Source: Bacillota bacterium (lineage in GTDB: Bacteria > Bacillota > Dethiobacteria > DTU022). Taken from it: a stretch of 52,882 bases of DNA. The stretch is taken from contig JAUWPV010000012.1 of assembly GCA_030611385.1 (NCBI GenBank), forward strand, positions 1 to 52,882. The letters are read 5' to 3'. Shown one piece after another: positions 1 to 52,882 of the stretch. A program made the position numbers and the translations under genes. Position 1 is the stretch's first letter; each line of letters starts with the position of its first letter. The notes beneath the pieces were generated by a model that was not told where the DNA came from, made no database searches, and saw nothing but the letters and a program-made list of their open reading frames with translations.

Positions 1-945
1 TTGCCGATAACTGTAGCTATGGGTGACGTGAATGGGTTAAAGCTGATCAACGATTCATTTGGACATCTAGCTGGTGATGATCTGCTGAAGAAAGTTTCAG
101 AAATAATCAAGAAAGGATGCCGGTCCGACGAGATTATTGCCAGAATTGGCGGGGACGAATTTGCCATTATTCTGCCCAAAACAGACACTGTGGAGGCAGA
201 GAAAATCATCAAACGTATAAAGAAGTTAGCATCAGCGGAACAGACTTCCTATGCTGTAATTTCTGTCTCATTTGGTCATGAAACCAAGTCTAGTAAGAAG
301 GGTGAGATTCAAAAAATATTAGCAGAAGCTGAAAATCATATGTATAAGCACAAGTTGTATGAAAGCGCGAGTATGCGCAGTAATACAATAGACGTGATCA
401 TGAATGCGCTTTTTGAGAAAAGCGAGAGAGAGATGCTGCATTCTATAAGAGTAAGCGCCATCAGCGCTGCAATTGCATCAGAGCTTGGCTTTGACCCAGA
501 TGAAATAAATCAAATCAGAACGACTGGCCTTATCCATGATATAGGTAAAATAGGCATAGACGAAACAGTTCTTAATAAACCCCAGGGGTTAAACAAAGAT
601 GAATGGTTAGAAATAAAAAAACATCCGGAGGCAGGCTGGCGAATCCTTGCTTCTGTAGATGAATTTTCAGAGCTTGCCGGACATATTCTTTCCCATCATG
701 AAAGATGGGATGGGCAGGGATATCCAAATTCTCTTAAAGGTGAAGAAATAGCTGTTGAATCGAGGATTATCGCCATTGCGGACACCTACGATGCATTAAC
801 ATCAGAAAGACCTTACAAAAAACCATTAAATAAAAAACAAACCTTAACAGAACTAAAGAAGTGTGCCGGAACACAGCTCGATCCCAAGATTGTGAAGATA
901 TTCATAAACCGTGTTTTACCGCATAATAGCTATTTCCAGGAATAG
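1..945 (+). CDS. GGDEF/HD-GYP cyclic-di-GMP signalling protein, 5' truncated by window edge
   Basis: This is the C-terminal part of a bifunctional cyclic-di-GMP protein. Residues 1-120 are the second half of a diguanylate cyclase domain, with GGDEF at residues 50-54. The usual N-terminal DxLTGLxNR part is absent, so the gene starts upstream and the TTG at base 1 is probably not the start. Residues 140-305 form an HD-GYP phosphodiesterase domain, with HD at 179-180 in GLIHDIGK and HHERWDGQGYP at 232-242. The inhibitory I-site, normally RxxD before GGDEF, reads R41-S-D-E44 and may not bind product. The sensor region is outside the window. Domain calls are secure; the net activity (synthesis or breakdown) cannot be told from the sequence. 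Confidence 0.9.
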   Translation: MPITVAMGDVNGLKLINDSFGHLAGDDLLKKVSEIIKKGCRSDEIIARIGGDEFAIILPKTDTVEAEKIIKRIKKLASAEQTSYAVISVSFGHETKSSKKGEIQKILAEAENHMYKHKLYESASMRSNTIDVIMNALFEKSEREMLHSIRVSAISAAIASELGFDPDEINQIRTTGLIHDIGKIGIDETVLNKPQGLNKDEWLEIKKHPEAGWRILASVDEFSELAGHILSHHERWDGQGYPNSLKGEEIAVESRIIAIADTYDALTSERPYKKPLNKKQTLTELKKCAGTQLDPKIVKIFINRVLPHNSYFQE

Positions 946-958
946 AAAGGGAAACCGC

Positions 959-987
959 TTGACCAGAGCCGTGGCATGTTATAAAAT
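959..987 (+). promoter_or_regulatory. sigma-A-type promoter of the tup leader
   Basis: TTGACC (959-964) and TAAAAT (982-987) are separated by exactly 17 bases. A start near 994 would give a leader of about 220 nt before tupA, containing the riboswitch candidate and terminator described next. Confidence 0.55.
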
Positions 988-1014
988 GCACATGAAAGAA
1001 AATTGAACAGGCCC

Positions 1015-1117
1015 TGCCTTCGATCCATTTATTCTAAGGCGATCAGTTGTCGTTATGAAGAATGGACGTCAGGGTGCCGCTGGAAACGGCTGTGCCTCCC
1101 GTTGAGGAAAGAAGGTT
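1015..1117 (+). promoter_or_regulatory. candidate molybdenum/tungsten cofactor (Moco/Tuco) riboswitch
   Basis: The leader of a tungstate transporter contains the block GTGCCTCCCGTTGAGGAAAG (1092-1111), which resembles the conserved core of the Moco RNA family. It also has a small hairpin GCCG/CGGC (1076-1090) and a possible closing stem CCTTC (1017-1021) with GAAGG (1111-1115). Moco RNAs and their tungsten variant (Tuco) are known upstream of cofactor-synthesis and molybdate/tungstate transport genes. The fit to the family was judged by eye; boundaries are approximate. Confidence 0.5.
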
Positions 1118-1136
1118 CGATAGTAGCTTTTTAATT

Positions 1137-1170
1137 ATCGCATTTTCCAACGGGGAAACTGCGATTTTTT
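1137..1170 (+). terminator. intrinsic terminator in the tup leader
   Basis: ATCGCA (1137-1142) pairs with TGCGAT (1160-1165). An inner stem TTTCC/GGAAA lies inside it and a T run follows to 1170. The 5' arm TTTTCCAAC (1143-1151) is nearly complementary to GTTGAGGAAA (1101-1110) in the riboswitch core, so the two could be alternative structures. That would make this a conditional terminator ahead of tupA. Confidence 0.65.
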
Positions 1171-1217
1171 ATATATAGCCAGGAAAATATTCTACAATGA
1201 AGAAGGTGAATTCAAGT

Positions 1218-2117
1218 ATGTTAAGTAACAGCAAGATTTTCTTCAAATTATTACTCTTTTTATTGCTTGCAGCGGCTCTATTATTTGCTGCCGGCTGCTC
1301 GCGGGAAGCGGCGTCGGATAGCGAGCCGGAAAACGGTGTCGACGATGAGACTCCGGGCGTGGTGAAAATAACCGACAGGATCATACTGGCGACTACAACC
1401 AGCACCTACGACTGCGGACTGCTGGATTTTTTGAATCCCCTTTTTACTGAAAAAACCGGGATTGAAGTACAGGTTATCTCACAGGGAACCGGCGCCGCTT
1501 TGGAGACAGGGGCCCGCGGTGACGCCGATGTTTTACTGGTGCACGACCGAAAATCAGAGTTAAAGCTAGTCGAAGAAGGGACCTTTATCGACCGCTATGA
1601 TGTTATGTATAACGATTTTATCGTTGTCGGACCGGCTGAAGATCCAGCTGGAGTCGATGGGGTGGCTTCGGCGGTTGAAGCTTTTAACTTGATCGCAGCT
1701 GGAGAAGATATTTTCGTCTCGCGCGGCGACGACTCCGGAACGAACCGCATGGAGTTGCGCCTGTGGGAGAGCGCCGGGATTGATCCTGAAGGCCAGGACT
1801 GGTATCTTTCGATCGGCCAGGGCATGGGCGATACCCTGCGTGTTGCCGACGAATCAATGGGTTATACTCTGACCGACCGGGGTACCTATATTGCCATATT
1901 CGACAGCGTAGAGTTGGTAATCGCACTTGAGGGCGACCCGGCGCTGTTCAATCAATACGGAGTTATGGCCGTTAATCCTAAAGAACATCCTCATGTTAAA
2001 TACAATTACGCCCTGCTATACATTGAATTTCTGATGTCGGATGAAGGACAAAACCTGATCAACTCTTTCCAGGTTAACGGCGAAAGGCTCTTTTTCCCGG
2101 GATATGGGCTGAAGTAA
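1218..2117 (+). CDS. tupA: tungstate ABC transporter, substrate-binding lipoprotein
   Basis: This is an extracytoplasmic tungstate-binding protein of the TupA type. It has an N-terminal lipoprotein signal with a long Leu/Ala stretch and lipobox AAGC (Cys27). The family signature TTTST follows at residues 59-63 in LATTTSTYDCGLLD, with further TupA-like blocks VMYNDFIVVGP and VSRGDDSGTN. I chose the ATG at 1218 because AAGGTGA (1203-1209) sits 8 bases upstream; the in-frame ATG at 1197 lacks a good ribosome site and would add seven residues. tupB and tupC follow in the same direction. TupA proteins prefer tungstate over molybdate, which suits tungsten enzymes of anaerobes; the substrate preference here is inferred from family resemblance. 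Confidence 0.9.
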   Translation: MLSNSKIFFKLLLFLLLAAALLFAAGCSREAASDSEPENGVDDETPGVVKITDRIILATTTSTYDCGLLDFLNPLFTEKTGIEVQVISQGTGAALETGARGDADVLLVHDRKSELKLVEEGTFIDRYDVMYNDFIVVGPAEDPAGVDGVASAVEAFNLIAAGEDIFVSRGDDSGTNRMELRLWESAGIDPEGQDWYLSIGQGMGDTLRVADESMGYTLTDRGTYIAIFDSVELVIALEGDPALFNQYGVMAVNPKEHPHVKYNYALLYIEFLMSDEGQNLINSFQVNGERLFFPGYGLK

Positions 2118-2163
2118 ACTAAAGATTATGGTGTAAGGGAGAAATCGATCGGGAGGTAAGCAG

Positions 2164-2862
2164 TTGTCGAGACTTTTTGAGGGAATAATTGAGGCTTTTC
2201 GTCTGATCATAACGCTTAACCCGGCCCTGCTGCAGATTGTTTCCCTTTCTTTACGGGTTTCCGGGATGGCAGTTGTTATTGCCGCACTAATCGGCATTCC
2301 GCTTGGAGCTTTACTCGGTTTAAAACCGGAAAAGAAAACCCGCCTGCTCAATAAAATTATTTTTACCTTCATGGGTATGCCTCCGGTCGTAGCCGGATTG
2401 ATCATCTACCTGATTCTTTCCCGGCAGGGCCCCCTGGGTGTACTCGGACTGCTCTACACCCCCACGGCGATGATTATCGCCCAGGTTTTTCTCGCTTCGC
2501 CAATCGTTATAGGTTTGACCATGATCGGGATCAGGGCCAGGGGTTGCGATGTTGAAGAAATGGCCCGATCTCTTGGCGCCGGTTCGGTTTTAATTGCATG
2601 GACGGTAATCATGGAATCACGCTTTGCCATATTGGGCGCTATTATTACCGGATTCAGCCGTGTTGTCGCCGAGGTAGGGGCGGTGATGATCGTAGGCGGT
2701 AATATTGCCGGTCACACCAGGGTCATGACAACAGCTATAGTCCTTGAAACAAGAAAAGGCAATTTTGAATTGGCTATCGGCCTCGGACTGATCTTGTTGA
2801 TCATATCTTTTATTATCAACTCCGGCCTCTACTCGATCCAGAAGGGAGGCAAAAATGGCTAA
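2164..2862 (+). CDS. tupB: tungstate ABC transporter permease
   Basis: This 232-residue inner-membrane permease of the CysT/ModB superfamily has several hydrophobic helices. The cytoplasmic coupling loop near residues 133-150 (EEMARSLGAGSVLIAW) is the EAA-type contact with the ATPase. The start is a TTG preceded by GGGAGGTAAG (2151-2160), a strong ribosome site. It overlaps tupC by 8 bases, indicating translational coupling. Together with tupA and tupC it forms a complete importer. Confidence 0.88.
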   Translation: MSRLFEGIIEAFRLIITLNPALLQIVSLSLRVSGMAVVIAALIGIPLGALLGLKPEKKTRLLNKIIFTFMGMPPVVAGLIIYLILSRQGPLGVLGLLYTPTAMIIAQVFLASPIVIGLTMIGIRARGCDVEEMARSLGAGSVLIAWTVIMESRFAILGAIITGFSRVVAEVGAVMIVGGNIAGHTRVMTTAIVLETRKGNFELAIGLGLILLIISFIINSGLYSIQKGGKNG

Positions 2863-3598
2863 CCATGAAGAATTCCTGATTGAATTAAAAGGGATCAGAA
2901 AATACTACGACCGGGAAGTTTTGCATGTCGAACAATTGCTCTTTAAAAAGGGGCACGTCTATGGTGTGATCGGGCCAAGCGGAGCCGGTAAAAGCACCCT
3001 TTTACGAATAATCAACCTGCTGACCCCTCCCGACAGCGGTACTCTTTTATTTCATGACCGGCCGATTCCCGCCAACGGCGCAGGCCGTTTGGCTATCCAG
3101 AGAAAGATGACCCTGGTCTTTCAGAAAACCCTGCTCTTCAAAGACAGTGTTCGGAACAACGTAGCCTATGGCCTGAAAGCACGGGGTTTTCCCCGATCAG
3201 TGATTGATGAGCGTGTCGGTTCACTGCTAAAACAGGTCGGCATGACCGACCTGGCTGCGCGCCGGGCTGACACCCTATCAGGCGGTGAAGCCCAAAGGGT
3301 GACCATAGCCCGCGCTGTTGCTTTTGAACCAGAGCTTTTATTACTTGATGAACCGACCGCCAATCTCGATCCGGGAAACGTAGAACTGATTGAAGAAATG
3401 ATCACAAAACTGGCCCGTAATAAGGCGATAACTGTGGTCATGGTTACCCACAATGTTTTCCAGGCTCGCCGTATCGCCGACCAGGTTATTTTTATCAACC
3501 AGGGCCGGATTGTGGAAATGGGCCCGACAGAGAAGATATTTTCCGCACCGGACCATGAAAACACCCGTCTGTTTGTCGAGGGTCGAATGGTCTACTAA
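2855..3598 (+). CDS. tupC: tungstate ABC transporter ATP-binding protein
   Basis: This is the ATPase of the tungstate importer, 247 residues. Walker A GPSGAGKST is at 40-48, the ABC signature LSGGE at 141-145, and Walker B LLLLDEP at 161-167 followed by TANLD. The H-loop lies in VMVTHN. No C-terminal TOBE/MOP regulatory domain is seen, unlike ModC, so it is of the short TupC/WtpC-like type. The ATG overlaps the end of tupB. It ends 69 bases before the convergent RNase G gene; no convincing terminator is visible between them. Confidence 0.9.
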   Translation: MANHEEFLIELKGIRKYYDREVLHVEQLLFKKGHVYGVIGPSGAGKSTLLRIINLLTPPDSGTLLFHDRPIPANGAGRLAIQRKMTLVFQKTLLFKDSVRNNVAYGLKARGFPRSVIDERVGSLLKQVGMTDLAARRADTLSGGEAQRVTIARAVAFEPELLLLDEPTANLDPGNVELIEEMITKLARNKAITVVMVTHNVFQARRIADQVIFINQGRIVEMGPTEKIFSAPDHENTRLFVEGRMVY

Positions 3599-3667
3599 AG
3601 TTCATTGCTAATTTTTACTTTAGTATTAGCTATAATGGAAAAGAACTAACTGAAAACCAAACTGCGA

Positions 3668-5350
3668 TTATTGGCCTTTCAATACCGCCCGGGCGTAAGT
3701 GCGATTGACATCTTTAATCTCCACTTTCACGGTCTGGCCAACTTTTTCGCCCGCTCCCTCAACGTTGATCACAAAGCCCTGCACGCGGGCAATGCCGTGG
3801 TTAGGGTTGTTGGTATGCTGTTCCTTTATAACCAACTCAAGAATCTCCCCTGCTTTTACCGGAAGAGCGATAGCCTGGATCTCCTTATGACTGCCTCGGG
3901 CCGCAATACGGTACCGCTCGATATGAATATCTTCAGTGCCCCGGATAAAGATATGCCGGCCCAATTCTTCTTCCAGTTTTTTAAGGTTGCCTCCCCCGCT
4001 GCCAATGATGATCGCCGCCACCGCGTGATGCATCTCAACGAGGACAGCCTTGCTTTTTTCATCCTGCAGCTGCCGTTTCAGCTCGCTCTCAATACGCGTA
4101 CTAATCACCAGGGGAGTAAGTACTCTGCCCGAGCCACCGCAGTAAGGACAGTGCTGCTGCAGGTACTCGGAGAGATCCTGGCGCACTTTCTTTCTGGTCA
4201 TTTCGACCAGGCCGAGGTTGGTTAACCCGAGGACATAGGTCTTGGTCCGGTCGTTTTTGATCGCCAAATTTAATTTGTCAATTACTTTGCGGCGGTGGCC
4301 TTCAAAACTCATATCAATAAAATCAACAATTATAATGCCACCGATGTCGCGCAAGCGTACCTGCCTGGCTACTTCTTCAGCCGCTTCAAGGTTGGTCTTC
4401 AAAATTGTATCGGCCAGGTTGCGGCGTCCAATATAGCGGCCTGTATTGACGTCGATAACGGTCAATGCTTCGGTTTCATCAAAAACAAGGTAACCGCCGC
4501 TTTTCAGCCAGACCTGTCGGGCCAGGGCCTTCTCGAGTTCCACTTCGACCCCGTAGCGTTCAAAAATCGGCTCCGCTTCCTTATATAATTTAACTTTAGC
4601 CTTCAGGTGTGGCGAGATATAGTCAACTATTTCACGAACCTTATCATACTCATGCTCGTTGTCGATAAGAAAACTGCTGAATTCTTCAGTAAACAGGTCA
4701 CGGGCAATACGGCAAGTCAGTGATAGGTCCTGGTAGAGAATAGCCGGCGCTGTTTTTTGCTGAAAACGGGCCAGGATGCGGTTCCAGAGCTGGACCAGGA
4801 ACTTCAGATCCTGTTCCAGCACCGCGGTATCGACCCCTTCGGCTACCGTGCGCACGATCAAGCCGAGTTGTTCCGGTTTTATCCTTTCCACTTCACGGCG
4901 CAGTCGATCACGTTCAGCCTGGCTTTCAATCCGTCGCGAGATACCGATGTAGTCTGCACCAGGCACCAATACCAGGTAGCGGCCGGGGATGGTGATCTGG
5001 CCGGTTACCCGCGCTCCCTTACTGCTAAAAGGTTCTTTAATCACCTGGACCATAACTTCTTCGCCAACCCGCAGCATTTTTTCAATTGTGCTGCGTGGCG
5101 GTGGAGGGCTTTCGTCGTCCCAATCGGTAAATACATCGTCGACGTATAAAAAAGCATTCTTTTCTAGTCCGATATCAATAAATGAGGCTTGCATACCCGG
5201 TAAAACATTAGCGACTATACCCTTGTAAAGATTCCCGACCACCCGGTGCTGCAGCGGCCTTTCAATATCAAGTTCGACCAGTTTTCCTTTTTCCAGTAAC
5301 GCCACACGGGTTGCCCGGTTGTCGCAGTTAACAATAATTTTTTTATCCAT
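3668..5350 (-). CDS. rng: RNase E/G family endoribonuclease with C-terminal TRAM-like domain
   Basis: This is a cytoplasmic Mg2+-dependent endoribonuclease acting in RNA processing and decay, 560 residues. An S1 domain spans about residues 38-120. Catalytic aspartates are seen in LTVIDVNTG (D300) and IIIVDFID (D343). The zinc-link CPYCGGSGR has C401 and C404. Residues about 500-560 look like a TRAM RNA-binding domain, an addition not found in E. coli RNase G. The open frame extends upstream, but the ATG at 5350 has a near-perfect AAGGAGGTGATC site and begins MDKKIIVNCD, the usual family start. It is the last gene after the radical SAM pair and 7 bases downstream of it. Confidence 0.92.
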   Translation of the reverse strand: MDKKIIVNCDNRATRVALLEKGKLVELDIERPLQHRVVGNLYKGIVANVLPGMQASFIDIGLEKNAFLYVDDVFTDWDDESPPPPRSTIEKMLRVGEEVMVQVIKEPFSSKGARVTGQITIPGRYLVLVPGADYIGISRRIESQAERDRLRREVERIKPEQLGLIVRTVAEGVDTAVLEQDLKFLVQLWNRILARFQQKTAPAILYQDLSLTCRIARDLFTEEFSSFLIDNEHEYDKVREIVDYISPHLKAKVKLYKEAEPIFERYGVEVELEKALARQVWLKSGGYLVFDETEALTVIDVNTGRYIGRRNLADTILKTNLEAAEEVARQVRLRDIGGIIIVDFIDMSFEGHRRKVIDKLNLAIKNDRTKTYVLGLTNLGLVEMTRKKVRQDLSEYLQQHCPYCGGSGRVLTPLVISTRIESELKRQLQDEKSKAVLVEMHHAVAAIIIGSGGGNLKKLEEELGRHIFIRGTEDIHIERYRIAARGSHKEIQAIALPVKAGEILELVIKEQHTNNPNHGIARVQGFVINVEGAGEKVGQTVKVEIKDVNRTYARAVLKGQ

Positions 5351-5357
5351 TACATGA

Positions 5358-6074
5358 TCACCTCCTTTCCGATAAAGGTTGCATACTTCCATTTTGTTTA
5401 AAATAGAGACGTTCTCGACGTATTTGCCAATCATAGGCATGAAGATTGCCTGCACCTGGTTCCGGCTCCAACTGCCCGATAACATAACCAGGTGACACGC
5501 CACCCTGACTGCCGGTCTGCAAGAGCAGGCTAAACTCTAAAAGTTTGCTCTGATCAGCATTCTTTACGGAAACCTCAATAATGTAGGGGCGAACGTTGGT
5601 GTAGGTTGTTTTATTTTTTTTTGTTTTGCGGAGAGCTAATATCTCCTCTTTAGCCATTAACCTGTCCAGGGCAGCTTGAAGCAATTCAAGCTTAACGGTA
5701 ACACTGGAGCTGCTTTTAAGAGTACAGCAATAAGAAGCAGCGCTGACCAGGGATGCCAGGGAGGGCTCTTCAGGATCAACAGCTGCCGACCCGGTTAGAA
5801 CCAGGGCTTCCGGCAATTGGGGCTGAAGGACATTGATAAATTGATCCGGCATAATCTTATCAGCAAAAAAGACCTCCCCGTATTCCTCCCCGGCGGTAAT
5901 ACCGAGCGGCAGAGGAAGGGCAAGTGTGAAACGCGGATGCGGATTATAGCCCTGACTGTAAGCCAGAGGCAGCCTGCTTCTGCTCAGCGCCCGCAGAAAA
6001 AGACGCAGCATATCAAGGTGTGAAATATAAGCCAGAGGCATTTTACGCTCAAAACTAAAGCGAATGCGCATCAT
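5358..6074 (-). CDS. radical-SAM-linked DUF2344 protein (TIGR03936-like)
   Basis: This 238-residue protein begins MRIRFSFERKMPLAYISHLDMLRLFLRA-like, the recognisable start of the DUF2344 family that accompanies a large radical SAM protein and RNase G in Firmicutes. It has no cysteine cluster or other catalytic motif visible. Its ATG overlaps the stop of the radical SAM gene (ATGA), so the two are translationally coupled. Function is unknown; the fixed neighbourhood suggests a shared step in RNA modification or maturation, which is inference only. Confidence 0.85.
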   Translation of the reverse strand: MMRIRFSFERKMPLAYISHLDMLRLFLRALSRSRLPLAYSQGYNPHPRFTLALPLPLGITAGEEYGEVFFADKIMPDQFINVLQPQLPEALVLTGSAAVDPEEPSLASLVSAASYCCTLKSSSSVTVKLELLQAALDRLMAKEEILALRKTKKNKTTYTNVRPYIIEVSVKNADQSKLLEFSLLLQTGSQGGVSPGYVIGQLEPEPGAGNLHAYDWQIRRERLYFKQNGSMQPLSERR

Positions 6075-7855
6075 TGGCCACTCCTCTGTGGTAAATCGAC
6101 AGCAAGAGACTGCCTGTGCTCACGAATAAAGATTTCTTTGTTTACACCACAGTGCAGGTGATTCCAGGGCAGTTGTTCGTCGTAACTGAAGCGGCGATAG
6201 GCATAACTTTCGGCATTGAGATCAAGTTCCTGAAAGGCTTGCCGCCAGAGTTGAAAATTAAAATGTTCCGTCCAGCCGTCAAAACGACAACCCAGTCGCC
6301 AGGCCCGCTCAATCAATGGAGCAAGTTGGCGGTCGCCACGGGCAAAAACAGCTTCGAGAAAGCTGGTTTCAACGTCATGCCAGCTGAAATTGACCCCGGG
6401 CATAGTCTTAAACCCGCTGCGCAGGATCTGCTGGCGTTCAAGCACTTCCGGCCTGGACAACTGCGGTTCCCATTGGAAGGGGGTGTGCGCCTTAGGCACA
6501 AAAGTAGCCACACTGACCGAGAGATTCAAACTCCGTTTGCCTTTCTGGCCAAAGTTTCGGCGGATATCGCGACAGAGGGTTACGATTGCTTCAACATCTT
6601 GATCTGTTTCCGTGGGCAGGCCGATCATAAAATAGAGCTTGAAACCCTGCCAGCCAGCTTTGACGGCGTCGCCGAGGGCTGTGAAAATATCCTCTTCGGA
6701 AATATTTTTATTGATCACCAGGCGCAGACGCTCGGTGGCTGCCTCCGGGGCGAAGGTGAGACTGCTTCGCCGACCCTGGTGCAGCTGATCAGCCAGTTTC
6801 ACTGAATAAGAATCGAGGCGCAACGAAGGCAGACTACACCTGACTCTGCTGGCTGATAAAGCCTCTTTCATATCGCTGATCAGCGTATCTATTTGCGGAT
6901 AGTCGCTGCTGCTAAGCGAAGAGAGCGAAATCTCGTCATACCCGGTAGCGGCAATCAGGGCTTTAGCGGTCTCAATAATATTCTGCCGGCTGCGCCGCCG
7001 GACCGGCCGGAAGATAAAACCAGCCTGGCAAAATCGACAGCCCTTCCCACAACCGCGGAAGAGCTCGATTACAGCCCGATCGTGAACTGTCTGGATGTAG
7101 GGAACAACCGGGGCGGTTGGATAAGAGACGCGATCAAGATCGGCAACCGCTTTTTTAATAATTTGAACGGGAGCGCGTGAGTCGAGCTTTTTTAGGCCTT
7201 TTAATACTCCTTTATCGTATACCGGCTGGTAAAGAGCAGGAATATAGATCCCCTCGAGCGCTGAGAGACGGGTTAAAATTTCTTTTCGTTCCAGATTCTC
7301 GCTTTTCAGCCTGACCAGTTCGGCAAGCATTTCCGGCAGAACCTCCTCTGCCTCGCCAAGGACAAACAGGTCAAAAAAAGCGGACATCGGCTCGGGGTTA
7401 TAAGCACAGGACCCGCCGCCAATCACCAATGGATCCTGCTCATTGCGTTGATCACTGTAGAGTGGAATGCCGGACAAATCGATCATATTTAGCACGTTCG
7501 TATAACTGAGCTCGTACTGCAGAGAAAAGCCGATGACATCGAAATCGGCCAGCGGCCTCTGACTTTCAAGGGCAAAAAGGGGCAAGCCATGCTGCCGCAT
7601 CAGTTCTTCCATATCTGTTGCCGCCGCAAAGACCCTTTCCATCAACATCTCCGGCCTACTGTTAACGCTTTCATAGAGGATCTTCAGGCCCTGGTTCGAC
7701 ATGCCAATCTCGTAAAGATCAGGAAAAGCCAGTGCCATGCGCACCGCCACACCGGAATGGTCTTTGTGAACAGAGTTCCATTCGTTGCCAAGATAGCGGG
7801 CCGGTTTCTGGACACGGGCCAAGATGGAAGCAAGTTTGCTTTCGATTGCCGGCAT
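6071..7855 (-). CDS. B12-binding-like radical SAM protein (TIGR03960-like)
   Basis: This 594-residue radical SAM enzyme has an N-terminal cobalamin-binding-like region (about 40-200) and a radical SAM barrel with the cluster motif C269-x3-C273-x2-C276 in RGCGKGCRFC. The opening block with QKPARYLGNEWN is typical of the family. I chose the ATG at 7855 because GGGAG stands 7 bases before it. The TTG at 7885 has no ribosome site. It is the first gene of a three-gene unit with the DUF2344 protein and rng. The substrate is unknown. Confidence 0.88.
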   Translation of the reverse strand: MPAIESKLASILARVQKPARYLGNEWNSVHKDHSGVAVRMALAFPDLYEIGMSNQGLKILYESVNSRPEMLMERVFAAATDMEELMRQHGLPLFALESQRPLADFDVIGFSLQYELSYTNVLNMIDLSGIPLYSDQRNEQDPLVIGGGSCAYNPEPMSAFFDLFVLGEAEEVLPEMLAELVRLKSENLERKEILTRLSALEGIYIPALYQPVYDKGVLKGLKKLDSRAPVQIIKKAVADLDRVSYPTAPVVPYIQTVHDRAVIELFRGCGKGCRFCQAGFIFRPVRRRSRQNIIETAKALIAATGYDEISLSSLSSSDYPQIDTLISDMKEALSASRVRCSLPSLRLDSYSVKLADQLHQGRRSSLTFAPEAATERLRLVINKNISEEDIFTALGDAVKAGWQGFKLYFMIGLPTETDQDVEAIVTLCRDIRRNFGQKGKRSLNLSVSVATFVPKAHTPFQWEPQLSRPEVLERQQILRSGFKTMPGVNFSWHDVETSFLEAVFARGDRQLAPLIERAWRLGCRFDGWTEHFNFQLWRQAFQELDLNAESYAYRRFSYDEQLPWNHLHCGVNKEIFIREHRQSLAVDLPQRSGQ

Positions 7856-7930
7856 TTTGTTCTCCCACAATATTTTCTCTAACAACTATTACAATATCAA
7901 CATGGCCCAATGATTTAGTTTTCTTTTTCA

Positions 7931-7959
7931 ATGATACCATATAATTCCTACTTTGATAA
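7931..7959 (-). promoter_or_regulatory. putative promoter of the radical SAM-DUF2344-rng unit
   Basis: On the minus strand TTATCA (7959-7954) and TATCAT (7936-7931) are 17 bases apart, and the -10 is preceded by TGG. A start near 7924 would give a leader of about 70 nt. Confidence 0.4.
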
Positions 7960-7966
7960 GAGTCCC

Positions 7967-8656
7967 CTAGATCAAACCCTTTTCCCTGAAACTGAAGAAA
8001 CAACCGTCACCGATGATGATATGATCGCGTACGGCTATACCCAAAATATTACCGGCATCCACTAACCGCCTGGTTACTTCAAGATCTTCCTGACTTGGTG
8101 ACGGATCACCACTGGGGTGATTGTGAATAAGAATTACCGAGGCAGCACTTTTTCGCATAGGTATGCTGAATATTTCGCGCGGATGCACGATCGATGCGCT
8201 GAGACTGCCAACAGATATTTCTTCCCTGGAGATAACATGGTTCTTGGTATTTAAAAGCAGAATTTTAAAGTATTCCTTTTTTTTATAACGCAGCTCTTCC
8301 GTAAAAAGATCTGCTGCCTGCCTGGGAGTGGTGATACTACCGACTTCTTTACGGGGTGTTGTGGCCAGCCGACAGCCCAACTCAAGAGCAGCCTTGATCA
8401 TAACCGCTTTATCCGGTCCGATGCCCTTATTTTCCTGCAATTCCTCAAGCGAAAGGTTTGGCAGATTCCTCAAGCTGCCGCTCTGTGAAAGAATTCTTGT
8501 CGCAATCTGGACTGCCGATTCATTCCTGCTTCCGGTGCGGAGCAATATCGCCAGCAGTTCGGCATTGGACAGAGCTCCCGATCCTAATGTTTTCAGCTTC
8601 TCCCGCGGCCTTTCTTCAAAAGGCAAATCTCTAATCATGATCGGATCATTTGACAT
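7967..8656 (-). CDS. radC: RadC/UPF0758 JAB-domain protein
   Basis: This 229-residue protein has an N-terminal helix-hairpin-helix region (NKGIGPDKA near 77-84) and a C-terminal JAMM/MPN domain. The metal motif HNHPSGDPSPSQED carries H178, H180 and D191. Despite the name, a DNA-repair role for RadC has not been upheld and the biochemical function is uncertain. The ATG at 8656 begins MSNDPIMIRDLP, typical of the family, behind AAGGAAAG; an ATG at 8674 would overlap maf further. It is the last gene of the long Rnf-Mrp array and overlaps maf by 11 bases. Confidence 0.88.
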   Translation of the reverse strand: MSNDPIMIRDLPFEERPREKLKTLGSGALSNAELLAILLRTGSRNESAVQIATRILSQSGSLRNLPNLSLEELQENKGIGPDKAVMIKAALELGCRLATTPRKEVGSITTPRQAADLFTEELRYKKKEYFKILLLNTKNHVISREEISVGSLSASIVHPREIFSIPMRKSAASVILIHNHPSGDPSPSQEDLEVTRRLVDAGNILGIAVRDHIIIGDGCFFSFREKGLI

Positions 8657-9248
8657 AATCGCTTTCCTTTCCATTCAACCATGCCGGCACCCGCATACTA
8701 GTCATTAAATCGTACAGTAAATTTAAGGGCAAACCGACTACGTTAAAGTAACAACCTTCGATCTTCTCTACAAACAAGGCTGCCCGACCCTGGATACCAT
8801 AAGCACCGGCCTTATCCAGCGGCTCACCGGTAGCCACATAGGCATCTATCTCGCTTTTTATCAATGGCTTCAACCACACCCTGGTCAGGGAAAAGCCGCT
8901 TTCCTGCTTACCGGAAGAAGCGTCGACAAGAGCCAGCCCGGTCAGCACTTCATGTTCATTACCGCTTAACCGATGCAACATCTGTCTGGCATCTTCCCGA
9001 TCCAGCGGCTTGCCCAATACTTCCTCCCGGTGAAGAACGATTGTATCAGCAGCCAGTATAAAACCTTCTCCAAGGCGACTGGATACCGCAAGAGCCTTTT
9101 TTAAAGCCAGATCGGTAACAGCCTCCTGCGGCGACATGTTACCGTTTATTTCTTCTGTAATGTCAGGAATTTCTATGCTAAATGGTATCCCCGCCTGTCG
9201 AAGAAGTTCAGCCCGACGGGGCGAAGTTGAGGCCAGAATTAGTTTCAT
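8646..9248 (-). CDS. maf: Maf-type nucleoside triphosphate pyrophosphatase
   Basis: This is a cytosolic house-cleaning pyrophosphatase, predicted to act on dTTP, UTP and modified pyrimidine nucleotides. The start LILASTSPRRAELL and the blocks AADTIV, LGKP and AGAYGIQGRAALFVEKI are classic for Maf. Length is 200 residues, normal for the family. The ATG overlaps the upstream gene by 4 bases. maf and radC side by side is a common Firmicute arrangement. Confidence 0.93.
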   Translation of the reverse strand: MKLILASTSPRRAELLRQAGIPFSIEIPDITEEINGNMSPQEAVTDLALKKALAVSSRLGEGFILAADTIVLHREEVLGKPLDREDARQMLHRLSGNEHEVLTGLALVDASSGKQESGFSLTRVWLKPLIKSEIDAYVATGEPLDKAGAYGIQGRAALFVEKIEGCYFNVVGLPLNLLYDLMTSMRVPAWLNGKESDYVK

Positions 9249-9808
9249 TGGATCACACCTGAACCGGTCAGTCTGATCATGCGTTTGGTCACTCCTTCGA
9301 GATAATATGCAGCCAGGCCGGTAAATATACCGGTGGGAACAGAAAGAAGCAGTAATAGCGGTAAATAGCCTTTCAGCAGGGCTGTGCTGGCAATAATCAG
9401 GCTGGCCATGGACAGCTGGGTCAGGTTATGGACGGCTGCGCCGATAACACTGACTGAAATCAAGCTGACCAGGCCTTTTTTGTTTAATAACAGCATAAAT
9501 GCCATTGCCAGGCAGCTCACTAGACCAGCGGTAACGCTAAGCCAAAAACCGAAACCAAAGAGACCGCCGACGAAGAGGCTGCCCAGGATTGATCGGAGGA
9601 TAGAAACAAGAAGCCCACTGCGTAAACCGAATAAAATAAGGGTTAAAAGCGTAATAATGTTGGCCAATCCGAGTCTGACCCCGGGAACCGGCATCGGCAG
9701 CGGCAGCGCTGCTTCGACAGTATGAATAACCACGGCGAAAGTAATCAGCACCGCCAGGTAGGTTAGATAGTTTAAACGATTCCGGAGATTGAGATTTGAG
9801 TTCATCAT
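9245..9808 (-). CDS. Gx transporter family membrane protein (heptaprenyl diphosphate synthase component I-like)
   Basis: This hydrophobic 187-residue protein has about five or six membrane helices and the pattern PGVRLGLANIITL, typical of the Pfam family once called heptaprenyl diphosphate synthase component I and now grouped with Gx transporters related to ECF substrate-binding components. The ATG at 9808 follows AAAGGAAAA; the GTG at 9823 is a weaker alternative. This gene type often sits next to apbE and rnf genes, as it does here. The substrate is unknown. No prenyl synthase motifs (DDxxD) are present. Confidence 0.82.
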   Translation of the reverse strand: MMNSNLNLRNRLNYLTYLAVLITFAVVIHTVEAALPLPMPVPGVRLGLANIITLLTLILFGLRSGLLVSILRSILGSLFVGGLFGFGFWLSVTAGLVSCLAMAFMLLLNKKGLVSLISVSVIGAAVHNLTQLSMASLIIASTALLKGYLPLLLLLSVPTGIFTGLAAYYLEGVTKRMIRLTGSGVIQ

Positions 9809-9875
9809 AAATTTTCCTTTCACAGTGTGCGGAGCTTGCGTTTATAGCGGACCTGCCGGGACGAAATTGATTATC

Positions 9876-10949
9876 TTAAGGGTACAGCTCGACGATATTA
9901 ACTAGGCCGCTGGAAACCAGTATTTCAAGTTCCGGTGTTATAAGAATACCCTCCACACCGGGCAGCTGTTCGATCAAGGCCATCCCTCTGGTCGATCCGA
10001 GGACAAAAACAGCTGTGGAAAGCGCATCGGCTTCAATTGCTGTCTGGGCAATAATTGTTACACTGATTAGCTCCCGGGCCGGCAAGCCGGTTTCCGGATC
10101 AAGAATATGGTGATAGCTGACTCCCTCTTCTTCAAATACGCGTTGATAATCTCCTGAGGTTACTACTGCTCCGCCAATTGCCGGCAGCACAGCAATGATC
10201 TTTTCCTCATCCCGGGGATGGCGTACCCCGATTCGCCACGGGCTACCGTCAGGTTTACTGCCAATCAGACCAATATCACCGCCGGCATTGATAAAGGCAT
10301 GCTCTACACCGGCTGTCATGAGAACTTGCAAGGCCTGATCAACAATGAAACCCTTGGCAATACCACCCAGATCCAAAGACATCCCCTGATGCTGCAAATA
10401 GACAGTAGTTTGTTTCTCATCCACTTCGATCAGGGTATAATCAACCAGCGGGAGGGATTTTATTCGCTCAACTGCGGTGGGCACCCGGTAATTCTGGCCC
10501 AAAAATCCCCATAGATCGATTAAAGGCGCTATAGTTGGATCAAAAGCACCTTCACTCAACCCGGCGTAAATAACTGCTCTTTCGGTAACGTAGAGCACTT
10601 CCGAATCAACCCGGACAGGGCGCAGCCCGGCCGAGTTGTTGATCAGGCTGACATCACTGCCGGCGATACTGCGGCTGAAAAGCGCTTCAAGCAGCTCCAT
10701 TTCATGGACAACATCTTCCCTGATCAGGACAGCCTCTTTGCTGCTGCCACCGGTAAAACGCAGTTCAACTGATGTATCCATGGTCATAAGGTAGTTTACA
10801 TGCAGGTTTTCAGAAGATCTGCTCTGGACTATTAGATAAACAGCAATAACCGTTAAAAAGAAAATCGGAACCAGATAATATGGTTTTAGTGGTTTACAGT
10901 GCAGCGGTGGTTTTTTATCCGCGGTATCCGGATGATTATCTTTTGACAA
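9876..10949 (-). CDS. apbE: FAD:protein FMN transferase
   Basis: ApbE transfers FMN from FAD to a Thr of target proteins such as RnfG, RnfD and NqrBC, outside the cytoplasmic membrane. This 357-residue protein has a membrane anchor near residues 26-44 and then the ApbE fold. Motifs seen are SLINNSAG, GAFDPTIAPLI, LDLGGIAKGFIVDQA, INAGGDI, HHILDPETG and EADALSTAVFVLG. The start is TTG behind AAAGGAG. It lies in the same array as rnfCDGEAB, whose RnfD and RnfG carry flavinylation motifs, so these are the obvious clients. Confidence 0.95.
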   Translation of the reverse strand: MSKDNHPDTADKKPPLHCKPLKPYYLVPIFFLTVIAVYLIVQSRSSENLHVNYLMTMDTSVELRFTGGSSKEAVLIREDVVHEMELLEALFSRSIAGSDVSLINNSAGLRPVRVDSEVLYVTERAVIYAGLSEGAFDPTIAPLIDLWGFLGQNYRVPTAVERIKSLPLVDYTLIEVDEKQTTVYLQHQGMSLDLGGIAKGFIVDQALQVLMTAGVEHAFINAGGDIGLIGSKPDGSPWRIGVRHPRDEEKIIAVLPAIGGAVVTSGDYQRVFEEEGVSYHHILDPETGLPARELISVTIIAQTAIEADALSTAVFVLGSTRGMALIEQLPGVEGILITPELEILVSSGLVNIVELYP

Positions 10950-10960
10950 ATTATACTCCT

Positions 10961-13333
10961 TTAATTAAAACGCCCGTAATAGAAAATAACAAGCAGTACT
11001 ATTCCCAGAACCAGGACTAATAGCAGGTTGTCGAAACTCAGGTGTTTCGTAGTCCATTTGGAAGAATCGCCACGGACTTTTTTACCTTTCTGATCAGCCA
11101 GCCTTTTCTCCATTTGATCCCTGGTCTTTTTACCGGCCTGATCATAAACATTGCTAATAGCCTGATCTAGATCCGCTGTCTGCCTGGCCAGATTTTGGGC
11201 TGCTTTTCCAGTCTTAAGATATGCTGCATTCAAAGCTGAGTCCATATCGCTGGAGCGATCAGCCAGTTTGCGAGCCATTTCACCGGATCTTTCATAGAAA
11301 TCATCGATCTTAGAATCTATATCACTGGAGCGGTCGGCCAGCTTGCGGGCTATCTCTCCAGACTTTTCATAGAATTCATCGATCCTGGAATCAATGTCAC
11401 TCGAGCGGTCAGCAAGTGTACGGGCCATTATCCCTGATTTTTCGTAAAACCTGTCCAGCCCTGAGTCAAGAGTGCCGATAAAACTGCACCAAGCCCTGGC
11501 TACAACTCCGGATCGATTGTATGCATTATCAACAGAAGAGTCAACCAGCACTCCGGCCCGGCCAGTAAGATCGATCAGCCAGTGGGTAAGCGGCTGATAG
11601 ATCAGGGTGTGAATACTAAGCCACCATGGCGGCTTCCAATCAAACCAGCGTCGATAAACCCCGGGTAAATAGATAACCAGAGTCAGAACTACAACGATCA
11701 ACATTGCTTCCAGGGGGGCCCATTCGAAAAATTTAAAATGATAGAGATGATCCATGCCGTATCCCGCATAGTTGAGCAACTCTGCGGCGGGAACAAGAAT
11801 ACGCTCAAGAATCAGATTCGGAAAAATACCGATAACGATAATAATCACGGCAAAGCTACTCAGGACAATATTGATCGAAGGTGACAGCTTATAGCTGCGA
11901 TCCAGCTTTTCCGGTACGGGCCCGAGGAAAATCCCCCGGAAGAGCTTGATGAAATAACAGATTGTTAACGCACTGGTCAGGATAAATATTTTTTCAGCCA
12001 GTTCAATACTGAAAAGGTCATTGTACTTGATTGCAATCAGAAGAGAATCATGAACCAGAGTCTTGCTGGGATAACCGTTAAAACCGGGGATACCGGCAAT
12101 GCCACAAGCTGCAATAATAAAGGTAATGGCAACCAGGGGCATTTTCCTGAGCATTCCGCCCAAGCGGGAAAGCTCAAGTTCGTGAGTGTACAGATAAATG
12201 GTTCCAACCATCATAAAGAGTCCGGCTTTGAAAAAAGCATGGTTGATGATATGGTAGAGAGCCCCGGCAAAACCCATGGCACCTTCCAGACCCATGAAAG
12301 TAGCTACCCCCAACCCTGTAGCAATATAGCCGATCTGGCTGACGCTGCTGTAGGCCAGTATTCTTTTCATATTACTATTCAGAAGGGCCATTATTGCTCC
12401 GGCCAGCATGGTCACCAGGCCGATCCACATCAATGCGTTACCAATCATAAAAAGATATGATGTTTCAGCGACACTGACTCCTTCCGGAGAAGAAAAAAGG
12501 ATCAGTGAGACCCTTAAAATACCGTAAGCCCCAGCTTTAATCATGATTCCGGAAAGCAGGGCACTGGCCGGGGAAGGAGCCACCGGGTGGGCCAGAGGCA
12601 GCCATATATGCAGGGGCACCAAGCCGGCCTTGATCCCGAAACCGATCAGAAAAAGGATATAAATAATCGTCCTCTGTTCGCCAAGCTGTCCGAGAACCGG
12701 AGCAATATCGACTGAACCGGTAGCGCTATAGAGCAGCATAATGGCAAATAGCAGGGAAAGTCCGCCGGCAATACCCAGGTAGATGTACAGAGTACCCGCT
12801 TTCATTGCCTCATAGCCCTGTTCATGAATAACCAGAACATATGAACTTAAAGTCATTAGCTCGAAAAAAAGAAAAAGAGTAAAAAAATCACCAGCCATGA
12901 CTACACCGAGGGTAGCACCGAGGGTAATAATGAGGTAACTGTAGTAACGGCGTCGGTTATGCTCGTGATCCATGTAGGTAAATGAAAATAGTGTAGCCAA
13001 GAACCAGACCAGGGCAATTAAAAAAGCAAAGATCCAGCTGATCAGATCAACTTCAAAAAAGAGGCCCATCTGCATAACATGGATCAGATCATAGCAGACT
13101 GTCCCGGTCAGAGCGAGTGGGAAAAGCATGATCACCCCGACCAAAGCAATCAGTGAGGCAATCAGGGCACAGGCCTTACGGACCGTCTCCCAGCAGTTTT
13201 TAAGAAAATAGGTCCCTATCCCGATCAGTATTGGTAAGAGGATAATCCATAGCGGTAAACTGGAATAGTAAAGCTGGCTAACCTTAGCAATGTGTTCCGG
13301 GGCCGAGGCAAACAAACTAGAGGCCCCCCCCAT
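10961..13333 (-). CDS. Mrp/complex I-type antiporter subunit with C-terminal 25-residue repeat tail
   Basis: This 790-residue membrane protein belongs to the proton-antiporter family (MrpA/MrpD, NuoL). Residues 1-about 590 carry the antiporter core, with the conserved blocks FFELMTLSSYVLV, FLIGFGIKAGLVPLHIWLP and AHPVAPSPASALLSG. Residues 597-748 consist of six tandem units of about 25 residues (consensus SxIDxFYEKSGExARKLADR, then SSDID). They are followed by a basic linker and a final membrane helix at about 768-785. This layout recalls the lateral helix and last helix of NuoL, but the repeats are not a known NuoL feature. The start overlaps the upstream antiporter gene by 17 bases within a run of eight G. 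Confidence 0.87.
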   Translation of the reverse strand: MGGASSLFASAPEHIAKVSQLYYSSLPLWIILLPILIGIGTYFLKNCWETVRKACALIASLIALVGVIMLFPLALTGTVCYDLIHVMQMGLFFEVDLISWIFAFLIALVWFLATLFSFTYMDHEHNRRRYYSYLIITLGATLGVVMAGDFFTLFLFFELMTLSSYVLVIHEQGYEAMKAGTLYIYLGIAGGLSLLFAIMLLYSATGSVDIAPVLGQLGEQRTIIYILFLIGFGIKAGLVPLHIWLPLAHPVAPSPASALLSGIMIKAGAYGILRVSLILFSSPEGVSVAETSYLFMIGNALMWIGLVTMLAGAIMALLNSNMKRILAYSSVSQIGYIATGLGVATFMGLEGAMGFAGALYHIINHAFFKAGLFMMVGTIYLYTHELELSRLGGMLRKMPLVAITFIIAACGIAGIPGFNGYPSKTLVHDSLLIAIKYNDLFSIELAEKIFILTSALTICYFIKLFRGIFLGPVPEKLDRSYKLSPSINIVLSSFAVIIIVIGIFPNLILERILVPAAELLNYAGYGMDHLYHFKFFEWAPLEAMLIVVVLTLVIYLPGVYRRWFDWKPPWWLSIHTLIYQPLTHWLIDLTGRAGVLVDSSVDNAYNRSGVVARAWCSFIGTLDSGLDRFYEKSGIMARTLADRSSDIDSRIDEFYEKSGEIARKLADRSSDIDSKIDDFYERSGEMARKLADRSSDMDSALNAAYLKTGKAAQNLARQTADLDQAISNVYDQAGKKTRDQMEKRLADQKGKKVRGDSSKWTTKHLSFDNLLLVLVLGIVLLVIFYYGRFN
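11090..11545 (-). repeat. six in-frame tandem repeats of about 75 bp coding for 25-residue units
   Basis: Units start at residues 597 (27 residues, degenerate), 624, 649, 674, 699 and 724 of the antiporter protein. Units 2-4 are nearly identical (FYEKSG or FYERSG, then ARxLADRSSD). The outer units are more diverged. Twenty-five residues equals seven helical turns, so the pattern repeats in phase along one continuous amphipathic helix. Confidence 0.85.
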
Positions 13334-14828
13334 GTAGTAGAAACGCTGCCGTCAGACGCGACAGGGTATAAACAATATTGTTTGGTGTTAAACCGAAAAT
13401 GATAGTACACAGGGCCAGAATAATCATTGCGGACAACATACGCGGCGATGCTTCTGCTATAGTGAAATGAAGTTTGTCATGACTATGAAGATCATAATTA
13501 CTCCCGTCTGGCAGTTCGAAATAGGCCGGAATAATAATCGGCAAGTAATAAAGAGCATTCAGGAGGCTACTAACCAGCAACACAAAAACATATAGAGGCA
13601 TGTTCGCATCAAGGGCACCCAAGGCCAAAGTCCACTTGCTTAAAAAACCGTTCAGCGGTGGTATGCCGATCATGGCCAGAGCAGCGATAGAAAAACAGCC
13701 CATGGTTACAGGCATCTGCCGGCCAATACCCTTCAAGTCGGCAATCTGGCGTTTGCCGGTTTTCCAGATGATCGCTCCGGCTGCAAGGAAGAGTGTGCTC
13801 TTCATAAAAGCATGGCTGAATATATGAAAAACCGCGCCGATTACTGCATTACTATTGAGAATACTTAACCCGAGCAAAACATAACCTAACTGGCTAATGC
13901 TAGAATAAGCAAGACGACGCTTGATGTCGGTTTGGGTCAGGGCAACTGCTGAACCGAGCAGAATAGTGATTACCGCCAGCACACTTAAAACATGATCCCA
14001 ACCGCTGCTCTGCAGCAGGTCCGGTGAAAAAACGTAAAAGATTACCCGCACTATACCGTAAGCGCCGGTTTTCAGCATTACCCCAGAGAGCAAAGCGCTG
14101 GCCGGAGATGGAGCCACCGGGTGAGCATCAGGCAGCCAGACATGTAGAGGGAACATACCCGCTTTCATGCCAAAGCCAATCAAAAAACAGATAAAAGCAA
14201 GAAACGCCAGCAGAGAACTTTCGTGAATAATCTCCCCCACACCCAGCGAAACGGTTCCACCTAACTCAAAGACGATGATTATGCCGAAAAAGATGGCCAA
14301 CCCACCGATGATGGTCATTACCAGGTATTTATACCCTGCTTTTAATGCTTCCTCTGTTTCTTCATGAATGATCAGGATATAAGCAATTAACGACATTAAT
14401 TCAAAAAAGACAAAGAGGCTGAAAAGATCTCCGGCAAAAAAGATACCCTGGCAGCTGCCGAGGGTAAAGATTAGCACCGGATAATAGCGACTGGTGGCAT
14501 GTTCTTTAGCCATATAGTCGATTGAATAAACAGTGCACAAAAACCAGATAAAAGAAGCCAGGGCAGCAAGGCAAAAGCTTAAAAGATCAAGCCGCAGTGA
14601 TATTTCGAGGTTCGGTAATATTTCAAACAGCTTATGCTGGACTACCCCTCCGCCGGCTATAGTGGGATAAAGGGATAAGGTTAACAAGAAGGCAATCGCA
14701 GAAGTTGCTACAGCCAGGATATTACGTAATTTATCCGAAACCCGGCTGGAATACAGGATGATCGGAGTCATAATGATCGGAAATGCCACGATAAAGATTA
14801 TAATTGTAATAATTGTTGTGTTATCCAA
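13317..14828 (-). CDS. Mrp-type cation/proton antiporter subunit (MrpD-like, second copy)
   Basis: This is an antiporter-family membrane protein of about 503 residues with 14 or so predicted helices. It carries the hallmark segment FLIGFGMKAGMFPLHVWLPDAHPVAPSPASALLSG, quoted here only as its family pattern (conserved Lys in GMKAG, and the H/P-rich loop). I chose the TTG at 14828, behind GGAGGTGG, over the TTG at 14843 that lies inside that ribosome site. It ends HGGGL inside a G run that also contains the start of the next antiporter gene. It is one of three such subunits in a row. Confidence 0.88.
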   Translation of the reverse strand: MDNTTIITIIIFIVAFPIIMTPIILYSSRVSDKLRNILAVATSAIAFLLTLSLYPTIAGGGVVQHKLFEILPNLEISLRLDLLSFCLAALASFIWFLCTVYSIDYMAKEHATSRYYPVLIFTLGSCQGIFFAGDLFSLFVFFELMSLIAYILIIHEETEEALKAGYKYLVMTIIGGLAIFFGIIIVFELGGTVSLGVGEIIHESSLLAFLAFICFLIGFGMKAGMFPLHVWLPDAHPVAPSPASALLSGVMLKTGAYGIVRVIFYVFSPDLLQSSGWDHVLSVLAVITILLGSAVALTQTDIKRRLAYSSISQLGYVLLGLSILNSNAVIGAVFHIFSHAFMKSTLFLAAGAIIWKTGKRQIADLKGIGRQMPVTMGCFSIAALAMIGIPPLNGFLSKWTLALGALDANMPLYVFVLLVSSLLNALYYLPIIIPAYFELPDGSNYDLHSHDKLHFTIAEASPRMLSAMIILALCTIIFGLTPNNIVYTLSRLTAAFLLHGGGL

Positions 14829-14915
14829 GGCAACCACCTCCAAAATCCATTATAGCGCATTCTAACCATTATTACCTGAATATTTCTACTAACATGTCAA
14901 AGTATTTCCCTTTTC

Positions 14916-16394
14916 TCAGAATAGAACAGTAATCGACTTTTCCAGCAGTGTGATTACCGGTTTAGAGAAGATACCAGAAATAACGATAAAGATCATACCA
15001 ATAACCAGGGAAACCAACATGAACCGCGGCACCGGTTTTGCCTTAAATTTAAAATCTTCCTGATGCATAAATGCATTGACCACAATCGGCATGTAGTAAA
15101 TTGCATTTAACAAACTGCTTGCCAGGATTACAAGAACAAAAAACGGGCGGCCGATTTCAAGCGCGCCGAGAGCTAAGTACCATTTACTGATCAAACCCCC
15201 GGTTCCCGGAATACCGATCATCGAGGCGCTGCCGATCGTAAAAGCGAGCATAGTTATAGGAAGTACCCTCCCGATACCAGCCAGATCTTTGATCTGACGA
15301 ACGCCTGTCGAATAAATGATTACTCCCGCTACCATAAAAAGCATTGCTTTCGTCACTGCATGGACCATGATGTGATAAAAGCTGCCAACCAGAGCCAGGT
15401 CTTGATTGAAGCCTATACCCATAAATATATAACCGATCTGGCCAATACTGGAATAGGCAAGCATCTTTTTTAAATCGGTCTGCAGCATCGCATAAATAGA
15501 GCCAAACATTGTTCCCAGAGACGCTAACCAGAGAATAATTTCGTTAAGGGGAACTATCTCCAGCAGTTCCCGGGGGAAAACCTGGTAGAAAATCAGGAAA
15601 AGAGTAAAAGCATATATTTTTATAACCAGACCAGAGAGCATTGCACTTGAAGAAGATGGAGCCGAGGCATGGGCATCAGGCAACCAGACATGCAAAGGAA
15701 AAAGAGCAGCTTTTATGCCGAATGCGACAATAAAGAGAGCAGCGGCCGCAAATATATTACGCGGGTAAAGAGTCAGGGCTTCGGCAAGTTCAACCTGCAA
15801 TAAGCTGTAGTTCAGGTAACCGGTGGCCATGTAGAGCATGGCCACGCCGAGTAAAAAACAGCCGGTTCCCATAGCGCTCAGAATCAGGTATTTAAAACTG
15901 GCTTCAAAGCATTCCCGATCTTCTTTTATTGAGATAATCGCGCAGGCTGAGATAGCACATATTTCCATCAACACAAATAGGTTGAAGAGGTCATTTGTCA
16001 AAGCCATTCCAGCCATGGAACCGACCAGAAGGGCATAGAGGGTGTAATACCAACCGATTACTTCTTTTTTTAGTTCATGTTTCAGATCACCGACAGCATA
16101 GACAAAAATCCACAAGCTGACACTAATCACAATTAATAAAATATAGAGCCGTAGAGGATCGGCTTTAAATTCTATGCCCCAGGGAGGCGGCCACCCGCCC
16201 ATATGGTAAAGAACTGTCCCGGTTTGTTGAACTTTGACCAGCAGGGTTACAGTCATGACCAGGGCCGCTGCAAGGGCAGCAGTTACAAACGGCGCGGAAA
16301 ATTTTTCGGCCCAGCGAAACAGCAGGGGAGAAAAAAAGGCGGCAAAAAAAAGAACTATCACGATCAAGGCTGGGAAATGATCAGCAAACCCCAC
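14916..16394 (-). CDS. mrpD: Mrp-type Na+/H+ antiporter subunit D
   Basis: This 492-residue antiporter subunit directly follows mrpC, the usual place of MrpD. Conserved blocks are ALFPLHVWLPDAHASAPSS, LAYSSIGQIGYIFMGIG and GIPGTGGLISKWYLALGAL. The start is GTG, sharing one base with the mrpC stop, preceded by AGGAG. Lys and His residues in the central helices needed for proton relay are present. It is the first of the three large subunits in transcription order and the best match to canonical MrpD. Confidence 0.9.
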   Translation of the reverse strand: MGFADHFPALIVIVLFFAAFFSPLLFRWAEKFSAPFVTAALAAALVMTVTLLVKVQQTGTVLYHMGGWPPPWGIEFKADPLRLYILLIVISVSLWIFVYAVGDLKHELKKEVIGWYYTLYALLVGSMAGMALTNDLFNLFVLMEICAISACAIISIKEDRECFEASFKYLILSAMGTGCFLLGVAMLYMATGYLNYSLLQVELAEALTLYPRNIFAAAALFIVAFGIKAALFPLHVWLPDAHASAPSSSSAMLSGLVIKIYAFTLFLIFYQVFPRELLEIVPLNEIILWLASLGTMFGSIYAMLQTDLKKMLAYSSIGQIGYIFMGIGFNQDLALVGSFYHIMVHAVTKAMLFMVAGVIIYSTGVRQIKDLAGIGRVLPITMLAFTIGSASMIGIPGTGGLISKWYLALGALEIGRPFFVLVILASSLLNAIYYMPIVVNAFMHQEDFKFKAKPVPRFMLVSLVIGMIFIVISGIFSKPVITLLEKSITVLF

Positions 16395-16762
16395 TATTCC
16401 TGGCTCCTTATCTCACAAATTTCATCGTAGTCACATGTTCCATAATAGCGATATATTTTTACGACCAAACTCAATGCGTAAGCCGTCACGCTGACCGCAA
16501 CCACAATCCCCGTTAAGATAAGGGCCCCCGGTAGGGGGTTAACATAGATTGTCTCTGCGCCTTCTTTAATGATTGGCGCCTGACCGCCATCGCTATAACC
16601 GATGGCAACAAACAATAAAAACACCGAGGTATCCATTATATTCATAGCAATAATCTTTTTGATCATGTTCGAATGAGTTAACATCGTATACATGCCGATT
16701 ACAAAAAGGATAATTGCCACCATGTAATAATAGTTTTCGATGATTCCATTCAGGACTTCCAT
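16394..16762 (-). CDS. mrpC: Mrp-type Na+/H+ antiporter subunit C (NuoK-like)
   Basis: This is a small three-helix membrane protein of 122 residues homologous to NuoK. The block GMYTMLTHSNMIKKIIAMNIMDTSVFL and the later PLPGALILTGIVVAVS are typical of MrpC (positions about 19-90). The ATG at 16762 lies just after the mrpB stop; the TTG at 16780 is possible but would overlap mrpB. It works with MrpD and MrpA-type subunits in the membrane. Confidence 0.92.
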   Translation of the reverse strand: MEVLNGIIENYYYMVAIILFVIGMYTMLTHSNMIKKIIAMNIMDTSVFLLFVAIGYSDGGQAPIIKEGAETIYVNPLPGALILTGIVVAVSVTAYALSLVVKIYRYYGTCDYDEICEIRSQE

Positions 16763-16763
16763 C

Positions 16764-17174
16764 CTATTTTTCACCCTCAATAATATTATAAAAAAGTGTA
16801 ACGATCGTGCTGGCCACTTTGATCCCTACAAATACAGTGATAATCAATATCGCACCGGCGCTGAAAAGTTCCCCGGCCTGACCGATCGGAAAACCGGCTG
16901 CCTGGTTGGCCAGGTAGTTACCACCGAAAATAATCGCTACAAGGCCGGTTAAGAGAAAGCCAAGGACACCACCGCTTTCCAGGATTGAGGCAGTCTGGTG
17001 TGAAATTTGCTTTACCCCGGCTTCAAGATTGAAAGAGAGTGCGATAAGGATCAGGCTGGCACCGAAAATAGCCCCGCCTGAAAATCCACCACCCGGCGAG
17101 AGATGCCCGTGCAGGATAACGTAGATTCCATATACCTGGATAAAAGGAGTGACCAGGCGGCTCGTAATGCGCAC
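16764..17174 (-). CDS. mrpB: Mrp-type Na+/H+ antiporter subunit B
   Basis: This MrpB protein of about 136 residues has the family hallmark HGHLSPGGGFSGGAIF near residues 22-37 and four predicted helices. The GTG at 17174 is the only standard start nearby, yet the ribosome site AGAGGGG lies about 23 bases upstream of it. The reading frame stays open upstream, and residues matching the usual MrpB N-terminus (…EDQIVRITSRL) are encoded before the GTG. An ATC or ATA codon closer to the ribosome site might be the real start. Confidence 0.9.
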   Translation of the reverse strand: MRITSRLVTPFIQVYGIYVILHGHLSPGGGFSGGAIFGASLILIALSFNLEAGVKQISHQTASILESGGVLGFLLTGLVAIIFGGNYLANQAAGFPIGQAGELFSAGAILIITVFVGIKVASTIVTLFYNIIEGEK

Positions 17175-17209
17175 AATTTGGTCTTCGATTGCTATCTGCC
17201 CCTCTGCAC

Positions 17210-17548
17210 TTAATGAGATTTAAGGGTGGCAATTACAGCAGCGATTGCTACAAATAAAACTGTCGCTTCACCAAGGGTATCGAAAGCGCGATAATCAATA
17301 ATCACGCTGCTGACAATATTTACTGCTCCTGTTTCGGCTACACCGGCCTCGAGGTATCTCTGTGGCACTTCGTTAAAAGCAGGATTGTCCGGACTGCCGA
17401 AAGGAGGCATTTCGGCCACGGTGAAACTAAAGAGAAAAATAATTAAACCCAGCAGGTATAAAGTTAAAATAGTTTTAACCTCAACGCCTTTGAAGAACCT
17501 GAGAAACAGGGTTAATATAACCAGAAATAAAAGAAATATATAGATCAT
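17210..17548 (-). CDS. MbhE-like subunit (equivalent to the last part of MrpA)
   Basis: This 112-residue membrane protein matches the stand-alone MbhE/hydrogenase subunit E family, which corresponds to the C-terminal end of fused MrpA. It starts with a hydrophobic segment, then a loop with NIVSSVIIDYRAFDTLGEATVLFVAIAA, the typical conserved end (Asp-Tyr-Arg-x-Phe-Asp-Thr). The ATG has GGGGAGAG upstream. It lies between the DUF4040 subunit and mrpB. Confidence 0.87.
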   Translation of the reverse strand: MIYIFLLFLVILTLFLRFFKGVEVKTILTLYLLGLIIFLFSFTVAEMPPFGSPDNPAFNEVPQRYLEAGVAETGAVNIVSSVIIDYRAFDTLGEATVLFVAIAAVIATLKSH

Positions 17549-17574
17549 CTGTTTAAACTCTCCCCGGTTCTAAA

Positions 17575-17814
17575 TTATTCAGCCCGCCTGGTTTTACTGA
17601 TAGCAGCAATCATCAGCAAAGTAGCCACGCCGGTTCCCAGTGCCGCTTCAACCATCGCCACATCGGGGGCGCTGAGCTGCTGCCAGATGATCGCCATGAT
17701 TAACCCAAAAGAAGAAAAGAGGATCACTGCGCTCAGCAAATCACGGATATAAGCCACACCAATAGCGCATACAACCAAAAATAGCAGCAGGAGCACATTG
17801 AGCAATTCAGTCAT
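17575..17814 (-). CDS. DUF4040/MbhD-like subunit (part of MrpA C-terminus)
   Basis: This 79-residue, three-helix protein has the DUF4040 pattern YIRDLLSAVILFSSFGLIMAI and APDVAMVEAALG. It corresponds to the MbhD segment that is fused into MrpA in Bacillus. It overlaps mrpG by 8 bases. Having this and the MbhE piece as separate genes is the archaeal Mbh-like arrangement. Confidence 0.87.
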   Translation of the reverse strand: MTELLNVLLLLFLVVCAIGVAYIRDLLSAVILFSSFGLIMAIIWQQLSAPDVAMVEAALGTGVATLLMIAAISKTRRAE

Positions 17815-18139
17815 CAGATACCCTCCGGCTCAGGATGGGACGGATCCCGGTCTTGTAGGCAGCTTTGGCAATGGCGTGAGCTGCGGTTGGATTGGTGATC
17901 AGGATAAAAATAATCAGCAGGGCCAACCTGATGCCGACCGCCAGACTGCTCTGCAAGGCCAAAGAAAAGAGAACCAGGCAGGCGCCCAACGTATCACACT
18001 TGGTCGTAGCATGCAGCCTGTTATAGACATCAGGCAGACGCAGCAAGCCGAGTGTGCCGACAAAGAGGAAAAAGAGCCCTCCAACCAGAGAGACAATCGA
18101 TATGATGTTTATAGTTAACTCCAGCCAGGTTAAGATCAG
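17807..18139 (-). CDS. mrpG: Mrp-type Na+/H+ antiporter subunit G, non-standard start codon
   Basis: MrpG is a small three-helix subunit, recognised here by LRLPDVYNRLHATTKCDTLG. The only ATG/GTG/TTG in frame is the TTG at 18046, which would remove the first membrane helix. Between the in-frame stop TAA at 18166-18164 and that TTG there is no standard start, yet a good first helix is encoded (…IISIVSLVGGLFFLFVGTLG). I propose CTG at 18139, overlapping the mrpF stop and about 8 bases after AAGGGG; this gives 110 residues, a normal MrpG length. An ATA or ATT start, or a sequence error, cannot be excluded. Confidence 0.75.
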   Translation of the reverse strand: MILTWLELTINIISIVSLVGGLFFLFVGTLGLLRLPDVYNRLHATTKCDTLGACLVLFSLALQSSLAVGIRLALLIIFILITNPTAAHAIAKAAYKTGIRPILSRRVSDD

Positions 18140-18417
18140 TCCAGGGCCCCTTTCTCCAGGTATTTAGCAATGCCAATTGTTGTAATAAAGCTCATTAAAG
18201 CATAGATCATGGCAATATCTAAAAAATATTCCTGCCCGTAGATACGAGCTATCAATGTAATAATAACCAGCGTTTTTGTCCCGATTATATTGATTGCCGC
18301 CACCCGATCCGGTGCTGTCGGCCCAGCCAAAGCCCTGATTAATGATAGGAATATCAGCAGCATAACCAAAATCGCGCCCAATTCATATAAAAAATCGAGA
18401 AAATGCGCGGTGTTCAA
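18136..18417 (-). CDS. mrpF: Mrp-type Na+/H+ antiporter subunit F
   Basis: This 93-residue, three-helix protein has the MrpF signature RALAGPTAPDRVAAINIIGTK-like block near residues 28-48 and an Asp in the last helix (DIAMIYALMSF). It overlaps mrpE by 4 bases and probably mrpG, all consistent with tight translational coupling. Function is as a structural membrane subunit of the Mrp antiporter. Confidence 0.92.
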   Translation of the reverse strand: MNTAHFLDFLYELGAILVMLLIFLSLIRALAGPTAPDRVAAINIIGTKTLVIITLIARIYGQEYFLDIAMIYALMSFITTIGIAKYLEKGALD

Positions 18418-18911
18418 TGCTGATCCTCCTCCATATGCTTTAATTTATTAATCAGAGGCCAGTCTTTGAGGCCTTCGCCGCTTTTGAAAGTAAGGGCATG
18501 AACCAGGTATTTTTTTTCGTCTGCCAGAACGGTAAGCGTGCCGGGTGTAAGGGTGATCGAGTTTGCCAGCAGGACCCTGCTGGCAATCCGGTCGATATCG
18601 ACTTCGAGGGAAACCATGTTCGGTTCGATAGGCATTCGGGGATGTAAAACCAACCAGGCCACTTGGAAATTAGCTTTGACTATATCTAAAAGCAGCTGGA
18701 CAAAGTAGCCTGCCAGCCAGATGATCGTCCTCACGCGTATCGGTGGTCTGTCTGCGGCCGTAATAAGCAGATTGCGGTTAAAATATGTAATAAAAATGGC
18801 CGCGGCCAAGCCAACCGTAAGCTGCGGCCATTTTAGTGCACCACTGACCGCTACCCAGAAAAGAAACAGGATTAAGGTTGTACCGATGTAGTTTGGCCAA
18901 TGACTCTTCAT
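18414..18911 (-). CDS. mrpE: Mrp-type Na+/H+ antiporter subunit E
   Basis: This MrpE subunit of about 165 residues has two N-terminal membrane segments, then NFQVAWLVLHPRMPIEPNMV and NSITLTPGTLTVL, both characteristic of the family. I chose the ATG at 18911; a TTG at 18935 lacks a ribosome site. It begins only about 40 bases after rnfB ends, in the same direction, so the Mrp genes look like a continuation of the rnf operon. Confidence 0.9.
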   Translation of the reverse strand: MKSHWPNYIGTTLILFLFWVAVSGALKWPQLTVGLAAAIFITYFNRNLLITAADRPPIRVRTIIWLAGYFVQLLLDIVKANFQVAWLVLHPRMPIEPNMVSLEVDIDRIASRVLLANSITLTPGTLTVLADEKKYLVHALTFKSGEGLKDWPLINKLKHMEEDQH

Positions 18912-18952
18912 TTTATCAGCTACCCCGGCAATCAATCATTATTGACAAAACA

Positions 18953-19810
18953 CTAGGCAGTTTCAGATACTACTTCTTCAGCGATGGCAGCCAGCGCTGC
19001 TCCTTCAGAAGGGATTGCTGAGCGCTTGTGAATAGTGTTTGCCGGACATTTAAGCACACATTCTCCACAGTCGTTGCATTTAGCCAGATCAATTACAGCC
19101 AGATTATCTTCCATGACAATCGCTTCCTGCGGACAAACCTTTACACAGGCTTTACAGGCTATACAGCCAACTTTACAGGCTTTCGAAACCGTTTTGCCCC
19201 GATCCTGGGAACTGCAGAAAACAAGGTGTCCGTCATCACTCAGGGGCAGTATTTTGATTAGAAGCCGTGGACATGCTTTCGCGCATAGACCACAGCCGCT
19301 GCATTTTTCCCTATCAATAACCGGCAGCCCGTGTAAGCCGATCCTGATTACCTCGAACGGACAGGCACGCACGCAGTTACCGAGGCCCAGGCAACCGTAA
19401 CTGCAGGCCTTGAAACCGCCATTAAAATCTCCCGCTACAGCACAATCTTCAATCCCTTCATAGATAAAGCGATCCGCGGTCTTTCCATAATCGCCAATAC
19501 AAAAGAGTGTCGCTACCAGGGGTGTATGCTCAGTTACTTCCTGACCCAATACTTCAGCAACAGCTTTGGCCGTATCTTTACCACCAGGTATACATCCGTT
19601 AGATGCTGTTTCTCCATGGACTACTGCCTCGGCAAAATTAACACAGCCGGCATAACCACAAGCTCCGCAGTTTACATTCGGTAAGACTTCCTTCACCGCT
19701 TCAACCCGTGGGTCGGTCTCGACGGTAAAAACCCGTGCCACTATGGCCAGAAATAGTCCGAAGAGTAGTCCGATCAAACCAAGGGTAGCAATTGCATATA
19801 ATATTAACAC
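18953..19810 (-). CDS. rnfB: Rnf complex subunit B, iron-sulfur protein
   Basis: RnfB is a membrane-anchored iron-sulfur protein, thought to receive electrons from ferredoxin. The 285 residues contain an N-terminal helix (5-27), a 4Fe-4S domain with C48, C51, C56 and C73, and then several ferredoxin-type motifs: CLGLGNCVRACP, CSGCGLCAKACP, CIACKACVKVCP and CNDCGECVLKCP. The start is GTG, behind GAGGTGA. It is the last rnf gene of the cluster. Confidence 0.95.
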   Translation of the reverse strand: MLILYAIATLGLIGLLFGLFLAIVARVFTVETDPRVEAVKEVLPNVNCGACGYAGCVNFAEAVVHGETASNGCIPGGKDTAKAVAEVLGQEVTEHTPLVATLFCIGDYGKTADRFIYEGIEDCAVAGDFNGGFKACSYGCLGLGNCVRACPFEVIRIGLHGLPVIDREKCSGCGLCAKACPRLLIKILPLSDDGHLVFCSSQDRGKTVSKACKVGCIACKACVKVCPQEAIVMEDNLAVIDLAKCNDCGECVLKCPANTIHKRSAIPSEGAALAAIAEEVVSETA

Positions 19811-19862
19811 GACTTAATTCACCTCGCAACGATATAATGCCACAATACAACTATTAAACTTG

Positions 19863-20444
19863 CTACAGGGTGAGCATACCTTTGAAACCGAGAAAAGCCA
19901 GGGATAGAATACCGGCTGTAATCAAAGTAACTGCTGAACCCTTCAGCGCTGCCGGTATTTTCGCCAACTCCTGGCGCTCACGTATTCCGGCCATAATCAC
20001 CAGGGCCATTGAAAAGCCCAGCGAAGCCGCGAGGGCAAAAATAACCGATTCAAGAAGGCTAAACTCCTGGCGTACAGCCAGCAAAACTACCGCCATAACA
20101 GCACAGTTGGTGGTGATCAGCGGTAAAAATATCCCCAGTCCCTGGTAAAGTGTAGGGCTTATCTTTCGCAGGATAATTTCCACCAACTGAACCAGTGATG
20201 CTATAACCAGGATAAAGGTAACAATCTGCAGGTAGCTCAGGTTGAAGGGAACAAGAACAAAGGTATAAATCAACCAGGTTGCCAGAGTAGCCAGAGTCAT
20301 CACAAAAACCACAGCCATGCTCATCCCAATCGCAGTTTCCATTTTTCGGGATACACCAAGAAATGGACAGATTCCGAAAAAACGCTGAAAAACAAAATTG
20401 TCTACCAGGATATAGATAAATATTATCGAAAGCAATTTCTCCAT
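19863..20444 (-). CDS. rnfA: Rnf complex integral membrane subunit A
   Basis: This 193-residue protein with six predicted helices contains the conserved NFVFQRFFGICPFLGVS (near residues 16-32) and ITTNCAVMAVVLLA, with cysteines thought to hold a membrane [2Fe-2S] centre shared with RnfE. It lies between rnfE and rnfB, as in most clostridial clusters. Confidence 0.95.
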   Translation of the reverse strand: MEKLLSIIFIYILVDNFVFQRFFGICPFLGVSRKMETAIGMSMAVVFVMTLATLATWLIYTFVLVPFNLSYLQIVTFILVIASLVQLVEIILRKISPTLYQGLGIFLPLITTNCAVMAVVLLAVRQEFSLLESVIFALAASLGFSMALVIMAGIRERQELAKIPAALKGSAVTLITAGILSLAFLGFKGMLTL

Positions 20445-20496
20445 AGTGCCCTCCTGCCCGGGTCGGCTAACTATTTATTAATCAGCAGCTGATCCC

Positions 20497-21123
20497 TTAA
20501 ATGTTAAAGCGTTTAAAGATTACATTAACCATGCCCAACAGCAAACCAAGAGCGATAAAAGCCCCGGCCGGCTGGGCAAACAGAGCCATTGGCTCATAAT
20601 TGGCACCAAAAAGATGAATCGCGCTTTCCGGATCCGGTCCGAAAATCGTGCCCTGGCCAATAATTTCACGTACTGTTGCCAGGATAACTAGACCCAGTGT
20701 AAAGCCGATACCCATACCGATACCATCAGAAAGTGAACGAAGCACCGGTTTTTTGCTGGCAAAAGCTTCAGCACGACCCAGGATAATACAGTTAACAACG
20801 ATTAGCGGGACAAAAACACCGAGAGCTTCGTAAAGTACCGGCTGGAAAGCCTGTAAAACCATCTCGATGATCGTGACAAAGGTGGCGATAATCACAATAA
20901 AGCAGGGAATGCGCACCTGTGGCGGAATAAAATTACGCAGCATTGAAATGACCAGGTTGGAGGCAATTAGAACAGCAGTTGCCGCAAGACCCATGCCCAA
21001 ACCATTAACTATATAGGCGGTAACGCCGAGCAATGGGCACATCCCGAGAAGTAGCCTGAAAGTAGGGTTCTCTTTAACAATGCCCTGGGTTAGGTCCTGT
21101 AGATAAGGGTTATTCACTTTCAT
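20497..21123 (-). CDS. rnfE: Rnf complex integral membrane subunit E
   Basis: RnfE is the inverted-topology partner of RnfA. It shows FRLLLGMCPLLGVTAYIVNGLGMG and LIVVNCIILGRAEAF. The open frame extends upstream, but ATG 21123 follows GGAGGTGAAG and starts MKVNNPYLQDLTQGI, the usual N-terminus. That gives 208 residues and a 14-base overlap with rnfG. Confidence 0.94.
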   Translation of the reverse strand: MKVNNPYLQDLTQGIVKENPTFRLLLGMCPLLGVTAYIVNGLGMGLAATAVLIASNLVISMLRNFIPPQVRIPCFIVIIATFVTIIEMVLQAFQPVLYEALGVFVPLIVVNCIILGRAEAFASKKPVLRSLSDGIGMGIGFTLGLVILATVREIIGQGTIFGPDPESAIHLFGANYEPMALFAQPAGAFIALGLLLGMVNVIFKRFNI

Positions 21124-21967
21124 TATCTTCTTCACCTCCGCTTTGATCTTCCTTTTTTTCAGATAAAGCGGCACGCACAGCAGCAATGATCCCTTCAGCA
21201 CTCATGGTTGCCCCGGTTTTTGTATCAATGTCAAAGTGTTGTTCTGCTATAATTTGGTCGGGTATCAATGGATAAGATTCTATAAAATAAGTCGGTGTTT
21301 CACTTTGTTCCAGTACTTCAATGCTGATAATCATTCCGTCAGTAACTTTCACCTGAACGGTAATCGGGCCGCACAGCCCTGAAGCGGATCCCTGGTAAGT
21401 TCCGTTAGGAACCTGGGTGATATCTATGGTTTCACTTTCCTGCCCGAGATAGTTTACGGCAATAAAGCCGATTACCCGCCGGATTGAGTTAATCATCGCT
21501 GAAGTGCTCACTGTCGCGCCGCTGACTATGTCGACATCTTCTCCGGCTGTGATCGGGTCTTTGAAGCTTTTACCAACGAACTGTTCTTGATAAACAGCGG
21601 TGGTAATTACATCGCCCAATCCCGGAGTCTCTGTATGAGAAACAATAAGCAAGCCGAGGATTGTACCCTCACTGTCAACCGCGAGATTATATGTAATATA
21701 GCCGTCATAACCCTGCTGTTGAATAGTACTCATGATCCCAATCAATTTTCCGGAACTGTTATAGAGGAGATCAAAATAATCGTCATCCAATTGCTCGGTT
21801 TCAAAACGATCAAAATCAGAAAAATAAAGTTCAAGAGCCTGACGATATTCTGCTTCCTGTCGTTCAGCAATAATCGGAGCAGTAACACCATGTATACTTG
21901 TGAGCATGGAAGCAGATATGATCCCTACCACGGCCAGTGTCAAAGATAAGCGGATTACTTCACGCAC
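21110..21967 (-). CDS. rnfG: Rnf complex subunit G with two FMN-binding domains
   Basis: RnfG normally has one membrane helix and one FMN_bind domain with covalently bound FMN, in about 200 residues. This 285-residue version has the helix (7-28) and a first domain ending in SGATVS (149-154). A second FMN_bind-like domain spans about 186-268, with NGTYQGSASG at its start and TGATMS (251-256) at its end. Both motifs fit the ApbE target pattern, with Thr152 and Thr254 as likely FMN acceptors. A short acidic tail follows. The start is GTG. The second domain is a clear departure from the usual subunit. Confidence 0.93.
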   Translation of the reverse strand: MREVIRLSLTLAVVGIISASMLTSIHGVTAPIIAERQEAEYRQALELYFSDFDRFETEQLDDDYFDLLYNSSGKLIGIMSTIQQQGYDGYITYNLAVDSEGTILGLLIVSHTETPGLGDVITTAVYQEQFVGKSFKDPITAGEDVDIVSGATVSTSAMINSIRRVIGFIAVNYLGQESETIDITQVPNGTYQGSASGLCGPITVQVKVTDGMIISIEVLEQSETPTYFIESYPLIPDQIIAEQHFDIDTKTGATMSAEGIIAAVRAALSEKKEDQSGGEEDNESE

Positions 21968-21973
21968 TTTCCT

Positions 21974-22933
21974 TTACCCCCCCCCGAATTGCTGTGGAAC
22001 CGTAAATCTATCAATAATCGGGGTAATCGCATTCATGATCAGAATTGCAAAGGTCACACCCTCCGGCATCGTTCCCCAAATCCGGATAAGCATCGTGATC
22101 AAGCCGCACCCGATTCCAAAAATAAGTTTACCCTTATGCGTGATCGGTGAAGTAACCATATCGGTGGCCATAAAGATTGCCCCGAGCATTACTCCTCCCG
22201 CCATAACATAAAAGAGACCAGTTAGAAGGTGGTTATCGTAGAATCCCCCACCAAATAGGATCCCCATAACAAATACTGTGCCTATGTAACCACCCGGGAT
22301 TCGCCAATCAATATGCCCCTTGTAAAAAAGCCAGATTCCACCGATCAATAAGGCCAGGGCTGAAGTCTCCCCGAGGCAACCGGCTGTATTACCAATAAAA
22401 AGCTGGGTTAAACTCACAGCCAGGGCTTCCTCATGTCCGGCAAGCGGTGTCGCCGTGGTTACGGCGGATATATCCGCCCCAAAAATAAATGGCTGCGGCG
22501 CTGACCAGATTCGGCCAACCAGATGACCACCCCAGGACATCACCACAATGGCCCGGCCAACCAGGGCCGGGTTGAATATATTATAACCGATACCGCCAAA
22601 AACCTGTTTACCGATAATAATCGCTGAGGCGGCCCCGACAACAACCAGCCACCAGGGTGGCGCCGGCGGCAGGACCATGGCAAAAAGCAGTCCGGTAACC
22701 GCAGCGCTTCCATCGCTGAAAACATCGCGTTTTCGTAGCCATAGAGCTTCGACTAACATGGTGGTAGCAATCGAAATCGCCATGGTCACCAGGGCCTTAT
22801 AACCGAAAAGCAAAACCGCCATCAAGGCCACCGGGAAAAGGGCAATTAATACATCGGTCATGACACTTTGCACTGATTCGGTTGTTCGTATGTGCGGAGA
22901 AGACGAAACAACCATTTTTTTATCCATTTTCAT
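21974..22933 (-). CDS. rnfD: Rnf complex subunit D, flavinylated membrane protein
   Basis: RnfD is a NqrB-like membrane subunit of about 319 residues with a covalently bound FMN. The flavinylation site TTAT is at 159-162 in AVTTATPLAG. Other conserved segments are GGIGYNIFNPALVGRA and FMATDMVTSP. I chose ATG 22933, five bases after AGGGAGGG; ATG 22927 is possible. The 3' end is a run of nine G just before the stop and six bases before rnfG. Confidence 0.94.
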   Translation of the reverse strand: MKMDKKMVVSSSPHIRTTESVQSVMTDVLIALFPVALMAVLLFGYKALVTMAISIATTMLVEALWLRKRDVFSDGSAAVTGLLFAMVLPPAPPWWLVVVGAASAIIIGKQVFGGIGYNIFNPALVGRAIVVMSWGGHLVGRIWSAPQPFIFGADISAVTTATPLAGHEEALAVSLTQLFIGNTAGCLGETSALALLIGGIWLFYKGHIDWRIPGGYIGTVFVMGILFGGGFYDNHLLTGLFYVMAGGVMLGAIFMATDMVTSPITHKGKLIFGIGCGLITMLIRIWGTMPEGVTFAILIMNAITPIIDRFTVPQQFGGG

Positions 22934-22957
22934 CACTTCCCTCCCTCGCGAAGACAA

Positions 22958-24283
22958 CTACCTTTTTTTAGCTTTAATTATTTCCGCTTTGGCGATTCTA
23001 ATCCACTGAGTTAGTAAAATCTTTGAAGGACAAACATAAGAACAGCAGCCGCATTCAAAACAGTCGGCAGCATGCAGTTTCTCTGCCTGCTTAAAGAGTT
23101 CATGTTCAGCAGCCTGTGCAATAGCTGTCGGTAAAAGCTGGACCGGACAGGCATCGACACACTTGGCACAGCGAATGCAGGGGCTACTTTCAGCCAAATA
23201 TACATCCTGATCGGTGAGGGCAAGAATACCAGAAGTGCCTTTGATCACGGGGACATCCGGGCTGGGTTGAGCCAGACCCATCATCGGGCCACCAATGATC
23301 AGTTTTTGAGTTGTATCTTTAAGCCCACCACAGCTTTCGAGAACTTCGCTAACCAGGGTTCCAACCCTGACCAGCAGGTTGGCCGGGCGGTTTACTCCGG
23401 CGCCGGTTACTGTCAGGACCCTCTCTATTAAAGGTTTGCCCTCACGAAGGGCATTAGTAATAGCCACAGCTGTTCCAACGTTATGATTGACCACTCCGAT
23501 ATCGAGCGGCAGGCCGCCTGCGGGGACCTTGCGGCCGGTGGCTACCTGGATCAACATTTTTTCTGCACCCTGCGGATATTTGGTATGAAGACGGATTACT
23601 GAAATATTTTCTTCCTCAGATATGATCTGTTCCATAACCCTTATTGCATCATCTTTATTATCTTCAATACCAATAACACCTTTCTCGGCTCCCAGCGCTT
23701 TGATCATAACCTTTAAGCCGAAAACTATCTCTTCCGGTTTTTCGAGCATAACCCGATGATCTGCTGTCAGATAAGGTTCACACTCGGCACCGTTGATAAT
23801 GACAATATCAATTTTTTTATCAGCTGGCGGAGAGAGTTTAACGTGTGCCGGAAAAGTTGCCCCGCCAAGGCCGACGATACCCGCCTCACGAACGATCTTG
23901 CGAATCTCCTCGGGTTTAAGTTTTTCAAGTTCTCCAGCCGGTTTGACCTGATCATCCCAGAGATCCTCTCCGTCGGATTCGATCGTAATGGCCTGAACAG
24001 GGCGGCCGAGGGGATGACTATAGGGCCCGATTGCCGTTACGATTCCCGATATGCTGGCGTGAATCGGCGCAGAGACAAAACCGCTGCTCTCGCCTATTTT
24101 TTGACCCTTTTTAACCGGTACGCCGACTACGATCGCCTCCAATGGTTCACAGGGTGCGCCGATATGCTGCTGCAGGGGAATAATCACTCTTTCGGGAACC
24201 TTCATCTCGGTTACGGCCATACTATCCGTCATTTCTTTATGGTAATCCGGATGAACGCCTCCTTTAAAAACGGTGTTGCTCAT
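22958..24283 (-). CDS. rnfC: Rnf complex subunit C, NADH-binding iron-sulfur protein
   Basis: RnfC (441 residues) is the peripheral NAD(H)- and FMN-binding subunit. GLGGATFPAHVKL is at 138-150, and two 4Fe-4S motifs involve C369, C372, C375, C379 and C408, C411, C414, C418. The ATG follows AAAGGGTGA. It is the first gene of the rnf-mrp array; about 250 bases separate it from folC and hold two inverted repeats. Confidence 0.95.
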   Translation of the reverse strand: MSNTVFKGGVHPDYHKEMTDSMAVTEMKVPERVIIPLQQHIGAPCEPLEAIVVGVPVKKGQKIGESSGFVSAPIHASISGIVTAIGPYSHPLGRPVQAITIESDGEDLWDDQVKPAGELEKLKPEEIRKIVREAGIVGLGGATFPAHVKLSPPADKKIDIVIINGAECEPYLTADHRVMLEKPEEIVFGLKVMIKALGAEKGVIGIEDNKDDAIRVMEQIISEEENISVIRLHTKYPQGAEKMLIQVATGRKVPAGGLPLDIGVVNHNVGTAVAITNALREGKPLIERVLTVTGAGVNRPANLLVRVGTLVSEVLESCGGLKDTTQKLIIGGPMMGLAQPSPDVPVIKGTSGILALTDQDVYLAESSPCIRCAKCVDACPVQLLPTAIAQAAEHELFKQAEKLHAADCFECGCCSYVCPSKILLTQWIRIAKAEIIKAKKR

Positions 24284-24330
24284 AAACTTTGTTCACCCTT
24301 TCCTGGAATAATAGTAACTACACAGGGGCC

Positions 24331-24393
24331 AGAACTCAGCAGACAACAGTCGAAATAATAGAACCGATCCATGCATTCTTTATTCTGAGTTCT
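24331..24393 (-). promoter_or_regulatory. inverted repeat AGAACTCAG / CTGAGTTCT in the rnfC leader region
   Basis: AGAACTCAG (24331-24339) and CTGAGTTCT (24385-24393) are perfect complements 45 bases apart, between folC and rnfC. It could be a leader hairpin or a paired operator. No adjacent T run marks it as a terminator. Confidence 0.35.
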
Positions 24394-24406
24394 GTATGCC
24401 AGGTAC

Positions 24407-24438
24407 TGACAGCAATAAAAGTAGTTTTTGAGCTGTCA
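24407..24438. promoter_or_regulatory. inverted repeat TGACAGC-N18-GCTGTCA upstream of rnfC
   Basis: Seven-base perfect arms (24407-24413 and 24432-24438) flank an AT-rich centre. The outer arm overlaps a minus-strand TTGACA (24439-24434), but no convincing -10 follows at 17 bases. It may be a repressor site for the rnf-mrp array. Confidence 0.35.
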
Positions 24439-24535
24439 AAAAACAGACACTAATAAGTTTTCGTGATGCCTCCTTAAAGTCCTGCATCAAAAGGCTTAGT
24501 TTGAGAACTAGGAAAAATGAAATTTTTCTGCCGAC

Positions 24536-25891
24536 TTAACTCTGACGCTGTAGCCAGTAGGCACGAATATCGCTGACTGTATAGAGTGAGCCGGTTACCA
24601 GCACAGCATCGTCGGGATCAGCCATAGCGAGGGCCTGATCGAGGGCTTCGCCATATTCTTGAATAACCAGGTGCTCTTTTCCGAGGTTATAATGGCTGAC
24701 CGCAAAATCGGCAATTTTCCGGGGATCGGCAGCCCGTGAAATAACCGGTCTGGTAAATATAATAATATCGGCAAGCGCTAAGATATGCTCGAGCATCGCC
24801 GCAGTATCTTTGTCGGCCAGCATCCCGATAACCAGAATCAGGCGCTTGTACCTGAAATAAAGGGGAATGGCTTCAGCCAATTTTTCAATTGCCACCGGAT
24901 TATGGGCGCCATCCATAATTAACAGCGGCTGCTTATTGAGAAGCTCCATTCGTCCCGGCCAGTTTAATTCAGCCAGTCCGCTGCGTAATTTTTTTTCAGC
25001 AACCGGGAAACCTTCTTCCGTCAAAATTTCAAGAGCGGCAAGAGCGGCAGCAGCATTGTTGAGTTGGTACAGCCCACGCAGGGGCATAAAAAGGTTTTTA
25101 TAATCCTGAGAATAACCCCGGTACGAAAAAAACTGCCCTTCCCCAGTTATCTTCTCGAGTACCGTCGCCGGTTTCTCATTCGACTGTTGATCTGTTGATT
25201 TTTGCGGCGGGAATACCCGGTATAACGGCGCGCTGAGTTCGCGGCAGCGAGCCTGGAAAACCGTCAGCGCTCTCTGGTCTTCAGCAGCAGTAATTAAAGG
25301 CTTTCCCAGTTTGATGATGCCGGCCTTCTCTGCGGCAATTGCTTCAACCGTATCGCCGAGCACTGCGGTATGCTCAAGGCTGATATTGGTGATAATACTT
25401 AATAGAGGGACCACAACATTTGTGGCATCGAGCCTGCCTCCCAGCCCGACTTCCAAAACAACCAGATCGACCTTTTGTTCGGCAAAGTAGGTAAACGCAA
25501 GCGCAGTGACAACTTCGAATTCCGTCATCTCGCCCAGATTCTGATCACGGTTGATCTGTTCGATCAGTGGACGAACCCGGTCAACCAGTTCGATCAGATT
25601 CTGTTGATCGATATCGATACCGTTAACGGCCATGCGGTTGGTAAAAGACAATAAGTAGGGGGAAATATAGAGGCCAATATTGTAACCGGCAGCGCGCAGT
25701 ACTGAGGCAATCATAACCGCCGTGGATCCTTTGCCGTTAGTTCCGCCGATATGGATAAAGCGTACCTTGTGATGAGGGTTGTCCAACATCTCTAATAGTG
25801 CGGTGATCCGCTCGAGCCCTGGTTTGATCCCGAAACGGCCCAATCCATGGATCCATTCCAGAGCTTCCTGATAACTTTGTTCCAGGGTCAT
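24536..25891 (-). CDS. folC: bifunctional folylpolyglutamate/dihydrofolate synthase
   Basis: FolC adds glutamate to (dihydro)folates in the cytoplasm. This 451-residue Mur-ligase-fold enzyme has the P-loop GGTNGKGST at 49-57, the Omega-loop area SFTNRMAVNG and the C-terminal block LLIMDGAHNP. It starts 3 bases after the valS stop with little room for its own ribosome site, so it is probably translated by coupling to valS. valS-folC is a common Firmicute order. Confidence 0.94.
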   Translation of the reverse strand: MTLEQSYQEALEWIHGLGRFGIKPGLERITALLEMLDNPHHKVRFIHIGGTNGKGSTAVMIASVLRAAGYNIGLYISPYLLSFTNRMAVNGIDIDQQNLIELVDRVRPLIEQINRDQNLGEMTEFEVVTALAFTYFAEQKVDLVVLEVGLGGRLDATNVVVPLLSIITNISLEHTAVLGDTVEAIAAEKAGIIKLGKPLITAAEDQRALTVFQARCRELSAPLYRVFPPQKSTDQQSNEKPATVLEKITGEGQFFSYRGYSQDYKNLFMPLRGLYQLNNAAAALAALEILTEEGFPVAEKKLRSGLAELNWPGRMELLNKQPLLIMDGAHNPVAIEKLAEAIPLYFRYKRLILVIGMLADKDTAAMLEHILALADIIIFTRPVISRAADPRKIADFAVSHYNLGKEHLVIQEYGEALDQALAMADPDDAVLVTGSLYTVSDIRAYWLQRQS

Positions 25892-25894
25892 CGG

Positions 25895-28576
25895 CTAGCC
25901 CAGTTCCTGCAGTCTTTGCCGCAATTTGGTCATCCTGATTTCCTGTTCCTCACGGCGAGATTTTTCTTTAGCGACAACTTCAGCAGGCGCCTTTTCGATG
26001 AAACCGGGACTGTTTAGTTTAACAGCGGTTTTCTTGATTTCCGCCAGCAGTATGTTTGATTCTTTCTTCAGGCGGTCTTTCTCCGCGTCGAGATCAATTA
26101 CGCCCTCCAGTGGCAGGAATATTTCGACCCCTTCCCCGATAATTGCCGTAAGGGCCTGCGGTGGTTTGACGGCATCGGGATGAATCGTCAGTGGGTCGGC
26201 AAAAGCAATTCGGCTTAAATGATGACGCTCTTGATCAAGACAGGCGGCGGCGCGACCCTGGGCTCGCACAATCACCGCAGTTCTTCTGCCAGGCGGAAGC
26301 TGTACCTGGCTGCGCAGGTTTCGGATAGCTCTGGCTACATCTTGCAGTAAAGCCATATCGGCCGCTTCTTCGGGGAAAGAAAACAGCTCTTCCGGCTGCG
26401 GCCAGGCGGCCACAATCAGGGCTTCCTCTTTGCGATGCGGCAGCTGCTGCCATATTTCCTCGGAAATAAAGGGCATGAAAGGATGAAGCAGGCGCATCAC
26501 CCCATCGAGAAGATAAACCAGCAGGCTGCGTGTTCGCCGTCGATCTTCAGCAGCCCTTGCACTGTTATCCTTGAGGTATAAATAATGCTTGCTCAGTTCA
26601 ACATACCAGTCACAAAAATCGTTCCATAAGTACTCGTAGATCAAGCGGGCTGCTTCACCCAACTCATATTCTTCCAATAGAGCGGTCGCTTGCAGCAGAG
26701 TTTCGTTAAACCGGTGCAAAATCCAGCGATCGGCCCGATTAAGTCCGCCCGGTAATCTGTCCGGTTTGAAAGGCGCAAACTGAGGCTCATTTTCATTTTC
26801 ATCCACAAGATTCATTAATACGAAGCGAGAGACATTCCAGATCTTGTTGGCGAAATTTCGTCCTGACTCAACACTCTCCTGCCGAAAACGCTGGTCATTT
26901 CCGGGCGCCTGGCCAGTGACAAGAGTGAAGCGCAGGGTATCGGCGCCGTACTTTTCGATTATCTCCAGAGGGTCGATACCGTTACCCAGAGATTTGCTCA
27001 TCTTACGACCAAGCGCATCACGCACCAGGCCGGTTATATAAACAGTGTGGAATGGAACTTCATCCATGAAGGCGAGGCCCGTAAACATCATGCGAGCGAC
27101 CCAGAAATAGATTATATCGTAAGCGGTTACGAGAACAGATGTCGGGTAAAAGTGAGTGAGGTCGGGAGTTTGGTCCGGCCAGCCAAGAGTAGAAAACGGC
27201 CAGAGAGCTGAACTGAACCAGGTATCGAGAACATCCGTATCCTGCTCGAGAGCACTGCCACCGCAGGAGGGGCATATTTGCGGATCTGTATAGTCAACAA
27301 TTAGGTCACCACAATCGCAATACCAGGCCGGAATACGGTGCCCCCACCAGATCTGCCGTGATATACACCAGTCACGAATATTTTCAACCCAGCTCTGGTA
27401 AACCCGGGTAAAGCGGGGGGGGACAAACTTGGTGAGATTATTTTCAACCGCTTCCAGAGCTGGTTCAGCCAGGGGTTTCATTTTGACAAACCACTGTCGC
27501 GATATTAGCGGCTCAACGACTGTGCGGCAGCGTTGGCAGCGGCCAAGAGCATGCTCGTGTTCTTCAATTTTTACAATCAACCCCAACTCTTGCAGATCTT
27601 CCACAACTTGTTTACGGCATTCGTAGCGGTCAAGGCCTTTATAGTGGCCGGCTGCTTCGGTCATCTTCGCATTTTCATCGATAATCTTGATTACTTCCAG
27701 ATTGTGACGTCGGCCAATAGCAAAATCGTTCGGATCGTGTCCCGGGGTCACCTTGACTGCCCCGCTGCCGAATTCAGGATCAACATAATCATCAGCAACA
27801 ATGGGGATCGGACGATCCAAAAGGGGAAGAATCACTTTTTTACCGACAAGAGCGCTATAACGCTTATCTTGAGGGTGCACCGCCACACCGCTGTCACCAA
27901 GCATTGTTTCTGGTCGGGTCGTAGCAACAGTGATCGAACCTTCATCTTCAGCCAGGGGATAACGAATGTGGATAAGCGTAGAAGTTTCATCTTCATGTTC
28001 CACTTCAATATCAGAAAGTGCAGTAAGGCAGCGCGGGCACCAGTTAATCATGTAATCTCCCCGGTAGATTAGCCCGCGCCGGTATAGATCAACAAAAACC
28101 TTGCGTACTGCCCGGGAACAGCCTTCATCCATGGTAAAACGCTCCCGCGACCAATCGCATGAAACACCGAGCCGGTAGAGCTGTTTTGTAATGCGGGTAT
28201 GGTAAGTATCTTTCCACTGCCAGACCCGCTCCAGGAAAACCGCACGCCCCAACTCGCGGCTGTTTACGCCCTCTTCAGCAAGATGTTTTTCGACAACATT
28301 TTGAGTGGCAATACCGGCATGGTCGCAGCCAGGCAACCAGAGAGTATCAAAACCCTGCATGCGCTTCCAGCGGATCAGAATATCCTGAATAGTGTTGTTC
28401 AGAGCATGGCCCATATGCAGTGATCCCGTTACGTTGGGGGGTGGAATAACAATAGTGAAGGGTTCCCGTTCTGTATCGCGGGCTGCTTTGAAAAATTCTC
28501 CGTCAAGCCAAAACTGGTAGCGTTTTATTTCGACTGCGGCGGGATCGTAGACAGGAGACAGCGCTGCTTCAGACAT
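25895..28576 (-). CDS. valS: valyl-tRNA synthetase
   Basis: This 893-residue class I synthetase has the HIGH-type motif HMGH at 54-57 and the KMSKS motif in GRKMSKSLGNG near residue 530. An editing (CP1) domain lies between them, an anticodon-binding domain follows, and a C-terminal coiled coil (about 830-890) is typical of ValRS. ATG 28576 follows GAGGTGA. No T-box leader could be found in the 155 bases upstream, unlike many Firmicute valS genes. Confidence 0.97.
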   Translation of the reverse strand: MSEAALSPVYDPAAVEIKRYQFWLDGEFFKAARDTEREPFTIVIPPPNVTGSLHMGHALNNTIQDILIRWKRMQGFDTLWLPGCDHAGIATQNVVEKHLAEEGVNSRELGRAVFLERVWQWKDTYHTRITKQLYRLGVSCDWSRERFTMDEGCSRAVRKVFVDLYRRGLIYRGDYMINWCPRCLTALSDIEVEHEDETSTLIHIRYPLAEDEGSITVATTRPETMLGDSGVAVHPQDKRYSALVGKKVILPLLDRPIPIVADDYVDPEFGSGAVKVTPGHDPNDFAIGRRHNLEVIKIIDENAKMTEAAGHYKGLDRYECRKQVVEDLQELGLIVKIEEHEHALGRCQRCRTVVEPLISRQWFVKMKPLAEPALEAVENNLTKFVPPRFTRVYQSWVENIRDWCISRQIWWGHRIPAWYCDCGDLIVDYTDPQICPSCGGSALEQDTDVLDTWFSSALWPFSTLGWPDQTPDLTHFYPTSVLVTAYDIIYFWVARMMFTGLAFMDEVPFHTVYITGLVRDALGRKMSKSLGNGIDPLEIIEKYGADTLRFTLVTGQAPGNDQRFRQESVESGRNFANKIWNVSRFVLMNLVDENENEPQFAPFKPDRLPGGLNRADRWILHRFNETLLQATALLEEYELGEAARLIYEYLWNDFCDWYVELSKHYLYLKDNSARAAEDRRRTRSLLVYLLDGVMRLLHPFMPFISEEIWQQLPHRKEEALIVAAWPQPEELFSFPEEAADMALLQDVARAIRNLRSQVQLPPGRRTAVIVRAQGRAAACLDQERHHLSRIAFADPLTIHPDAVKPPQALTAIIGEGVEIFLPLEGVIDLDAEKDRLKKESNILLAEIKKTAVKLNSPGFIEKAPAEVVAKEKSRREEQEIRMTKLRQRLQELG

Positions 28577-28731
28577 ATAGTCACCTCAAGTTACTAGCTG
28601 TGCGCTCTCTGTTAGCACGCACGTCGGTTTGTTTATCTTTTCCGCGATCAATATTACGGAATGGTCCGATATTTGGTAATAATAAATAGTTAAATGGCAG
28701 TTACTGTAAGTATAACAAAGTGAATGACCCC

Positions 28732-29310
28732 TTACTGAGGGGTTTGAACAGAGATTCCGACATCCTGCCCCGGACCCTCTTCATACAGGTGGTAACCCAG
28801 ATCAAAGGCCTGCTGATTGAGTTCACCGCTTCCCCTGGGGGCCAGCTTAAAAATACTTTCTCTGAAAATATCACGATTAACAATTCCGGTTGCGGCATTT
28901 ATAACGCCCAGTGCCAGCATATTAGCAACAACGTCTCGCCCCAGTTTCTCTTTAGCCATACGCGTTATTGGGAAAGATTGCACTTTGTAATCTTTATGAA
29001 AAGGACCGCTGACAAAGGTCGAGTCAACAATAACGGTGCAGCCCGGCTCTATTTTGGGTAGATACTTGTTAAAAGAAGCCTGATTCATACAGAGCAGCAC
29101 AGCCGGCCTGGTCACTTCGGGATATTCAATAGTATCAATATCGATGATTACCCCGGCCATACTGGCTCCACCCCGAGCTTCGGGACCGTAAGACTGTGTC
29201 TGTACCACGTTCTTGTTGTCATTAACCGCCGCCTCAGCCAATACTATCGAAGCAAGAATCAAACCCTGGCCTCCGGCACCGGTTAATAATATTTCCTGCC
29301 TGTTTTCCAA
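28732..29310 (-). CDS. korC: 2-oxoacid:ferredoxin oxidoreductase, gamma subunit
   Basis: This 192-residue gamma subunit has GAGGQGLILASIVLAEAA near residues 11-28 and SYGPEARGGASM, typical of the family. It is the last gene of korDABC. The start is TTG, preceded by GGGGG. A GC-rich hairpin (ACCCCT/AGGGGT, 28727-28743) overlaps its stop but has no T run. Confidence 0.92.
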   Translation of the reverse strand: MENRQEILLTGAGGQGLILASIVLAEAAVNDNKNVVQTQSYGPEARGGASMAGVIIDIDTIEYPEVTRPAVLLCMNQASFNKYLPKIEPGCTVIVDSTFVSGPFHKDYKVQSFPITRMAKEKLGRDVVANMLALGVINAATGIVNRDIFRESIFKLAPRGSGELNQQAFDLGYHLYEEGPGQDVGISVQTPQ

Positions 29311-29327
29311 AGTAATTCCCCCGCTTT

Positions 29328-30149
29328 TTAGCCCTTATTGTCACTGATTGAGCGGTAATACTCCTCAGCATATTCAGGAGCATCAAAAGAATAGATTACA
29401 CCGGTTATTGTTTTATCTTTCAGCTCTGCGTCTTCTGTTTCGGCAGCACGTTCAACTGATATACTGCTGTCTTTCATGCTGCGCAGCATCTCGACAGCCC
29501 CACCCAGTTTATTACGCCTGCCGTAAGCAATCGGACAGGGAGAAAGCGCTTCCACTACCGAAAAACCCTTGTGGGTTGCCCCCCTGACTATTAGCTGCTC
29601 AAGCTGACGGGGTTGAGCAGCAATACCCCTTGCCGCAAAAGTTGCCCCTGCGCCCCTGGCCAGAACCAAAAGATCGAAGGGTCTCTCAAGCGTTCCGCGA
29701 GGTGCGGTGGTCGCTTTCATACCAGTCGGAGTCAGGGGAGAATGCTGTCCTCCGGTCATCCCATAGATATGATTATTTATTATTACTGCGTTCAGGTCAA
29801 TATTCCGCCTGGCGGCATGAATAAAATGATTACCGCCGATAGCGCTGCAATCACCATCGCCCATAATCACGAATAGTTTGAGCTCGGGACGGGCCATTTT
29901 TAAACCGGTAGCAAAGGCCAGCGCCCGACCATGAGTAGTGTGCAGGGTGTTAAAATTTAAATAGCCCGCGGCCCTTGAAGAACAACCAATGCCAGAAACA
30001 ATAACCACATCACGCTGATCATAGCCGGTCCGCTCAATTGCCCTGATCAAGGCTGCAGTAACAATACCATTGCCACAACCGGGACACCAGATATGGGGTA
30101 ACTTTTTCGTTCTTAAATACTCCTGAGTTAAATGTTCTATGAGAGCCAC
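29328..30149 (-). CDS. korB: 2-oxoacid:ferredoxin oxidoreductase, beta (TPP-binding) subunit
   Basis: This 273-residue beta subunit binds thiamine diphosphate and probably one iron-sulfur cluster. CPGCGNG is at 22-28, the Mg/TPP motif GDGD at 97-100 and NN at 125-126, followed by IYGMTGGQ. The start is GTG, overlapping korA by 13 bases. The substrate is most likely 2-oxoglutarate or branched-chain 2-oxoacids. The adjacent glutamate dehydrogenase favours 2-oxoglutarate. Confidence 0.92.
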   Translation of the reverse strand: MALIEHLTQEYLRTKKLPHIWCPGCGNGIVTAALIRAIERTGYDQRDVVIVSGIGCSSRAAGYLNFNTLHTTHGRALAFATGLKMARPELKLFVIMGDGDCSAIGGNHFIHAARRNIDLNAVIINNHIYGMTGGQHSPLTPTGMKATTAPRGTLERPFDLLVLARGAGATFAARGIAAQPRQLEQLIVRGATHKGFSVVEALSPCPIAYGRRNKLGGAVEMLRSMKDSSISVERAAETEDAELKDKTITGVIYSFDAPEYAEEYYRSISDNKG

Positions 30150-31267
30150 CTCCCCATTTGCTCATAGATTTGATCAGGATTGATCATTTCTCCATCGTAG
30201 CGGTTGAGGGGGATAACCTCGGCCTGTCCGCGGGCATAACGCTCGACTTCACCAACAATTTGACCCATGTTCATCTCCGGCACGATGATCACATCCACCT
30301 GTTTGGCCAGCGCTTCGATTTCCCGTGCCGGGAAAGGCCAGATTGTCTGCAGACTTAACAGTCCCACCGGCAAACGGTTTTGCCAGTATGCTTTCGTAAC
30401 AACCGCCCGTGCCGAACGAACGGTACAGCCATAGGTTACTATAGCGACCCGTGGCTCTTTATGACCGATGTAATTGGTTAAAATGATCTCGTCGCGGTTT
30501 TTTTCCAGTTTATGATGCAGGCGATCAAGAGCTCTTTCAACCTGAGGTGGATCGCCGGTCGGGAAACCGTATTGATCATGAAAGAGGCCGGTAACATGAT
30601 AATAATGGCCAAAGCCAAATGGCACAAGGGGAGTAAGGCCTTTCTCATCGTATGGTTTCCAGTCGGAGGGGACCAGGTCACTCGCTTTTTCTACCAACAG
30701 CTTACCGGCTTCAGGAATGAGAACTTTTTCCCGCATATGACCGATCACTTCGTCAAGAAGTATAATTACCGGCTGTCTCAGTTTTTGGCTGAGATTTACG
30801 GCAGCAATGGTCAGGTAATAAGTTTCATAAACCGAAGCTGGAGAAAAAACGATAATCGGATGGTCACCGTGCGTACCCCAACGAGCCTGCATGACATCAC
30901 CCTGGGCAGGGGCTGTGGGGACTCCGGTACTGGGACCCATTCGCTGGACGTTAACAACCACACAGGGTATTTCAGCCATAATAGCGTAACCGATGTTTTC
31001 CTGTTTAAGGGAAAATCCGGGCCCGCTTGTGGCCGTCAGGGTTCGCATACCGCCGATAGAAGCGCCGATTATGGCAGCCATGCTGGCAATTTCATCTTCC
31101 ATTTGGATAAAAACCCCACCGAGATCCGGCAGTTTCTCCGCCATATGCTCGGCAATTTCCGTTGAAGGGGTAATTGGGTAACCGGCATAAAAACGAACAC
31201 CGGCACTGATCGCTCCCAGGGCACAGGCTTCATTGCCTTGCATCAGGACCGGTTTTGTTTCCGGCAT
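30137..31267 (-). CDS. korA: 2-oxoacid:ferredoxin oxidoreductase, alpha subunit
   Basis: This 376-residue alpha subunit holds the pyrimidine-binding domain. Blocks GNEACALGAISAGVRFYAGYPITPSTEI (start region), TSGPGFSLKQENIGYA and MPSTGVPTAPAQGD-like GPSTGVPTAPAQGD are typical. ATG 31267 has AGGAGG 11 bases upstream and lies within the 3' end of korD (38-base overlap). It works with KorB, KorC and KorD to oxidise 2-oxoacids to acyl-CoA, reducing ferredoxin. Confidence 0.93.
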   Translation of the reverse strand: MPETKPVLMQGNEACALGAISAGVRFYAGYPITPSTEIAEHMAEKLPDLGGVFIQMEDEIASMAAIIGASIGGMRTLTATSGPGFSLKQENIGYAIMAEIPCVVVNVQRMGPSTGVPTAPAQGDVMQARWGTHGDHPIIVFSPASVYETYYLTIAAVNLSQKLRQPVIILLDEVIGHMREKVLIPEAGKLLVEKASDLVPSDWKPYDEKGLTPLVPFGFGHYYHVTGLFHDQYGFPTGDPPQVERALDRLHHKLEKNRDEIILTNYIGHKEPRVAIVTYGCTVRSARAVVTKAYWQNRLPVGLLSLQTIWPFPAREIEALAKQVDVIIVPEMNMGQIVGEVERYARGQAEVIPLNRYDGEMINPDQIYEQMGRWLS

Positions 31268-31490
31268 TTATAGAAAGCCTCCTCTTTACCAGCACAATCG
31301 CAAAGTCAGGGCAAAATGTTTCGCAGATGCCACAGGCAGTACACTTTTCCTGTTCCTTAACGACTTTACCATATTCGTCCATAAAAAGAGCTTCCCGGGG
31401 ACAGAAAGCTATACATATACCGCATCCTTTACACCAATTCCGATTGTTTATAAGATCGCCATCAGGGCCGTTTTCTTTAGCCTGCGCCAA
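31230..31490 (-). CDS. korD: 2-oxoacid:ferredoxin oxidoreductase, delta (2[4Fe-4S]) subunit
   Basis: This 86-residue ferredoxin-like subunit has two complete cluster motifs: C20, C23, C26, C30 and C50, C53, C56, C60, each ending in CP. The start is TTG behind AGGAGGAG. It is the first gene of the kor operon and would pass electrons to free ferredoxin. Confidence 0.92.
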   Translation of the reverse strand: MAQAKENGPDGDLINNRNWCKGCGICIAFCPREALFMDEYGKVVKEQEKCTACGICETFCPDFAIVLVKRRLSINAGNKTGPDARQ

Positions 31491-31665
31491 ATTTTAGATC
31501 TCCTCCTGATCGGAATCGATTTTACCACTATTTATGATTCTACGCTACATTCTACCGAAAGTGATCGAAAAACGCTGTAAATCATCAAGAACATTTCATT
31601 ATCCGATCACAGTTTCCTTCAGGATAGATCTCTCGCGCATTATTGCCACCGCTCGCAGGCTGGTT

Positions 31666-31687
31666 GGGCAGGGGTTTCCCCCTGCCC
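31666..31687 (-). other. perfect GC-rich hairpin between gdhA and korD
   Basis: GGGCAGGGG (31666-31674) pairs perfectly with CCCCTGCCC (31679-31687). On the minus strand, the direction of gdhA, the loop is GAAA, a stable tetraloop. It sits 18 bases after the gdhA stop. There is no T run, so it is either a poor terminator or an RNA-stabilising element separating gdhA from kor. Confidence 0.6.
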
Positions 31688-31704
31688 GAACCTCCGTATA
31701 AAAA

Positions 31705-32997
31705 TTACCGTTGGGTGCCGTTACGGAGCCAGCCACGGTAATGCATCGCTTCTGCGATACGCTGAATCGAATACATATAGGCACCGGTTCGCATATCTGA
31801 GCCGGTACATTTTTCACAGTAGAACCCGTAAACCAAATTAAACGCCTCGACCATTTTTTCTTCCAAACGCTTATTTACAGTGGCCAAATCCCAGCGGAAT
31901 CCGTAGTTATTCTGAACCCATTCGAAATAGGAAACGGTAACTCCACCACTGTTGGCCAGGATATCTGGAATAACCAGGATATTTTTCTCTTTAAGAATTT
32001 GATCGGCTTCCGGAGTGGTCGGGCCGTTTGCTCCCTCGACTACGAGTTTTGCCTTTACATCACCGGCATTTTTCGCTGTAATCTGATTCTCCATCGCTGC
32101 CGGAATCAAAATATCGCAGTCGATTGTAAGGAGTTCTTCATTGGTGATCTGTTTTACACCGGTGATCCCCTCCAGACTACCGGTCTTCTTCTTGTGGGCG
32201 ATAACTTCCCGGGCATCCAGGCCGGCGTGGTTATAAATCCCACTACGGGAATCACTGATGGCAACTATCTTACAGCCCTCTTCTTCCATCAGTAAAGCTG
32301 CAAAACCGCCAACATTTCCCGCACCCTGAATAGCGACACGTGCTCCCTTGAAGGGAATAGCGAGAGTCCTGGCTGCTTCTTTGGCAACATATACACAACC
32401 GCGTGAAGTAGCTTCTTCTCGACCGGCACACCCGCCCACGGCAAGCGGTTTCCCGGTAACAACGCCGAATGTGGGCCTGCGCATGATATTGCTATACTCA
32501 TCGGCCATCCAGGCCATTATCTGGGCAGTGGTGTAAACATCAGGGGCTGGTATGTCAGTTTCGGGTCCTAAAACTGCACCCATAGCTCTAACATAACCCC
32601 TGCTGACTTTTTCTTTTTCTCTAAGGGATAGGTTACGCGGATCACAAACTACCGCGCCTTTACCACCGCCAAAAGGCACGCCGACCAGAGAACATTTGAG
32701 GGTCATCCACATCGAAAGTGCTTTCACTTCATCGGGGTTAGATTCGGGATGAAAGCGAATACCACCTTTGAATGGACCTAAAGCGTTGTTGTGCTGAGAT
32801 CGGTAACCGGTAAATACTTTTATACTGCCATCGTCCATCTCCACCGGTATGGCGATTTCAACAAAACGCATCGGAACTCGCAAGTATTCATAAACATCCG
32901 GGGTTAACTCCAACAAATCCGTAGCCTGTTTGATCATGTTCAATGTAGCCCTTAAAGTGTTGTCTTCATTACCAGCTTGATTAACTTCTCTTGTCAT
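31705..32997 (-). CDS. gdhA: glutamate dehydrogenase
   Basis: GDH interconverts glutamate and 2-oxoglutarate plus ammonia. This 430-residue enzyme has PFKGGIRFHP, GVPFGGGKGAV with the catalytic lysine, the Rossmann motif GAGNVGG and ANSGGVTVSYFEW. Length and motifs fit the hexameric, mostly NAD-dependent type used for glutamate breakdown. ATG 32997 has AAGGAGG at ideal spacing. It lies between an aminotransferase and korDABC, giving a direct route from amino groups to reduced ferredoxin. Confidence 0.95.
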   Translation of the reverse strand: MTREVNQAGNEDNTLRATLNMIKQATDLLELTPDVYEYLRVPMRFVEIAIPVEMDDGSIKVFTGYRSQHNNALGPFKGGIRFHPESNPDEVKALSMWMTLKCSLVGVPFGGGKGAVVCDPRNLSLREKEKVSRGYVRAMGAVLGPETDIPAPDVYTTAQIMAWMADEYSNIMRRPTFGVVTGKPLAVGGCAGREEATSRGCVYVAKEAARTLAIPFKGARVAIQGAGNVGGFAALLMEEEGCKIVAISDSRSGIYNHAGLDAREVIAHKKKTGSLEGITGVKQITNEELLTIDCDILIPAAMENQITAKNAGDVKAKLVVEGANGPTTPEADQILKEKNILVIPDILANSGGVTVSYFEWVQNNYGFRWDLATVNKRLEEKMVEAFNLVYGFYCEKCTGSDMRTGAYMYSIQRIAEAMHYRGWLRNGTQR

Positions 32998-33060
32998 TTA
33001 AAAGCCTCCTTATAAAATATAATATTTAGGATAATCCTCCCGGAGGAAGCAAACGATTGG

Positions 33061-34407
33061 CTAAATACCTCCCTGTTCTGCAGCGATCGCTTCCTCGAGG
33101 ATATCAAGCCCCCGATAAAGCTGATCCTGGGGAATGTTAACCGGCATGAGCAACCGGACTACATTACCGAATATACCGGCAGTAATAATAATCAAACCGC
33201 GGTCATGACAGCGTTTAACAATAGCCCTGGCTGCTTCGGGCGCCGGCTCTTTGGACTGGCGGTCTTTGACCAGTTCGATCGCCTGCATGGCACCCAAACC
33301 GCGGTGCTCGCCGATCAGTGTGTATTTCTCTTTCATGTCGGCAAGCCTTTCACCGGTGATTGATCCTGTTTCTTTCGCTTTTAGAGCAATCTGTTCTTTT
33401 TCCGCCACTTCAAACACGGCGAGGGCAGCGGCGCAGCTGATTGGATTGCCACCGTAGGTACCGCCTATTTCCCCCGGTCCAGCGGCATCTATTACTTCCG
33501 CCCTGCCGGTCAGTGCACTTAGGGGCACCCCACCGGCCAGCGATTTCGCCATGGTGATCAGATCAGGTTCCACCTGAAAGTGATAGCTGGCCAGTGACTC
33601 ACCGGTGCGATAGAAACCGAATTGTATTTCATCAAGGATCAGCAGTATATCGTTTTTCTTGCAAATTTCGTGGAGAACCTTGAAATAACCTGGGGGTGGA
33701 ACAATAAAGCCACCTTCACCCTGAACCGGTTCGGCAATAACCGCAGCTACGTTTTCGGAACTGCATTCAAAGGCCAAAAACTGTTCCAGGTAGCGGGCAC
33801 AATGTAGATCGCAAGATGGATAGTTCAGACCGAAACGGCAGCGGTAGCAGTAAGCGGTCGGGATTTTATAGACATCGGCTGCAAAGGGTCCAAAACCATA
33901 CTTGTAGGGTTTTATCTTTGAGGTCAGGGTCATCGCCATCAGGGTTCGCCCATGAAAAGCGCACTCCAGAGCAATTATCGCTGTTTTTTTCGAAAAGCGC
34001 CGGGAGATTTTGACTGCGTTTTCCACTGCCTCCGCACCGCTGTTAAAAAGAGCTGTTTTTTTCGGAAAACTGCCTGGAGTCATTATGTTCAGCTTTGCAG
34101 CCAACTGAACATAAGGTTCATACATGGTAACCATGAAACAGGTATGCAGGTACTGATCGGCCTGTTTTTTGATCGCGTCAACAACTACAGGGTGATTGTG
34201 TCCGAAATTGACAACGCCGATACCGGTGGTGAAATCAATAAACTCGTTGCCGTCAACATCGATAACCACCGCTCCTCTTGCTTCTCTGACAAATATCGGC
34301 AAAACATAGGAGATGCCCCGAGCCACATTTTGATCGCGCAGTTTCATCAATTCCTGAGACTTCGGTCCGGGTAAATGGGAAACCGGTTTGTTAGCCTGCT
34401 CCCTCAT
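33061..34407 (-). CDS. class III aminotransferase (4-aminobutyrate/acetylornithine type)
   Basis: This 448-residue PLP enzyme of the GabT/ArgD family has the PLP lysine K288 in TMAKSLAGG, Asp259 in LILDEIQ, and FNSGAEAVENAVK. A cysteine group C187, C190, C199, C203 (CYRC…CDLHC) forms a possible metal site found in some anaerobe homologues. The exact substrate (GABA, other omega-amino acids or a branched compound) cannot be assigned. ATG 34407 follows AAAGGAGAT. It is just upstream of gdhA and probably co-transcribed with it. Confidence 0.85.
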   Translation of the reverse strand: MREQANKPVSHLPGPKSQELMKLRDQNVARGISYVLPIFVREARGAVVIDVDGNEFIDFTTGIGVVNFGHNHPVVVDAIKKQADQYLHTCFMVTMYEPYVQLAAKLNIMTPGSFPKKTALFNSGAEAVENAVKISRRFSKKTAIIALECAFHGRTLMAMTLTSKIKPYKYGFGPFAADVYKIPTAYCYRCRFGLNYPSCDLHCARYLEQFLAFECSSENVAAVIAEPVQGEGGFIVPPPGYFKVLHEICKKNDILLILDEIQFGFYRTGESLASYHFQVEPDLITMAKSLAGGVPLSALTGRAEVIDAAGPGEIGGTYGGNPISCAAALAVFEVAEKEQIALKAKETGSITGERLADMKEKYTLIGEHRGLGAMQAIELVKDRQSKEPAPEAARAIVKRCHDRGLIIITAGIFGNVVRLLMPVNIPQDQLYRGLDILEEAIAAEQGGI

Positions 34408-34634
34408 TGAGTAAATCTCCTTTCTGCTTACGATTATTTACTGTTATCTTATTCTAACGCAATAGTGGTGCCGGGTGATAATATTTTTCAGATCCGGAAA
34501 TATCTACAGAACACGCTTAATTATCGCTGTTAATCGGCAAGTAATTAGTTTTTGATAATAAAATCGATCGCTTGCTACATTGTCGTTCTCCCTTTGGAGA
34601 TAATAACAATTAATGTAATGAAAAAAAAATCTGT

Positions 34635-34655
34635 CTGTAATGTTACTGTAATGTT
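34635..34655. repeat. direct repeat CTGTAATGTT x2, 11-bp period
   Basis: Two exact copies (34635-34644 and 34646-34655) are spaced by one base, so they fall on the same face of the helix. They lie just upstream of a TATAAT (34663-34668) between the divergent aminotransferase and birA genes, as expected for an activator or repressor site. Confidence 0.5.
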
Positions 34656-34662
34656 TAAATTC

Positions 34663-34668
34663 TATAAT
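34663..34668 (+). promoter_or_regulatory. possible -10 element of a short orphan transcript
   Basis: This is a perfect TATAAT with a poor -35 (ATGTTA at 17 bases). A start near 34675 would give an RNA of about 60 nt ending at the terminator at 34708-34739, with no gene inside. Confidence 0.3.
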
Positions 34669-34707
34669 TAAGGCGAGTTGACCCCCCTCTTTTTATATAT
34701 ATTGCTG

Positions 34708-34739
34708 GACGCAGTCAAATAAGACTGCGTCTTTTTTTT
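34708..34739 (+). terminator. strong intrinsic terminator with no gene upstream of it
   Basis: GACGCAGTC (34708-34716), a 6-base loop and GACTGCGTC (34723-34731) form a perfect 9-bp stem, followed by eight T. It works only on the plus strand. The nearest gene to the left runs the other way, so it must end a leader, a small RNA or an antisense transcript. Confidence 0.88.
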
Positions 34740-34758
34740 ATGCTTTCTCCCTGATTGG

Positions 34759-34787
34759 TTGACATTATCATTCCGCTCCCTTATCAT
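34759..34787 (+). promoter_or_regulatory. sigma-A promoter of birA-bioY
   Basis: TTGACA (34759-34764), 17 bases, and TATCAT (34782-34787) make a near-consensus promoter. The start would be near 34794, 23 bases before birA. TTATCATTC occurs twice (34765-34773 and 34781-34789), overlapping the -10 and forming a possible operator. Confidence 0.75.
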
Positions 34788-34816
34788 TCTAACAAAATAT
34801 TCTATCCGGCGGTAGT

Positions 34817-35575
34817 ATGAATAAATCTATGGAAATACCAGAAAACAAAAATATTTACTATTTCAACTCAATCGATTCAACCAATCAGGCTGTCCGCCGG
34901 CTGGCTGAGCAGGATGCTGCTCATTTCAGCATCGTAATAGCCGAAGAACAGCTTGCCGGCCGTGGCCGTCTTGGGCGCAGCTGGTTTTCTCCTCCATACA
35001 GCGGCCTATGGTTTTCGATACTCCTGAGACCCAAACTGCTCACTCCGCCCAATGCCGCTCAGATTACACTGGTTACAGCCGTTGTAATTGCCTCATATTT
35101 AAGAGATCATCACGGCCTGGAAGTTAAGATCAAGTGGCCTAACGATCTTTTGCTTGAAAATAAAAAAGTCGGCGGAATTCTTACTGAGCTTAAAGGAAAG
35201 CCGGACCATATCGAGTATCTAATTGTCGGCATTGGCCTGAATATTAACCAGCAACAAAGCGATTTCCCAACAAACCTCGGACTGCAGGCCGCATCACTTT
35301 CCACTATAAGCGGACAGCTTTACGACCGAACCGAATTATTTTTATCACTCAGGGATGACCTCATAAAAGGGTATGGTCTTTTTTTCAGTAACGGCTTTAA
35401 TCCCTTCTATCACCTCTGGAAAAAATATACTATCACGCTGGGAAAGAAAGTTACCATTACCTGGCCAGGAGGAACGCTCGCCGGAGAGGCTTTAGACCTT
35501 ACCGAAGAAGGGGCTCTGCTGGTTAAGGACAGCCTTGGAAACACCAAAATAATTAATTACGGTGAAATAAAATAA
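34817..35575 (+). CDS. birA: biotin-protein ligase without DNA-binding domain
   Basis: The 252-residue ligase activates biotin with ATP and attaches it to biotin carboxyl carrier domains. GRGRLGR is at 48-54, WPNDLLLENKKVGGIL near 114-129, and a small C-terminal SH3-like domain follows. No N-terminal helix-turn-helix is present, so this is a monofunctional (class I) enzyme that cannot repress bio genes itself. It is followed by bioY with a 28-base gap. Confidence 0.94.
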   Translation: MNKSMEIPENKNIYYFNSIDSTNQAVRRLAEQDAAHFSIVIAEEQLAGRGRLGRSWFSPPYSGLWFSILLRPKLLTPPNAAQITLVTAVVIASYLRDHHGLEVKIKWPNDLLLENKKVGGILTELKGKPDHIEYLIVGIGLNINQQQSDFPTNLGLQAASLSTISGQLYDRTELFLSLRDDLIKGYGLFFSNGFNPFYHLWKKYTITLGKKVTITWPGGTLAGEALDLTEEGALLVKDSLGNTKIINYGEIK

Positions 35576-35603
35576 TCATCAAAAAGGAGCAAGCAATCTG
35601 CCA

Positions 35604-36149
35604 ATGCAAAAACTAACCATAAGCGCCCTTTTCACAGCCTTAATCGCGGTTTTAGCCCAGGTAGCCGTTCCTCTGCCCTTCAGTCCTGTACCTGTAACCG
35701 GACAGGTGGTCGGAGTTTTATTAACCGGGGCTCTCCTTGGAAGTCGGGCCGGATTTTTAACAGTTGTTGCCTATCTTCTGCTCGGTGCAGCCGGAGCGCC
35801 AGTCTTCTCGCTCGGACGCGGTGGGATTTATATGCTCACCGGCCCAACAGGTGGTTACCTGTGGGGCTTTATCCCGGCAGTTTATTTTGCCGGCCGGATT
35901 ATAGAAAAGGTAGGACAACCCTCAATCTATCGAACTTCAGCCGCCATGCTTACCGCTTTGAGTTTCATCTACCTGTGCGGCTCTCTGCAGCTCGGCCTGA
36001 TCATGCGCTACAATCTCTGGCAGACCATGCTAACCGGGGTTATTCCTTTTGTCCCCCTGGATCTGCTCAAAGCGGCACTGGCCGCTTTTCTGGCCAGGCA
36101 GATTAAAAAATCACTTCAGCAAAATCAATTGGGCCATATTTTAAAGTAA
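35604..36149 (+). CDS. bioY: biotin transporter substrate-binding component
   Basis: BioY is the membrane component of the biotin ECF transporter. It has 181 residues and about six helices. Typical segments are VPLPFSPVPVTGQVVGVLLTGALLG-like (about 22-46) and GGIYMLTGPTGGYLWGF. No bioM/bioN genes are adjacent, so it either acts alone or uses a shared energising module. It ends exactly next to the convergent activase gene with no space for a terminator. Confidence 0.94.
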   Translation: MQKLTISALFTALIAVLAQVAVPLPFSPVPVTGQVVGVLLTGALLGSRAGFLTVVAYLLLGAAGAPVFSLGRGGIYMLTGPTGGYLWGFIPAVYFAGRIIEKVGQPSIYRTSAAMLTALSFIYLCGSLQLGLIMRYNLWQTMLTGVIPFVPLDLLKAALAAFLARQIKKSLQQNQLGHILK

Positions 36150-36926
36150 CTATATATTTATCTCGTCCCAGGCTAACAGGGCAGCGCCGAGAGCTCCGGC
36201 AATTTGCGGTTCGGGTGGAACGATGATCCTGGTGTTTAGCTTTTTGTTGAGGATCCGGACAACTGCTCTATTCTTAGCCACGCCCCCTGTTATCATTACT
36301 TCTTCTTCAAGCCCAACCCGGTTAACCAAACCGGCCATACGGTCAGCGATAGACTGATGCAATCCACGGGCAATATCTTCTCTAGGCAGCCCCTGTGCAA
36401 TTAAAGAAACTACTTCCGATTCGGCAAAAACGGTACACATACTGCTAATCGAAACAGTATTTTGAGCACGATCGCTTAAATCAGAAAGCCCACTAAGCTC
36501 GACTTCAAGAGCCTGGGCCATTACTTCAAGAAAGCGTCCGGTACCGGCGGCACATTTGTCGTTCATCGCAAAATCGACTGCTCTGCCTTCTTTATTTAAA
36601 CGAATAACCTTGCTGTCCTGGCCACCGATGTCGATAACCGTGCGCACCTGCGGATTCCAAAAATGCGCACCGCGGCCGTGACAGGTAATTTCCGTAATTC
36701 TCTGATCGGCAAACTCGATGCTTACACGGCCGTAACCAGTAGCAACTATACATTTCAGATCCGGACGGTTAAGGCCTGCCGCTTTTAGAGACTCTTTTAT
36801 TGCTCTTTCGGCAGCAGTCCTGCTGTTTGACCCGGTGGGCATAATCGTGTAGTGCAGTATCTTCCCTTGTTCCAAGATCACTACTTCAGTAGTCAGAGAG
36901 CCGACATCGATTCCAGCTGCAAGCAT
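36150..36926 (-). CDS. BadF/BadG/HgdC-type ATP-dependent dehydratase/reductase activase
   Basis: This 258-residue member of the ASKHA ATPase family activates 2-hydroxyacyl-CoA dehydratases or benzoyl-CoA reductase-like enzymes by injecting one electron. It shows GIDVGSLTTEVV, DIGGQDSK, cluster ligands C125 (NDKCAAGTG) and C164 (SSMCTVFAES), and MITGGVAKN. Its usual partner subunits are not in this window, so the target is unknown. ATG 36926 follows CGGAGG. Confidence 0.9.
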   Translation of the reverse strand: MLAAGIDVGSLTTEVVILEQGKILHYTIMPTGSNSRTAAERAIKESLKAAGLNRPDLKCIVATGYGRVSIEFADQRITEITCHGRGAHFWNPQVRTVIDIGGQDSKVIRLNKEGRAVDFAMNDKCAAGTGRFLEVMAQALEVELSGLSDLSDRAQNTVSISSMCTVFAESEVVSLIAQGLPREDIARGLHQSIADRMAGLVNRVGLEEEVMITGGVAKNRAVVRILNKKLNTRIIVPPEPQIAGALGAALLAWDEINI

Positions 36927-36976
36927 TAGTAACCTCCGGGTACTGAGAATTCAGGAATCAAAATCAATGACTCTTG

Positions 36977-37561
36977 CTATGGCAGCAGGGCAGTGATCGC
37001 CTGCCAGAGTTCATCGCGGCCGTTTCCGGTTTGGGCGGAGAAAGGAAGCAGTAGATCTGCCTCAAAGAGGCCAAGGCCTTTACGGATTACAGCCAGCTGT
37101 TTCAGCATGGCTCCTCTGGACAATTTGTCGGATTTTGTTGCTACTGTGATGGTGGCAATAGTGTGCGCACGCAGCCAATCTGACATCAGCTTATCATCTT
37201 CGGTTGGCTCATGGCGATTGTCAATCAAGTGCAGGCAGCCGCGAAGATTAGGCCGGCCAACCAGGTAATCTTCAATAATCGGAGCCCAACGCTCACGCTC
37301 TTTTTTGGAAATTTTGGCATAACCATAACCGGGAAGATCGACAAAACAGAATTTGTTATTGAGCAGATAAAAGTAAAGCCCCCTGGTTTTCCCCGGAGTA
37401 GAACTGATTCGGGCCAGATTCTTCTTGTTGATCAGGCTGTTGAGCAGGGATGACTTGCCGACATTGGATCGACCGATAAAGGAAATCTCCGGAATATCCC
37501 AGATTGGAAAATCACCGATATTATATGCGCCAGTTTGCAGGACAGCTTCTTTTATCTTCAC
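36977..37561 (-). CDS. ysxC: ribosome biogenesis GTP-binding protein YsxC/EngB
   Basis: This 194-residue GTPase of the TrmE-Era-like family is required for large ribosomal subunit assembly. G1 GRSNVGKSS is at 30-38, G3 DLPGYG, G4 TKSDK and G5 SAQTG. The start is GTG behind AAGGTGATC. lon-ysxC order is conserved in Bacillus. Confidence 0.95.
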   Translation of the reverse strand: MKIKEAVLQTGAYNIGDFPIWDIPEISFIGRSNVGKSSLLNSLINKKNLARISSTPGKTRGLYFYLLNNKFCFVDLPGYGYAKISKKERERWAPIIEDYLVGRPNLRGCLHLIDNRHEPTEDDKLMSDWLRAHTIATITVATKSDKLSRGAMLKQLAVIRKGLGLFEADLLLPFSAQTGNGRDELWQAITALLP

Positions 37562-37579
37562 TTGATCACCTTGTAAGCA

Positions 37580-39985
37580 CTAATGCTGTATTGAGGAATC
37601 CTGGTTGTTCGCCGGCATGTTGAGATCGTTTTCCCTGATTTGCTTAACTTTTCGGGTAGTTTTTGCACTTTCTGCCGGTTTAACCAGGGCCATTTCCAAC
37701 ACTTCGTCCATGTGTTCGACCAGTTTAATCTCGATTTTGCGGCGGACATTCTGGGGAATATCACTTAAGTCGCGGCGATTTTCCGCCGGCATCAGCATAA
37801 ACTTAATACCGGCCCGGTGAGCGGCAAGCATTTTCGCTTTAACGCCTCCAACCGGTAGGACCCGTCCGCGCAGGGTGATTTCACCGGTCATCGTTACATC
37901 TTTTCTGATCGGTGTTCTGGTCAGGGCCGAAGCAAGGGCAGTGGCCATTGCTATGCCGGCCGAGGGGCCGTCTTTCGGTATGGCGCCCTCTGGAACATGA
38001 ATATGAATATCAATATTTTCATAAAAATTTTCGTCAAGACCTAACGATTCAGCCCGTGAACGGATATAACTTATTGCCGCTTTGGCTGATTCCTGCATGA
38101 CATCACCAAGCTGCCCGGTAAGGATCATTTCACCTTTCCCCTTCATCAGCGATATCTCAATTGATAACAGGTCTCCACCACTTTCTGTCCAGGCCAACCC
38201 GGTGGCTACGCCAATTTCGTCCTCTTTCTCTGCCGAGCCATAGCGATAGCGAGGTATACCCAGGTATATTTGCAGATTTTGCCTGGTCAGTTTGATATGC
38301 TTCTGCCGATCTTTAACCACTTCGCGGGCCACTTTGCGGCAGATAGCGGAAATATTCCGTTCCAGGTTACGCACGCCCGCTTCACGTGTATATTCACGAA
38401 TAATCATGCGTACCGCTCCTTCGGATAATTCCAGGTTCTTTTCCGAAAGGCCGTGCTCTTGAAGCTGCTTCGGAATTAAATACTGGCGCGCAATTTCCAC
38501 CTTATCTTCTTCTGTATAACCAGGTATATGGATCAGTTCCATTCGGTCGAGCAGAGGCTGGGGAATATTATATGAAGTGTTTCCGGTGGTGATAAACAGC
38601 ACCTGGGACAGGTCAAAAGGCACTTCTATATAGTGATCACTGAAAGTATTATTCTGCTCTGGATCAAGCACTTCCAGCAGTGCCGCTGAGGGATCGCCCC
38701 TGAAATCTGTTGACATTTTATCAATTTCATCCATCAGAAAAACCGGGTTCTTTGACTTGGCCTGACGCATCCCCTGGATGATCCGGCCCGGCATGGCACC
38801 GATATAGGTGCGCCGATGGCCCCGCACTTCCGCTTCGTCGCGCACTCCGCCCAGGGAAATTCGCACAAAATTGCGTTCCAGGGCCCGGGCAACAGATTTG
38901 GCCAGGGAAGTTTTTCCCACTCCCGGCGGGCCGATCAGGCAGATAATCGGGCCTTTAAGCTTTTCAGCCAGCTGGCGCACCGCCAGATACTCGATGATCC
39001 GTTCTTTTACTTTTAATAACCCAGAATGATCTTCATCAAGAATCTGTTCGGCTACATCAAGATCCAGGCGGTCGGCAGTCTCCACGGACCAGGGTACCTC
39101 CAACAGCCAGTCAAGATAAGTCCTGATCACAATCCCTTCTGCTGCCGCCGGAGGCATTTTCTCCAACCGCTCTACTTCTTTGAGCGCTTTTTCTTCAACC
39201 TCTTCGGGTAGTTTGGCCTCGGCTATTTTTTCACGGTATTCTTCCGCTTCAGCCATCCGTTCATCTTTCTCGCCCAGTTCTTTTTGGATCGCCTTCATCT
39301 GCTCGCGCAGGTAGTACTCTTTCTGAGTTTTTTCCATCTGCTTGCGAACCCGCAAATTTATCTTTCGTTCGATCTCCAATATTTCCATTTCCCTGCTGAG
39401 AATTTCATTCAGCTTTTCCAGACGCTTCATCGAATCAGTTGCTTCAAGAATTTCCTGTTTTTGTTGAATTTTCATGCTCAGGTGAGAGGCAATCACATCA
39501 GTAAAACGCCCCGGCTCCTCAATGTCAGCTACAGTGGAAAGGACCTCCGGCGGGACTTTACGGTTGATCTTGACATATTGTTCGAACTGGCAAAACACGC
39601 TGCGCATCTGTGCTTCTATTTCAGTGGTTTTCTTTGGATTATCTTTAATGATCACTGTTTCCGCTTCTAAATAATGTTCATCAGTAAACAGTTCCCGTAG
39701 TTTAGCCCTGTTTAAACCCTCGACCAGAACACGGATAGTACCACCGGGGAGTTTAATCATCTGCTTGACCTGGGCTACTGTTCCGACTTCATAGAGATCA
39801 TCTACTGTTGGTTCATCTACTCTGGCCTCTTTTTGGGTTACCAGTAATATACGACTATCTTTGATCATAGCCCGCTCAAGGGCCGCTATTGATCGCCCCC
39901 TGCCGACATCGAGATGAAGAATCATGCCTGGAAATACCAAGACTCCTCTTAAAGGGAGCACCGCTAATCTTTCTTTCGCAACCAT
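37580..39985 (-). CDS. lon: ATP-dependent protease Lon
   Basis: LonA (801 residues) degrades unfolded and regulatory proteins in the cytoplasm. It has the N-terminal LON domain, a coiled-coil middle, AAA+ Walker A GPPGVGKT (352-359) and Walker B FLMDEIDK, and the Ser-Lys dyad S675 (DGPSAG) and K716 (VGGVKAK). I chose ATG 39985 because AAGGTGG lies about 9 bases upstream; the GTG at 39997 is too near that site. It lies in the tig-clpP-clpX-lon-ysxC series. Confidence 0.97.
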
Positions 39986-40106
39986 AATGAAAACCACCTT
40001 CCCGAATGAAAAGTTAAAGCGAGAAGCTCGGGCATCTCTATTATTCGCTTCCCGCTTTCTATTTCCTTTTATACAACTGGTTTGGATACTGCCTTTTGTA
40101 TTTGTT

Positions 40107-41366
40107 TCAGGCTGTTTCTTCTTTCTTTTTACGTTTATCCCTGGTCGCCAGCAGTGGTGTTTCTTTATTCACGACAACCTCTTTGGTAATAATACAGCGA
40201 CCGATATCATCCCTTGAGGGCAATTCAAACATTACATCGAGAAGAGTCTCTTCCAATATAGCCCTTAAACCTCTGGCCCCTGTTTTTCTTTTCATTGCTT
40301 CTCCAGCTATCGCCTGCAGGCAGTTGTCTTTAAACTCGAGAACCACTCCATCAAGTTCAAAAATCTTCTGGTATTGTTTGATCAAAGCATTGCGCGGCTC
40401 TTTCAGGATACGCACAAAGGCTTCTTCGTCGAGTGGATCGAGAGTAGCTATAACCGGAATCCTGCCTACAAATTCGGGGATCAATCCATATTTGAGCAAA
40501 TCCTGCGGCAGGATCTGTTTTAAAATTGCCCCCAGGTTACTGTCATCGCGAGACAATACCTCTGCGCCAAAACCGATTCCTTTACTGCCGATCCTGTTCT
40601 GGATAATCTTTTCCAGACCATCAAAGGCGCCGCCGCAGATAAAAAGGATATCGGTCGTATCAATTTGCATAAATTCCTGATGCGGATGCTTGCGCCCGCC
40701 CTGAGGCGGCACACTGGCGACCGTTCCTTCCAGTATCTTCAGCAATGCCTGCTGGACTCCCTCTCCGGAAACATCACGGGTAATGGAGGGATTATCAGTT
40801 TTGCGGGCAATTTTGTCAATCTCATCGATATAAATAATCCCTTTTTCCGCTTTTTCCAGATCATAATCAGCGGCCTGGATTAATTTTAAGAGAATATTTT
40901 CTACATCTTCACCAACATAACCGGCTTCGGTCAGTGAAGTGGCATCGGCAATAGCAAAGGGAACATTTAATATGCGAGCCAGGGTTTGAGCAAGCAGCGT
41001 TTTACCGACTCCGGTCGGACCAACCAAGACGATATTGCTTTTCTGCAGTTCAACATCTTCAACTTTCTGGCTGGCCTTAACTCTTTTATAATGATTGTAC
41101 ACAGCTACAGCCAGGCTCTTCTTGGCATGGTCCTGTCCAATCACGTATTGATCAAGGACATCTTTAATATCCTGCGGTTTAGGTAGTTCGACGTGGTCTA
41201 GTTCGCTTTCATCACCAATCTCTTCTTCAATAATTTCATTACAGAGCTCAATACACTCATCACAAATATAGACCCCCGGTCCGGCAACAAGCTTACGGAC
41301 CTGCTCCTGGCTTTTACCGCAAAATGAGCATTTTAGCTGTCCTTTTTCTTCGTTAAATTTAAACAT
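40107..41366 (-). CDS. clpX: ATP-dependent Clp protease ATP-binding subunit ClpX
   Basis: This 419-residue AAA+ unfoldase has the N-terminal zinc-binding domain with C13, C16, C35 and C38, Walker A GPTGVGKT, Walker [10 protein letters not shown], and the ClpP-contacting IGF loop ([11 protein letters not shown]). It is immediately downstream of clpP and forms the ClpXP protease. Confidence 0.97.
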
Positions 41367-41392
41367 TTGGAGAGTTCACCTCATCTCCGTTA

Positions 41393-41980
41393 TTAAGATC
41401 GTTGGGTCAGAATGTCGTCAATCAAACCATATTTCTTGGCATCACCGGCAGACATAAAGAAATCGCGGTCTGTATCCCGGGAAATATTTTCAACCGACTG
41501 CCCAGTATGATTAGCCAGTATTTCATTCAGTGACTCGCGAATCTTTAAAATTTCACGGGCATGAATTTCAATATCCACTGCTTGGCCCTGGGCTCCTCCA
41601 GCTGGCTGGTGCAGCATAATCCTGGAATTGGGCAGGGCAAAACGCTTGCCCTTTTCCCCGGCCGCCAAGAGCACTGCTCCAAAACTGGCTGCCAGACCAA
41701 CACAGATCGTCGAAATTGCCGGCTTCACATAACGCATTGTATCATAGATAGCCATACCGGCATAAATCGATCCACCGGGAGAGTTAATATAAAGGTTAAT
41801 ATCCTTCTTGGGATCCTCGGATTCAAGGAAAAGCATCTGGGCAACAATCAGATTGGCTACATTATCGTCAATCGCACTGCCCAGAAAAACAATACGATCT
41901 TTAAGCAGTCGCGAATAAATATCATATGCTCTCTCGCCGCGGCTGGTCTGTTCGACAACCATCGGAACTAAAATGCTCAT
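41393..41980 (-). CDS. clpP: ATP-dependent Clp protease proteolytic subunit
   Basis: This 195-residue serine protease has catalytic S99 ([14 protein letters not shown]), H124 (IMLHQPAGG) and D173. The loop before the serine has Phe instead of the commoner Met. The first residues ([12 protein letters not shown]) suggest a short propeptide. Sandwiched between tig and clpX. Confidence 0.97.
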
Positions 41981-42010
41981 TATTTAACCTCCCTAATTAA
42001 TGCTATTATA

Positions 42011-43456
42011 CTACTCTTTCGATTCACCCTGTACAGTTTTAGTTTTTTTTACAGGAGCCTTTATGGTTACTTTTTTCTTGGCCGGCGCTTCATTCGCTGT
42101 ATCCTTTTTTAGCTTTTCCGGTTCAGTATCAGCAGTTTTTTTCTTCTTTACTGCCTTTTTCTTTACTTTCTTGATTTCTGCTCCTTCAACAATCAAATCA
42201 ATCGCTTTACGGATACGCATTTCCTCAAGCATAACCGGTAAACGCCCCTGCTTTTCTAAAATACCCCTGATCCTTTCCGGATCATCATTGTAACTTTTTG
42301 CAATTTCGTTAAGCTTGGCTTCCATTTCGCTATCTTCAATGCTGATTCCTTCTTTTTTCGCCACCGCATCAAGAACCAGGTTGGCTTTAGCTCTCTCTCC
42401 CGCCTCTTTACGCCTGTCTTCACGCAGATCTTCTTTACTTTTACCGGAAAGCTCGACAAATTGTTCGAGACTCATGCCCTGATAGTGCAGGTAACTCTCC
42501 AAATCCCCAACTATCCGATCAATTTGGCGTTCAACCAGTATTTTCGGAGGTTCAACCGTTGAGGCATTGCTTACTTTTTCGATTAGATATTCTTCCAGCT
42601 TAGTTTTTGATTGTTCCACAGCATTTTTTAACAGCTTTTCCCTGAGATCTGCTTTCATCTCTTCAAGCGTTTCAAACTCGCTGATCTCTTTGGCAAAATC
42701 ATCGTCAAGATCCGGCAGTTGCTTCTCTTTAATCTGCTTAATTTTTACTTTAAATACTGCATCTTTACCGGCAATATCGTCTTTGCGATAGTTATCGGGA
42801 AAGCTGACCCTTACTTCTTTTTCTTCATCCAGGTCAAAGCCGATCAACTGCTCTTCAAAACCGGGCATAAATGATTTCGAGCCCAGCTCCAGCGAGTAGT
42901 TTTCAGCTTCGCCTCCTTCAAAAAGCTCACCATCAACGAACCCCTTGAAGTCAATCGTAACCAGGTCACCTTGTTTGACCGGACCCTTTTCACGCGGAAC
43001 CAGCCGGGCATTCTGCTCTCTCAGCATATAAAAATGATGTTCAATCTGGATATCATCAACTTCCGCCTCATCCTGCTCCGCTTTAAGACCGATGTACTTG
43101 CCAAGTTCAACCGGGGGAAGCACTTCGGCCACAGCATTAAAGAGAAGCGGTTTCCCTTCTTCAATTTGGATTATCTCAAACTCTGGGTGATCGATGGGAT
43201 CAATATCCGCTTCCTTTAAAGCTTCTTCATAAGCCGGTGGGACCAACAGTTCAAGCACTTCTTCATGCAGTACTTCCGGCCCAAACCGCGATTCCAAAAT
43301 ACGGCGTGGTACCTTGCCTTTGCGAAAGCCAGGCAGGTTAATTGTTTTGACAACTTTATGATAGGCTCTGGCCAAAGCTGTATCGACATCCGGCGCAGCT
43401 ACCTCTATCTCCAGTTTAATCTTATTATTGTCTGTTTTTTCCAAACGGTTTAGCAT
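42011..43456 (-). CDS. tig: trigger factor with lysine-rich C-terminal tail
   Basis: Trigger factor is a ribosome-associated chaperone and prolyl isomerase. The ribosome-binding signature GFRKGKVPRRILE is near residue 44, the FKBP domain spans about 150-240, and the C-terminal chaperone domain runs to about 423. The last 58 residues (424-481) add a tail with 20 lysines plus Ala, Thr and Glu, resembling histone H1-like tails and absent from model trigger factors. ATG 43456 follows AAGGAGA. It is the first gene of the tig-clpP-clpX-lon block. Confidence 0.95.
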   Translation of the reverse strand: MLNRLEKTDNNKIKLEIEVAAPDVDTALARAYHKVVKTINLPGFRKGKVPRRILESRFGPEVLHEEVLELLVPPAYEEALKEADIDPIDHPEFEIIQIEEGKPLLFNAVAEVLPPVELGKYIGLKAEQDEAEVDDIQIEHHFYMLREQNARLVPREKGPVKQGDLVTIDFKGFVDGELFEGGEAENYSLELGSKSFMPGFEEQLIGFDLDEEKEVRVSFPDNYRKDDIAGKDAVFKVKIKQIKEKQLPDLDDDFAKEISEFETLEEMKADLREKLLKNAVEQSKTKLEEYLIEKVSNASTVEPPKILVERQIDRIVGDLESYLHYQGMSLEQFVELSGKSKEDLREDRRKEAGERAKANLVLDAVAKKEGISIEDSEMEAKLNEIAKSYNDDPERIRGILEKQGRLPVMLEEMRIRKAIDLIVEGAEIKKVKKKAVKKKKTADTEPEKLKKDTANEAPAKKKVTIKAPVKKTKTVQGESKE

Positions 43457-43530
43457 AGATAATCGTCTCCTTACTTTAAAAACTTATTATCGATCCGCAG
43501 CCATGATCAGAACAGCATCGTCTGGCTGAA

Positions 43531-43558
43531 TAATAAAAACGCCTTTAAATCAGGCGTT
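43531..43558 (-). terminator. minus-strand intrinsic terminator upstream of tig
   Basis: AACGCCT (43538-43544) and AGGCGTT (43552-43558) form a 7-bp stem. On the minus strand a TTTTTATTA stretch follows. No minus-strand gene lies between it and the divergent fadR, so it would end a leader or small RNA of up to about 180 nt, before tig. Confidence 0.6.
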
Positions 43559-43570
43559 GAATGCAAATAT

Positions 43571-43599
43571 ATATTACCATAGATAAATTATGGCTACAA
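43571..43599 (-). promoter_or_regulatory. putative promoter of tig
   Basis: On the minus strand TTGTAG (43599-43594), 17 bases, then TAATAT (43576-43571) preceded by TGG. A start near 43565 would put the hairpin above at the very 5' end of the tig RNA. A second minus-strand TATAAT at 43720-43715 is an upstream alternative. Confidence 0.4.
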
Positions 43600-43603
43600 C
43601 TGA

Positions 43604-43635
43604 TAATCCGCAGAAGTGTTGTTAATCCGCAGAAG
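43604..43635. repeat. 13-bp direct repeat TAATCCGCAGAAG x2, 19-bp period
   Basis: Exact copies lie at 43604-43616 and 43623-43635, upstream of tig. A third copy with one change (TAATCCGCAAAAG) is at 50363-50375, upstream of the MurE-like gene. The spacing and the location suggest a regulator-binding site. Confidence 0.55.
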
Positions 43636-43695
43636 AGAATCTTTTAGTTTCCTGGCATTATCTCTTTTAGAGCTTCTTAATAATTGCGATAAATC

Positions 43696-43724
43696 TTGAT
43701 TATTATCTCAAAAAATTATACAAT
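43696..43724 (+). promoter_or_regulatory. promoter of fadR-fadN-fadA
   Basis: TTGATT (43696-43701), 17 bases, and TACAAT (43719-43724). The predicted start near 43731 is inside the FadR box, so binding would block transcription. Confidence 0.6.
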
Positions 43725-43729
43725 TATCG

Positions 43730-43747
43730 TGAATGAGCATTCATTCA
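43730..43747 (+). promoter_or_regulatory. FadR-type operator (18-bp palindrome)
   Basis: TGAATGA-GCAT-TCATTCA is a perfect palindrome with the same arms and spacing as the Bacillus subtilis FadR consensus TGAATGA-N4-TCATTCA. It lies 19 bases before a TetR gene resembling FadR. Confidence 0.85.
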
Positions 43748-43766
43748 TTATAGTGGGAGGGCTGAT

Positions 43767-44348
43767 ATGGCCAAACGGATCGGAGAAAAATACCAGGTAA
43801 TCCTCGAAGCAGCAGTTAAGACCTTTGCCCGAACCGGGTACCACCGCACACGGGTTGCCGATATCGCCCATGAAGCAGGAGTGGCAGACGGTACCGTTTA
43901 CATTTACTTTAAAAATAAAGAAGATGTCCTGATTTCCCTTTTCCAGGACTTAATGATCCGATTTGTTGATGAATTACAAAACGAGCTTGTTCAATACCAG
44001 GATGCCAACGAAAAGCTGATCGCGATTATCAATTATCATCTGACTACCCTGGCCAATAAACCAGACCAGGCTAAAGTAACCCAGATTGAATTGAGGCAGA
44101 TCGATCAGACAATCAACGACGGCATATCCAAACCGCTGATGAGTTATTTTCAATTGATTGAGGAGGTGATTGACGAAGGCAAAGAGCAGAATCTTTACCG
44201 GCAAAACCTAAATACAAGAACAGCCCGGAAAGTTATATTCGGGGCGATCGATGAAGTGGTCACCTGCTGGGTCATGTCCAACAAACCCTATGACCTTAGT
44301 ACCCTGAGCGAACCTGTATTCGATATGCTGGTAAGAGGTCTGCGTTAG
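43767..44348 (+). CDS. fadR: TetR-family fatty-acid degradation regulator, FadR (YsiA)-like
   Basis: This 193-residue TetR protein has the DNA-binding helices at about 25-50, including VADIAHEAGVADGTVYIYFKNKEDVL, a stretch very like Bacillus FadR. Other shared parts are QIELRQ and the C-terminal IFGAIDEVVTCWVM. In Bacillus, FadR represses beta-oxidation genes and long-chain acyl-CoA releases it. The box at 43730-43747 makes self-regulation, and control of fadN and fadA, very likely. Confidence 0.9.
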   Translation: MAKRIGEKYQVILEAAVKTFARTGYHRTRVADIAHEAGVADGTVYIYFKNKEDVLISLFQDLMIRFVDELQNELVQYQDANEKLIAIINYHLTTLANKPDQAKVTQIELRQIDQTINDGISKPLMSYFQLIEEVIDEGKEQNLYRQNLNTRTARKVIFGAIDEVVTCWVMSNKPYDLSTLSEPVFDMLVRGLR

Positions 44349-44418
44349 GTTCTCCCCTTATTAATCATCTTTTCATAAGATGCTTAAGCTTAAATTTATT
44401 TCACAAGGAGGTATTTTA

Positions 44419-46827
44419 ATGGCCTTGAAAGAAATCCGAAAGGCTGCTGTTCTCGGCGCCGGAGTAATGGGGGCTACAATCGCCGCCCATCTGGCGAATG
44501 TGGGCATCCCGGTATATCTGCTCGATATCGTCCCCCGTGAGCTGACTCCGGAAGAAGAAAAACAGGGGTTAACCCTGAAAAACCCGGAAGTCCGCAATCG
44601 TTTTTCAAACAAGGGAAAAGGTGACCTGCTTAAACAAAAACCAGCCCCCCTCTACCGCCAGTCAAACATCGATCTAATCACTGCCGGTAACTTCGAAGAC
44701 GACATGGCCAAGTTAAAAGATGTCGATTGGGTGATCGAAGTAATCGTCGAGAATATGGATATCAAGAAGAAAATTTTTAAACAGGTTGAGGCTAACTGGA
44801 CCGCAGGTACAATTGTCACCTCAAACACCTCCGGCCTCTCGATCAACGAAATGGTTACAGAAAATTCGCCGGAATTTCGCAAACATTTTCTGGGTACCCA
44901 CTTCTTCAACCCACCACGGTATATGAAACTTTTAGAGATTATTCCATGTAAAGACACCGCGGACGAGGTACTCAAATACATGCATCGTTTCTGCGAAAAG
45001 GTCCTCGGAAAAGGGGTCGTTTTCGCCAAGGATACCCCCAACTTTATTGCCAACCGCATCGGCACCTACGCTATGGTTTATACCATTAAACTGATGAAGC
45101 AGGAAAAAATGACCATAGAAGAGGTTGATACCATTACCGGTCCGCCGATGGGTCACCCGAAGAGCGCTTCTTTCCGCACTCTCGATATGGTCGGCCTCGA
45201 CACATTCTGCCACGTTGCCCGCACTGTCTATGACAAATCTAACGACCCGGCGGAAAAAGAGGTTTTTGACCTTCCCGAATTCCTGCAAAATATGATCGAT
45301 AACAAAATGCTCGGTGACAAGACCAGGCAGGGCTTCTATAAAAAGGTTAAGGGTGAGGGCGGTTCGGAGATAATGGCCCTCGATTATGAGAAAATGGAAT
45401 ATCGGCCCCGGGAAAAAGTCCGCTTTGATATTCTCGGCAAGACCAGGCATGCTGAGCTGATCGCAGGCTTCAAGATGCTGGTCGAAGCAGATGAAAAAGC
45501 CGGTAAGTTTGCCTGGGATCTGACCAAACACTTTCTTATCTACAGCGCAGCCCTGATTCCGGAAATCGCTGACGATATTGTCAATGTCGACCGGGCGATG
45601 CGCTGGGGCTTTAACTGGAAGCTCGGACCCTTTGAAAGCTGGGATGCCATCGGCGTTAAAGAGAGCGCTGAGCGGATGAAGAAAGAAGGCGAAAAAATTC
45701 CGGCCAACGTCGAAGAGATGCTGGCAGGAGGCTTTGAAAGCTTCTACAGGGAAGACGATAAAGGGGCACTCTCCTATTATGATTTTGCCTCAAAAAGCTA
45801 TAAGCCTGTGCCGGTCAGCCCTGAGATTATCAGTCTGCCTGCCCTTAAGAAGCAGGGCAAGCTGGTTAAAGGCAATGATGACGGCAGCCTGATTGATCTG
45901 GGCGACGGCGTCTGCTGTTTAGAGATGCACAGTATGCGCCAGGCGATTTCGCCAGCTTTTACCGATTTTATCTTCGAAGCGGTGGAAGAGGCTGAGAAAA
46001 ACTTTGTGGGCATGGTCATCGGAAACCAGGAAGGCAACTTCTGCGTTGGCGCAAACGTCGGCATGGTCATGATGGCAGCACAAGCCGGCGAATGGGAAAT
46101 GCTCGATGATGTCGTCAAGAAATTCCAGGATGCCTTGATGAAAGTAAAATATTCGCGCATTCCGGTAGTCGCCGCTCCCTTCCAGATGACTTTGGGCGGC
46201 GGTATGGAGATTATCCTCCACTGTGACCGCATTCATGCGGCTGCCGAAACCTACATGGGTCAGGTGGAAATGGGTGTCGGTTTAATACCCGGCGGAGGTG
46301 GCAACAAAGAACTGCTGATTCGTCATACTGAAGGGTTACGCGATGATACCAAAGTTGACATGTTGCCCTATGTCCAGAAAGCTTTCGAAGCAATTGCCAT
46401 GGCCACTGTAGCCACAAGTGCCCGTCATGCCCAGGAACTTGGTTTTATGAGGGCAACCGACAAAGTTACCGTCAACCAGGATTACCTGCTGCATAATGCC
46501 AAACAGACTGTGCTGGCCATGGTTTTAGAAGGTTACTCACCGCCGAAACAGAAGCCAATCAAAGTGCTCGGTGAGTACGGCCTGGCCACCTTCAAGGTTG
46601 GCGTCCAGAATATGCTCTGGGGCGGTTACATCAGTGAACACGACCAAAAAATCGCCGACGCGGTTGCTTATGTCCTCTGCGGCGGAAATATCAAAGCTGA
46701 TTGTCTTGTCAGTGAACAGTACCTGCTGGATATCGAAAGAGAAGCTTTCCTGAAGCTCTGCGGTGAGGAGAAAACCCAAGAACGGATCAGTCACCTGCTC
46801 ACTTCAGGTAAACCTTTAAGGAATTAA
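44419..46827 (+). CDS. fadN: 3-hydroxyacyl-CoA dehydrogenase/enoyl-CoA hydratase (FadN-like)
   Basis: This 802-residue fusion carries two beta-oxidation steps. The N-terminal NAD domain has the Rossmann motif GAGVMG (12-17), and NTSGLSINEM and GTHFFNPPRYMKLLEI belong to the dehydrogenase. The C-terminal part (about 500-690) is a crotonase-type hydratase with LGGGMEI and VEMGVGLIPGGGG, each carrying a catalytic-type Glu. This domain order is FadN, opposite to E. coli FadB. ATG 44419 has an excellent AAGGAGG site. Directly upstream of fadA. Confidence 0.93.
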   Translation: MALKEIRKAAVLGAGVMGATIAAHLANVGIPVYLLDIVPRELTPEEEKQGLTLKNPEVRNRFSNKGKGDLLKQKPAPLYRQSNIDLITAGNFEDDMAKLKDVDWVIEVIVENMDIKKKIFKQVEANWTAGTIVTSNTSGLSINEMVTENSPEFRKHFLGTHFFNPPRYMKLLEIIPCKDTADEVLKYMHRFCEKVLGKGVVFAKDTPNFIANRIGTYAMVYTIKLMKQEKMTIEEVDTITGPPMGHPKSASFRTLDMVGLDTFCHVARTVYDKSNDPAEKEVFDLPEFLQNMIDNKMLGDKTRQGFYKKVKGEGGSEIMALDYEKMEYRPREKVRFDILGKTRHAELIAGFKMLVEADEKAGKFAWDLTKHFLIYSAALIPEIADDIVNVDRAMRWGFNWKLGPFESWDAIGVKESAERMKKEGEKIPANVEEMLAGGFESFYREDDKGALSYYDFASKSYKPVPVSPEIISLPALKKQGKLVKGNDDGSLIDLGDGVCCLEMHSMRQAISPAFTDFIFEAVEEAEKNFVGMVIGNQEGNFCVGANVGMVMMAAQAGEWEMLDDVVKKFQDALMKVKYSRIPVVAAPFQMTLGGGMEIILHCDRIHAAAETYMGQVEMGVGLIPGGGGNKELLIRHTEGLRDDTKVDMLPYVQKAFEAIAMATVATSARHAQELGFMRATDKVTVNQDYLLHNAKQTVLAMVLEGYSPPKQKPIKVLGEYGLATFKVGVQNMLWGGYISEHDQKIADAVAYVLCGGNIKADCLVSEQYLLDIEREAFLKLCGEEKTQERISHLLTSGKPLRN

Positions 46828-46841
46828 AGGAGGTAACGAGA

Positions 46842-48017
46842 ATGAAAGAAGCTGTAATTGTTTCCAGTGTTCGAACAGCAATCGGCAGGGCGCCGCGAGG
46901 CAAACTGCGTTATACCCGTCCCGAATATATGGGCGCTGTAGCCGTTAAGGAAGCAGTCGCCAGGGCCAAGGGCCTGGCGACTGCTGAAATCGAAGATGTC
47001 ATCCTCGGCTGTTCATTCCCGGAAGCGGAACAGGGCATGAACCTGGGCAGGATTGTCGCCCTGCAGGCCGGATTTCCGGACAGCGTGCCGGGTCAGACTG
47101 TTAACCGCTTTTGCTCCTCAGGCCTGCAATCTATCGCTATGGCTGCCGAACGAATCATGTGCGGTTTCGCCGATGTGATTGTCGCCGGTGGTGTCGAAAG
47201 CATGAGCCTGGTACCAATGGGCGGTAATAAGCTTGCCCCCAGCCCCGTTCTGGCTGAACAGTACATCGAAACCTATACCCCGATGGGTACCACCGCGGAA
47301 AATGTGGCCAGGCGCTTTAACATCTCCCGCGAAGATCAGGATAAATTCGGTGTGGCCAGCCAGGAGAAGGCTGCCGCAGCTACCAGGGAAGGCCGTTTCA
47401 AAGGCGAGATTGTCCCGATGACAATTGTCACCCGCTCTGTCGGTTCTGACAATAAAGTCGTCGAAAGTGAGTTTATATTCGCGGTCGACGAGGGGATCCG
47501 GGCAACAACCCTCGAAGCCCTGTCCAAACTGCGCCCTGCTTTTAGTACCACCGGGAGTGTTACCGCCGGTAACTCCTCACAAACCTCCGACGGTGCCGCC
47601 GCCTCTGTAATTATGTCAGCTGAAAAAGCAGCTTCACTCGGCCTTAAACCGCTGGCAGTATTCCGCGGCTTTGGAATTGCCGGCTGCCCTCCTGACATCA
47701 TGGGTGTCGGTCCGGCATACGCTATCCCGAAGCTGATGCAGTTAACCGGTAAAAAGATCAGCGATATTGATCTGATCGAACTAAATGAAGCCTTTGCTTC
47801 TCAGGCACTTTATTGCATGCGCGAGCTGGGTATCAACCCGGACATCGTCAATGTAAACGGTGGAGCAATTGCTCTTGGTCACCCCCTGGGGTGCACCGGA
47901 GCCAAGCTTACCGCTACCCTGCTGCACGAAATGGCCAGGCGCGGTTCTCGTTTCGGTATAGTTTCAATGTGTATCGGAGGCGGCATGGGCGCCGCCGGCC
48001 TTTTCGAACGCGCCTAA
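46842..48017 (+). CDS. fadA: acetyl-CoA acyltransferase (thiolase)
   Basis: This 391-residue thiolase has the nucleophile C91 (NRFCSSGLQS), H347 (ALGHPLGCTG) and the second active-site C377 (SMCIGGGMG). It cleaves 3-ketoacyl-CoA in the last step of beta-oxidation. It starts 14 bases after fadN with AAAGGAGG. In Bacillus an acyl-CoA dehydrogenase (fadE) follows; it is absent here. Confidence 0.95.
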   Translation: MKEAVIVSSVRTAIGRAPRGKLRYTRPEYMGAVAVKEAVARAKGLATAEIEDVILGCSFPEAEQGMNLGRIVALQAGFPDSVPGQTVNRFCSSGLQSIAMAAERIMCGFADVIVAGGVESMSLVPMGGNKLAPSPVLAEQYIETYTPMGTTAENVARRFNISREDQDKFGVASQEKAAAATREGRFKGEIVPMTIVTRSVGSDNKVVESEFIFAVDEGIRATTLEALSKLRPAFSTTGSVTAGNSSQTSDGAAASVIMSAEKAASLGLKPLAVFRGFGIAGCPPDIMGVGPAYAIPKLMQLTGKKISDIDLIELNEAFASQALYCMRELGINPDIVNVNGGAIALGHPLGCTGAKLTATLLHEMARRGSRFGIVSMCIGGGMGAAGLFERA

Positions 48018-48062
48018 CAGCCTGACCGCTTATAGATAGTTATCAGTAACTTTTCAAGGGCT

Positions 48063-48117
48063 CTCTACTTAATCGACTAGTTTCTTTATGGTATGATCAA
48101 GTAGAGGGCTTCTTTTT
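48063..48117 (+). terminator. putative terminator after fadA
   Basis: CTCTACTT (48063-48070) pairs with AAGTAGAG (48099-48106) across a 28-base loop. GGCTTCTTTTT follows, with a T run to 48117. The loop is long, so efficiency is uncertain. Confidence 0.5.
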
Positions 48118-48177
48118 CGCTATCATTCAAGGAGTCATTAGTCAGGAGCCGGTAGCCGGAATAAAACTGTAAATCGA

Positions 48178-48205
48178 TTGAACATAGAGAACGTCCTGGT
48201 AATGT
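48178..48205 (+). promoter_or_regulatory. putative promoter of the M24 peptidase gene
   Basis: TTGAAC (48178-48183), 16 bases, and TAATGT (48200-48205) with a preceding TGG. Confidence 0.35.
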
Positions 48206-48263
48206 AAACCTCTAGCAAACATAAAGCGAGTAATCTAGAATTGAGTTGAAAGGAGGGAAAAGA

Positions 48264-49439
48264 TTGACGCCTTTTGATGAGTTGCAAAAACGGATTAAAA
48301 AACTGCAGGTGGCGATGCTGAGAGAAGAAATTGGTGGGGCGCTGCTGGTACAGCGGGCCGATCTCTTTTATTTCAGCGGGACAGGTCAGAATGCCCACCT
48401 TTATGTTCCTTCAGAGGGTGAACCGATTCTGATTGTGAAAAAATCTCTCGCCAGGGCTCGTGAGGAAAGCGCTCTGGAGAATATTATTCCTTTTGAAGGT
48501 TGGGATAAGCTGATCACTTTGATTGCTGAATCGATTCCACCCAATTCAAAAATCGGCCTCGAAACCGACATTTTACCGGCAAACCACTATTTCCGTTATC
48601 AAAAAATATTGGCTGGCTTTAAGATTATAGATATATCAACATTAATCCGTCGAATCAGATCGATTAAATCACCTTATGAAATCGGCCTTATGCAGGAAGC
48701 AGCGAAAATTGGCGAGGCAATTTTCAAGCATGCCCGTGAAATAATCAAGGCCGGATTAAGCGAAGTCCAGCTGGCCGGAAGTCTTGAGTTTCATGCCCGC
48801 ACTTTAGGTCACCAGGGAGCAGTCCGCATGCGCGGCTTTAATCAGGAACTTTATTTCGGTCATATCATGAGCGGCGCAAATGCTGCGACAATCAGTTTTT
48901 TTGACGGACCAACCGGAGGTTCCGGACTTAACCCTTCATACCCCCAGGGCGCCGGTACAACAGTGATCAAACGCAACGAGCCAATCCTTATCGATTTCGT
49001 CAGCGTACTGGGAGGTTACATGGTTGATCAGACCCGTATCTACTGCCTGGGAAAACCGTCCCTGCCCCTGAGGGAAGCATACCGTCTGGCAGTCCTTATT
49101 AAGGATACCCTGGCTAAAATGGGGAAACCAGGAGTGCCGGCAAGTTCTCTCTATGAAAAAGCAGACGAGATCGCACACAAAGCAGGTCTGGCCAATCACT
49201 TCATGGGCCACGTAGAAAAAGTCAGTTTCGTCGGTCACGGCGTCGGTTTAGAATTAGATGAACTACCGGTTATTGCCCGCGGACTAGATTTTCCACTCGA
49301 ACAAGGGATGGTTTTCGCCCTGGAACCAAAATTCATTTTTCCAGGAGAAGGTGCGGTTGGCATAGAAGATACCTTTATGGTTGACATTAACCGATTAAAG
49401 CAGTTAACAGTTTTTGATGATCAAATTCAGTTATTGTAA
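48264..49439 (+). CDS. M24-family Xaa-Pro aminopeptidase-like protein
   Basis: This 391-residue protein has an N-terminal creatinase-like domain (about 1-130) and a C-terminal pita-bread domain. Metal ligands are seen in IDFVSVLGGYMVDQTR (two Asp), GHGVGLELDE (His), EPKFIFPGEGAVGIEDT (two Glu). It probably removes an N-terminal residue before proline, but creatinase-like relatives differ. I chose TTG 48264, six bases after AAGGAGGG; the TTG at 48246 precedes that site. Confidence 0.9.
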   Translation: MTPFDELQKRIKKLQVAMLREEIGGALLVQRADLFYFSGTGQNAHLYVPSEGEPILIVKKSLARAREESALENIIPFEGWDKLITLIAESIPPNSKIGLETDILPANHYFRYQKILAGFKIIDISTLIRRIRSIKSPYEIGLMQEAAKIGEAIFKHAREIIKAGLSEVQLAGSLEFHARTLGHQGAVRMRGFNQELYFGHIMSGANAATISFFDGPTGGSGLNPSYPQGAGTTVIKRNEPILIDFVSVLGGYMVDQTRIYCLGKPSLPLREAYRLAVLIKDTLAKMGKPGVPASSLYEKADEIAHKAGLANHFMGHVEKVSFVGHGVGLELDELPVIARGLDFPLEQGMVFALEPKFIFPGEGAVGIEDTFMVDINRLKQLTVFDDQIQLL

Positions 49440-49456
49440 CAGAGAAACTGCTATAT

Positions 49457-49520
49457 AAAAAACAACACCCCCTGTATTCCGTTACCGCTGTCACGCACAG
49501 CAATAGCATACAGAGGGTGT
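49457..49520 (-). terminator. large structured terminator of the mini-lipoprotein transcript
   Basis: A 13-bp stem with one mismatch (49465-49477 with 49508-49520) encloses an inner GCTGT/ACAGC hairpin (49487-49501). On the minus strand it is followed by TGTTTTTTATATAG. The complexity exceeds a simple terminator and could be functional RNA structure. Confidence 0.7.
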
Positions 49521-49563
49521 GAATATCTCTTCTGACGGGTCGAACCGACCCGGGTTTAAACTA

Positions 49564-49644
49564 TCAGCCTCCTGTGGAACACCCGGCAAGCAGCAGCATT
49601 GTCATTAAAATCAGGGCTAAAAACACAAGGTTGACCCGACGCAT
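49564..49644 (-). CDS. 26-residue miniature lipoprotein
   Basis: This short reading frame has 26 codons plus stop. The peptide begins MRRVN, then a hydrophobic stretch of about 15 residues, then the lipobox LLAGC and the end STGG. If processed by signal peptidase II, the mature product is a lipidated pentapeptide Cys-Ser-Thr-Gly-Gly. ATG 49644 follows GGGGAGG seven bases away. A near-consensus promoter is 31 bases upstream and a strong terminator lies downstream, so this is a complete independent unit. I do not recognise a family. Possible roles are a peptide signal, a membrane-stress lipoprotein or a small RNA with a coding part. Confidence 0.72.
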   Translation of the reverse strand: MRRVNLVFLALILMTMLLLAGCSTGG

Positions 49645-49674
49645 CGAAGAACCTCCCCTTTTTATTATTTATTG

Positions 49675-49703
49675 ATTCTATTAATAGCATAATTGTTTGT
49701 AAA
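49675..49703 (-). promoter_or_regulatory. sigma-A promoter of the mini-lipoprotein gene
   Basis: On the minus strand TTTACA (49703-49698), exactly 17 bases, and TAGAAT (49680-49675). The start is near 49668. The transcript would be about 210 nt, ending at 49457. Confidence 0.75.
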
Positions 49704-49749
49704 TGGCAACCAAAGTAGAACAAACAACAGCACCCAGGCATTACGATCA

Positions 49750-50078
49750 ACTGTTTATGTTAACTAATAAATAAATTTAAATAAGTAGATGCCGTAAATA
49801 CAGCCTTTTTTATTAGCAAATACCTGTTCTACTAACAATATACACAGGGTTATCCACAGGCTAAAGCCTTTTTCCCTATTCTAAAAGTCTATTATCCACA
49901 AAATTTATAGTTTAGTGACCATAATGCTGCCTGAGATACTTATATAAAGGTGGCATACTAATTGATAAACCTAAACAAAGAGTATAAAAAAAGTTCCCTG
50001 AAAAAAAGGGATAATGAATTCCTTAGCGAATAAGTTTCTATTGAAATTACCTGTTTTTTAATTTAAGGAGGCATCAGC
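49750..50078. other. AT-rich gene-free stretch with two DnaA-box sequences
   Basis: No reading frame with a ribosome site was found here. It contains TTATCCACA at 49850-49858 and again at 49892-49900, same orientation, 42 bases apart. A near match (ATATACACA) lies just before the first. A weak promoter-like pair TTGATA-N15-TATAAA (49962-49988) may serve the ferredoxin gene. A short hairpin (TCCCT/AGGGA) follows near 49995-50011. Confidence 0.5.
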
Positions 50079-50264
50079 ATGGAGATTAAAATTAACGACG
50101 ATTGCAGCGCTTGTGGTATTTGTGAGGACACTTGCCCGGAGGTTTTCGAACTAGGAGATGAAAAAGCTGAGGTTAAAGTAACCCCCATACCCTCGGAGCA
50201 TCAAGAAAAAGTCCGCGAAGCAGCTGAAGAGTGCCCGACCGAGTCGATTGAAATTACCGAATAA
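50079..50264 (+). CDS. small single-cluster [4Fe-4S] ferredoxin
   Basis: This is a 61-residue acidic ferredoxin of the Thermotoga/Pyrococcus type. Likely ligands are C9, C12, C15 and C52 (in ECPTES), with C19 in the CP position unlikely to be a ligand. It is not a subunit of a larger complex, so it probably serves as the free electron carrier for Kor and Rnf. ATG follows AAGGAGGCATCAGC. It has its own terminator, hence a single-gene transcript. Confidence 0.92.
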   Translation: MEIKINDDCSACGICEDTCPEVFELGDEKAEVKVTPIPSEHQEKVREAAEECPTESIEITE

Positions 50265-50290
50265 GTTAAAATCTACAGTCAAATTACAAA

Positions 50291-50318
50291 AAGAGCCCGC
50301 CCTTGAGCGGGCTCTTTT
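50291..50318 (+). terminator. intrinsic terminator after the ferredoxin gene
   Basis: AAGAGCCCGC (50291-50300) pairs perfectly with GCGGGCTCTT (50307-50316) over a 6-base loop, followed by T residues. Confidence 0.92.
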
Positions 50319-50362
50319 ATCTTTATCGGTCAAGCGCCGGTTTAATTGAGGAATAAGCTGTT

Positions 50363-50375
50363 TAATCCGCAAAAG
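50363..50375 (+). repeat. third copy of the TAATCCGCA(G/A)AAG element
   Basis: This copy differs by one base from the pair upstream of tig. It lies 65 bases before the MurE-like start. Confidence 0.4.
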
Positions 50376-50439
50376 GAGTTCCCCTTCTACCTGAAGAATA
50401 ATACAACTATCATGAAACTTTCCGCAGGAGGCAGTTACG

Positions 50440-51978
50440 ATGGAGCAGGAACAACTGCTGCAAACCCTGGAAATTATTGAAAGTCGTCCCGGGATAATCA
50501 GACCGGTGAGCAGTCTGGCTTACCACTCCAGACGTGTTTTAGCCGGATCGCTCTTCGTCTGTATTAAGGGTTACAAAACAGACGGGCACCTTTTCCTCAG
50601 CCAGGCGGTAGAAAACGGCGCAGTTGCCGCCATTGTTGAAGTTTTTCAGAAAGGGATCGCCGTCCCGCAGTACCGGGTGGCTGACAGCCGCCAGGCCCTG
50701 GCCGCACTGGCCGATCAATTCTATGATCACCCGTCGCAAAGGCTTAATGTTACCGGAGTAACGGCAACAAACGGTAAAACAACCACCACTTACATGATTA
50801 ATACTATCCTGGAAGAACATGGTTTTAAAACCGGCCTGATCGGAACTGTAATCATCAAAACCGGTGATCTGGTTCGACCGGCAGAGCTGACCACACCTGA
50901 ATCGCTGGATCTACACCGCTATTTTCAAGAGATGGTTGAGCAGCAGGTAACTCATGCTGTTATGGAGGTCTCCTCTTCCGGATTGGAATTGAAGCGGGTC
51001 GGCTGTGTTGACTTCAATACCGTAGTTGTCAATAATATCAGCCGTGAGCATATTGATCTGCACGGTTCGTTTGAAGCATACTTCAAGGCAAAGGCCGGGC
51101 TGGTCCGTGATGCACGTGCGAGTCAGTGGGCCGTTTTTAACCTTGACTGCCCGCTAACAGCCTCGCTAATCAACGAAACCAGGGCTAATATCTTTACCTA
51201 CAGCCTAAAAAACGAAAAAGCCAGTTGCGTGGTGCGAAACCTAGACCTCAGCACCGGCCGGGCCCGTTTTACAGTCGAGCTCAAAAAAAAAGAACCTGCA
51301 GAATTATTCGCCAGCCAACCAGATTCATTCCTGATCGAATTATCGGTTCTCGGACTGCACAGTGTCTACAATGCGATGGCCGCGCTGCTAGTTGCCCTGC
51401 TTCATGGCATACCGGCACAGACAATTCAGAAAGCCCTGCGCGAATTTCGGGGGGTGGAAAGACGCTTTGAACTGATCTTCGAAGATGATTTTAAGATAAT
51501 TGACGACCACTTCGCCAACAGCGGAAACATTCATGTTACTCTGGAAACCCTGCAGATGATGGAATACAAAAGGCTGCACTTGATCTACGCGATCAGGGGC
51601 AGCCGTGGAGTTACCGTTAACAGCGAAAACGCAGAAGCCATTGCCTGCTGGGCACCCCGGCTGGGTCTTGGTAAAATTATTGCCACAACCAGCAGCGGAC
51701 AGATCAGCGAAAAAGATCTTGTTACTGCCAACGAGCGGCAGGTTTTTGAAATGGTCATGCGCAAATCCGGAATAGAAACAGAGATCTATGATCAACTGCC
51801 TGCAGCCATTGCCCGCGGGCTGGCTGAAACAGGACCCGGTGACGTGCTGCTACTGGCCGGGTGCCAAGGTATGGATTACGGAGCCGGTATCTGCCTTGAA
51901 CAGATCCACCAACAGCGGCCAGACCTGGCAAAAGAAAAAGTCTTTGCCGCCCTCAAAAACCGGATCGCCGGGATTTGA
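50440..51978 (+). CDS. divergent MurE-like Mur ligase
   Basis: This 512-residue three-domain Mur ligase has the P-loop region GVTATNGKTTTT at 106-117, TTPES (151-155), EVSSSGLEL (176-184) and REHIDLHGSFEAYFKAKA with the carbamylated-type Lys217. In the C-terminal domain the usual MurE motifs are lost: no DNPR for diaminopimelate, no DYAHTPD (DDHFANSGNIHVTLETL instead, 355-371) and GCQGMDY in place of GKGHE. It therefore probably uses a different amino acid or acceptor. It lies outside any cell-wall cluster. ATG follows AGGAGG. The family is confident; the reaction is not assigned. Confidence 0.8.
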   Translation: MEQEQLLQTLEIIESRPGIIRPVSSLAYHSRRVLAGSLFVCIKGYKTDGHLFLSQAVENGAVAAIVEVFQKGIAVPQYRVADSRQALAALADQFYDHPSQRLNVTGVTATNGKTTTTYMINTILEEHGFKTGLIGTVIIKTGDLVRPAELTTPESLDLHRYFQEMVEQQVTHAVMEVSSSGLELKRVGCVDFNTVVVNNISREHIDLHGSFEAYFKAKAGLVRDARASQWAVFNLDCPLTASLINETRANIFTYSLKNEKASCVVRNLDLSTGRARFTVELKKKEPAELFASQPDSFLIELSVLGLHSVYNAMAALLVALLHGIPAQTIQKALREFRGVERRFELIFEDDFKIIDDHFANSGNIHVTLETLQMMEYKRLHLIYAIRGSRGVTVNSENAEAIACWAPRLGLGKIIATTSSGQISEKDLVTANERQVFEMVMRKSGIETEIYDQLPAAIARGLAETGPGDVLLLAGCQGMDYGAGICLEQIHQQRPDLAKEKVFAALKNRIAGI

Positions 51979-52045
51979 CGCTATACTTCCTCAGAGCTGA
52001 CGCATGATTTTAAAGATCTATGATCGGCGAGGGTTTGCGCAGCCC

Positions 52046-52064
52046 GCGAAAAATATTTTTTCGC
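52046..52064. repeat. AT-rich palindrome downstream of the MurE-like gene
   Basis: GCGAAAAA (52046-52053) and TTTTTCGC (52057-52064) form an inverted repeat. It could serve as a terminator or mark the edge of an inserted segment carrying the DruA-like gene. Confidence 0.4.
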
Positions 52065-52135
52065 AAAAAGGGACTGAACAAAATTTAGCGGTTGTGAGAC
52101 AATAGTGTGGGCAACTATGAAAGTAGACCTGCACT

Positions 52136-52882
52136 ATGATTGAAAGCCCTGATCATTCGGTTTTACTGAGCGGCAGATACTTCACCATCCGGAACTGCTG
52201 GAGATCCAGGAGACAGTCCGCCTGTTTCCGAAGCTGAGCCGTGATGAGCTGGCGAAAACGATCTGCGAAAACTTTAGTTGGGTGACGCCTAACGGTCAAC
52301 ACAAGAGAAGCTCGTGCCAACGACTCTTAGAAAACCTAGAAAAGCGGGGGCTACTTACCCTGCCGGCCAAGCAAGAATACTGCCCCCGGGATAACAAGAA
52401 CCGAATCATCTATGGACCGGGCACGGCTCCAGCTTTACCGGTTGAGGGTTACCTAACCGACTATGAACCGATTCGTTTAGCGGCGGTAAGAGCCAAAGAC
52501 GACATCAGACTCTGGAACGAATATGTTCACCGCTACCATACTTTGGGTTACAAACGCCCCTTTAGCGCCCATCAGCGCTACTTCATTTTTTCGGGCGCTG
52601 TAGAGGAGCCTTTGGGCTGCCTCTTGTTTGCGGCGTCGGCCTGGGCGCTATTACCGCGCGATGAGTGGATCGGTTGGACCAAGTCCGACCGCAGCCTGCG
52701 CTTAAACTTAATCGTCAACAACACCCGTTTTCTGATCTTTCCCTGGGTGTGCATCAAGAACCTGGCCAGCAAAACTCTATCCCTGGCGGCCAAACGGATC
52801 ACCAGCGACTGGCTGGAGCGCTACGGATACAATCCGGTTCTCCTTGAGACCTTCGTAGATTCGGAAAAGTACCGGGGCACCT
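52136..52882 (+). pseudogene. DruA-like (DUF4338) gene, frameshifted at the 5' end and cut by the window end
   Basis: The frame open from 52153 to the window end encodes the DUF4338 family, named after Druantia DruA. It reads RYHTLGYKRPFSAHQRY, then DEWIGWTKSDRSLRLNLIVNN, RFLIFPWVCIKNLAS and YNPVLLETFVDSEKYRGT. It has no ATG, GTG or TTG at its natural beginning. The ATG at 52136 gives a family-like N-terminus (…LLSGRYFT) but in another frame. One added base near 52187 would join the two. So this is probably a pseudogene, or the sequence has a one-base error. Downstream genes that would define a Druantia system are outside the window. Confidence 0.75.

Follow-up and report, generated by a model that had tools for sequence, protein, structure and literature searches.

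E. coli fdhF is the classic case of an FdhA SECIS, and Cys-containing homologs are the usual supporting criterion for new selenoproteins. A 2026 inventory of prokaryotic selenoproteins lists 119 families and subfamilies, of which most are redox enzymes or have redox folds and none is a lipoprotein (PMC13188914). Families with a C-terminal selenocysteine (Sec) include KCU-star (NF033934) and SaoC (NF040734, 'Cys-Cys-COOH'), and the selenobacteriocin precursors (TIGR04081) carry an SGUG motif and two Sec residues, with no lipobox described (PMC13188914). In the bSECIS model, the hairpin has a loop of 3-9 nt, a stem of 4-16 bp and a G in the first two loop positions, is located 16-37 nt from the UGA and has an energy of -7.5 kcal/mol or lower (PMC13188914, Fig. 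2A).

Small lipoproteins such as LptM (NF047847) and the colicin lysis proteins (PF02402) combine a lipobox signal sequence with a short mature part. No seleno-lipoprotein was found in literature searches, and no small bacterial lipoprotein of the LptM or colicin-lysis kind is known to carry Sec. Peptides cut from lipoprotein signal sequences act as signals in Enterococcus, and the cAD1-type precursors are full-length lipoproteins.

The window, the whole 52,882-nucleotide stretch of DNA analysed here, contains a mini-gene on its minus strand (Table 1). Its frame at 49644..49564, read up to the UGA, corresponds to MRRVNLVFLALILMTMLLLAGCSTGG, and translation with TGA as U gives MRRVNLVFLALILMTMLLLAGCSTGGU*. 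The mini-gene forms a unit by itself: it has a terminator of its own, and no gene follows downstream on the same strand. The preliminary description had proposed that the unit is complete and encodes a tiny lipoprotein of the kind that gene finders miss, which is borne out by the conserved frame and lipobox. The ribosome site and the terminator that it named are both present, the latter as a long stem with a U-run in the fold. Its 26-residue frame with the LAGC lipobox also holds, but the frame does not simply end at the UGA, which is best read as Sec, and its mature product CSTGG omits the last and most telling residue.

Table 1. Features of the mini-gene unit in the window
Feature	Position	Strand	Evidence
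Putative selenolipoprotein coding frame, 27 residues + stop	49561..49644	-	Translation with TGA=U; frame in 31 genomes; purifying selection
Promoter TTGCCA-N17-TATTAAT with weak TTAATA-like half-site just downstream	49680..49709	-	23 upstream regions aligned
Ribosome binding site GGGGAGG	49653..49659	-	Sequence; homologs G-rich at the same place
Lipobox L-A-G-C	49576..49587	-	Cys in 31/31; preceding residue Gly in 29/31
Cys, predicted lipid attachment site	49578-49576	-	Within lipobox L-A-G-C
UGA, probable selenocysteine codon	49564..49566	-	TGA in 31/31 homologs; TGA ends 8/46 window genes
UAG, probable real stop codon	49561..49563	-	Stop directly after UGA in 31/31
SECIS-type hairpin CGGGUCGGUUCGACCCG	49536..49552	-	bSECIS fit; covariation; background counts
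Long intrinsic terminator	49457..49521	-	Fold: long stem with U-run; terminator-like stems in most homologs

Searching relatives for the frame and lipobox, the check proposed in the preliminary description, recovered the unit in 31 genomes. These consist of 29 of the 43 genomes of the window's family, a tally that includes covariance-model searches, and two genomes in a distant family of the class; the first protein search for the tiny frame covered 60 relatives. In covariance-model searches, the unit was absent from the sampled four other families of the order, and no further true member was found in a sample of 398 phylum genomes. Weak model matches in G370 and G104 (outside the class) and in G047 (within the order) are located inside unrelated sequence and were rejected as chance. 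A DNA-level search for relatives and a plasmid search returned essentially nothing, as the sequences are too diverged. The frame recurs at an orthologous position in many relatives, far beyond what chance would give. In the close genera, the unit is always located between a convergent M24 peptidase gene and a divergent ferredoxin gene, in the order TetR-FadB-FadA-PepP-unit-ferredoxin-MurE-like; in the distant family, it is found in another gene setting. Most named records at the carrier loci come from metagenome assemblies labelled 'Syntrophomonadaceae bacterium', many of which have isolate names that refer to sediment, and several carriers are incomplete assemblies.

The frame extends over 25-29 codons before the UGA across the homologs and is under purifying selection, with pN/pS values of 0.30-0.67 in the nine least diverged pairs. 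The residue preceding the lipobox Cys is Gly or Ala, and position -3 is Leu, Met, Ile or Val, in 31 of 31 homologs, which share ancestry and do not amount to 31 independent cases. The Cys is followed in every homolog by 2-6 residues, mostly Gly, and then by the UGA. The tail is mostly C-x-x-G-G, and the mature peptide has 4-8 residues, most often six. Conservation peaks at the lipobox, the C-terminal tail and the UGA with its hairpin, and the remaining signal sequence is little conserved beyond its hydrophobic character.

This pattern bears on two other readings of the unit. A small RNA with an incidental frame would fit a short conserved transcript with two hairpins. However, the frame keeps its length, lipobox and tail although hardly any DNA identity remains, and an Rfam search at gathering thresholds found nothing at the mini-gene locus, so that a small RNA deserves hardly any weight. 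The cAD1-type signalling role raised in the preliminary description, in which the active product would be a peptide cut from the signal sequence, draws on the lipoprotein signal sequence shared with the Enterococcus pheromone lipoproteins and on the known activity of such peptides there. It finds no support in the distribution of conservation, since the signal region outside the lipobox is less constrained than the tail. The conserved element of the mini-gene is the mature tail with its putative Sec, in contrast to the full-length cAD1-type precursors. A pheromone precursor would also leave the UGA and the SECIS without a role, no receptor or mating gene is present among the neighbour genes, and the idea is exceedingly improbable.

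The second in-frame stop directly after the TGA is TAR in 30 homologs and TGA in one. TAA and TAG are the preferred stops of the genome, and none of the eight window genes terminated by TGA continues with TAR. The hairpin is found behind the UGA in all 31 homologs, begins 6-13 nt after the frame ending and places its loop 17-23 nt after the UGA; in the window, the loop GUU begins 18 nt past the UGA. Of 28 hairpins, all 28 conform to the four bSECIS rules on layout and 25 to the rule on energy, with -10.6 kcal/mol for the window hairpin and values weaker than -7.5 kcal/mol in G034, G002 and G007. Among the 23 hairpins of common loop length, all six stem pairs vary on both sides while the loop G-U is invariant. 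Paired cells reach 97.7%, compared with 84.4% in shuffles, and the covariation score was reached by 0 of 500 shuffles. The G-U pairs in the stem point to an RNA rather than a DNA site. In 213 kb of the window's genome, a comparable hairpin occurs at 0.34% of all TGAs and at only one of 246 TGATAR sites, that of the mini-gene, whereas 26 of 28 units pass the same strict hairpin test. No homolog with Cys at the Sec position was found in the class and the phylum sample, which were searched with a model that contained the TGA.

The same features could belong to an ordinary tiny lipoprotein with mature product CSTGG, with UGA-UAR as a tandem stop and a hairpin that serves to stabilise the end of the mRNA or to aid termination. 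No recoding would be needed, tandem stops exist and a terminator follows. However, the first stop is invariably TGA in a genome that prefers TAA and TAG, and the hairpin lacks a U-run, is positioned at SECIS distance and keeps a SelB-type loop while its stem changes. Together with the rarity of such hairpins at TGATAR sites, these observations make a tandem stop improbable.

The window's genome contains a tRNA-Sec gene (70 bits; anticodon tca confirmed by ARAGORN) and SelB (386 bits with the curated model); selB belongs to a selA-selB-selD operon, in which SelA and SelD were recognised by sequence beside selB. SelB scores over the cut-off in 36 of the 43 family genomes, and genera without the unit also carry it. 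In G062, which is 71% complete, the unit is present and neither SelB nor tRNA-Sec exceeds the cut-off. The SelD of the window's genome (L249:8258) has an in-frame TGA and carries Sec, and the formate dehydrogenase FdhA (G000:C21, L250) has an in-frame TGA with the loop GGUCU 18 nt downstream. Twelve ArsC-like proteins of the class with one in-frame TGA were fetched, and the hairpin loop starts with GU in 11 of the 11 for which the TGA context was recovered. The SECIS likeness to FdhA and the ArsC-like genes indicates that the mini-gene relies on a decoding signal of the kind found in the standard Sec genes of these bacteria. The invariant TGA, the SECIS-type hairpin and the Sec machinery together argue that the UGA is read as Sec. 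On this sequence evidence, we put the probability that the unit encodes a selenolipoprotein with Sec as its last residue at about 0.9.

In the distant family, roughly 80-90 nt separate the unit from a Sec-containing ArsC-like gene upstream of it. An FMN-binding lipoprotein and a DUF3179 protein are also encoded nearby, and these neighbours hint at redox work outside the cytoplasm. The ArsC-like gene is widespread in the class and was not found in G000, and it is therefore not linked to the unit; co-occurrence with the Sec-containing ArsC-like protein was rejected because the distribution of the gene in the main family does not follow that of the unit. ArsC/Spx-like genes with an in-frame TGA in the context YCFPA-U-RTC were observed at L286:8920-9270 and L287:1984-2334, immediately ahead of the unit in the distant family. 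Two relatives each appear to have two tRNA-Sec genes (G019:C177:13535-13624 and 14421-14510; G024:C138 and C158). A molybdenum/tungsten cofactor riboswitch (RF01055) on the plus strand (1006-1130) precedes a lipoprotein gene in what looks like a transport operon.

Alignment of the upstream regions from 23 genomes shows a conserved promoter pair, mostly TTGCnA-N17-TATTAAT and usually followed by a ATTAATAA-like half-site. The window hexamers are TTGCCA (49709-49704) and TATTAAT (49686-49680) on the minus strand. The pair TTTACA-17-TAGAAT proposed earlier does exist but lies 6 nt off and is not the conserved one. A promoter scan found 2 promoter-like sites, compared with 3.8 expected in shuffled sequence. 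A palindrome-like element, TTATTAATAnnATTAATAA, at 49668-49686 overlaps the -10 region of the mini-gene in most homologs and is possibly an operator for some regulator. The intergenic gap that separates the mini-gene from the ferredoxin gene (49720-49960) contains two perfect DnaA boxes (49850-49858 and 49892-49900) and a block that is near-identical across the family (minus strand, CCTGTGGATAACcCTGTGcATAyTGT...AGAACaGGtATTTG). The gap may represent a DnaA-regulated promoter or a DnaA-box cluster. Its candidacy as a replication origin was rejected: judged by GC skew, the origins of G000 and G005 are located at dnaA, and no lasting change of skew sign occurs at the mini-gene locus in G005.

In the proposed mechanism, the ribosome would read the mRNA to the UGA, where SelB on the 3'-UTR hairpin would deliver Sec-tRNA, and the UAG would then terminate translation to yield ...LLAGC-S-T-G-G-Sec. 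The signal sequence would direct export, and lipoprotein processing, for which Lgt and LspA are expected in Bacillota, would lipidate Cys22 and cleave before it. The insertion of Sec and the attachment of lipid to the peptide are both inferences. The predicted end product is a membrane-anchored lipid-Cys-Ser-Thr-Gly-Gly-Sec of about six residues, which would expose a free C-terminal selenol outside the cytoplasmic membrane.

Because the UGA adds exactly one residue, failed decoding would leave the peptide one residue shorter. Such a small change to the product, at little cost when decoding fails, would also suit a selenium-status device, a sensor or sink in which the UGA and SECIS capture SelB-Sec-tRNA and decoding or termination matters rather than the selenopeptide. 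A SelB-binding hairpin with a regulatory role is known from E. coli selAB. However, the mini-gene has no downstream gene on its strand and ends in its own terminator, and its lipobox and Gly-rich tail are kept at the protein level, which a pure sensor would not need. We consider a device of this kind very improbable.

The selenolipoprotein itself, with a mature peptide of 4-8 residues, offers no fold from which to infer function. Held by a lipid anchor and a flexible Gly-Gly arm, the terminal selenol would reach only the membrane surface. It is from this geometry that we tentatively propose, at somewhat less than even odds, the role of a membrane-tethered selenolate that engages in redox exchange with a partner protein of the membrane or traps peroxides or soft metals, on the outer side of the cytoplasmic membrane.

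Among described systems, KCU-star and SaoC resemble the mini-gene in having Sec at or next to the C-terminus, as judged by name and motif, a placement for which the SECIS has to lie past the frame or at its end. Their motif is C-U, whereas the mini-gene has G-G-U on a 26-30-residue lipoprotein without a folded domain. Bacterial FdhA shares the arrangement of a UGA followed by a hairpin with a GGUCU-type loop 18 nt on, but is a large enzyme with an internal Sec, unlike the mini-gene product, in which Sec would be last and the SECIS is in the 3' UTR. The selenobacteriocin precursors are likewise short gene-encoded Sec peptides. An NCBIfam scan gave no match of the mini-gene product to NF033934, NF040734 or TIGR04081. 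Pfam and NCBIfam profiles recorded only signal-peptide likeness, and the scores for LptM and PF02402 were far below the curated cut-offs and reflected the signal sequence only. Given no profile match and no lipoprotein in the inventory, we call the mini-gene a putative new selenoprotein family with a new architecture, for which C-terminal Sec has precedents by name.

Genes of this class escape annotation for two reasons: gene finders pass over frames so short, and the Sec codon resembles their stop. The unit provides a searchable signature that consists of a short lipoprotein frame, a UGA, an immediate stop and a SECIS in the 3' UTR. If the selenolipoprotein reading is true, the mature selenopeptide of 4-8 residues would have no room for a fold and would be anchored to the membrane by its lipid. 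Sec decoding would then be worth its cost for just one selenol on a lipid tether. Whether a free-standing lipid-C-x-x-G-G-Sec is in itself a complete functional selenoprotein without a folded domain is evenly balanced in our estimate; it would then act as a minimal redox or metal-trapping agent at the membrane surface and be one of the smallest selenoproteins encoded by a gene.
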